Assembly: GCA_016869145.1 (NCBI GenBank)
Contig: VGEU01000022.1
Coordinates: forward strand, 1 to 38,141
Source of the DNA: Alphaproteobacteria bacterium
GTDB lineage: Bacteria > Pseudomonadota > Alphaproteobacteria > MPNO01 > VGEU01
DNA: 38,141 nt
Direction of reading: 5' to 3'
Shown: piece after piece, positions 1 to 38,141 of the stretch
How the letters are laid out: each line of letters opens with the position of its first letter
Position numbering within the stretch: the first letter of the stretch is position 1
The notes under the pieces: model-generated
Databases searched by the model: none
What the model saw: the letters and a program-made list of their open reading frames with translations, nothing else
What the model was told of the DNA's origin: nothing
Made by a program: the position numbers and the translations under genes

Positions 1-989
1 GCGGCCGGTCGCGCCTCGAGCGGCACCGAGAGCGGCGGCACGGGATCGCCGCGGCGGAGCCCGCGCAGCGTCTGCATCGCGGCGCGCACCGGCGCGGTGA
101 GGCGCCATGACGTCGAGGCGAGGATCGCCTGGAGCTGGCCGTCGCGCTCGGCGAGACCAGCGCGCATGCGTTCGTTGTCGCGCCGGAGCACATCGAGCTC
201 GCGGTCCTGATCGGCGATACGGTCGCAGGCGCGGTCGATGTCGCGGCGCATCCACGTGACGTCGTGCGACAGGCGCTTCTCGCGGCCCGACAGGACGACG
301 CGGCGGCCGAGATTGGCGAACGCGGTCGCGATGCCGTCATTGGAGCGGGCCGCCTCGGCGACGAAGTCGAGGAACGACCGGTCGACGTCTCGGCCCACCG
401 CTAGCACGCCGAGGCCGTTGCCGTGCGCGAACTGGAACCCCGGGTAGCGGAGCGCGAGCTCGCCCCACAGCCGCCACACGCCGAAATCGCGCTCACGCAC
501 GTTGGTGTCGTGGAAAATGACGACGCCGCGCTCGCTCACCTTGGGCAGCCATGTCTCGAAGTCGTGGCGGACCGCGTCGTAGGTGTGCAGACCGTCGATG
601 TGGAGGAGATCGATCGTGGCGTCCTGGAAGTGCGCGACGGCCGCGTCGAACGTGGTGCGCACGAGGCGCGAGAACCCGCCATAGCGCGGATCGTGATGGG
701 CGCGGAGCGCATCGAGGACCTCGTCGCCGTAATAGCCCGCGTGCGGATCGCCCTCCCAGGTGTCGACCGCATAGGCGCGCGTGCCGGTACCGAGTGCCGC
801 GATCGCCTGGCAGAAGGCGCAGTAGGAATCGCCCTTGAACGCGCCGAGCTCGACCAGGACGCGGGGCCGAAGCGCCTCGATCAGGAAGAAGGCGAACGGG
901 ACGTGCTCCTGCCAGCTCTCGATGTCGGTGATGAACTCGGGCTCGGCGAACAGAAGATGATGATCGAGCGGATTGAAGCGATCGGCCAC
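1..989 (-). CDS. Class I methyltransferase with C-terminal coiled tail (partial, 3' end outside window)
   Basis: A frame open from a GTG at 989 to the left edge gives 329 residues without a stop. The first ~200 residues resemble the Methyltransf_24 / cephalosporin-hydroxylase-like SAM fold: VLVELGAFKGDSY is the glycine-rich SAM loop, LLHIDGLHTYDAV (about 127-140) is the acidic strand and turn of this family, and VIFHDTNV follows near 158. Residues about 235-285 are charged and heptad-like (coiled coil). A segment reading STSWRLTAPVRAAMQ, near 288-302, is a motif I associate with large multidomain glycosyltransferases and methyltransferases of O-antigen or capsule clusters, so a glycosyltransferase domain may follow outside the window. 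The start lies 11 nt after the Wzt-like ATPase stop, which suggests co-transcription and a role in modifying the exported glycan. Substrate unknown. Confidence 0.8.
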   Translation of the reverse strand, partial: MADRFNPLDHHLLFAEPEFITDIESWQEHVPFAFFLIEALRPRVLVELGAFKGDSYCAFCQAIAALGTGTRAYAVDTWEGDPHAGYYGDEVLDALRAHHDPRYGGFSRLVRTTFDAAVAHFQDATIDLLHIDGLHTYDAVRHDFETWLPKVSERGVVIFHDTNVRERDFGVWRLWGELALRYPGFQFAHGNGLGVLAVGRDVDRSFLDFVAEAARSNDGIATAFANLGRRVVLSGREKRLSHDVTWMRRDIDRACDRIADQDRELDVLRRDNERMRAGLAERDGQLQAILASTSWRLTAPVRAAMQTLRGLRRGDPVPPLSVPLEARPA

Positions 990-1000
990 GGCGGTCCCCG

Positions 1001-1759
1001 TCACTCGGCCGCGGCGGCGTTGTAGGCGGCGAAGATTTCGGCGACGGGACCGAAGGCGGCGACCCGGCCGGCGTCGAGCAGCACCGCCTTGTTGCAGAGC
1101 CGGCGCAGAAGCGGCTCGGAGTGAGAGGCTACCACGAGCACGCTCGACCGGCCGATGAAGCTCTCGAGCCGCCGCTCCGCCTTTTCGATGAAATGCGCGT
1201 CGCCCACGCCGATCCACTCGTCCATGACCAGGATTTCCGGATCAAAGCACGTCGAGACCGCGAAGGCGAGACGGAGCGTCATGCCGCTCGAATAGGTTCG
1301 GACCGGGAGCGACAGATGGTCGCCGAGCTCGGTGAAGGCGGCGATCTCGTCCATCCGCGCCTTGATGTCGGCGATCGGGATGTCGAGAAGGAGCCCGCGC
1401 AGCACGATGTTCTCGAAGCCGGTCGCATCGAGGTCCATGCCGAGCGTGGGATCGAACAGCGGCGCGACGTGCCCGGCACGGACGATCGTGCCCCGCGTCG
1501 GCTCGTAGACGCCGGCGATGACGCGAAGGAGCGTCGTCTTGCCCGCGCCGTTCCGCCCGACCAGGCCGACCCGGTCGCCGTGGCGGAACGCAAGCGTCAC
1601 ATCGGCGAGCGCATGCACGACCACGCGATCGGTGATGCCGCGCCCGAACCGCCCGCCGGTCGCCCTGCGCATCGCGAAGCGCTTGAGCGAGCGGCCGCTG
1701 CCCCCGCCGGAATAGACCGGGAAATCGACCGAGACGCGATCGAGCGTGATCTCCGCCAT
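1001..1759 (-). CDS. wzt: Polysaccharide ABC exporter ATP-binding subunit (Wzt/KpsT-like)
   Basis: This 252-residue ABC ATPase would power export of a lipid-linked or capsular polysaccharide across the inner membrane. Visible motifs are Walker A GRNGAGKT (68-75), ABC signature YSSGM (156-160), Walker B ILVMDE (176-181), followed by the IGVGDAHF stretch typical of Wzt/TagH-type ATPases, and the switch histidine in VVASHS (H213). An N-terminal extension of about 45 residues precedes the nucleotide-binding domain, as in polysaccharide exporters. The protein ends soon after the NBD, so it lacks the C-terminal carbohydrate-binding domain of Wzt proteins that recognise methyl- or phosphate-capped O-antigens. 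It starts 3 nt after the permease stop, so the two are almost certainly translated from one message. Confidence 0.93.
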   Translation of the reverse strand: MAEITLDRVSVDFPVYSGGGSGRSLKRFAMRRATGGRFGRGITDRVVVHALADVTLAFRHGDRVGLVGRNGAGKTTLLRVIAGVYEPTRGTIVRAGHVAPLFDPTLGMDLDATGFENIVLRGLLLDIPIADIKARMDEIAAFTELGDHLSLPVRTYSSGMTLRLAFAVSTCFDPEILVMDEWIGVGDAHFIEKAERRLESFIGRSSVLVVASHSEPLLRRLCNKAVLLDAGRVAAFGPVAEIFAAYNAAAAE

Positions 1760-1762
1760 CGC

Positions 1763-2590
1763 TCAGACCCAGTAGGCGATGCGGGCGCGGCAACGCCGGA
1801 ACACGAGGGCGGTCGCGATCCAGCCGACCGCCGTCACGGCGATGCAGACGAGCCAGCTCGCCGCCGCCGGCGCGTGGCCGAGGAGGGGCGCCCGGATCAG
1901 CTCGACGAAATGGAAGAACGGGTTGAGATCGACGAACAGCATGCGGTCGCCGGCGAGCTCCGGCTTCCAGATGATCGGCGTGACGAAGAAGACCATCTGG
2001 AGGAGGCTCGAGACGATCGGCGGCACGTCGCGGAACCGCGCGCATAGCGCGCCGACCAGGATGCCGAGCCAGGCCGCGTTGAGAACGAGGAGGACGAGGC
2101 CGGGGAGAACCAGGAGCGCGGTCGCGCCGGGCCAGATGCCGAAGATCAGGGCGACCACGACATAGACCACGGAATTGTGGGCGAGGATGATCAGGTTCCG
2201 CCACACGACCCGGTAGACGAAGGTCGAGTACGGCAGCGGCATCTGCTTGATGAACCCCTCCGCCTCGATGAACGTCGCGCAGCCCTCGGTGACGCATTGG
2301 GCGATGAACGCCCAGGCGAGGAAACCGAGGGTGAGGAAGGGCAGATAGTCGGCGATGTCGATCTTGAAGATCGTCGAGAACAGAAACCCGAGCGCGATCA
2401 CCATCACGGCCATCGACAAGGACAGCCAGAACGGGCCGATCAGCGAGCGCCGATAGCGCTGGCGGATGTCGTTCCAGCCCATCAGGCCCCACAGCCGCCA
2501 GCGACCGAGCCCCGCGAGGACATCGGTACCGACGTCCTGGCCGGTGGGCGCGGCGCGCGGCGAGCGTTGGAGGGGAGGTGCGGCGTCCAT
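1763..2590 (-). CDS. wzm: Polysaccharide ABC exporter permease (Wzm/KpsM-like, ABC-2 family)
   Basis: A 275-residue ABC-2 type membrane protein. The amphipathic stretch WNDIRQRYRRSLIGPFW (about 40-56) is the usual signature before the first membrane helix of O-antigen/capsule permeases. Further hydrophobic segments follow, including MAVMVIALGFLFSTIF, VVYVVVALIFGIW and WLVCIAVTAVGWIATALVF. I chose the ATG at 2590 because the protein then starts about 30 residues before the conserved region; the frame stays open upstream to 2713 but that part is arginine/proline-rich and looks non-coding. No convincing Shine-Dalgarno precedes 2590, so the start is uncertain. It pairs with the ATPase 3 nt downstream. 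Export substrate unknown. Confidence 0.9.
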   Translation of the reverse strand: MDAAPPLQRSPRAAPTGQDVGTDVLAGLGRWRLWGLMGWNDIRQRYRRSLIGPFWLSLSMAVMVIALGFLFSTIFKIDIADYLPFLTLGFLAWAFIAQCVTEGCATFIEAEGFIKQMPLPYSTFVYRVVWRNLIILAHNSVVYVVVALIFGIWPGATALLVLPGLVLLVLNAAWLGILVGALCARFRDVPPIVSSLLQMVFFVTPIIWKPELAGDRMLFVDLNPFFHFVELIRAPLLGHAPAAASWLVCIAVTAVGWIATALVFRRCRARIAYWV

Positions 2591-2874
2591 GAGCGATCGA
2601 TGCGGGAATGGGCGCCGGCACGACGGGACCGCGCGGCACCTCGGACTGGGTTGTGGACGGCTTGCGCGGGCGCGCCACCCCGGCGGCAGGCGTGGCGAGC
2701 CTACAGACCGCAATCCGGCGATACAAGGTTTCTCGACCGGGGCTTCTCGACGGGCGCCTCGCGACCGGCCTCCGTCCCCGCATGGCCTGAGGCATAAACA
2801 CCGCCGCCCCCCGCTTCAGGGCCGCGTCTTGCGCGGAGTCCCGCGGCAAGGCCGCATCATGCGAGGACTGTTGC
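2591..2874. other. Divergent intergenic region between exporter operon and methyltransferase block
   Basis: About 284 nt separate the minus-strand permease from the plus-strand methyltransferase, so promoters for both directions probably lie here, but I see no box pair good enough to name. Imperfect repeats built on ttctcgac occur around 2726-2765. GAGGA at 2862-2867 is a plausible ribosome-binding site for the GTG at 2875. Short open frames here show no recognisable protein and are probably chance in GC-rich DNA. Confidence 0.5.
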
Positions 2875-4409
2875 GTGAACGAGCCCCAGGGCAAAGCGCT
2901 GTTCCAGGAGATCGGCTACGAGGCCGGATTCCATCGCGAGCAGGCGCCGACGCATCTCGATTTCGCGCTCCGCCTGCACGGGGCGGCCGGCCCGTCACCG
3001 GCAGAACCGTACCATTATCTCGAGCTCGGATGCGGCCAGGGGACCACGGTCGCGATGCTCGCGGCAGCCAATCCGGACTGCCGCTTCGTCGCCAACGACA
3101 TCAACCCCGAGCATGTGCGCAACCTGCGCGCGCTCGCCGCCGACGGCGGTCTCGCGAATCTGACCGTCATCGAAGCGGGCTTCGCCGCGCTCGCAACGGC
3201 AGCGCTCCCGCCGTTCGACGTCATCACGATGCACGGCGTCTGGTCTTGGGTCGGCGAGACGAACAGGCGCGAGATCCTGGCGCTGGTCGCGGCGCGGCTG
3301 AAGCCGGGCGGGATCGCCTATGTCAGCTACAACGCGCTCCCCGGCTGGTCCGTCGCCGCGCCCCTCCAACGCCTCCTCGAGCGCCACGTCGCCGCGGAGA
3401 GCGGCGCGATCGAGACGCGGATCGGCCGCGCGGTCGCGTTGATGGAGACGCTCCGCGGCTCGGGCGCCCATTACTTCTCCGCGAACCAGCCCGCATCACG
3501 CTGGCTCGATTCGCTCGCCGGCAAGGACACGGGCTACATCGTGCACGAATATCTCGCCAGGAATTTCGCCGCGTTCTATGCGCCCGATGTTCATGCCGCC
3601 ATGGCAGAGGCCGGCCTGTCCTTCGCCGGGACCGCGCACATCATCGAGACCTCGGAGGAGAACGGCATGCCGGCAGCGGTGCCCGGACGCTCGCCGCCAC
3701 GGCGGACCGCTCGCTTCGGACGCTGATCGGCGATTTCTTCATGAACCGCCAGTTCCGCCGCGACGTGTTCGTCAAGGGCGCCCTGCCCGCAGCTGGTGCG
3801 CAGCACCCGGCCCTCGACCGCGCGCGCCCGTTCGCACTCGTCCGCGACCGCGCATCCGCGGTGCTCGAGGTGCAGATCCCGGGCGGCGGACACCACCGTC
3901 TGTCGCCGGAATTCTTCAACCCCCTCCTCGACCTCCTCGCGAAGGCCCCGCTTTCGATCGACGAGCTCGTCGCCTCGCCCGGCCACGCCTCGCGCGATCC
4001 GGCCTTGTTCGAGCAGGCGCTCACTATGCTCGTCGGCGTCGGCCATGCCGCGCCCTCTCTGCCGCGCACGACATGGGCCTCGCGCCGGTCGTCGACGGAC
4101 CGTTTCAACCGCGCCGTCGTCAAACGCATCGTCGCTGGACGACCGCCCGACTATCTCGCATCGCCCGTCCTCGGGAGCGGCGTCCGTGTCGATCTCCTCG
4201 ATGCGCTCTTTCTCGACGCGGCGGCGATCGGGAAGGAACCGGTTGGACACGCCATGGCGGGGCTCGCCGCGCTCGGCCGGAGCGTCGTCCGCGACGGGAA
4301 GCCTCTCACCGACGCAACCGTCGCCCGCGCCGAGCTCGTCCGGCTCCACGGCATCCATGCGGCGCCAGGCGGATCGATCGTCCGCCCGCTCGGCATCGCG
4401 CCTGGCTGA
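2875..4409 (+). pseudogene. SAM methyltransferase with regulatory domain, copy 1, disrupted by a -1 frameshift
   Basis: First of three paralogous methyltransferases. From the GTG at 2875 the frame encodes the catalytic half: SAM motif I YLELGCGQG (48-56), FVANDINPEH, and VSYNALPGWS. It then runs into a TGA at 3724-3726. The regulatory half continues in another frame (LRTLIGDFFMNRQFRRDVF through PDYLASPVLGSGV to a TGA at 4407-4409). The switch, equivalent to loss of one base, falls at about 3675-3700. Adding one base near the gtgccc run restores an approximately 511-residue product whose junction aligns without gaps to copies 2 and 3. Both halves keep strong identity to the paralogues, so the lesion is recent or a sequence error. 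If real, the first ORF would yield a 283-residue catalytic fragment. Family: class I methyltransferase plus methyltransferase regulatory domain (MethyTransf_Reg type). Substrate unknown; the location suggests glycan methylation. Confidence 0.85.
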
Positions 4410-4469
4410 TCGGGCACCGGATCGCCCGATCGATTCCCTGCGGCGCGGATAAGCTCTATACTGCGATAA

Positions 4470-4487
4470 GCTGCCCTGCAGGGCAGC
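4470..4487. promoter_or_regulatory. 18-bp perfect palindrome upstream of methyltransferase copy 2
   Basis: GCTGCCCTGCAGGGCAGC is a perfect, loop-free inverted repeat starting 41 nt before the GTG of the next gene. Just upstream, the octamer gataagct occurs twice (about 4448-4455 and 4465-4472), and TATACT at 4457-4462 resembles a -10 box, although no good -35 box is placed for it. No T-tract follows, so an intrinsic terminator is unlikely. A transcription-factor operator is the best guess. Chance occurrence in GC-rich DNA is possible. Confidence 0.4.
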
Positions 4488-4510
4488 CATTCCGGAACAG
4501 GAACGGAGCT

Positions 4511-6085
4511 GTGAGCGCGAGCTGGACGGACGGCTACATCACCGAGGTCGAATACACGGCGAGCTTCTTCCGCGAGCTTTCGCCGACGGTGCTGGGGCTC
4601 GCGGCGACGATCCAAGGCATCGAATCCCCGCCGGTCGACCGACCGTTCACCTATCTCGAGCTCGGCTGCGGCCATGGCGTGTCGACCTCGGTGCTGGCCG
4701 CAGCCAACCCGAACGGCCGCTTCTATGCCAACGACTTCAACCCGACCCATGTCCTCAACGCGCGCACGCTCGCGGCCGAAGGGGGGCTCCGGAACGTCAC
4801 CTTTCTCGAGGAGAGCTTCGCCGAGCTTTCGCTCATCGATCTGCCGGAGTTCGACTATATCGGCCTGCATGGCGTTCTATCTTGGATCAACGCCGACAAT
4901 CGTGCGCTCATCGCCGATCTCATCCGCCGATTTCTGAAGCCCGGCGGCTTCGTCTATGCGAGCTACAACACCCAACCGGGATGGGCGACCGGCGCGCCGA
5001 TCCAGCGCCTGTTCGAGCTCTACAGCGCGAGCCTTTCCGGGACCGTCATCGAGCGGATCGACCAATGCATGGCGCTCGCCGATCGACTGATCGCCGGCAA
5101 GGCGCGCTATTTCGCGATGAACCCCGCGGCCGCGGCGTGGGTCGAGAACATGAGGAAGCAGGATCGCCGCTATCTCGCGCACGAATATCTCTGCGGCACG
5201 TGGACGGCGTTCTACACCCCCGACCTCCACGCGCTGATGGATGCGGCGAAGCTGAGCCATGTCGGCTCGGCCAATATCATCGAGAACTATGACGACGCGG
5301 GACTGAACCCCGATGTGAGCGCGCTCCTCAAGAGCGTGACCGATCGCGGCCACCGCGAGTTTCTCGGCGACAACGCGCTTAACCGACGATTCCGGCGCGA
5401 CATCTTCGCGCGCGGCACGATCCGCTTGCCGCAGGCCGTGCAGAACCGTCGCCTCCTCGAGGTGCCCTTCGCGCTGATGCGCCCGCGCGCGGCCTGCGAG
5501 GCGGAGGTCACCGTGCCGGGCGCCGGCTCGATCAAGCTCGACACGCCCGTCTTCACGCCCATGCTCGATCGCCTCGCCGAGGGACCGAAGACCGTATCCG
5601 AGCTCGGTCAGGTGCCCGAGCTCGGTCGGCTCGGCGTGACGATGCTGTTGCGGGCGCTCCTCACCCTCACCTCGATCGCCTATGTCCAGGTGTGCCGGCC
5701 GCGCGTTGCGGGCGCGATCGACATCGCGGCGAGCGAGCGGTTCAACGAGGCCGTGATCCGCCGCGCGCTGTCGTTTCAGGGACCATCCTGCTTCGCGTCC
5801 CCGGTCCTCGGGAGCGGCCTCATCATCGACCCCCTCGATGCGATCTTCATCCACGCCGTCCGCCAACGCACCGATCCTGTCGCCCTGGTCGTCCAGCGGC
5901 TCGCCGCCACGCGTCAGACATACCGGAAGGACGGCGCGGCGATCACCGACGAGGCACAGCTCCGCGCCGAGATCGGGACGGGCTGGAGCCAGTTCGCGGC
6001 CCGCATGCCGGCCTTCCTCGCCGGGCTCGGCATCGCGACGGATCTCGAAACGTCGGCGCCGCCGCGCGCGGTCTCCACCGCCTAA
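4511..6085 (+). CDS. SAM methyltransferase with C-terminal regulatory domain, copy 2
   Basis: An intact 524-residue protein. The GTG at 4511 is chosen because the N-terminus then aligns residue for residue with copy 3 (both begin with a short lead into W-[TS]-D-G-Y-I-T-E), and purine-rich sequence lies upstream. Class I SAM fold: motif I YLELGCGHG (48-56), FYANDFNPTH (about 72-81) with the acidic residue expected to bind the SAM ribose, and VYASYNTQPGW (about 151-161). The second half (about 220-510) matches the methyltransferase regulatory domain, with NRRFRRDIFARG and CFASPVLGSGLIIDPLDA as the segments best shared with the other two copies. It lies 100 nt after copy 1 and 4 nt before the glycosyltransferase, suggesting an operon devoted to a surface glycan. 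Acceptor unknown. Confidence 0.88.
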   Translation: MSASWTDGYITEVEYTASFFRELSPTVLGLAATIQGIESPPVDRPFTYLELGCGHGVSTSVLAAANPNGRFYANDFNPTHVLNARTLAAEGGLRNVTFLEESFAELSLIDLPEFDYIGLHGVLSWINADNRALIADLIRRFLKPGGFVYASYNTQPGWATGAPIQRLFELYSASLSGTVIERIDQCMALADRLIAGKARYFAMNPAAAAWVENMRKQDRRYLAHEYLCGTWTAFYTPDLHALMDAAKLSHVGSANIIENYDDAGLNPDVSALLKSVTDRGHREFLGDNALNRRFRRDIFARGTIRLPQAVQNRRLLEVPFALMRPRAACEAEVTVPGAGSIKLDTPVFTPMLDRLAEGPKTVSELGQVPELGRLGVTMLLRALLTLTSIAYVQVCRPRVAGAIDIAASERFNEAVIRRALSFQGPSCFASPVLGSGLIIDPLDAIFIHAVRQRTDPVALVVQRLAATRQTYRKDGAAITDEAQLRAEIGTGWSQFAARMPAFLAGLGIATDLETSAPPRAVSTA

Positions 6086-6089
6086 CGTG

Positions 6090-7139
6090 ATGACCGATCG
6101 CCACGGAGAAGGCGGGCTCGCCGTCGTCCAGCCGCATATCGGGATTGGCGACATGGTGTGGCACGAGCCTTATCTCCGCGCGCTCGCCGCGACCCTGCCG
6201 GGCGGCCGGCTCACGCTGATCGCCAAGCCGACCTCGGAGGCCGACCAGATCCTCGGCGAGGCACCCTATCTCGCCGACATCCTCTGGCTCGAACGGCGAC
6301 TGCGCGATGCCGGCGGTCGTCATGACGGTCTCGCCGGTATCCCTCGTCTTGCCGCGCTGATGCGCCCGCGCCGCTTCGCGCGCCTCGTCGTGCTTCATCA
6401 CTCGTGGCGCTATGCGGCGGCGGCACGGCTCGCCGGAATTCCGTCGCGGCGTGGCTACGGCATCGCCTGGCAGCGCCAGTTCCTCAACGACAGCCCCTTC
6501 CTCGACCGCGCCGCGAAGAGGCTCCACCCGATCGATCGCGCGAAGCTCTGGTTCGCGACCGCGGGCATCACCGTCGCCGACCACGAGCCCCGAATCCGAC
6601 CCGGCCGCGACGCCATCGCGCGCATCGCGGATCGGTTCGGGGCAGCGCCCGCGCCTTGGCTCGTGCTCGGCATCGGTGTCTCGGCCGCGCCGCGACGGTG
6701 GCCGGAAGAGCGCTTTGCCGCCCTTCTCGACCGCGTCGGTCCGGACTGGGGCACCGTGTTCCTCGCAGGCAGCCCGGGCGAAGGCCCGATCGCGGATGCG
6801 ATTGTGGCCCGGCGCCGCGGCACCACGCGGACGGAGCGCGCGGTCGATCTGCCGCTCGCCGACATGACGGCGCTTCTCGCCGCGGCGGCGCTTTATGTCG
6901 GCAACGATACAAGTCTCCTCAACATTGCCGCCGCGACCGGCGTCCCGGCGATCGGGCTGTTCGGCGCCAACGCACCCTTGACGCATTCGGCGCGCATCAT
7001 CGCGGTCGTTCCCGCCGATGGCCGCTTCGATGCGATCGAGGGCATGCGGCGGATCGATGTCGAAGCCGTCGTCGCGGCGGTCGAGCGAATCGCGCCGGCG
7101 GCGATCCGGGATCGAACGCCACGCCCACTTGCTCTATAA
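6090..7139 (+). CDS. Glycosyltransferase family 9 (ADP-heptosyltransferase-like)
   Basis: A 349-residue GT-B protein of the heptosyltransferase family (GT9), which transfers sugars, often heptose, onto LPS core or related glycans at the inner membrane. The N-terminus has the family's phosphate-near glycine loop in PHIGIGDMVWHEP (about 13-25). The C-terminal half has the nucleotide-sugar site: GIGVSAAPRRWPEERFAAL, then YVGNDTSLLNIAAATGVP with IGLFGAN (about 269-293). The ATG at 6090 follows the preceding stop by 4 nt; a GTG at 6087 in the same frame is an alternative. It is embedded between two paralogous methyltransferases, so it probably builds the structure they modify. Donor and acceptor cannot be read from sequence. 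Confidence 0.9.
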   Translation: MTDRHGEGGLAVVQPHIGIGDMVWHEPYLRALAATLPGGRLTLIAKPTSEADQILGEAPYLADILWLERRLRDAGGRHDGLAGIPRLAALMRPRRFARLVVLHHSWRYAAAARLAGIPSRRGYGIAWQRQFLNDSPFLDRAAKRLHPIDRAKLWFATAGITVADHEPRIRPGRDAIARIADRFGAAPAPWLVLGIGVSAAPRRWPEERFAALLDRVGPDWGTVFLAGSPGEGPIADAIVARRRGTTRTERAVDLPLADMTALLAAAALYVGNDTSLLNIAAATGVPAIGLFGANAPLTHSARIIAVVPADGRFDAIEGMRRIDVEAVVAAVERIAPAAIRDRTPRPLAL

Positions 7140-7181
7140 CCGGCGGCGCGCCCCCGGGAACGCCGAAGAAGAGGAACGCCC

Positions 7182-8756
7182 GTGTACAGCAACTGGTCCG
7201 ACGGCTACATCACCGAAATCGAGTACACGGCGAACTTCTACCGCGAGCTGGCGCCGACCCATTTCGCCTTCGCCGCACTCCTCGGCCTGGTCGAAGCGCC
7301 GCCGACCGACCGCCCGTTCACCTATTTCGAGCTCGGCTGCGGCCACGGGGTCGCAACCAACCTGCTCGCGGCCTGTCACCCGGATGCGACGTTCTACGGC
7401 AACGACATCAACCCGAGCCACATCCTGAGCGGCCGCCAACTCGCCGCGGAGGCCGGCCTCTCGAACGTCCACTTTCTCGAGAAGAGCTTCGCTGAGCTCG
7501 CGGATGTCACGTTGCCGCCGCTCGACTTCATCTCGATGCACGGCATCTATGCGTTGATCTCCGACGACAACCGCCGCTTCATCGTCGACTTCATCCGCCG
7601 CCGGCTGCGCCCGGGCGGCCTCGTCTATGTGAGCTACAACGCGATGCCCGGCTGGTCGGTGCCGGCCGCGCTGCAGCGCCTCGTCGCCGAGACCGCCGAG
7701 CGCGCCACCGGCACGGTCGGCCAGCGGATCGAGCACAGCCTCGGCATCCTCGAACGCATGCTGACCGGACAGGCGCGTTTCTTCGCCGTCAACCCGGTGC
7801 TCAAGCCGTGGCTCGACGGCATGAAGGGTCAGGACCGCACCTATCTCGCCCACGAATATCTCTGCGGCAACTGGCACGCCTTCTATGCCGCCGACGTGAT
7901 GCGCGAGATGGGCGAGGCGAAGCTCTCGCTGGTCGGCTCGGTGCTGCCGATCGAGATGTTCGACGACATGACGGTGCCGCCCGACCTCCGCGAGCTCGTG
8001 CGCGGAATCACGGACCGCGCGCTCCGCGAGACGGTGCGCGACTTCGCGATCAACGCGCAATTACGCCGCGACATCTATGCCCGCGGCCTTGCCCGGATCG
8101 ATCCGGCGGTCCAGCGCGAACGGCTCCTGACGCTTCGCCTCGCGCTCAACCGGACGCGCGAGCTCTGCACCAACGAGTTCAATCTCGCCTTCGGCGCGAC
8201 GCTCAACGTCGAGCCCGAGATCACCACCCCGGTCTATGATGCGCTCGCCGCCCAGCCACGCTCGACGCTCAATCTCCTCGCCGATCCGGCGCTCGCGAAG
8301 ATCGGCGCGGAGCGGCTGCTCCGCACCATGATCACGCTGATCGCGACGGGCGCGGTGCAGGTCTGCGCCTCGCCCGAAGGCGATGCCGCGCGCCGGCGCA
8401 CCACGGAGGCGTTCAACCGTGTCGTCATCGAGCGCGCGCAGTCGGCGCGGCCGCCGCGCTATCTCGCCTCGCCGATCGCCGCCAACGGCGTGCCGCTCGA
8501 TCCGATCGACGGCCTGTTCCTCGACGCCTGCCGCAAGGGCCGTGATCCGATCGGCCACACCGAGGAACGCTTTCTGGCCATGGGGCGCCAGCTCATGAAG
8601 GAAGGAAAGCCGATCGCCGATGCGGAGGAGGCGCGGCGCGAGCTCGAGGCGCGCTACCGCACGTTCTACGAGCGGCTCCTCCCCGCCTGGCAGGCGATCG
8701 GCATCGCGACCGATCTCGTCCGCGCCGAGACCAATCCCGTCCGCGCCGCCGGCTGA
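7182..8756 (+). CDS. SAM methyltransferase with C-terminal regulatory domain, copy 3
   Basis: A 524-residue intact paralogue, exactly the length of copy 2. The GTG at 7182 has a good Shine-Dalgarno (GAGGAA, six bases upstream). SAM motif I is YFELGCGHG (48-56), followed by FYGNDINPSH, IYALISDDNRRFI, and VYVSYNAMPGWS. The regulatory half carries INAQLRRDIYARG and RYLASPIAANGVPLDPIDGLF. The gene starts 42 nt after the GT9 stop and ends 4 nt before a convergent Fe-S gene, closing the methyltransferase block. Three diverged copies in one locus suggest three methylation positions or sugars rather than redundancy; that is inference. Confidence 0.9.
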   Translation: MYSNWSDGYITEIEYTANFYRELAPTHFAFAALLGLVEAPPTDRPFTYFELGCGHGVATNLLAACHPDATFYGNDINPSHILSGRQLAAEAGLSNVHFLEKSFAELADVTLPPLDFISMHGIYALISDDNRRFIVDFIRRRLRPGGLVYVSYNAMPGWSVPAALQRLVAETAERATGTVGQRIEHSLGILERMLTGQARFFAVNPVLKPWLDGMKGQDRTYLAHEYLCGNWHAFYAADVMREMGEAKLSLVGSVLPIEMFDDMTVPPDLRELVRGITDRALRETVRDFAINAQLRRDIYARGLARIDPAVQRERLLTLRLALNRTRELCTNEFNLAFGATLNVEPEITTPVYDALAAQPRSTLNLLADPALAKIGAERLLRTMITLIATGAVQVCASPEGDAARRRTTEAFNRVVIERAQSARPPRYLASPIAANGVPLDPIDGLFLDACRKGRDPIGHTEERFLAMGRQLMKEGKPIADAEEARRELEARYRTFYERLLPAWQAIGIATDLVRAETNPVRAAG

Positions 8757-8760
8757 TCCG

Positions 8761-10089
8761 CTACTCGGCCGCCCGACCGCCGCGGCCGAGCGGCAGCGCC
8801 TGCTCGCCCAGCATGTCGCGCAGCACGATCGCTCGCGCTTCCTCGACGTCGAGCTCGTAGGCCGCGATCATGTCGCTCGATTCGGCGAGGATCGTGTCGA
8901 TGTCCTGCATCAGTTTCAGACGCTTGAAGAGATCGGGATGGCTGATCCCCATGCTCGCGCCGACGAGCTCGAGGAAGTTCACCACCTCGAACGGCCAGTC
9001 GCGCTCGTGGCTGCAGAGCTCGCGGTGACAGGCGTGATAGACGCCGGCGAGCGTGGTGACGTCGGCCGCCTCGGCGGTCTCGAGCTGCGTCAGATGGACG
9101 GCGCGCTTGTGCTCCGGAAGGATGCTCAGCGTGTTGCACATCGAGCCGATCGCGGGCTGTGGCACATCGACGAAGGTGACGCCGGGTATCGCCTCGATGA
9201 TGCGGCGCGCCGCGGCGCCGACACCGGGGACGCCCGGATGCTCGTGGAGCGCGACCCGCTTCTCGACGCGATGCACGAGCAGCGGACGCAGCGCATCGAG
9301 CCGGTCGGCGAGCCAGCAGACGAACATCGTCATGTCGAATGGGCGGGCACCCGACGTCCGCTCGTAGTTCGGCAGCATGATGTCGCCGAACTGCACCATG
9401 CAGCTCGGGCACCAGGCGACGACCTCGCCGGCGCCGGTCGCGGCGAAGCGGTCGATCGTGTTGTAGGCGACCTTGCCCGCGGTCGCGACGTCGGCGCCGC
9501 GAAGCTGCATCACGCCACAGCAATTGGCGGGGCCGCCATAGACGCGATAGCGCACGCCGAGCGCATCAAGCACATCGAGGCAGAGAAGCGCGATATGCGG
9601 CGTCTTTAGGATGTTGCAGCCGGTGTAGAAGATGATCTCGGGGTCCGCCGGGCCGTCTTCACTGTCCATGGTCTGACCGATACGGTGGAGGAGATCGGGC
9701 GCGAGCTGCATGCGCGACAGGACGCGGACGCCGCGGCTCATGCGCTGGAAATGTCCGATGCCGGCCTTGTGCATCGCGGGCGCCGGACTGAGCGCGCGTT
9801 CGCGCCGGGCGCGCGCCATCGCCAGCATGAAGCGCGGGTTGATCGCCTCGGGACAGGCCGGGATGCACGCGCCCGATCCGGTGCACACCTCGGCCCAGCG
9901 GAGTGAGGCCGCCGGACCGTCGCCCGATCGCAGCACGTCGAGCACGCCGCCGACCACGGCGCCGGCGTCCGATTTGTCGATCTTCGCGGCGCTCGCCGAC
10001 GGACAGACCTCGAGGCACTTGCCGCAGCGCGTGCAGGCATCGAGGATCTCATCGACACGCTCGTCAAGTGCGGCAAGAAAGTCGACCAT
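8761..10089 (-). CDS. (Fe-S)-binding protein with CCG domains (HdrD/GlcF-like)
   Basis: A 442-residue soluble electron-transfer protein related to heterodisulfide reductase subunit D and glycolate oxidase GlcF. The first ferredoxin-like cluster has all four ligands (C19, C22, C25, C29 in CTRCGKCLEVCP). The second has C69, C75 and C79 but serine at 72 (CTGSGACIPACP), so it may be a 3Fe-4S or absent cluster. A CCG domain follows: FYTGCNI, then ANCCGV and WCPSC. A second, weaker one includes CHRELC. No membrane segment is seen. No flavoprotein partner lies beside it, so its redox partner is unknown. It is divergent from the sulfatase and convergent with methyltransferase copy 3. Confidence 0.85.
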   Translation of the reverse strand: MVDFLAALDERVDEILDACTRCGKCLEVCPSASAAKIDKSDAGAVVGGVLDVLRSGDGPAASLRWAEVCTGSGACIPACPEAINPRFMLAMARARRERALSPAPAMHKAGIGHFQRMSRGVRVLSRMQLAPDLLHRIGQTMDSEDGPADPEIIFYTGCNILKTPHIALLCLDVLDALGVRYRVYGGPANCCGVMQLRGADVATAGKVAYNTIDRFAATGAGEVVAWCPSCMVQFGDIMLPNYERTSGARPFDMTMFVCWLADRLDALRPLLVHRVEKRVALHEHPGVPGVGAAARRIIEAIPGVTFVDVPQPAIGSMCNTLSILPEHKRAVHLTQLETAEAADVTTLAGVYHACHRELCSHERDWPFEVVNFLELVGASMGISHPDLFKRLKLMQDIDTILAESSDMIAAYELDVEEARAIVLRDMLGEQALPLGRGGRAAE

Positions 10090-10113
10090 CGCGCCCTCCG
10101 CGGTCCGGGACAG

Positions 10114-10172
10114 GCCCGAGCCTAGCCCAGCCCAGCCCGAGCCTAGCCCAGCCCAGCCCGAGCCTAGCCCAG
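10114..10172. repeat. Tandem repeat, 21-bp unit, about 2.8 copies
   Basis: The unit begins gcccgagcctagcccag and repeats at 10114-10134, 10135-10155 and 10156-10172, the last truncated; the copies are identical over their shared length. It sits in the 170-nt gap between the divergent Fe-S and sulfatase genes, 25 nt upstream of the former's start, so its copy number could affect promoter spacing. It is a direct repeat with spacing too short for a CRISPR. Confidence 0.9.
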
Positions 10173-10259
10173 AATGCGGCGCCGAGCCAACCGCGCGGCC
10201 GTGACGGCGCCGGCCGGCTCGCCTAAGCTCGGCGCGACGGCTGGCCGATGGACCCGCAT

Positions 10260-11855
10260 ATGACCGATCGCCCCAATTTCCTCTTCATCATAACCGACCA
10301 GCACCGGGCCGATTATCTCGGCTGCTATGGCCACCCGGTGCTCGCGACGCCCCATATCGATCGGATTGCCCGCCGCGGCCGGCGGTTCGACCGGTTCTAT
10401 GTCGCCAACCCGGTCTGCATGCCGAACCGGGCGACGCTGATGACCGGCCGCATGCCCTCGCTCCACGGCGTCCGGTCGAACGGGATCCCGCTCTCCATCC
10501 GAGCGCAGACCTTCGTCGACCTCCTGCGCGCGCAGGGCTGGCGCACCGCCCTTCTCGGCAAGAGCCACCTGCAGCCCTTCACCGGCATCGAGCCCACCAT
10601 CCGGCGGGCGGCGCCGACGCCCGGTCACCGCCCGGTGCCGCCCGATTTCGCCGAGGCGACCCGCCCGGAGCCCGCCGACTACGAAAGCGAGACCCCGCAT
10701 CGCTGGCGCGACGATCCGGCGTGGCGCCTGCGGTTGCCGTTCTACGGCTTCGAGCATGTCGACCTCGCGACGAACCACGGCGATCTCGTCGGCGGACACT
10801 ATTGGCATTGGGTCAAGGCCAAGGGTGGCGATCCGGCCCGGCTCGCGGGGCCGGCCAACGCACTCCCCCACGACATGGCCTGCCCGCAGGCCTACCGCAC
10901 GGCGATGCCGGAGGAGCTCTATCCGACCACCTATGTCGCCGAGCGCACGATCGCGTTCCTCGAGGACCATGCGCGGCGCGACCGCGGGACGCCGTTCTTC
11001 GCCTGCGCGTCGTTCCCGGACCCGCACCACCCCTTCACGCCGCCCGGACTCTACTGGGATATGTACCGACCGGCGGACATGGTGCTGCCGGCCTCCTTCG
11101 CCGAACGCAACCACGTGGCGCCGCCGCATGTCGCCTGGGTGCGGGCGCAGCGCGACGCCGGCACCGCCAACCGCCAGGGCATGGACGCGCTCGGCGTCGG
11201 CGAGCGCGAGCTCCGCGAGGCGATCGCGCTCACCTGCGGCATGATCGCGATGATCGACGACGCGGTCGGGCGCATGCTGGCCGCGCTCCACCGGCTCGGG
11301 CTCGCGCGCGACACGGTGATCGTGTTCACCGCCGACCATGGCGACTTCCTCGGCGACCATCAGATGATACTGAAGGGGCCGATCCACTATCAGAGCCTGA
11401 TCCGCGTGCCCTTCATCTGGGCCGATACGGCCGAGCGCGCGCGACCCGGCGCGAGCGCGGCACTCGCCGGCACGCTCGACATCGCGCGCACCGTCCTCGA
11501 TCGCGCCGGGCTCGAGCCCTATAACGGCATCCAGGGACGCTCGCTTCTAGCCGCCGCGGCGGGCGAGGCCGACGATACCGACGCGGTCCTGATCGAGGAG
11601 GACAGCCAGCGCACCTTGTTCGGTTTCGACGGCCCGACCCGGGCGCGCACGCTGGTCACCGGCGACTGGCGGATGACGCTCTATCACGGCGTCGCCTGGG
11701 GTGAGCTCTACCATCTCGGCGAGGACCCGCACGAGCTCGTCAACCGCTGGGACGAGGCGGCGCTGGTCGGGGTCAAGGCGGCCCTCCTCGAACGCCTCGC
11801 GCGGCTCCAGATGGCCCTCGTCGACCGGAGCCCGCTGCCTTTGATGCGCGCCTGA
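10260..11855 (+). CDS. Type I sulfatase (formylglycine-dependent; sulfatase or phosphonate monoester hydrolase family)
   Basis: A 531-residue alkaline-phosphatase-superfamily hydrolase. The modification motif C-x-P-x-R is present as CMPNR with C53, the residue expected to be oxidised to formylglycine, followed by ATLMTGRMPS. Metal ligands are visible as D13-Q14 in the N-terminal FIITDQHRADYLG and in VFTADHGDFLGDHQ near residue 360. No signal peptide is seen, so the enzyme is probably cytoplasmic. Two starts are possible, ATG 10248 and ATG 10260; I prefer 10260 because sulfatases usually begin a few residues before the PNFLFI strand. Substrate could be an aryl or alkyl sulfate, choline sulfate or a phosphonate monoester. 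No maturase (FGE) gene is in the window. Confidence 0.9.
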   Translation: MTDRPNFLFIITDQHRADYLGCYGHPVLATPHIDRIARRGRRFDRFYVANPVCMPNRATLMTGRMPSLHGVRSNGIPLSIRAQTFVDLLRAQGWRTALLGKSHLQPFTGIEPTIRRAAPTPGHRPVPPDFAEATRPEPADYESETPHRWRDDPAWRLRLPFYGFEHVDLATNHGDLVGGHYWHWVKAKGGDPARLAGPANALPHDMACPQAYRTAMPEELYPTTYVAERTIAFLEDHARRDRGTPFFACASFPDPHHPFTPPGLYWDMYRPADMVLPASFAERNHVAPPHVAWVRAQRDAGTANRQGMDALGVGERELREAIALTCGMIAMIDDAVGRMLAALHRLGLARDTVIVFTADHGDFLGDHQMILKGPIHYQSLIRVPFIWADTAERARPGASAALAGTLDIARTVLDRAGLEPYNGIQGRSLLAAAAGEADDTDAVLIEEDSQRTLFGFDGPTRARTLVTGDWRMTLYHGVAWGELYHLGEDPHELVNRWDEAALVGVKAALLERLARLQMALVDRSPLPLMRA

Positions 11856-11926
11856 GTTGCAGGCCGCTTCCGCAACCCCGGCACTTGATGCTAGCCTTCG
11901 CGGTGCCGTCAGGACGGGAGCGAACC

Positions 11927-12796
11927 ATGTCCGAGATCGCCGCCAAGCTCAGCCGCAACCGGCCTTTCGAGGTCGAAGCGATCGGCCCGACGATCGGCGC
12001 CGAGATCCACGGCATCGACCTCGCCCGTCCGCTCGACCGCGACACGGCGCTCCTCCTCGAAACGGCGCTGATCGAGCACAAGATCATCTATGCCCGCGAC
12101 CAGGCGCTGACGACCGCCCAGCACATCGCGCTCGGGCGCCAGTTCGGCGAGCTCGAGGTGCATCCGTTCCGCCCCGAGGGCGCGTTCCCGGAAATCATGG
12201 TGCTCGACAACCACAAGGACAATCCGGTCCTGTCGACCGACATCTGGCACTCGGACACGACGTTCCGCGTCAACCCGACGAAATACTCGATCCTCCGCTG
12301 CCTCCGGATGCCGGCGGTCGGCGGCGACACGCTTTGGGCGGACATGTGCGCGGCCTATGACGGCCTCAGCGCCACGATGCGCCGGCTGATCGACGGGCTC
12401 GAGGCGGTGCACGATTTCATCAATTTCCGCACGCTGTTCAAGGACTCGCCCGAGGACCGCGGGCGGCTGGCGCGGATGGAGGAACTCTACCCCAACCCCG
12501 TCCACCCGGTGGTGCGGACGCACCCGGTCACGGGCCGGCGCGCGATCTTCGTCAGCCCGCAATTCACGCTCCGCATCGTCGGGCTCAACGAGGACGAGAG
12601 CCGGGCCATCCTCGCCCTCCTCTACGAGCAGACGCACGTGCCGGAATACCAGTTCCGCCTGCGCTGGAAGCCCGGCACCATCGCGTTCTGGGACAATCGG
12701 TCCACCCAGCATTACGCCGTCAACGATTACTATCCCAATCGCCGCCACATGGAGCGCGTGGCGGTGATCGGCGACCGGCCGTTCTTTCGGCCGTAA
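11927..12796 (+). CDS. TauD/TfdA-family Fe(II)/2-oxoglutarate dioxygenase
   Basis: A 289-residue dioxygenase of the taurine dioxygenase family. The iron-binding triad is readable as H108 and D110 (WHSDTTF) and H262 (STQHYAV). R277, fifteen residues after H262, is placed as the 2-oxoglutarate-binding arginine in TauD. The ATG at 11927 has GGGAG six bases upstream; an upstream in-frame ATG at 11885 is less likely. It follows the sulfatase by 71 nt in the same direction, so the two may act together on organosulfur compounds (oxidative desulfonation plus sulfate ester hydrolysis). That link is inferred from position only. A hairpin after the stop may end the transcript. Confidence 0.92.
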   Translation: MSEIAAKLSRNRPFEVEAIGPTIGAEIHGIDLARPLDRDTALLLETALIEHKIIYARDQALTTAQHIALGRQFGELEVHPFRPEGAFPEIMVLDNHKDNPVLSTDIWHSDTTFRVNPTKYSILRCLRMPAVGGDTLWADMCAAYDGLSATMRRLIDGLEAVHDFINFRTLFKDSPEDRGRLARMEELYPNPVHPVVRTHPVTGRRAIFVSPQFTLRIVGLNEDESRAILALLYEQTHVPEYQFRLRWKPGTIAFWDNRSTQHYAVNDYYPNRRHMERVAVIGDRPFFRP

Positions 12797-12807
12797 ACCG
12801 GCTTTTG

Positions 12808-12826
12808 AACCTTCCGGGGGAAGGTT
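12808..12826 (+). terminator. Hairpin after the TauD-like gene, possible terminator
   Basis: AACCTTCC and GGAAGGTT form a perfect 8-bp stem around a three-base ggg loop, followed by only two more T before gcgc. It starts 11 nt after the dioxygenase stop and 43 nt before the next gene. The stem is fair but the T-tract is short, so termination may be weak, or the dyad may be a binding site for the downstream promoter. Confidence 0.45.
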
Positions 12827-12868
12827 TTGCGCTATCTTCTCTGTCAGTAACCACGCCAAGCGGGGCCC

Positions 12869-13558
12869 ATGATGAAGCGATCTCGGAAGATTTCCCTGAT
12901 GCTCCTCGGCGGAGCGAGCCTGATCACGCTCACGGCGTGCGATGAGGCGACCGATCCGCTCAAGGAAGCCAAGCTCTTCATCAACCAGCAGCAGTGCGAG
13001 CAACAGTTCACGAGCGCCGAATGCTCCACCGCGCAGCGCGACAGCCGGGCCGCCCATGTCGCGGGCGCACCGCGCTTTGCCAACAAGGCTCAATGCGAGG
13101 CCGAGTTCGGCGCCGGCAATTGCGAGCCGGTGCAGACCTCGTCGAGCACCTCGAGCTCGCACACAACCTCGTCGTCGCGGACGACATCGGGTTCGTCGTC
13201 GTCGACGCCGATGAGCGATTCGGCCATGAACACCGCCCGCGGCAGCGGCGATGGCGGCAGCAGCGGTGTGGGCATGTTCATCCCGGCGATGGTCGGCTAC
13301 ATGCTAGGCCGCCAGATGGGCGGCGGCGCCTCGTTCGCCTCGGCACCGGTCTATCGCGACACCCAGAACACCGCCTATGCCGGGAACAAGCCGGTCGGCC
13401 GCCTCGACAGCGCCACCATGCCGCCGCCGTCGAAGGTCGCCGGGACCGCCGGCACGCCGTCGCGGTCGACGCTCGCCAGCGCCACCTCGACGGCGACGAG
13501 CCGCGGCGGTTTCGGTGCGACGGCGTCGCGCTCCTCGTCGGGCTCGAGCTCGAGCTGA
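12869..13558 (+). CDS. DUF1190 lipoprotein (YgiB/YjfM family)
   Basis: A 229-residue envelope protein. A basic start and hydrophobic stretch lead to the lipobox LTAC (C at about 24), so lipidation is likely. Cysteine-containing segments around KLFINQQQCEQQF, SAECSTA and ANKAQCEAEFGAGNCEPV match E. coli YgiB/YjfM, as does IPAMVGYMLGRQMGGG, the best-conserved stretch of the family, and the RGGFG near the C-terminus. The middle (about 88-112) and the tail are low-complexity Ser/Thr-rich. Two ATG codons are adjacent (12869 and 12872); either could be used. It is followed after 7 nt by the YgiC/YjfC-like gene and then by a YjfL-like gene, the same three families found together in the enterobacterial yjf locus. 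Function is not established. Confidence 0.92.
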   Translation: MMKRSRKISLMLLGGASLITLTACDEATDPLKEAKLFINQQQCEQQFTSAECSTAQRDSRAAHVAGAPRFANKAQCEAEFGAGNCEPVQTSSSTSSSHTTSSSRTTSGSSSSTPMSDSAMNTARGSGDGGSSGVGMFIPAMVGYMLGRQMGGGASFASAPVYRDTQNTAYAGNKPVGRLDSATMPPPSKVAGTAGTPSRSTLASATSTATSRGGFGATASRSSSGSSSS

Positions 13559-13565
13559 GCGGGCG

Positions 13566-14663
13566 GTGCAGCGGCAAACGATCACGCCCCGTTCCGACTG
13601 GCGGGAACGGGTCGAGGCGCTCGGCTTCGACTTCCATACCATCGACGGCAAGCCGTATTGGGACGAGACGGCCTGCTACCGCTTCTCCGCGGCCGAGATC
13701 GACCAGATCGACGATGCGACCGCGGAGATGGAGCGGCTCTGCTTCGGCGCCGTCGAGCGCGTGATCGAGGAGGAGCTCTATGACCGGCTCGGCATTCCCG
13801 AGCAGGCATGGCCGCTGATCACCGAGAGCTGGCGGCGCGGCGATCGCAACATCGTCGGCCGTTTCGACATCGCGTGGAACGGGACGGGCGATCCCAAGCT
13901 CCTCGAGTACAACGCCGACACCCCGACGGCCTTGTTCGAGGCGAGCGTCGTGCAGTGGGACTGGCTCGAGAGCGCGCGGCGCGGCGCCGACCAGTTCAAC
14001 TCGATCCACGAGAAGCTGACCGAGACCTGGCAGCGCTACGGCATCGAGGGGCGCGTCCACTTCACCTGCGTGCGCGACCATGCCGAGGACTACGCGACGA
14101 CGACCTATCTACGTGACACCTGCCTCCAGGCCGGCCATGACACCGCCTTCCTCTACATTGACGAGGTCGGTTGGAACGGGCTCGGCTTCGTCGATGGCGA
14201 CGACGCGCCGGTCACGACGCTGTTCAAGCTCTACCCGTGGGAATGGCTGATCAACGAGACGTTCGCCGAGCATATCGGGCCGTCGCGCATCCGGATGATC
14301 GAGCCGGCATGGAAGATGATCCTCTCCAACAAGGCGATCCTCGCGCTCCTGTGGGAGACGTTCGAGGGTCATCGCAATCTCATGCCCGCCTCGTTCGATC
14401 CCGCCGACATCGATGGCGGCTGCGTCGAGAAGCCGGTGTTCGGACGCGAGGGCCAGGGCGTCAAGATCCATGCCGGCGGGACGCGCCAAGCGAGCCCCGG
14501 CATGGTCTACCAGGCGCTCGCGCCGCTATATCACATCGGCGGTCGCCACGCCGTGATCGGCTCGTGGGTCATCGCCTCGCAGCCGGCCGGCATCGGCATC
14601 CGCGAGGACGACGGCCCGATCACCGTCAACACCAGCCGCTTCGTGCCCCACTTCTTCGAGTAG
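13566..14663 (+). CDS. Glutathionylspermidine synthase-like ATP-grasp protein (YgiC/YjfC family)
   Basis: A 365-residue protein matching the C-terminal synthetase domain of glutathionylspermidine synthase, an ATP-grasp ligase. Segments that match E. coli YgiC/YjfC include the start (TITPRSDWRERVEALGF), GDPKLLEYNADTPT, LFKLYPWEW, EPAWKMILSNKAILALLWE, EKPVFGREGQGVKI and IGSWVIASQPAGIGIRED. The frame is open far upstream, but the GTG at 13566 reproduces the E. coli N-terminus almost exactly, so it is preferred. The amidase half of true GspS is absent. The real substrate of YgiC/YjfC proteins is unclear to me. Stop is TAG at the position expected from E. coli. The DUF350 gene starts 4 nt later. 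Confidence 0.94.
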   Translation: MQRQTITPRSDWRERVEALGFDFHTIDGKPYWDETACYRFSAAEIDQIDDATAEMERLCFGAVERVIEEELYDRLGIPEQAWPLITESWRRGDRNIVGRFDIAWNGTGDPKLLEYNADTPTALFEASVVQWDWLESARRGADQFNSIHEKLTETWQRYGIEGRVHFTCVRDHAEDYATTTYLRDTCLQAGHDTAFLYIDEVGWNGLGFVDGDDAPVTTLFKLYPWEWLINETFAEHIGPSRIRMIEPAWKMILSNKAILALLWETFEGHRNLMPASFDPADIDGGCVEKPVFGREGQGVKIHAGGTRQASPGMVYQALAPLYHIGGRHAVIGSWVIASQPAGIGIREDDGPITVNTSRFVPHFFE

Positions 14664-14667
14664 ACCC

Positions 14668-15081
14668 ATGCTAATCCAGAAGCATAACTATATCAGCACG
14701 CTGCCCGATTTCCTCGCTTATCTCGTCACCGCCATGGTGCTGGTGGCGGTGTTCCTCGCGGTCTACACGGCGGTGACGCCGCACCGCGAGTTCCGCCTCG
14801 TCCGCGAGGGCAACACGGCGGCGGCAACGAGCCTCGCCGGCGCGCTGATCGGGTTCATCCTGCCGCTCGCGAGCGCGATCGCGCATTCGCAGAGCCTGAT
14901 CGATGCCGCGGTATGGGGTCTCATCGCGCTCGTCGTCCAGATCGTCGTCTTCCTCGGCTGCCAGCTCTCGACGCCGACGCTGGTGAAGGACATCGAGCAG
15001 GGCCGCATGGCGCCGGCGATCTTCCTCGCCTCCTTCGCGCTCGGCGCCGGGATGGTCAACGCGGTCTGCATGACGTACTGA
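14668..15081 (+). CDS. DUF350 membrane protein (YjfL family)
   Basis: A 137-residue inner-membrane protein with about four helices: FLAYLVTAMVLVAVFLAVY, ATSLAGALIGFILPLASAI, AAVWGLIALVVQIVVFLG and APAIFLASFALGAGMVNAV. The arrangement is two repeats of two helices, as in DUF350 proteins. It completes a DUF1190 / YgiC-like / DUF350 set with gaps of 7 and 4 nt. The conserved linkage suggests an envelope complex in which the ATP-grasp enzyme acts together with a membrane protein and a lipoprotein; the reaction is not known to me. Confidence 0.92.
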   Translation: MLIQKHNYISTLPDFLAYLVTAMVLVAVFLAVYTAVTPHREFRLVREGNTAAATSLAGALIGFILPLASAIAHSQSLIDAAVWGLIALVVQIVVFLGCQLSTPTLVKDIEQGRMAPAIFLASFALGAGMVNAVCMTY

Positions 15082-15173
15082 GAGAGCGCCGGCCCGGCGC
15101 CCGACGCGCGTCTGGACAAGAACCGGCGCGTCGGGGAACATCGGCAATCACGACCCTTCGCGCCGGTGAAGCC

Positions 15174-16055
15174 ATGGCCCTCCGCGTCTGCTACCCGCCC
15201 GATCCGAACCCGCGCCCGCCCAAGGTGAAGCCACCGCCGAAGTCGTGCGATTCCCATTTCCACGTGTTCGGGCCGCCCGACGTCTTTCCCTACGCGCCGC
15301 AGCGGCCCTACACGCCGCCGGCGGCGCCGAAGGAGCATTATGTCACCCTCGCCGCGATCCTCGGTCTCGAGCGCGGCGTCGTGACGACGCCCAACGCGCA
15401 CGCGCCGATCAACGATTCCTCGGCCGATCTGATCGCCTTCGCGCCGGACCGTTTCCGCGGCGTCGCGCGGCTCTCGGGCGAGGAACCGGACGCCGAGCTC
15501 AAGCGGCTGCACGCGGCCGGTTTCCGCGGCGTCCGCTTCAACCTGATCCCGGAATCGGGCGGGAGGGTCGATCTCGATCTCTACGGCCGCATCGTCCGCC
15601 GCATCGCGACGATGGGCTGGTCGACCACGATCCATCTCCGCGCGCCGATGCTGGTCGAGCATGCCGCCTGGCTCGAGAGCCTGCCGTCACCGATCGTCAT
15701 CGATCATTTCGCCTATGTCCCGTTCAAGGACGGGCTCGATCAGAAGCCGTTCCGTGTGCTCCGCGATCTCGCAGCCAAGCCCAAGTTCTGGATGAAGGTG
15801 AGTTGCGTCGAGCGCATCACCAACGGGCTACCGCCCTGGGACATCGCGATCCCGTTCGCGCGCGAGTTGATCGAGGCGGCGCCGGACCGCACTGTCTGGG
15901 GCACCGACTGGCCGCACTCGAACCGTTTCGAGCCGGGTCGGACACCCAACTCGGGCGACCTCCTCGATCTCTTATTCGAGTTCGCACCCGATCCGAAGAT
16001 CCGCCAGCGGATCCTGGTCGACAATCCGGCCGTCCTCTACGACTTCCCGCGCTGA
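15174..16055 (+). CDS. Amidohydrolase-2 family hydrolase (LigI-like lactonase group)
   Basis: A 293-residue TIM-barrel metallohydrolase. The metal-binding HxH is in CDSHFHVFGP (H28, H30), and the late aspartate is in VWGTDWPHSN near residue 245. IVIDHFAYVPF carries another conserved histidine. The short N-terminal extension and HVFGP sequence are like 2-pyrone-4,6-dicarboxylate lactonase (LigI) and related lactonases. The ATG at 15174 has only weak upstream purines (ggtgaagcc); the open frame continues upstream through the DUF350 gene and is ignored. Its neighbour 13 nt downstream is a 2-oxoglutarate oxygenase, so the pair may be co-transcribed. Substrate not determined. Confidence 0.87.
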   Translation: MALRVCYPPDPNPRPPKVKPPPKSCDSHFHVFGPPDVFPYAPQRPYTPPAAPKEHYVTLAAILGLERGVVTTPNAHAPINDSSADLIAFAPDRFRGVARLSGEEPDAELKRLHAAGFRGVRFNLIPESGGRVDLDLYGRIVRRIATMGWSTTIHLRAPMLVEHAAWLESLPSPIVIDHFAYVPFKDGLDQKPFRVLRDLAAKPKFWMKVSCVERITNGLPPWDIAIPFARELIEAAPDRTVWGTDWPHSNRFEPGRTPNSGDLLDLLFEFAPDPKIRQRILVDNPAVLYDFPR

Positions 16056-16068
16056 TCGGTGACACGCG

Positions 16069-16671
16069 ATGACGGCGGGCGCCGAGGCAGATCGTGGAGG
16101 CCAGCCGTCCTTCATCCAAGTCTATCTGGATGTCTTCACGGCCGCCGAATGTCGGGCAATCGTCACGCGTTTCGAGGACGACCCGCGGGTCAAGCCGTCA
16201 TGGGGGAAATACAGCGCCCAGCCCAAGAACCGGACCGGCTCGATGATCGCGCTCGGCGCATGGCCGGAGTGGGCCGATGTGGTCGAGGACTTCCATGCGC
16301 GCATCCGGTCCCGCATCGACCACTACGCCGAGACATTCCTCGCCTTCAAGCGCATCTGGATGACCGGTGACTGCGAGCTCTCGGCGCCGCTCCTCGAGCG
16401 CATCGGGCCCGGCCAGGGCTTCGACTGGCATTTCGACGGCAATCTGCCGGGGACCGAGCGTCGCGTGCTCGCGACCATCGTCTATCTCGCCGATGTCGAC
16501 CATGGCGGGCAGACTCAATTCGCCTATCAGGGCATCGCGTTGGCTCCCAAGGCGGGCTCCCTCGTCCTGTTCCCGCCGTTCTGGACCCATCTCCACCGCG
16601 GCGACACGCCGACCGCGGGCTACAAATACAACCTCACCAACTTCGTCGTACTCAAGAGCGCACCCCGTTAA
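16069..16671 (+). CDS. Prolyl-4-hydroxylase-like Fe(II)/2-oxoglutarate oxygenase
   Basis: A 200-residue oxygenase of the P4Hc type. The metal site is complete: H121 and D123 (FDWHFDGN) and H176 (THLHRG). K186, ten residues after the last histidine, is where P4H enzymes place the 2-oxoglutarate-binding lysine. The strands ATIVYLADVDHGGQTQF and PKAGSLVLFPP are typical of the double-stranded beta-helix. No signal peptide is seen. It could hydroxylate a protein, peptide or small molecule. It follows the amidohydrolase by 13 nt. Confidence 0.9.
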   Translation: MTAGAEADRGGQPSFIQVYLDVFTAAECRAIVTRFEDDPRVKPSWGKYSAQPKNRTGSMIALGAWPEWADVVEDFHARIRSRIDHYAETFLAFKRIWMTGDCELSAPLLERIGPGQGFDWHFDGNLPGTERRVLATIVYLADVDHGGQTQFAYQGIALAPKAGSLVLFPPFWTHLHRGDTPTAGYKYNLTNFVVLKSAPR

Positions 16672-16754
16672 CGATCATCGCGGCGCGTCGAGCTTGGATC
16701 GGCGCGCGCGGATCGATAAGGTCGCGCCCATCGCCGCCGATACCGGAACCGATC

Positions 16755-17330
16755 ATGCGTCGCGAAGCGCCCACCTGGCTCAAGCCGACCGTCGAGTACG
16801 CACCGCTCGCGGTGTTCTTCATCGCCTACTGGCTCGGCGGGCTCATGGTCGCAACGGCCGCGCTGATGGTCGCGACCGCCATCGCCATCGCGCTCTCGCT
16901 CGCCGTCGCGCGTCACGTCCCGATCATGCCGATCGTCACCGCGGCGGTCGTTGGTGTGTTCGGCGCGCTGACGCTCCTCTTGAACGACGAGACCTTCATC
17001 AAGATGAAGCCGACGATCGTGCAGGTCCTGTTCGCCGTCGTCCTCATCGGCGGCCTCGCGATCGGCAAGCCGCCGCTCAAATATCTGGTCGGCGCGGCGT
17101 TCCCGATGGACGATGCGGGCTGGCGCGGCCTCACGCTCCGCTTCGCAATCTTCTTTGTCGCCATGGCCGCGCTCAACGAATTCGTCTGGCGCACCCAGTC
17201 GACCGATTTCTGGGTGAACTTCAAGGTGTTCGGGCTGCTCGCGCTGACATTCATCTTCGTCGCGTTGCAGCTTCCCTTCATGACCCGCCACCGCCTGCCC
17301 GCCAGCGAGAGCCCGGCGAACGAACGCTGA
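16755..17330 (+). CDS. yciB: Inner membrane septation protein YciB/IspZ family
   Basis: A 191-residue polytopic membrane protein with about five helices. The start PTVEYAPLAVFFIAYWLGG, the central ALTLLLNDETFIKMKPTIV and the late WRTQSTDFWVNFKVFGLLALTFIF are diagnostic of the YciB family. In E. coli YciB affects cell envelope integrity and septation. The ATG at 16755 sits 83 nt after the upstream stop with GGAAC before it. No septation partner is nearby. Confidence 0.94.
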   Translation: MRREAPTWLKPTVEYAPLAVFFIAYWLGGLMVATAALMVATAIAIALSLAVARHVPIMPIVTAAVVGVFGALTLLLNDETFIKMKPTIVQVLFAVVLIGGLAIGKPPLKYLVGAAFPMDDAGWRGLTLRFAIFFVAMAALNEFVWRTQSTDFWVNFKVFGLLALTFIFVALQLPFMTRHRLPASESPANER

Positions 17331-17416
17331 GACGATCCGATCTGCGCCTTGTGCGAACGCGCGGGCTTTGAAACACTCTCGATCCGCGCGACTAACAACG
17401 AACGGGACAGGGACGC

Positions 17417-18598
17417 ATGCGCGAGAATTACCTCGGGAACCGCGATATCGCGATCATCGGCTTTGCCGAGACGAAATACGATCGGAAGTCAGAGAAGACG
17501 CCCTACGAGCTCGCCGCCGAGGTGCTGCACCAGCTCCTCGAGCGGACCGGCGTCCGAATCGCCGACGTCGACGGCATGGCCTCGACCGTGCCGACGGCGG
17601 AGGCCGGCAACACGTTCTGGACCAACATGCTCGCCGACACGCTCGGGCTCGAGCTCGCGTGGAGCCAGCTCACCGACATCGGCGGCGGCTCGCCGACCGG
17701 CAACGTGGCGCGCGCCGCGGCGGCCATCACGACCGGCATGTGCGAGATGGTATTCTGCATCGGCGCCGATTCGAGCGCGATGCGCGCCTCGCGCTCGACC
17801 GGCTACCGCGCCGAGTTTGTCGATCCCGTCGGGCTTATGGGGCCGCCCGCCGCGTTCGGGCTCCTGAGCGCTGCCTATGACCAGAAATATGGTCTCGACC
17901 TCCGCGCGCTCGGCAAGCTCGCCGTCGCGCAGCGGAACGGCGCCGTCGTCAACGAGAACGCCTGCGACTCGCTCCGGAAGCCCATGACGGTCGACGACTA
18001 TCTCGGCTCGCGCATGGTCGCCGAGCCGATCCGTCTTCTCGACTGCGTCATGCGGGTCGATGGTGCGAACGGCCTCCTCGTCACCTCGACCGAACGCGCA
18101 CGGAAGCTTGGTCAGAAGCGCCTCGTCCACCCGATCGCCTATGCCGAGGTCACGAATTTCGAGCCGCGGGATTCGCTCCCCGATCCCACCCGCTCGGGCT
18201 TCTCGCGCGTCGGCCCGGCGGCGCTCGCCAAGGCGGGCCTGACGCCCGCCGACATCCGCATGTTCCATCCCTACGACGATTTCCTGATCGCGATCATGCT
18301 GCAGCTCGAGCAGATCGGATTCTGCAAGCCCGGCGAGGGCGCGGCCTATATTCATCGCACCGACTTCTCGCCCGCCGGCGCATTGCCGCTCAACACCGGC
18401 GGCGGCCAGATCAGTTGCGGCCAGCCCGGCCTCGCGGGTGGCGGCGTCAACCTCATCGAGGCGGTGCGCCAGCTGATGGGCGAGGCCGGTCGGCGCCAGG
18501 TGCCCAAGCCCTCGAACGCGCTCGTCACCGGGATCGGCGTGATCCCCTATCTCCGCAACTGGGGCACCTCGACCGCCCTTGTCCTCGAGGCCGCGTGA
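17417..18598 (+). CDS. Thiolase-fold protein lacking the catalytic cysteine (SCP2/Ltp2-like)
   Basis: A 393-residue protein with the thiolase fold (IAIIGFAETKYDRK at the start, thiolase-type helix NVARAAAAITTGM, CIGADS, and C-terminal NTGGGQISCGQPG). The usual nucleophile position near residue 90 reads DIGGGSPTGN, with no cysteine, and the C-terminal GHP motif reads GQPG (Q336). It is therefore unlikely to be a conventional thiolase. Relatives of this kind pair with DUF35 proteins and can be retro-aldolases in steroid side-chain degradation (Ltp2) or acyltransferases. The DUF35 gene overlaps its stop by one base (TGATG), which supports an obligate complex. A weak TTGAAA at 17368-17373 may be a -35 box. 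Confidence 0.88.
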   Translation: MRENYLGNRDIAIIGFAETKYDRKSEKTPYELAAEVLHQLLERTGVRIADVDGMASTVPTAEAGNTFWTNMLADTLGLELAWSQLTDIGGGSPTGNVARAAAAITTGMCEMVFCIGADSSAMRASRSTGYRAEFVDPVGLMGPPAAFGLLSAAYDQKYGLDLRALGKLAVAQRNGAVVNENACDSLRKPMTVDDYLGSRMVAEPIRLLDCVMRVDGANGLLVTSTERARKLGQKRLVHPIAYAEVTNFEPRDSLPDPTRSGFSRVGPAALAKAGLTPADIRMFHPYDDFLIAIMLQLEQIGFCKPGEGAAYIHRTDFSPAGALPLNTGGGQISCGQPGLAGGGVNLIEAVRQLMGEAGRRQVPKPSNALVTGIGVIPYLRNWGTSTALVLEAA

Positions 18599-19014
18599 TG
18601 ACGACAACGCCCGCACACCCGAAGCCGCAGCCGACACCGAGCAAGCTCACGCGTCCGTTCTGGGACGCGGCGAAGGCGGGCCGGCTCCTCCTCCAGTTCG
18701 ACACGACGACGGGGCGCTACCAATTCTACCCGCGCCCGCTCGGCATCGCCTCGGGGAAGCCGACCCTCGAATGGCGCGAGGCATCGGGCCGGGCGAAGCT
18801 CTACGCATCGACGGTCTGCCACGTTCCGGGGCGCGGCTATGAGAACGAGGTTCCCTACATCCTGGGATCGGTCGAGCTCGACGAGGGCGTCCGCGTTCTC
18901 GCCCGCATCGTCGACGCCGCGCCCGCGGCGGTGAATCCCGGCATGCGGCTCCGCCTCGCCTGGGTCGATACCGGCGGACCGTTCCCTCTCTACGCTTTCG
19001 CGCCCGAAGGCTGA
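18598..19014 (+). CDS. DUF35 OB-fold protein without zinc ribbon, partner of the thiolase-fold protein
   Basis: A 138-residue protein. Family landmarks are TRPFWDAAKAGRLLLQF at the start, GRYQFYPRP, LEWREASGRAKLYASTV and the C-terminal OB fold (VLARIVDAAP, GMRLRLAWV). In DUF35 proteins the region around residues 30-48 normally holds a four-cysteine zinc ribbon. Here it reads FDTTTGRYQFYPRPLGIAS with no cysteine, so the ribbon cannot bind zinc in the standard way. The start overlaps the thiolase-fold stop by one base, so translation is coupled. Expected role: subunit that binds the acyl-CoA or completes the active site of the partner. Confidence 0.88.
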   Translation: MTTTPAHPKPQPTPSKLTRPFWDAAKAGRLLLQFDTTTGRYQFYPRPLGIASGKPTLEWREASGRAKLYASTVCHVPGRGYENEVPYILGSVELDEGVRVLARIVDAAPAAVNPGMRLRLAWVDTGGPFPLYAFAPEG

Positions 19015-19021
19015 GCCGGGC

Positions 19022-19966
19022 TCAACCCTTGGACCCGAGACCGTCGTCGACCGCGACGTTCTCGGGCTTGAGCTCGATCCCCGCGGCCGTCGCCGCGAGC
19101 GTCAGAAGTTCGGCGAAATCAGTCTCGGCATAGCCGTTGCCGATCAGCGTCTGCACGATCTCGCGCGTCGCCGCAGCGACCGGCATGGGCACGTCGATCG
19201 CGCGGGCCGCCGCGAGCCCGAGATCGAGGTCCTTGCGCAGAAGCTTCGGCGTGAACGTCACCGTGAAGTCGAGATTGACAAACGCGGGCGACTTGTAGCG
19301 CGTGAAGGTGGAGCCCATCACGCTCTTGTTCATGAACTCGAGGAAGGCGTGGCGCGGCACGCCGCGCTTTTCGGCGAGAACGGTGATCTCGGCGAGCGAC
19401 TGGGTGATGACGCCAAGGAAGACGTTGTGGCAGATCTTCATCAGCCGCGCGACATCGCCCTCGCCGACATAGGTGACGCCGGTGCCGAGGGCCTGTAGAT
19501 AAGGCAGGGTCGCGTCATAGGCGGACCGCGGACCGGACACGACGAGCGACAGCTTGCCGGCCTTCACGACCTTGCCGTTGCCGCTGACCGGCGCCGCGAG
19601 CATCGCGACGCCCGATCGGGTCGCGACCGCGCGCACGTCGGCCGAGGCGTCCTCCGAGACCGTCGTGCAGTCGATCAGGATCTTCGGTTTCGCCTTCTGC
19701 GACAGGACGCCGTGGGCGCCGATCGTCACGTCCCTGAAGTCGTCGGACGCGGCGACCATCGTGAACACGATGTCGCGGTCGGCGAGTTGAGCGGGGTTCT
19801 CGACGATCGTCGCGCCGTAGTCGGCGAGCGGTTCGGCCTTCGACCGCGTGCGGTTCCACACCGAGACCCGGGCGCCTGCCTTCAAGAGGCGCTGCGCCAT
19901 CGGAAAGCCCATGCGGCCGGCGCCGACCCATCCGATCGTGCGTGCCCCAAAATTGTCACCGGCCAT
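19022..19966 (-). CDS. NAD(P)-dependent beta-hydroxyacid dehydrogenase (3-hydroxyisobutyrate dehydrogenase family)
   Basis: A 314-residue Rossmann oxidoreductase. The dinucleotide loop is IGWVGAGRMG (GxGxxG at 15-20), and WNRTRSK after strand 2 suggests NADP preference. The substrate loop is AAPVSGN (about 124-130), where the family has APVSGG. The catalytic lysine is K177 with N181 in LMKICHN. Substrate may be 3-hydroxyisobutyrate, tartronate semialdehyde or a related beta-hydroxyacid. It is convergent with the DUF35 gene (7-nt gap) and divergent from the lipoprotein gene, so a combined operon with either is excluded. Confidence 0.92.
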   Translation of the reverse strand: MAGDNFGARTIGWVGAGRMGFPMAQRLLKAGARVSVWNRTRSKAEPLADYGATIVENPAQLADRDIVFTMVAASDDFRDVTIGAHGVLSQKAKPKILIDCTTVSEDASADVRAVATRSGVAMLAAPVSGNGKVVKAGKLSLVVSGPRSAYDATLPYLQALGTGVTYVGEGDVARLMKICHNVFLGVITQSLAEITVLAEKRGVPRHAFLEFMNKSVMGSTFTRYKSPAFVNLDFTVTFTPKLLRKDLDLGLAAARAIDVPMPVAAATREIVQTLIGNGYAETDFAELLTLAATAAGIELKPENVAVDDGLGSKG

Positions 19967-20136
19967 CGCGCAGTCCCCCGCCTATCCAGAACGCCGCCCA
20001 CAACATAGCCCCCTGTCCGGGCGAGGCAACGGCGAACGCCCTAGCCCGACCGCGAACCTGGCGCCCGGCCAGTCCGGCGATGCTGTGTGCGGGGACCGCG
20101 CGCCGGAACGGCGCGCCGCTGCAACGGGGGCATGCC

Positions 20137-20973
20137 ATGAAACGACTCGGGCTCGGCCGAGCGATTGCGGTCGTCGTCGCGATCGCGCTCGGCGGTTGCA
20201 CCAATCTCGACGCGGTCAAGGATTTCGCGAACGCGGCCGGCGGCATCGCCCAGTACGACGCGCTGGTCGTCGACTACGTCGCCTTCCCAGCGCGCCAGAA
20301 ACGGTGTTAGCTACAAGAGCGGCACGCCCGGCTCGACCAGATCGCGGCGACGCGCGCGGGCCAGCGCGACGGTCTCCTCGCAATGCAGCAGGCCGTCCTC
20401 GAATACATGGACGCGCTCGGCCGGCTCGCCGGCGACGAGTCCGTCAATTACGACCGCGAGCTCGACCAGCTCGGCCGCGCCGCCTCGAGCGTGCGCTTCC
20501 TCGATGGCGGACAGGGCAACGCCGTCGGCGGGATCGCGCGTCTTCTCGTTCGCGCCGGCACCGACGGCTGGCGGCGGTCGCGCGTCACCGCGCTGATCGC
20601 CGAGGCCAACCCACACGTCCAGACCGTGACCGGCGCGCTCCGCCGCCTCGCCGAGCAGGGCTGGCGCGAGGACGCGGAGACCGAGTCCGCCGCGGTCCGC
20701 AACCACTTTCAGCGCATCGCGCGCGAGTCGCGTGATCCCGCAGGCATCGAGGCGCTCGGCGATCTCGGGGACCGGCGCGGCCGCGAGGTCGAGGCGCGCC
20801 GGTGCGTGATCGACGCCTATGTCCAAGGCGTCGGCCGCATCGCGGCCGGCCACCAGCGCCTCGCCGACGCCGGCGCGGCGATCGATCGGGACGAGGCCAT
20901 CGATGTCGTCCGCCGGCACGCCCGCGAGCTCAAGGCGCTCGGGCCGCTTCTGCGCCCGCTGTCGCCGGTCTGA
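20137..20973 (+). pseudogene. Predicted lipoprotein, interrupted by one in-frame amber codon
   Basis: From ATG 20137 the frame encodes a basic start, a hydrophobic stretch and lipobox LGGC (C20), then helical sequence. Codon 58 is TAG (20308-20310). The same frame continues open for 220 codons to a TGA at 20971-20973, with even, charged, helix-forming composition (QERHARLDQIAATRAGQRD, DALGRLAGDESVNYDRELD). Without the amber the product would be 278 residues, a lipidated, mostly alpha-helical periplasmic protein. No family is recognised. The stop could be a nonsense mutation, a sequencing error or a readthrough site. The next gene begins 10 nt later with a strong ribosome-binding site, so this heads a run of five same-strand genes. 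Confidence 0.72.
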
Positions 20974-20983
20974 GGAGATCACC

Positions 20984-21322
20984 ATGGCCAAGATCACCGC
21001 CGAGCAGGCGTTCGAGCTGTCGCGGGAGTTCCGCCTCCTGTCGATCGCGATCGGCGACTATCGCTTCGCCAACTGTGACGCGCTCAAGCCGGCCGAGCGC
21101 CAGAAGCTCGAGGACCAGGAATGGTCGCTCCTCAACGCGTCGTCGGACATGCGCACCCAGGCGGTCGGGCTCCTCCTCGACGAGACCGAGATCGGGATCA
21201 AGGGGCTCTCGGAGACGACCGGGAAGGCGAAGTCCGCGCTCGCGTCGGCCGTGCTCGCCAAGGATGCGGGGGCAGTGGCGAAGAACGCGAAGGCGATCTA
21301 CGATGCGGCGAGCAGCCTATAG
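20984..21322 (+). CDS. Small helical protein of unknown function
   Basis: 112 residues from ATG 20984, preceded by GAGGAG at good spacing. The sequence is soluble and helical (ITAEQAFELSREFRLLS, LKPAERQKLEDQEWSLL, ALASAVLAKDAGAVAKNAK) with no signal peptide or membrane segment, and one cysteine. I do not recognise a family. The stop is TAG at 21320-21322. The following exported-protein gene starts 30 nt later in the same frame. Placed between a lipoprotein gene and three exported paralogues, it may be a cytoplasmic component of the same unknown system. Confidence 0.65.
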   Translation: MAKITAEQAFELSREFRLLSIAIGDYRFANCDALKPAERQKLEDQEWSLLNASSDMRTQAVGLLLDETEIGIKGLSETTGKAKSALASAVLAKDAGAVAKNAKAIYDAASSL

Positions 21323-21352
21323 AGCGCGCGCCACGTCGAGAAGGATCCCACG

Positions 21353-22120
21353 ATGCGTTCCCTGATTGCGGCAGCCGCCGTCGCTGCCGCGCTCCTAGCG
21401 CCCGCGGTCTCCCTCGCCCAGGAACCGTAGGTTCCGACCATCAACATCGTCCACAAGGACGCGGAGGGTCGGCTCCTCGTCAACGGCGTTCCGGCCGGCT
21501 TGTTCGGCAAGGACAGCAAGGCCGGCCCGTCGTCGACGATGGCGCTCAATCCCGGCCTCTGGATGCGCAACGGGCCGAACACGATCACGGTCGAATCGCG
21601 GGCCAAGAAGCCGGGCGGCGAGGCTCGGGTCGTCATCGTCCGCTCCATCTCGGAGAAGCCCGAGTTCGAACGCACCATCGCCGGCACCGGCACGGTTACG
21701 CACCAGACGAACGGCGGCGGGTTGCCGCAATGGTCGTTCTATGGCGCCGAGGCGTGGACCGGCGACACGAAGGCGGTGCTCGACGCGGTCAAGACGCTCC
21801 ACGCCGCCTTCGGCAGGAAGGATATCACGACGATCGAAGCGACGCGCAAGGCGTTCGAGGCCGACCTCACGCAGGTCATGGGACCGATGCCCGATGAGGC
21901 GCGCGAGGAGTTTCGGGAGATCGTCAAGACCGGAAAGCTCGCGACGCTGCCGGCCGATCTCCGGGTCACGGCCCATCTCGACAATCGCCTGTTCGTCGTT
22001 GCGCGCGCGAACGGCGAGGCGCCGATCCAGGTTGCGCACCCGAGCGGCGATCCGATGATGACCTTCGATACCGGCCAGTACTGGGTGCGCAGCGGCGGCA
22101 CGTGGCAGATCGTCCGGTGA
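21353..22120 (+). pseudogene. Unknown exported protein, paralogue 1, in-frame amber after the signal peptide
   Basis: ATG 21353 begins a clear signal peptide (RSLIAAAAVAAALLAPAVSLAQ). Codon 26 is TAG (21428-21430), immediately after the predicted cleavage site. The same frame continues to a TGA at 22118-22120. The full reading frame is 255 codons and aligns along its length with the next two genes: INIVHKDAEGRLLVNGVP, LWMRNGPNTITVES, LPQWSFYGAEAWTGD, VKTLHAAFGRKD, LDNRLFVVARANG, and the terminal YWVRSGGTWQIVR. As read, only a signal peptide would be made from the first start; restart inside would lack a signal. Function unknown. Confidence 0.72.
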
Positions 22121-22878
22121 TCGCCGCCGCGCTCGTCGCGCTCGGCGCGCTGTCGTCGGCGAGCGACGCGGCGGCGCAGGCCCAGATCGGGGTCCCCAAC
22201 TACACCGTCAATATCGATGCCCGCGACGCGGCCGGGCGCGTCCTCGTCAACGGCATCCCGATCCGCTGGTTCGGGACCGGCGGCGATGCGCCACCCGGCG
22301 GGCTGATCCAGCCTGCCGGCATCTGGCTGGTCGAGGGTGAGAACACGATCGCGGTCGAGGTGCGCGCCGCGAAGGGCACGGCGACCGCGCGCGTCCTCAT
22401 GCTGCGCAATCCGGGCGAGCCGCCGCTCGCCGACGAGATCCTGCTCGGGGCCGGGAGCGTCGAGCGCAAGGTGACGGCGCCGAAGATGCCCGCCTGGAGC
22501 TGGCTCGACGCCGACACGGTCGCCGACGCGCGGGGACCGCTCCTCGGCGCCGTCCGCGCCTTCCACGCGGCCTACGAGAAACGCGACCTGCCGGCGATCC
22601 GCGCGCTCCGGCGCGCGCTCGACAAGGATCTCGAGCAGGTCATGGGACCGATGACGCAGGACCGGCTCGACCGCGAGGAGGCGTTCGTGCGCGCCGCAAC
22701 GGTCGCGCCGCTCCCCGCCGATCTCGTGGTCACCGCCTTCGCCGACAACCGCCTGTTCCTCGTCGCGCGCGCCGATGGCACGGCGCCGGTCACGTTGAGC
22801 GCGCCCGACCTCCCGATCAAGCCGGAGCTCGGCCGGTTCTGGGTCCGCAAGGGCGGCGCGTGGCAGGTCGTCCGTTGA
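22117..22878 (+). CDS. Unknown exported protein, paralogue 2
   Basis: A 253-residue intact member of the tandem family. I chose the GTG at 22117, which overlaps the previous TGA (GTGA), giving IAAALVALGALSSASDAAAQA as signal peptide. A GTG at 22102 in the same frame would add five residues including an arginine and is possible. Shared segments with paralogues 1 and 3: VNIDARDAAGRVLVNGIP, IWLVEGENTIAVEVRA, WSWLDADTV, FHAAYEKRDLPAIRAL, FADNRLFLVARADG and FWVRKGGAWQVVR. The pattern suggests an N-terminal beta-sandwich, a helical middle and a C-terminal beta domain. No known family is recognised. Confidence 0.75.
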   Translation: MIAAALVALGALSSASDAAAQAQIGVPNYTVNIDARDAAGRVLVNGIPIRWFGTGGDAPPGGLIQPAGIWLVEGENTIAVEVRAAKGTATARVLMLRNPGEPPLADEILLGAGSVERKVTAPKMPAWSWLDADTVADARGPLLGAVRAFHAAYEKRDLPAIRALRRALDKDLEQVMGPMTQDRLDREEAFVRAATVAPLPADLVVTAFADNRLFLVARADGTAPVTLSAPDLPIKPELGRFWVRKGGAWQVVR

Positions 22879-23051
22879 GGCGTCCGGGCCGCGATGGCCA
22901 TTGAGGACAGCGAACGATGACCCTCTGTCCCGCGGGGCTCGGTCCCGCGGGCGCGGGCTCGTGGCGCGGGCTGGCCAACTTGATCGTGCACCCCATTTCG
23001 ACAATCGCCTGTTCGTGGTAAGCCGCTCCGCCACTGGATAAGGACCCGATC
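22879..23051 (+). other. Spacer between paralogues 2 and 3
   Basis: 173 nt without an intact gene. It has two copies of the self-complementary octamer cccgcggg (near 22929 and 22942) and, at its 3' end, a scrap of paralogue-1-like coding sequence (22982-23041, listed separately). AAGGA at about 23040-23044 can serve as ribosome-binding site for paralogue 3. Confidence 0.55.
22982..23041 (+). pseudogene. Remnant of a fourth copy of the exported-protein family
   Basis: Nineteen bases at 22998-23016 are identical to 21978-21996 in paralogue 1, with near-identity for several bases before. Translation in the matching frame gives APHFDNRLFVVSR, compared with TAHLDNRLFVVAR in paralogue 1, then ends at a TAA (23039-23041). 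Paralogues 2 and 3 differ at several of these bases, so the scrap derives from paralogue 1. No similarity continues on either side. It is a leftover of duplication or recombination, not a gene. Confidence 0.7.
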
Positions 23052-23816
23052 GTGTTCCGCTCCCTCCTGCCGCTCGCGGCATGCATCCTCTCGTTCGGCC
23101 TCGGTCTCGGCGCGCCGTCGGCGCAGGAGCGCGAGGCGCCGGCCAGCATCGCGATCAAGATCGAGCCGCGAAACGCCGAAGGCCGGCTCCTGATCAACGG
23201 CGTGCCGACCCATCGCTTCGGCGGCCCCGACGACATCGACGGCGGGCTGACGGCGACGACGATCCTGTGGATGGTCGACGGCGAGAACAGCTTCGTGATC
23301 GAGGCGCGGCCCAAGGGCGATGATGCCCGCACGCGCGTCTCGCTTCTGCGCGACGGCAACGAGCAGCCGTTGTTCCAGCAGACCATCCAGGGCGCCGGCC
23401 GGCTCGAACGCAAGATCACGGCGAACGGGCTGCCGCGCTGGGGCTGGGTCGGCGCCGAGCGCTGGAACGGCGATGCGAGGCAACTCCTCGCCGCGGTCAC
23501 CGCGCTCCATACCGCCTACACGAAGAAGGACCACGCCCGCATCGAGGCGATGCACAAGGCGATGAACGACGACTTCGCCAAGCTCCTCGGACCGGTCAGC
23601 GAGGGCGAACGCGCCGAGGAGCGCGCCTTCCTCGCCAAGGCGGCCGTCGAGCCGCTCGGCGCAGAGCTCAGCGCCTATCCGTTCTTCGACAACCGCCTCG
23701 TCATGGTCGCGCGTCCCGACGGCAGCGCGCCGATCCGCATCAAGGGCCAGGACGGGGTCTCCGAGCACGGCCATTTCTGGGTCCGCCGCGGCGGCCAGTG
23801 GCAGGTCGTGCGCTGA
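23052..23816 (+). CDS. Unknown exported protein, paralogue 3
   Basis: A 254-residue intact member from GTG 23052, with AAGGA eight bases upstream. The signal peptide ends at about APSAQ (residues 22-26); an LAAC near residue 11 resembles a lipobox but lies too early in the hydrophobic stretch to be convincing. Shared family segments: IKIEPRNAEGRLLINGVP, ILWMVDGENSFVIEARP, RLERKITANGLPRWGWV, HTAYTKKDHARIEAM, FFDNRLVMVARPDG and FWVRRGGQWQVVR. Two conserved glutamates or aspartates occur around the FAKLLGPVSEGE stretch. Convergent with the hydrolase gene (7-nt gap). Function unknown; a periplasmic location is expected. Confidence 0.78.
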   Translation: MFRSLLPLAACILSFGLGLGAPSAQEREAPASIAIKIEPRNAEGRLLINGVPTHRFGGPDDIDGGLTATTILWMVDGENSFVIEARPKGDDARTRVSLLRDGNEQPLFQQTIQGAGRLERKITANGLPRWGWVGAERWNGDARQLLAAVTALHTAYTKKDHARIEAMHKAMNDDFAKLLGPVSEGERAEERAFLAKAAVEPLGAELSAYPFFDNRLVMVARPDGSAPIRIKGQDGVSEHGHFWVRRGGQWQVVR

Positions 23817-23823
23817 TCGCGCC

Positions 23824-24756
23824 TCAGCGCACGGTGGCGGCCACCCAGCCCGCGATCAGATGCGCGATCGCGTCCGAGTTGTCCTCGAGCATCATCATGT
23901 GGCCGTTGCCGCCGATCCCGAAATCGGTCAGGTACCAGTAATCGACATGCGCGCCGTTGGCTGAGAGCCAGCGCGCGACCTCGCCGTCGACCTCGCGCGC
24001 ATGGTCGGTGTCGCACTCGCCGGTGACGATCAGGATCCGACGACCGGAGAGCCGTGACGGGTCGCGCACCTTGATCTGGCTGCCCGCGACATTCTGGCGC
24101 TCGTAGATGTTGCGCGGCGGGATCGCCTGGAGGCTCGCGCGATAGGCGGCGAGCGCGTGGCGCGGGAAGCGCGTCGTGCGGCCGAGGAGCTTGTCCTCGA
24201 CGAGCGCGGGCGAGGGCGCCATGGGGCGATCGAGCGGCAGCCGCTAGGTGAGCGCGACGCCCCGGACCTCGACGAAATCCGGTCCGCGCGCGAGCACCGC
24301 CGGCTCGGGCTGGATGTTGCCGGGCGGTCCCGGCACGACGGCGACGACCGCCTGGATCTTCTCGCCATGGCGCTCGAGGATGCGCCAGCCATAGGCCCCC
24401 GACATCGAGTGCGTCAACAGGACGACCGGCGTGGACAGGCTCTCGATCAGCGCACCGATGCCGTCGCACACGGTCTCGCCGGTCATGTCGGCGAACGGGA
24501 TATAGGCGCTGCGCCCGACGCCCGGCCAATCGGGAACGACGACGCGGTGACCCCACTCGGCGAAGCGCACCGCCCAGCCGGGACGATCGTCGGGCGTGCG
24601 CAGATAGCAGAGCCCGGTGTGTGCACCACCATGCACCGCGACGATGGTCGGCCGCGAGCGACCCGCCGCCGGCTCGAGCATGTCGAAATAAACCGACGGT
24701 GTCGCCACCGTGACGCCCGCGGTCAGCCGCACAGGCGCATTGGGGTTCTCGGTCAT
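23824..24756 (-). pseudogene. Alpha/beta hydrolase interrupted by one in-frame amber codon
   Basis: ATG 24756 has GGAGG five bases upstream. The first 170 codons give the core fold: PTIVAVHGGAHTG (oxyanion region), VVVPDWPGVGRS and LLTHSMSGAYG with nucleophile S117. Codon 171 is TAG (24246-24244). The same frame then runs 139 codons more, giving RLPLDRPMAPSPALVEDKL, LIVTGECDTDH with the likely catalytic acid, and GIGGNGHMMMLEDNS with H286, to a TGA at 23826-23824. The catalytic triad is thus split by the stop. Restored length would be 310 residues, normal for the family. Without readthrough the product lacks acid and histidine and should be inactive. Confidence 0.82.
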
Positions 24757-24969
24757 CACGTCCTCCCTCCGGTAGCGCACGGTCGTCGCACCGACCTGCG
24801 GCCGCGTCGCAGTCCAGCGTTTACCATGATTCTGCGCGATCGGCGGTGGTCGCGGCGCATTCCGGCTTCCGCGTGTTAACGATTGGGGCTAGCGTCGATG
24901 CGGGTTTCCTGTCGCACGGCGAACAAACGCCGGGTGGGCGTGCAGCAGCGAAGCAGCAGGAGGACCGGG

Positions 24970-25158
24970 ATGAAGAAGCGAATTCTGGCGCTGTTTCGCG
25001 CACTGCTGCTCGTCGTCGGCGGTTTGATCATCGGCCTCGCCGCCTCGCCGAGTTGGGCGACGCTGACGCCGCGGATACCGGAGCCGACGAGCCTCGGCAT
25101 ACTCGCAGCCGGCATCGCCGGCGCGCTAATCATCATCCGGCTGCGCCGCCGGCGATAG
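24970..25158 (+). CDS. Minimal PEP-CTERM sorting-signal protein
   Basis: A 62-residue protein from ATG 24970, preceded by AGGAGGA. It is a signal peptide (KKRILALFRALLLVVGGLIIGLAASPSWA) followed by six or so residues (TLTPRI) and a classic PEP-CTERM tail: PEPTSLGILAAGIAGA, a hydrophobic segment and a C-terminal RLRRRR. PEP-CTERM proteins are cleaved by exosortase and usually carry a large secreted domain; almost none is present here. No exosortase is in the window. It may be a short secreted peptide precursor, an anchor stub, or the tail of a decayed gene. The 189-nt region upstream (24781-24969) shows no other gene. Confidence 0.82.
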   Translation: MKKRILALFRALLLVVGGLIIGLAASPSWATLTPRIPEPTSLGILAAGIAGALIIIRLRRRR

Positions 25159-25169
25159 CGGGATCGGAC

Positions 25170-26057
25170 ATGGCCGACCTCCTCGCCATCGAGGCCGAGG
25201 CGAGCTCGATCGCCTTCTTCGCGGCGCTCGCTCTGGTCGCCGCGTGGGAGTGGTTCGCGCCGCGGCGGGCGCTCGTGCAGCCGTTGCAGGCGCGCTGGAT
25301 CGCCAACATGGCAGTCGCCGTGATCGACACGTTGGCGCTCCGGCTTCTCCTTCCGGTTGCCGGTGTCGCCTTCGCGGCCCTCGTCGCCGAGCACGGCTTC
25401 GGTCTCTTCAGCCGGATCGAGGCGCCGATCTGGCTTGCGACCGTCGTCACCCTCCTCGTCCTCGATCTCGGGCGCTACGCCGTGCACCGGATGCTCCATG
25501 CGGTGCCGTTCCTGTGGCGGCTCCACGGCATGCATCACACCGACGGCGACTACGACGTCACGACCGGGCTCCGCTTCCATCCGTTCGAGAGCGTTCTGAC
25601 GGGCGCGATCAAGCTCGCGCTGATCGCGGCCCTCGGCGCACCGCCGATCGCCGTCCTGATCGCGATGACGGCGATCACCGTCTCGTCGATCCTCGCGCAC
25701 GCCAATGCCGGCCTGGCTCCGTCCATCGACGGTGCGATCCGCCGCGTCCTGGTGACGCCCGACATGCACCGGGTCCACCATTCCGCAGACCGGCGCGAAA
25801 GCGCCAGCAATTACGGCTCACTCTTCTCGTTCTGGGATCCGCTGTTCGATACCTACCGCGCCGAACCCGCGCTGAGCCACGCGAACATGCGGATCGGCCT
25901 CGACGGCTTCGGCGGTCCGCGGCACCAGCTGCTCGCCTGGATGCTCGCCTTCCCGTTCCGCCGGCCGGACCAGCCCGCTATTTCGCCGCCTGCGGCACGA
26001 AGAGGGCGAGCTCGGGAAACAGGAGGAGCAGCAGGATCCCGATCACCAGAGGAATGA
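25170..26057 (+). CDS. Sterol desaturase / fatty acid hydroxylase family protein
   Basis: A 295-residue integral membrane di-iron hydroxylase. Histidine clusters are present: HRMLH (about 107-111), HGMHH (about 121-125) and HRVHH near 200, with further histidine in LRFHPFE. Several hydrophobic segments precede and separate them. It starts 11 nt after the PEP-CTERM gene, so the two may share a message. The last 27 residues (after FPFRRPDQP) are arginine/glycine-rich and overlap the end of dctM on the opposite strand by 80 nt, suggesting that an original stop was lost and the tail is non-homologous. Substrate unknown; family members hydroxylate or desaturate sterols, hopanoids, carotenoids or fatty acids. 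Confidence 0.88.
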   Translation: MADLLAIEAEASSIAFFAALALVAAWEWFAPRRALVQPLQARWIANMAVAVIDTLALRLLLPVAGVAFAALVAEHGFGLFSRIEAPIWLATVVTLLVLDLGRYAVHRMLHAVPFLWRLHGMHHTDGDYDVTTGLRFHPFESVLTGAIKLALIAALGAPPIAVLIAMTAITVSSILAHANAGLAPSIDGAIRRVLVTPDMHRVHHSADRRESASNYGSLFSFWDPLFDTYRAEPALSHANMRIGLDGFGGPRHQLLAWMLAFPFRRPDQPAISPPAARRGRARETGGAAGSRSPEE

Positions 26058-27279
26058 TGAAGACCAGCGAGCCCTTCACCACGTCGGAGAGCTCGGTGTT
26101 GGGGATCACGGCCTTCAGCACGAACAGATTGAACCCGACCGGCGGCGAGATCGCCGCGATCTCGATGTTGATCGTCACCATCACGCCGAACCAGACAGGG
26201 TCGTAGCCGAGGCTCACCACCGCCTGGAAGAAGATCGGCACCATGATGACGAGGACGCTCATTGGGTCCATGAACATCCCGAGCACCATGAGGAGGAGGT
26301 TGATCAGGATGATGATCACCCACGGTGCGACATCGAGCGAGGTGAGAAAACCCGCCATGCCCTGGGGGATGCCGAGCCGGGTCATGACGAAGGAGCTGAA
26401 CAGCCCGCCGATCAGGAGGAGCAGGAACATCGCGGTCGTGCGCACCGTGTTCCCGAGGATCCGCCCGAGCGTATCGGCATCGAGCGCACGCGCGAGGAGC
26501 GCGATCAGGAGCGCGCCCGCCGCGCCGACCGCGCCGGCCTCGGTCGGTGTCGCGATCCCGGCATAGATCGATCCGAGGACGAGGATCGCGAGCACGATCA
26601 CGGGGAGGACCGCTGAGAGCGCACGCCATCGTTCGGCGGGCGTGCCGGCGTCCGTGACCGGCGGCGCGCGACGCGGATCGCGCCAGACGAGGATGACGAC
26701 CGTCGCGGCCAGCATGAACGCCATCAGGATGCCCGGCACGATGCCGGCGAGGAAGAGATCGCCGACCGAGGTCTCGGTGATCACGCCGTAGAGGATCATC
26801 GGCACCGAGGGCGGGATCAGGATCCCGAGCGTGCCGCCGGCCGCGGTGACGCCGAGAGCCAGCCTGCGGTCATAGCCGTGGCGTACCATCTCGGGCACCG
26901 CCATGGTGCCGATCGTCGCCGCCGTCACCGGGCTCGACCCGCACACCGCGGCAAATCCGGCGCACGCGAAGACGGTGCCGATCGCGAGCGCGCCCGGCAG
27001 CCGGCGGAGCCAGAGCCGCGCGGCGCGAAAGAGATCGCGCCCGATGCCGGTCACCGCGAGCGCCTCGCCCATGAGCACGAAGAGCGGCACGACGACGAGG
27101 ACGAAACTCGAGGACTGCGAGAAGGCGATGGTCGCGATCTGGCGGATCGCATCGGTCGAGACGAAGAGCGCCGCACCTGCGACGCCGAGTAGCCCCATCG
27201 CGACCGCGACCGGCGTCCCGGTCGCAAGAAAGATCATCAGCGCCGCAATGAAGACGGCGAAACCGGCATAACCTTCCAT
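25978..27279 (-). CDS. dctM: TRAP transporter large permease (DctM)
   Basis: A 433-residue polytopic membrane protein of the TRAP large-subunit family, which drives solute uptake by a sodium or proton gradient. Family landmarks: the start FAVFIAALMIFLATGTPVAVAMG, VVVPLFVLMGEALAVTGIGRDLF, PGALAIGTVFACAGFAAVCGSSPVTAATIG, and ILIPPSVPMILYGVITETSVGDLFLAGI. The last gene of a P-Q-M operon, it starts 10 nt after dctQ. The stop is TAG. Its 3' end overlaps the convergent hydroxylase gene. Confidence 0.95.
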   Translation of the reverse strand: MEGYAGFAVFIAALMIFLATGTPVAVAMGLLGVAGAALFVSTDAIRQIATIAFSQSSSFVLVVVPLFVLMGEALAVTGIGRDLFRAARLWLRRLPGALAIGTVFACAGFAAVCGSSPVTAATIGTMAVPEMVRHGYDRRLALGVTAAGGTLGILIPPSVPMILYGVITETSVGDLFLAGIVPGILMAFMLAATVVILVWRDPRRAPPVTDAGTPAERWRALSAVLPVIVLAILVLGSIYAGIATPTEAGAVGAAGALLIALLARALDADTLGRILGNTVRTTAMFLLLLIGGLFSSFVMTRLGIPQGMAGFLTSLDVAPWVIIILINLLLMVLGMFMDPMSVLVIMVPIFFQAVVSLGYDPVWFGVMVTINIEIAAISPPVGFNLFVLKAVIPNTELSDVVKGSLVFIIPLVIGILLLLLFPELALFVPQAAK

Positions 27280-27289
27280 CGCGTCGGCC

Positions 27290-27817
27290 CTACGCCCGGG
27301 CCTGCGCGTCGCAGCATTGCCGCCACGCGGCCGCGAGAAGGACGAGCCCGGTAGCCACGAACTGGAGCGTGCCGACCGGGGCGACCATGTAGATGTATTT
27401 GAGCTTCATCGGCATCGCGGTCGCGGCGAGCGCGTCGTCCTCGAACGCCTCGATGGTCGTGTCGAGCACGCGGACAAAGAGGATCAGCCCGAAGAGGACG
27501 ACCGCGCCGGCGGCGATCACGCCCATCGCGGCCCGCGCCCGCGGCCCCATCCGCTCGAGGAAGAGATCGACATTGACGTGGGTGCCGGCCTGGAGCGCCG
27601 GCGCGAGCCCGAGGAAGAAGAGATAGACGAGCATGAACGACGACAGGTCGAGCGCCCACAGCGTCGGATCATTGAAGGCGTAGCGTCGGACGACGTCCTG
27701 GACGACCAGCGCCACGATCGCGAGCGCGAACCCGCCCGCGATCGCCGTGAATACACGGTTGACGCGCGCCGTCACGCGGGCGAGCACCGCGACGGCGTCG
27801 TCCGGCCGGTCGGCCAT
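27290..27817 (-). CDS. dctQ: TRAP transporter small permease (DctQ)
   Basis: 175 residues with four membrane helices: FTAIAGGFALAIVALVVQDVV, LSSFMLVYLFFLGLAPAL, AAMGVIAAGAVVLFGLILFV and VGTLQFVATGLVLLAAA. The segment DVVRRYAFNDPTLWALDLSSF matches DctQ proteins, with tryptophan and acidic residues before helix 2, and THVNVDLF follows. It lies between the binding protein (9-nt gap) and dctM (10-nt gap). Confidence 0.93.
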   Translation of the reverse strand: MADRPDDAVAVLARVTARVNRVFTAIAGGFALAIVALVVQDVVRRYAFNDPTLWALDLSSFMLVYLFFLGLAPALQAGTHVNVDLFLERMGPRARAAMGVIAAGAVVLFGLILFVRVLDTTIEAFEDDALAATAMPMKLKYIYMVAPVGTLQFVATGLVLLAAAWRQCCDAQARA

Positions 27818-27826
27818 CGGCCGGGT

Positions 27827-28822
27827 CTAGCGCCAGGAGGGCTCGAGAATCTTCCGGATGCGTACGCCGTCGGCGCCCGATTCCGCGTCCATCTTGGCGA
27901 AGGTCGGATAGATCCCGGCGATGAAGGCGGCGCGCTCGGCATCGGTCAGCACATGCACATCGCCGCCCGCGGCCCGGATCTTCGCCTGCAGCTCCTTTTG
28001 GAGCGGGTGCAGGTGGTTGGCCGCGATGCGCTCGGCCTCGATCGATGCCGTCTCGATCACCTTCCGGTCGGCCTCGCTGATCCGCTCCCAGGTGCGCGGG
28101 TGGGCGAGATAGAGGAGGATGTTCACCGGCACGCGGAGATCGACGATTTTCGGCGACGGCTCGTAGAGCTTGAGCGCGAAGGTGATCTCGTGGTTCGAGA
28201 GCACGCAGTCGAGCGTCTTGTTCTGGAGCGCGATGTATTGCTCGGCCGGGTCGAGCGCGGTCGGCTTGGCGCCGAGCTCCTGGATCTGTTGCGCCTGCCA
28301 GCGGCCGGCCGTACGGACCTTGAGGTTCTTCCAGTCGTCGAGGGTCTTGAGGTGCCGTTCGCGGCAATTCACCGTTCCGCCGTAAGACGGCTGGATCCAG
28401 AGATATTTGACGCGCTGGCGGGAGAACATCTCATCGAGCACCGGACGAAGCTCGGCCACGACCTTGAGATGACCATCGATCTCGGCCGACATGCCGGCCA
28501 AGGCCTCAATATAGGCGAGGGCCGGCATCTGGCCGGAGACCGCCGCAGCCGACGTCACGCCGACCGGCACCGCGCCGTCGCGCACGGCCTTGAACACCTC
28601 GTTCGCCTTGGCGAGCGCGCCGGAATAGACCCCCCTGAGCTTCACACGGCCCTGGGTGCGCTTGTCGACCTCGGCCTCCCACCACTTATAGGCGTGCGTC
28701 CAGGCCGACGGCTCGTTGTGCCACACCGCGACATCGAGCGTGACGTTCTGGGCGCGCGCGCCCGGGATGGTGAGAAACGCCGCGAGCCCGATCGCCGCGA
28801 CGGAGATCGTGTACCTGGTCAT
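27827..28822 (-). CDS. dctP: TRAP transporter substrate-binding protein (DctP)
   Basis: A 331-residue periplasmic binding protein with a signal peptide cleaved near ARA-QNV (residue 24). Family features: WWEAEVDKRTQGRVKLRGVYSG region at about 45-66, the central LKTLDDWKNLKVRTAG with the arginine (in VRTAG) that binds carboxylates in most DctP proteins, and the C-terminal helical stretch. GGGGAGG four bases before ATG 28822 is a strong ribosome-binding site. Position beside ring-cleavage and 2-oxoacid dehydrogenase genes suggests an organic-acid ligand, perhaps an aromatic or hydroxy acid. The ligand cannot be read directly. Confidence 0.94.
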   Translation of the reverse strand: MTRYTISVAAIGLAAFLTIPGARAQNVTLDVAVWHNEPSAWTHAYKWWEAEVDKRTQGRVKLRGVYSGALAKANEVFKAVRDGAVPVGVTSAAAVSGQMPALAYIEALAGMSAEIDGHLKVVAELRPVLDEMFSRQRVKYLWIQPSYGGTVNCRERHLKTLDDWKNLKVRTAGRWQAQQIQELGAKPTALDPAEQYIALQNKTLDCVLSNHEITFALKLYEPSPKIVDLRVPVNILLYLAHPRTWERISEADRKVIETASIEAERIAANHLHPLQKELQAKIRAAGGDVHVLTDAERAAFIAGIYPTFAKMDAESGADGVRIRKILEPSWR

Positions 28823-29020
28823 GGTGCCTCCCCAATTCGACGGCGCCGCACGCGCCGTGTTAGCGCCCGCCTTGTTCTTTACTCTTCGGGCGCCCCCAGC
28901 TTAGCACGACCGCACCGGCATCGATCAAGACGCGCTCGGGCCCGAGATTCCGCGATCACGGATGCGCACCGCGCATCGTCGCAGCGCCGCCGGCGCCGGG
29001 CCATCACCCAGCCTCCGACG
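28823..29020. other. Intergenic region upstream of the TRAP operon
   Basis: 198 nt between the E2 stop and dctP, the larger of the gaps in this minus-strand series, so the TRAP genes probably have their own promoter. On the minus strand, GC-rich arms at about 28885-28895 and 28868-28872 might form a weak hairpin. I find no confident promoter boxes, RNA gene or coding frame. Confidence 0.45.
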
Positions 29021-30226
29021 TCAGTCGATCGACGCGGTCCAGTCGGTCGTCTCGATCCGGTCCTTCAGCGTGCGGAGGAAGGCCGCCGAATAGGCACCGT
29101 CGATCGCGCGATGGTCGAAACACTGGGCGAGCACGCCGACCGGCCGGATGGCGATCGAATCGCCCTCCGGTCCCTCGACGACGACTGGGCGCTTGCAAAT
29201 GCCGTCGGTCGACAGGATCGCGACCTGCGGCTGGTTGATGATCGGCGCCGTGATCATCGTCCCGAACACGCCCGAATTCGAGATCGTGTAGGTGCCGCCG
29301 GCGAGATCGTCCGGGCCGAGCCGGCTGGCCCGCGCGCGCACCGCGACGTCGCGGATCGCCCGTGCGAGCGCCGCCACGCTCCGGCTGCCGGCATCGCGTA
29401 TCACCGGTGCGACAAGGCCCTCGTGGCCGAGATCGACCGCGATCGCGAGATGGATGCGGCCGAATACGACCAGGTTCTCGCCCTCGATCACGGCGTTGAC
29501 CCGCGGAAAGGCCGCGATCGCGGTGCACACGGCCTTGGCGATGAACGGCAGGAAGGTGAGCTCGAATCCTTCGCGCGCCTGCCACGCCGCCTGGTGCGCG
29601 CGGCGCGCGGCATCGACCCGATGAAATTCGGCCTCGACCGCCTGGAGGACATGCGGGCTCGTCGCCTTGGATCGCACCATGTGCTGGGCGGTGAGCCTCC
29701 GGAGCCGGTTGAACGGAATGACGCTGCACTCGAGCGCGGCACCGCGGGCGAGGTGCGCGCGTACATCGTCGCGCTTGATGCGCCCGTCGCGCCCGGTGCC
29801 CGCGATCGCGGCGAGATCGAGCCCATGCGTCGCGGCGAGCCGGCGCACGACCGGAGAGATCGAACGCCTGCGCCGATCGCGCGGCCCCGACGCGGCGCGC
29901 GGCGGCATTGGGATCGCTGGCGCCGCCGCCGTGGGCGCCGAGACCGGCGAGAATGTCGCAGGCGTTGCGCTGGTCGCGCCCGCGCGTCCGTCCGATGCGA
30001 TCACCGCGAGCCGGGCACCGACCGGGACCGTCGCGCCCTCGGCGACCAGGATCTCGGCCAGCACGCCATCCGCGGGCGCCGGGATCTCGGTCTCGACCTT
30101 GTCGGTCGAGACATCGAACAGCGGCTCGTCGGCCTTGACGCGATCGCCGATCTTCTTCCGCCAAACCGTGATGGTGCCTTCCTTCACCGTCTCGCCGAGC
30201 TGCGGCATCACGATGTCGATCGGCAT
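29021..30226 (-). CDS. 2-oxoacid dehydrogenase E2 (dihydrolipoamide acyltransferase)
   Basis: A 401-residue E2 with one lipoyl domain (1-75; lipoyl lysine K43 in STDKVETEI), a Pro/Ala linker, an E3-binding domain (about 122-160; ISPVVRRLAATHGLDLAAIAGTGRDG) and a catalytic domain (about 170-401). The active-site motif is DHRAIDG with H372 and D376, and TISNSGVFGTMITAPIINQPQ is typical. The ATG at 30226 overlaps the E1beta stop by one base. It belongs to the acetoin / branched-chain / pyruvate group; the E1alpha-E1beta split favours the heterotetrameric type. No E3 gene is in the window, so a shared E3 elsewhere is needed. Confidence 0.93.
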   Translation of the reverse strand: MPIDIVMPQLGETVKEGTITVWRKKIGDRVKADEPLFDVSTDKVETEIPAPADGVLAEILVAEGATVPVGARLAVIASDGRAGATSATPATFSPVSAPTAAAPAIPMPPRAASGPRDRRRRSISPVVRRLAATHGLDLAAIAGTGRDGRIKRDDVRAHLARGAALECSVIPFNRLRRLTAQHMVRSKATSPHVLQAVEAEFHRVDAARRAHQAAWQAREGFELTFLPFIAKAVCTAIAAFPRVNAVIEGENLVVFGRIHLAIAVDLGHEGLVAPVIRDAGSRSVAALARAIRDVAVRARASRLGPDDLAGGTYTISNSGVFGTMITAPIINQPQVAILSTDGICKRPVVVEGPEGDSIAIRPVGVLAQCFDHRAIDGAYSAAFLRTLKDRIETTDWTASID

Positions 30227-31203
30227 CAGTCGATCGCCTGCCGGAGTGTCGCCACGATGCGCTCGACGGTCGGCACCGTCGCGTCCTCGAGATTGTCGGC
30301 CGACGGCAGCGGCACGTGCGGCGTCGTGATGCGAACGATCGGCGCATCGAGGTCCCAGAAGCATTCCTCGGCGACGATGGACGCAATCTCGGCACCCCAG
30401 CCGCAGAGCCGTGGATTCTCCTCGACCGTCGCGACGCGCCCGGTCTTCACCACCTCGCGGAGGATCGTCTCAGTGTCGAGCGGTACCAGTGAACGGACAT
30501 CGATGACCGTCGCCTCGATCCGGTGCTCGGCTGCGAGCCGTTCGGCGGCGGCGAGCGCCTTCGGCACCATCGCCGCAAGGGCGAGGACGGTGACGTCGCG
30601 GCCGTCGCGGAGCACCTTGGCGGTCCCGAGCCTCTCGATGTGCTCGCCGTCGGGAACCTCGCCCTTCACGGCGTAGAGCGATTTGTGCTCGAAAAAGACG
30701 ACCGGATCGTCGTCGCGGATGGCGGCGGCAAGGAGCCCCTTCACGTCGGCCGGGTTCGAGGGTGCGACGACCTTGAGCCCGGGCACGGCCATCGCCCAGT
30801 TCTCGACCGACTGAGAGTGCTGGGCGCCGAAGCGCGAGCCGCCGCCGTTGGCGGTCCGGATCACGAGCGGCAGCGTCACCTGACCCGCCGTCATGTAGCG
30901 GGTCTTGGCGATCTCGTTCGCGACGATGTCCCAGCACACGGCGAGAAAGTCGGAGAACATGATCTCGGCGATGGGGCGGAGGCCGGTCATCGCCGCCCCC
31001 ATCGCGGCGCCGAGGATCGCCTGCTCGGAGATCGGCGTATCGCGGACCCGGCGCGGACCGAACTGCTCGAGGAGACCGACGGTCGCCTTGAACACACCGC
31101 CCGCGGCGGCCACGTCCTCGCCGAGGAACACGACGTTCGGATCGCGCGCCATCTCCTGCGCGATGCCGGCCGCGACCGCCTCGCGATAGGTCAGTTCCGC
31201 CAC
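30226..31203 (-). CDS. 2-oxoacid dehydrogenase E1 beta subunit
   Basis: 325 residues. Family landmarks: LTYREAVAAGIAQEMARDPNVVFLGEDVAAAGGVFK region at the start, DTPISEQAILGAAMGAAMTGLRPIAEIMFSDF, RFGAQHSQSVENW with the histidine that contacts the substrate, and VIDVRSLVPLDTETI. The start is GTG 31203, with GGAGG six bases upstream; it lies within the end of E1alpha (13-nt overlap). With E1alpha it forms the thiamine-diphosphate E1 that decarboxylates the oxoacid and acylates E2. Closest in style to acetoin dehydrogenase AcoB or PdhB. Confidence 0.93.
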   Translation of the reverse strand: MAELTYREAVAAGIAQEMARDPNVVFLGEDVAAAGGVFKATVGLLEQFGPRRVRDTPISEQAILGAAMGAAMTGLRPIAEIMFSDFLAVCWDIVANEIAKTRYMTAGQVTLPLVIRTANGGGSRFGAQHSQSVENWAMAVPGLKVVAPSNPADVKGLLAAAIRDDDPVVFFEHKSLYAVKGEVPDGEHIERLGTAKVLRDGRDVTVLALAAMVPKALAAAERLAAEHRIEATVIDVRSLVPLDTETILREVVKTGRVATVEENPRLCGWGAEIASIVAEECFWDLDAPIVRITTPHVPLPSADNLEDATVPTVERIVATLRQAID

Positions 31204-32216
31204 GACGCGCCTCCGTCCGCCCAGACATCGCGCTCGATCACCGCGAGCGCGGGCTCGGGCGAGGCCTTCGCCGCCTCGGTCGCCGCATCGACCGCCGCCC
31301 GCGTCTCGGCGTCGATCGCATCGAGCACGGCCTCCTTGACACCGAAATCGAGAAGGCGCTTCCGGTACATCGGGATCGGATCGCGCGCAAGCCAGGCCTT
31401 GACCTCCTCGTCGGGGCGATACTTGCCGGGATCGGCGCGCGAATGCCCGCTGTGACGATAGGTCTTGGCCTCGATCAGCGACGGACCTTCTCCGGCCCGC
31501 GCCTTGGCGAGCGCCTCGCGCGCGGCGCGGAACACCGCGTCGGGATCGTTGCCGTCGACAATGATACCCGGGAGCCCGTAGGCGCCGGCGCGATCGGCCG
31601 CGGGATGCTCGACCGCGGTCACCTCGCCGATCGGGGTGTACTCCATGTAGAGGTTGTTCTCGCACACGAAGACCACGGGCAATGTCCACACCGTCGCCAT
31701 GTTGAGCGCCTCGTGGAAGGCGCCGATATTGGTCGTGCCATCGCCGAAGAAGCAGACCGCGACCTGGTCGGTGCCGCGATACTGCGCCGACCACGCCGCG
31801 CCGATCGCGATCGGCAGATGCGCGCCGATGATGGCGTAGGATCCCATCGCGCCGTGCTCGACGCTGGTCAGATGCATCGAGCCGCCCTTGCCGCCGAGGA
31901 GCCCGCATTCACGGCCCATCAGCTCGCCGAGGACACCCGTCATGGACGCGCCACGCACCAGCGTGTGCGCGTGGCCGCGATAGGTGCAGAACGACCAGTC
32001 GTCCTTGCGCATCGCGACGCCAAAGCCGGCCGCGACGGCCTCCTGGCCGAGCGACAGATGGCTCGTGCCCTTGATCAGGTTCTGCAGAAAGAGATCATAG
32101 GCGCGCTTCTCGAGATGGCGCACCTCGAGACACTGCCGCCACAGGCCGAGCCGCGTCGCCTCGCCGATGTCGTCGTTGCGGCCGGACGTGGCCTTGGTCT
32201 TCGTGCGCGGGCTCAA
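31191..32216 (-). CDS. 2-oxoacid dehydrogenase E1 alpha subunit (acetoin/pyruvate type)
   Basis: 341 residues. The thiamine-diphosphate motif is complete, from GDG (158-160, FFGDGTTNIGAFHEALN) to NN (187-188, VCENNLY). HLSLGQEAVAAG, FCTYRGHAHTLVRGAS, GGKGGSMHL, and TYRHSGHSRADPGKYR are family segments, the last the loop usually regulated or substrate-gating in E1. The proposed start is an unusual TTG at 32216, chosen because AGGAGG lies four bases upstream and just after the preceding stop. A longer frame exists but is shadowed by the M24 gene. First of the E1alpha-E1beta-E2 triad. Confidence 0.91.
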   Translation of the reverse strand: MSPRTKTKATSGRNDDIGEATRLGLWRQCLEVRHLEKRAYDLFLQNLIKGTSHLSLGQEAVAAGFGVAMRKDDWSFCTYRGHAHTLVRGASMTGVLGELMGRECGLLGGKGGSMHLTSVEHGAMGSYAIIGAHLPIAIGAAWSAQYRGTDQVAVCFFGDGTTNIGAFHEALNMATVWTLPVVFVCENNLYMEYTPIGEVTAVEHPAADRAGAYGLPGIIVDGNDPDAVFRAAREALAKARAGEGPSLIEAKTYRHSGHSRADPGKYRPDEEVKAWLARDPIPMYRKRLLDFGVKEAVLDAIDAETRAAVDAATEAAKASPEPALAVIERDVWADGGASWRN

Positions 32217-32224
32217 GTGGCCTC

Positions 32225-33526
32225 CTAATAGCGGTTGGCGATCGGCAGCTCCTCGGCCGGATAGAGCGTGATGACGCGGCAGCCATTCTTGGTTACCACG
32301 ACCTCCTCCTCGATCCGCGCCGCCGAGTAGCCGTCCGTCGCCGGGCAATAGGTCTCGAGCGCGAAGACCATGCCTTCCTTGATCTCGTGCGGGTCCTCAA
32401 AGGAGACCAGCCGACTGATGATCGGGCGTTCGTGAAGCGCGAGCCCGAGCCCGTGGCCGAACTGGAGCGCGAAGGCCTCCATCTCGCTCTCGAAGCCGAA
32501 CTCCTGCGCCTTCGGCCAGACGGCGGCGATCTTGTCGGTGGTGACACCCGGTTTCACCATCGCGATCGAGGCGTCGAGCCATTCGCGCGCCTTCTTGTAG
32601 GCATCGCGCTGCGCCACTGTCGCGCGCCCGACATTGAAGGTGCGGTAGTAACAGGTGCGATAGCCCATGTAGGACATGAGGATATCGAAGAACGCCTGAT
32701 CACCGGGGCGCACGATGCGGTCGGTGAAGTTGTGCGGATGCGGGTTGCACCGCTCGCCCGAGATCGCGTTGATCGCCTCGACGTCGTCGGAGCCGAGCTC
32801 GTAGAGGAGCTTGTTGGCGCGCGCCACGATGTCGTTCTCGCGCACGCCCGGCTTCAGCTCCTCGCCGATCATGTGGTAGGTGGCATCCACCATCGCCGAC
32901 GCCTGGTTGAGCAGCACGATCTCGTCGATGTTCTTGATCTCGCGCGCGTCCAGCATCACCTGCTGGCCGTCACGGATCTCGAGCCCGAGCTTCTGCAGCT
33001 CGAACATCATCGGCGGCTCGACGATGTCGACGCCGATCGGCATGCCGGCGACGCCGTCGGCGACGAGGATGGCCTTGATCTCGGCCGCCATCTGCTTCAT
33101 CAGCCCGGCCGAGGGCGGCACCGTGCCCCGAAGCCCGAGCATGCCGGCATGGATGCAGCCGGGATGGAGGTGCGGGGTGAACAGGCGGTGGTGCTTCGCC
33201 GCCGAGCCGAAGTCCCAGATGTGCGGCTCGCCATTGCCGGTCAGGAGCGAGAACCGGCACATCTTGTCGCGCGACCACTCGCCGATCACCGTGCCGGTGA
33301 GATAGCGCGAGTTGTTGTTGTCGAAGCAAAGAAGTGCGCCAAGACCCGAGTTGCGGAGCGCCAGGCGTGCCCGCGCGAGGCGGTAATTGTGCAGCCGCCG
33401 GAAGTCGACGCGCTCCTCGAAGTCGACATTGGTATGGCCTGGCGACGGGATCGCGCGGGTCCAGTCATAGCGCGGGTCGATGTCCTCGGGCCGGATGATC
33501 CGGGGCTCGGGCATGTCTTGGGGCAT
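32225..33526 (-). CDS. M24 / creatinase-fold protein lacking metal ligands (Xaa-Pro peptidase or DddP-like)
   Basis: A 433-residue pita-bread-fold protein with an N-terminal creatinase-like domain (about 45-200) and a C-terminal M24 domain (about 205-430). In metal M24 enzymes a D-x10-D pair, a His and two Glu bind metal. Here D281 remains (FFDILMSYMGYRTCYY) but the second aspartate position is tyrosine or cysteine, while H358 (QFGHGLG), E391 (ALETY) and E406/E407 (RIEEEVV) persist. It may use a creatinase-like, metal-free mechanism or have altered metal binding. Overall layout recalls DMSP lyase DddP and creatinase, but I cannot assign it. GAGG six bases before ATG 33526 supports the start. 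It ends 8 nt before E1alpha, suggesting a shared transcript. Confidence 0.85.
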   Translation of the reverse strand: MPQDMPEPRIIRPEDIDPRYDWTRAIPSPGHTNVDFEERVDFRRLHNYRLARARLALRNSGLGALLCFDNNNSRYLTGTVIGEWSRDKMCRFSLLTGNGEPHIWDFGSAAKHHRLFTPHLHPGCIHAGMLGLRGTVPPSAGLMKQMAAEIKAILVADGVAGMPIGVDIVEPPMMFELQKLGLEIRDGQQVMLDAREIKNIDEIVLLNQASAMVDATYHMIGEELKPGVRENDIVARANKLLYELGSDDVEAINAISGERCNPHPHNFTDRIVRPGDQAFFDILMSYMGYRTCYYRTFNVGRATVAQRDAYKKAREWLDASIAMVKPGVTTDKIAAVWPKAQEFGFESEMEAFALQFGHGLGLALHERPIISRLVSFEDPHEIKEGMVFALETYCPATDGYSAARIEEEVVVTKNGCRVITLYPAEELPIANRY

Positions 33527-33658
33527 GGCGATCCTCTAGAAGACGCGATGGGGAGCGAGTGTACCGTCCCGCGCGAGATGGAACAAACGAGGCGGGCGTC
33601 AACGGCCCGGCCGCCGCGTTCCGATCAATTCGCAAGCCCGACCGCGATGCTCGGCCCC

Positions 33659-34855
33659 TCAGTACTGCCCGGGACCGGGATCGAGGCCGAGCAGAGCGCG
33701 GCCATAGAGCGTGCCGATCGCGTCCCAGTTGAGGCTGATATGCATCGTGACCGCGTGCACATCGCGCCAGGCGCGCTGCAACGGCCCGCCATCGAAGAGG
33801 CCGGCGCCACCCGCCGCCTCGAACAGCCGATCGACCGCCTGCACCGCGAGCCGCGACGCATAGGCGTGGTCGCGCCGGTTGCGGAGCCGCGTTGCGACAT
33901 CGGGCGCGCGGCCGTCTCGCATCGCCTCGACGGTCTCGCGGCAATCGCGGAGCAGAAGAAGCCGCGCCGCGTCGATCAGCGCCGCGGCTTCCGCGACGCG
34001 GAGTTGCACGGTCGGGAACTCGGCCATCCGTTTCTGCCCGCCGAGGGCGGCGCCCCGCGTCGTGCGCTCGGCGTTCATCGCGATGAAATCGTCGAGCGCG
34101 CCGGCGGCGATGCCGATCCCGGGTCCGGTGAGGCAGGCCGCGATCAGCGACAGGAACGGCAGCCTGTATAGCGGGTCAGGGTTGACGGCGGCGCCCGGCG
34201 GCGCGCCCGACTGCGCCAGCGCGACCGGCATGACCCGGTGCGCCGGCACGAACACGCCGTCGAGGACGAGGTCCTTGCTGCCGGTGCCGGCGAGCCCGAG
34301 CACGTGCCAAGTGTCGACGACCGCGTAGGCGCCGTGCGGCACGAGCGCCATCGCCATCTCCTTCGCCCCGCGCGCGCCGTCGATCAGGACGCCGAAGAAG
34401 GTCCAGTCGGTGTTGTCGCAGCCCGACGCGAAGCCCCAGCGCCCGCTCAGCCGCCAGCCGCCGTCGACCGGCTCGGCCCGACCGGTCGGCGCGAACGAGC
34501 CGCCGACGATCGCGCCCCGATCGGTTCCCCACACATCGGCCTGCGCCGCCTCGGGAAACATGGCGATGATCCATTGGTGGAGCGCGGTCGTCGAGTAGAC
34601 CCAGGCGGTCGAGCCGCAGGCGCGCGCGACCTCGATCGCGACCTCGCACACCGTGTCGATGCCGTGCTCGAACCCACCCCAGCGCGCCGGCTGGACGATG
34701 CGGAAGAGATCAGCGGCGCGGAGCTCCTCGATCGAGATGTCGGGAACGCGCCGGTTCCGCTCGGTCGCCGCCGCCCGCGCGCGGATCGCGGGCGCGAGCG
34801 CACGGGCGCGTGCGAGAAGTGTCGCGGGGTCGGGCTTTGCAGCGGGACCGTCCAT
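33659..34855 (-). CDS. Flavin-dependent monooxygenase, oxygenase subunit (HsaA/HpaH-like acyl-CoA dehydrogenase fold)
   Basis: 398 residues with the acyl-CoA dehydrogenase fold, of the group that uses reduced flavin and O2 to hydroxylate aromatic rings (HsaA in cholesterol ring degradation, HpaH/C2 in 4-hydroxyphenylacetate). Landmarks: RRVPDISIEELRAADLFRI, FAPTGRAEPVDGGWRLSGRWGFASG (flavin-binding sheet), and the C-terminal SLNWDAIGTLYGRALLGLDPG. No flavin reductase partner is seen in the window. The gene ends 132 nt before the M24 gene. It starts 8 nt after an extradiol dioxygenase, so hydroxylation then ring cleavage is a natural two-step reading. Confidence 0.87.
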   Translation of the reverse strand: MDGPAAKPDPATLLARARALAPAIRARAAATERNRRVPDISIEELRAADLFRIVQPARWGGFEHGIDTVCEVAIEVARACGSTAWVYSTTALHQWIIAMFPEAAQADVWGTDRGAIVGGSFAPTGRAEPVDGGWRLSGRWGFASGCDNTDWTFFGVLIDGARGAKEMAMALVPHGAYAVVDTWHVLGLAGTGSKDLVLDGVFVPAHRVMPVALAQSGAPPGAAVNPDPLYRLPFLSLIAACLTGPGIGIAAGALDDFIAMNAERTTRGAALGGQKRMAEFPTVQLRVAEAAALIDAARLLLLRDCRETVEAMRDGRAPDVATRLRNRRDHAYASRLAVQAVDRLFEAAGGAGLFDGGPLQRAWRDVHAVTMHISLNWDAIGTLYGRALLGLDPGPGQY

Positions 34856-34863
34856 CGCAACCG

Positions 34864-35790
34864 TCAGGAGCCGGCCTTCTGGATGCCGTCATAGCGCTGG
34901 ATGCCGTCGGCGAGCGCCCATTCGGCGAACGCCTCGGGCACCGAGTCCCAGTCGCGCGGCTGCCAGTTCTCGGAGACGATGTCGGAATCGGAATCGTATT
35001 CCGCCGCGCCGCCGCACGGGTTCTTGAAGTACCAGAAATAGCACGACGAGATCGGGTGGCGGCCGGGTCCGAGATGGGTCTTCCAACCCTTGCCGGTCAT
35101 GTGGAGCCCGCCGCCGAACACCTCGTGGATGTCGCGGAGCTCGAAGGCGAGATGGTGGAACCCGATCGCATCGCCGATGTGGAGAAGGAACAGGTTGTGA
35201 TGATCGCCCGATGCGCCCCCGCGGAGGAAATAGCCGCGGCCCGGATAGCGGTCGGAGATCCGGAAGCCCAGCCGGTCGACATAGAACTCCTTCATCGCCT
35301 CGAGCTTCGGTGCGAGGAGGACGACATGCGACAGATGCTGCGGGCTCGCCTTGGCGTAGAGCTTGCCGCGCTCGTCGACGCGGAGCGCCCGCCCCGGCGC
35401 GTTGTAGGTCGGCGGCTCAGGCGCCACCGGCCGTCGCGCGAAGCGCCGGAACCCGACCCCATAGCCGCACGGGTCGACCGCGTGCACCGTGCCGTCGCCG
35501 TCGCGTCGACAGCACGGGGCTCCGGCGAGGGCGGCGGCGATCGCCTCGAGCGAGGCGGCGTCCTCGACGCCCCAGATCACCTCGCGCATCGTCGGGCCGA
35601 CGATCGGCGCGGCCGGCAGGCTCGGGTCCGTCATCGGGCGGAGCACGATGCGGGCACCCTCCTCGGTCTCGAACGCGGCCTCGCGCGCATCGGCGCCGAC
35701 GCGCTTCAAGCCGAAATCGTCCCAGAACCGCGTCGCCTCAGCCATATCGGCGACGCCATAGACGACCGTTTCGGGTGCGATCACGCGCAT
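34864..35790 (-). CDS. Two-domain VOC extradiol dioxygenase (catechol 2,3-dioxygenase type)
   Basis: 308 residues with two vicinal-oxygen-chelate domains (about 5-115 and 150-290). The Fe(II) ligands of type I extradiol dioxygenases are in place: H155 (HLSHVVLLA), H213 (GFHHLAFEL) and E264 (GGAAEYDSD). A basic-loop segment RRPVAPEPP links the domains. The ATG at 35790 follows GGAGGGGG, a strong ribosome-binding site. With the flavin monooxygenase eight bases downstream it suggests meta cleavage of a catechol. Substrate class (mono- or polycyclic) not determined. Confidence 0.9.
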   Translation of the reverse strand: MRVIAPETVVYGVADMAEATRFWDDFGLKRVGADAREAAFETEEGARIVLRPMTDPSLPAAPIVGPTMREVIWGVEDAASLEAIAAALAGAPCCRRDGDGTVHAVDPCGYGVGFRRFARRPVAPEPPTYNAPGRALRVDERGKLYAKASPQHLSHVVLLAPKLEAMKEFYVDRLGFRISDRYPGRGYFLRGGASGDHHNLFLLHIGDAIGFHHLAFELRDIHEVFGGGLHMTGKGWKTHLGPGRHPISSCYFWYFKNPCGGAAEYDSDSDIVSENWQPRDWDSVPEAFAEWALADGIQRYDGIQKAGS

Positions 35791-35841
35791 GATCCCCCTC
35801 CTCCGCCCTTGGGATGCTGCGGCCAATCTAGCGCAGGGCTT

Positions 35842-35880
35842 GCGGCAAGTCTCCCGCGGCAAGTCTCCCGCGCAAGTCTG
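35842..35880. repeat. Tandem repeat, 14-bp unit, about 2.8 copies
   Basis: gcggcaagtctccc occurs at 35842-35855 and 35856-35869, followed by a shortened copy (gcgcaagtct) to 35879. It lies in the 99-nt gap between the extradiol dioxygenase start and the outer-membrane gene stop, upstream of the former on its strand. A second short tandem repeat of different sequence lies at 10114-10172. Confidence 0.85.
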
Positions 35881-35889
35881 GGGACGGGC

Positions 35890-36708
35890 CTACAACCGGA
35901 ACACGAACCCGGCGCCGACGAAGTAGTCCTCGGCGCGCTCGTTGAGCCCGGCGCCGGCATTGACGTCGAGCTGGAGGTTGTCGTTGACGAGCCAGATGAA
36001 GCCGCCGTTGGCGACATGTCGCGGGCCGATCGTCTCGGACACCAGGACGAAGTATTCGGCATAGACCGAGACCGGCCCGAACAGCGGCACCGTCCCGATC
36101 AGCGACGCACCGCCCTGGTCGCTGCGGTCGCCGCCATTGTTGACGGCGTCAAAGCGCGCCGTGCCGCCGATGCCGTAGCCGCCGTCGAAGCTGTAGGACC
36201 AGTTGAACGCGAGACTGGGATCGACATCGCCCGAGGTCGCGCCCGAAGAGCCGGACGGGATCGACAGCATGCCGCTCACGCCGATCGCCGGCACGATCCC
36301 CGATTGGTCGAGGAGCCTGGTCTTGATCCCGACCGTGAGATCGCTGAAATCGTGCGGCCGCTCGCCGTCGACCCTGGTCCAGATCGAGCCGGTCCAGCCG
36401 ATCTGGACCTCGAGGTTGTCGGCGATCCCCGTCCGCAGCATGAGAATCGGCAACGTGTGCGTGCGGCTGGACTGTCCGTTGCGGTCGCGGGTGAACTGAT
36501 AGCCGCCCTCGAGCTGGAGGCGGCCACGCGCCACCGGATCCGGCGCGATCGTGAACCCCGGCCGGTCGGCCACCAGCGGTCCATCGAGCGGTGCCGCCCT
36601 CCAGCCGAGCGGATGGCGGACGTCCTCGGCCGCCGCGGCACTTGCCATTAGGACGACGAGACCGCAGGCGGCCACGACCGCCATCGCAACGGGGTGATTC
36701 TTCGCCAT
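35890..36708 (-). CDS. Outer-membrane beta-barrel transporter (MetA-pathway phenol degradation type)
   Basis: 272 residues with a signal peptide (cleavage near ASAAAA-EDV, residue 27). The mature part alternates short beta strands and ends in phenylalanine-containing VGAGFVFRL, a terminal aromatic/hydrophobic strand usual for barrels. Features match the putative transporter family linked to aromatic degradation (ADRPGFTIAPDPV, LQLEGGYQFTRD, LTVGIKTRLLDQSG, VPAIGVSGMLSIPSG). It heads the minus-strand catabolic series and likely admits the hydrophobic substrate. A good promoter lies 35 nt upstream (see 36743-36770). Confidence 0.85.
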   Translation of the reverse strand: MAKNHPVAMAVVAACGLVVLMASAAAAEDVRHPLGWRAAPLDGPLVADRPGFTIAPDPVARGRLQLEGGYQFTRDRNGQSSRTHTLPILMLRTGIADNLEVQIGWTGSIWTRVDGERPHDFSDLTVGIKTRLLDQSGIVPAIGVSGMLSIPSGSSGATSGDVDPSLAFNWSYSFDGGYGIGGTARFDAVNNGGDRSDQGGASLIGTVPLFGPVSVYAEYFVLVSETIGPRHVANGGFIWLVNDNLQLDVNAGAGLNERAEDYFVGAGFVFRL

Positions 36709-36742
36709 TGTTCTTCCTTTTTTCGTGTTCGATGCTTGATCG

Positions 36743-36770
36743 GTTATGCCGTTCGCACAATCGTTGTCAA
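36743..36770 (-). promoter_or_regulatory. Sigma-70-type promoter for the outer-membrane transporter
   Basis: On the minus strand TTGACA (36770-36765, perfect -35) is followed after 16 bases by CATAAC (36748-36743, four of six -10 matches). It lies in an unusually AT-rich patch and about 35 nt upstream of ATG 36708, whose ribosome-binding site is AAGGAAG. This is the best promoter visible in the window. The divergent BrkB gene's promoter probably lies in the same region but is not identified. Confidence 0.6.
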
Positions 36771-36886
36771 TAGATCGGTAAGATTACGTGAACCGGCCGA
36801 CCCGCGACCACGCGCGCCGTGTCCGGGGCATCGGCTACCATACCGGCCGACAGCGTGACGCGGAGGGATCGGGGACGCGCTCAGTC

Positions 36887-38141
36887 ATGCGGGACGACGG
36901 ACCAGGGACGGGCGAGGCGACGCGCGCCAGCGAGAACGGCGGCGCGCGCGGCTCGATCTTCGCCGCGCCCTACTGGGACCGCGACACGCGCGCGATGGGC
37001 GGGTTCCGGGCCGCCTATTTCCGGACCGGCCGCGTGGTGTTCGCGATCGGCCGCGACGTGCTCGATGGCCAGCTCAGCCTGTGGGCGATGAGCCTCGTCT
37101 ACACGACGCTCCTGTCGCTGGTGCCGCTCCTCGCGATCTCGTTCTCCGTCCTCAAGGGCTTCGGCGTCCACAACCGGATCGAGCCCGTGCTCGCGACCGT
37201 CCTCGAGCCGTTCGGCGAGAAAGGCGTCGAGATCACCGCGCGCATCCTCGAGTTCGTCGAGAACGTCAAGGTCGGCGTCCTCGGCTCGGTCGGGCTCGCG
37301 CTCCTGATCTACACGGTCGTGTCGCTGATGCAGAAGATCGAGCACGCGTTGAACGCGACCTGGCGCGTCGGCCGCTCGCGCACCTTCGCGCGGCGTTTCA
37401 GCGACTATCTGAGCGTGATCGCGATCGGGCCTGTGCTCGTGTTCTCGGCCCTCGGTCTGACCGCCTCGGCGGCGGCGGTCCTGCCGGCCGAGGAGCTCGC
37501 GCGCTACGGCGCGTTCGACGAGGCGCTCGCGCTCGGCCGGCGGATCGTTCCCTATCTTCTCGTCGTCGCGGCATTCACGTTCATCTATGTCTTCATGCCG
37601 AACACCCGGGTGCGGACACGCGCGGCGCTGATCGGCGCCGTGGTGGCGGGCACGCTGTGGCAGAGCGCCGGATGGGCGTTCGCGTCATTCGTCGCCACCT
37701 CGACGAGCTACACCGCGATCTACTCGGCGTTCGCGACTCTCATCCTGTTCATGATCTGGCTCTATGTCGGCTGGTTGATCCTCCTGATCGGGGCCGCCGT
37801 CGCCTATTACGTCCAGACGCCGCAATCGGCGCTGATCGGGCCGGGCCCGGTGATATTGAGCGCGCGGCTCCGGGAATGGCTCGTCCTCGTCGTCGCGGCG
37901 CGGATCGCGGCCGTCTTCCGCGCCCGCCAGAAGGCGCCGACCGCGGCCGATCTCGCGACCATGATTCCGGTGCCGCCGGAGGCGGTCGACTGGGCGGTCG
38001 CGGCGCTCGCCGAGGCGCGGTTGATCACGCCGACCGGTGACGATCCGCCGAGCTATCTGCCGGCCGGCGATCCCGCCGCGACACCGCTCGCGACCGTCCT
38101 CGCCGCCGCGCGCGCGGCGGACGAGCGGCCGAGCCTCGATG
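36887..38141 (+). CDS. YihY/virulence factor BrkB family membrane protein (partial, 3' end outside window)
   Basis: 418 residues are visible from ATG 36887, open to the right edge. The family's helices are clear: LSLWAMSLVYTTLLSLVPLLAISFSVL, VGVLGSVGLALLIYTVVSLMQKIE, and VGWLILLIGAAVAYYVQ. Core motif LNATWRVGRSRTFARRFSDYLSV is characteristic. A C-terminal soluble extension begins near residue 340 (LREWLVLVVAARIAAVFRARQKAP), a winged-helix-like region (PPEAVDWAVAALAEARLI) as found in longer YihY members. Function of the family is poorly defined, formerly called RNase BN in error. Upstream lies a long, divergent promoter region. Confidence 0.9.
   Translation, partial: MRDDGPGTGEATRASENGGARGSIFAAPYWDRDTRAMGGFRAAYFRTGRVVFAIGRDVLDGQLSLWAMSLVYTTLLSLVPLLAISFSVLKGFGVHNRIEPVLATVLEPFGEKGVEITARILEFVENVKVGVLGSVGLALLIYTVVSLMQKIEHALNATWRVGRSRTFARRFSDYLSVIAIGPVLVFSALGLTASAAAVLPAEELARYGAFDEALALGRRIVPYLLVVAAFTFIYVFMPNTRVRTRAALIGAVVAGTLWQSAGWAFASFVATSTSYTAIYSAFATLILFMIWLYVGWLILLIGAAVAYYVQTPQSALIGPGPVILSARLREWLVLVVAARIAAVFRARQKAPTAADLATMIPVPPEAVDWAVAALAEARLITPTGDDPPSYLPAGDPAATPLATVLAAARAADERPSLD

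Follow-up and report, generated by a model that had tools for sequence, protein, structure and literature searches.

Three neighbouring alphaproteobacterial genes interrupted by in-frame TAG codons form part of a genome-wide background of interior stops

Results

The interrupted genes and their surroundings

The window analysed here is a stretch of 38,141 nucleotides from an alphaproteobacterium. It makes up the whole of contig C22, which belongs to a draft assembly totalling 3.93 Mb (247 contigs, 69% GC). A lipoprotein gene, one member of an exported family and an alpha/beta hydrolase gene each contain a single in-frame TAG. The features are as follows.

20137-20973, plus strand: lipoprotein gene interrupted by TAG, with the lipobox LGGC upstream of the stop and most of the protein downstream
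20308-20310, plus strand: in-frame TAG of the lipoprotein gene, codon 58
21353-22120, plus strand: exported paralogue 1, interrupted by TAG between signal peptide and mature domain
21428-21430, plus strand: in-frame TAG of exported paralogue 1, codon 26
22102-22878, plus strand: exported paralogue 2, intact
22994-23041, plus strand: paralogue-like fragment encoding HFDNRLFVVSRSATG and then a stop, resembling the paralogue C-terminal region
23052-23816, plus strand: exported paralogue 3, intact
23824-24756, minus strand: alpha/beta hydrolase gene interrupted by TAG
24244-24246, minus strand: in-frame TAG of the hydrolase gene, codon 171 (orthologues have R in nine of ten cases and C in one)

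The stops exist in the assembly. A sequence-only reading of this DNA had placed one TAG in each gene, at codons 58, 26 and 171, and we confirmed all three; the frame is open on either side of each TAG and coding sequence flanks it, as that reading had also claimed. No frameshift was seen in any of the three genes, and the sequence beyond each stop still has a fully coding appearance.

Among the 26 other genomes searched from the order, none had a homologue of the lipoprotein; in 385 genomes of the class there were only two, both distant. One of these is collinear across the TAG. If translation halted at codon 58, a lipoprotein of 57 residues would be left.

The exported proteins encoded in tandem at 21353-23816 form a family, each member having about 250 residues; no convincing Pfam or NCBIfam assignment was obtained for it. 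Paralogue 1 aligns over its full length with the intact paralogues 2 and 3, both of which have sense codons in the region matching its TAG. Ending at codon 26, translation would leave the signal peptide alone. The fragment between paralogues 2 and 3 is probably debris of a further paralogue copy, judging from its similarity to paralogue 1 (24 of 26 bases identical between 22994-23019 and 21974-21999). The family is narrow, occurring in four of the 385 searched genomes of the class (three besides this genome). A homologue in genome G188, from another bacterial family (C24:22077-22817, L105), contains three TAG and one TAA in a single frame with no frameshift. The TAG of paralogue 1 lies inside an inverted repeat whose 6-bp arms match perfectly around a loop of three bases (21422-21436; GGAACC-GTA-GGTTCC). 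Since 4% of random positions and one of 20 interior stops have arms of this length or more, we attribute this hairpin to chance.

In the hydrolase, the TAG falls within a single Pfam domain (Abhydrolase_6, residues 38-298), and ten order-level orthologues are collinear across the stop. The nucleophile motif HSMSG lies upstream of the stop; CDTDH and GNGHMMML, downstream of it, are the probable Asp and His regions. A stop at codon 171 would therefore cost the enzyme the Asp and the His that are probably catalytic. The gene was found in only ten of 26 order relatives, and a scan of genome contigs gave no relatives of it. The comparison of orthologous residues proposed in the sequence-only reading showed a sense codon in all ten order-level orthologues here; in the lipoprotein, the stop site itself aligns poorly. 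Adjoining the broken hydrolase, a short gene at 24970-25158 has a product that carries the PEP-CTERM sorting motif (PF07589).

Interior stops in the rest of the genome

In a sample of 1.48 Mb from the same assembly, we searched for stops flanked on each side by coding signal in one and the same frame, using a coding-frame model trained on frames filtered by position-specific GC. The scan gave 80 matches. Many of the TGA matches were gene junctions, as shown by separate Pfam domains and start codons. A stop was taken as verified when Pfam domains or one gene frame spanned it; the sorting of interior stops from junctions was partly done by eye, and the Pfam-verified list is its firm part.

About 20 interior stops were verified in the sample, 17 of them outside the window and three within it. 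Sixteen of the 20 listed are TAG, some are TAA and one is TGA. Those outside the window are as follows.

TAG, one each: DUF547, LysR regulator, MBOAT, PhoX, TctC, SLT transglycosylase, MlaD
TAG, between domains: TPP enzyme, AMP-binding enzyme
TAG, two each: Na+/H+ exchanger, one of two ftsH copies
TAA: GlgB (between domains), LonB-like protease, zinc alcohol dehydrogenase
TGA: FixO

The density over the other contigs is about 13-18 per Mb, and the sample holds additional, unverified candidates. The sequence-only reading had set the three stops against about 30 other genes of the window with no internal stop. The rarity implied by this comparison does not extend to the genome. Since interior stops were verified on other contigs, the three in the window are part of a general background; the three-TAG cluster is not special, and the same type of break is found throughout the sampled genome.

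The interrupted ftsH-like gene (L128, 3078-5267, minus strand) has its two TAGs within FtsH domains, and an uninterrupted ftsH copy lies on contig C23 (L193). The TGA lies in fixO, a cbb3 oxidase subunit gene (L080, 5611-6372, plus strand, contig C7). As this is the sole fixO found in the genome, either the cbb3 oxidase may be broken or a base of fixO may be miscalled.

A frameshift scan returned mostly ordinary gene junctions, and about three matches were judged by eye to be likely true frameshifts (L080 17157, L090 7089, L151 6147). Interior stops thus clearly outnumber convincing frameshifts in the sample, and the two genes with two stops, the ftsH copy and the Na+/H+ exchanger, have no frameshift. 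Among 93 genes common to the order relative G007, there was no convincing interior stop or frameshift, a sparing that is statistically weak because only about one to two breaks were expected. Many interior-stop candidates were also found in G188, where some matches begin inside the profile, as after frameshifts. G119 showed no clear interior stop in a small sample of 224 kb.

Stop identity and clustering

The sequence-only reading had argued that mutation turns GC-rich codons into TAG most readily, and this holds. From codon usage, 0.63-0.68 of single-base nonsense changes are expected to give TAG, whatever the transition bias. With a share of about 65%, the chance that three of three stops are TAG is about 0.27; the 16 of 20 observed over the sample also fit mutation from this codon usage. 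Runs of TAG alone are consequently weak evidence for recoding and call for caution, because a nonsense change or miscall of a single base mostly yields TAG when the genome is GC-rich. If the sample holds 20 to 30 breaks, chance alone gives an expected 0.08-0.26 triplets within 3.9 kb per genome. The tightness of the triplet is therefore mildly unusual, and clustering is expected of decaying loci anyway.

Reading of the TAG codons

Readthrough of amber codons, programmed or general, or a partial reassignment of UAG, would give full-length proteins from these genes. The coding appearance of the sequence downstream of the stops and the many TAGs among them would suit it, and in-frame stop readthrough has been proposed to be widespread among prokaryotes (PMC7918605). 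However, the search for an amber suppressor tRNA suggested in the sequence-only reading found none. The CTA anticodon was absent from all 38 tRNA loci, a list that is incomplete, since it has no entry for tRNA-Tyr, tRNA-Asp and a few others that would be expected. A tRNA-like pattern search gave two matches, one being the tRNA-Arg(tct) of contig C42 and the other un-tRNA-like by inspection. The best match to pyrrolysyl-tRNA synthetase (PylS) scored 28.6 bits, far below the cut-off of 178, and the genome has two strong homologues of class-I release factors (RF1 and RF2 taken together). TAG terminates 247 of 867 long frames (about 28%), which bears out the earlier view that general reassignment is unlikely because TAG ends many genes. 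Relatives carry different residues at the TAG positions (R in the hydrolase, E in ftsH, Q in PhoX), so no reassignment of UAG to a single amino acid is indicated, and breaks by TAA and TGA occur as well. None of the tRNA, release factor, PylS, terminator or residue evidence favours decoding of UAG, and we consider such decoding very improbable. Even less probable is a genome-wide, low-level readthrough of UAG and UAA by near-cognate tRNAs, by which interior TAG and TAA would be partly translated and the genes would stay functional.

Discussion

As the same breaks occur genome-wide, they point to ordinary gene decay or to erroneous bases in the assembly rather than to a novel reading of the genetic code. 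Of the options offered by the sequence-only reading, decay and sequence error thus stay viable, and local readthrough is unsupported.

The reading that we prefer, with a probability of roughly 0.6, is nonsense decay in a GC-rich bacterium. Three non-essential genes would each have been hit independently by one single-codon nonsense change, and the breaks in the window would belong to a background of recent gene breakage that extends over the genome. We infer that the stops are genetically real and terminate translation. Decay is favoured because the broken genes look dispensable or redundant (the second ftsH copy, the hydrolase, the lipoprotein, the exported family), because the genes common to G007 have no convincing break, because the paralogue fragment and a few frameshifted genes are present, and because the interior stops are spread over other contigs with identities that match codon usage. 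Against it stand the three genes of the window, with no frameshift and with downstream parts that seem fully coding. The two-stop genes can be explained equally well by base miscalls, and the sparing of conserved genes carries little weight.

Miscalled consensus bases in a fragmented, possibly low-coverage assembly are a serious rival, and a possible one, although we think it the less probable. The organism itself would then have intact genes, and the TAGs would be wrong calls. The number of contigs, the occurrence of interior stops genome-wide, single-copy fixO included, and their clear excess over convincing frameshifts all agree with this. Cooley and Wright reported that low-quality reads increase the number of internal stops more than that of frameshifts, and that internal-stop counts track assembly correctness (PMC11017572). 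The interior-stop load of this genome would be a useful check on assembly quality. Against miscalls count the lack of breaks in the 93 conserved genes and the position of the ftsH breaks in one of two copies, and some frameshifts and the paralogue fragment point to real decay.

Comparison with known systems

Like the stops suspected of readthrough (PMC7918605), the TAGs here lie inside genes whose frame is kept; unlike them, they are not conserved in relatives, and a suppressor was not found. The spurious pseudogenes produced by miscalls (PMC11017572) resemble the present case in that interior stops exceed frameshifts and the assembly is fragmented. They differ in that conserved genes here seem spared and local duplication debris is present. 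Recent bacterial nonsense pseudogenes differ from the present genes in one respect, as the relatives compared here are not close enough to show the intact ancestral allele. In other respects the genes are alike: the frame is well kept apart from a single in-frame stop, and the genes are narrowly distributed or have a second copy. As in nonsense pseudogenes, homologous coding sequence runs on in frame past the stop, and relatives have a sense codon at the site in the hydrolase and the paralogues, the lipoprotein site being poorly alignable.
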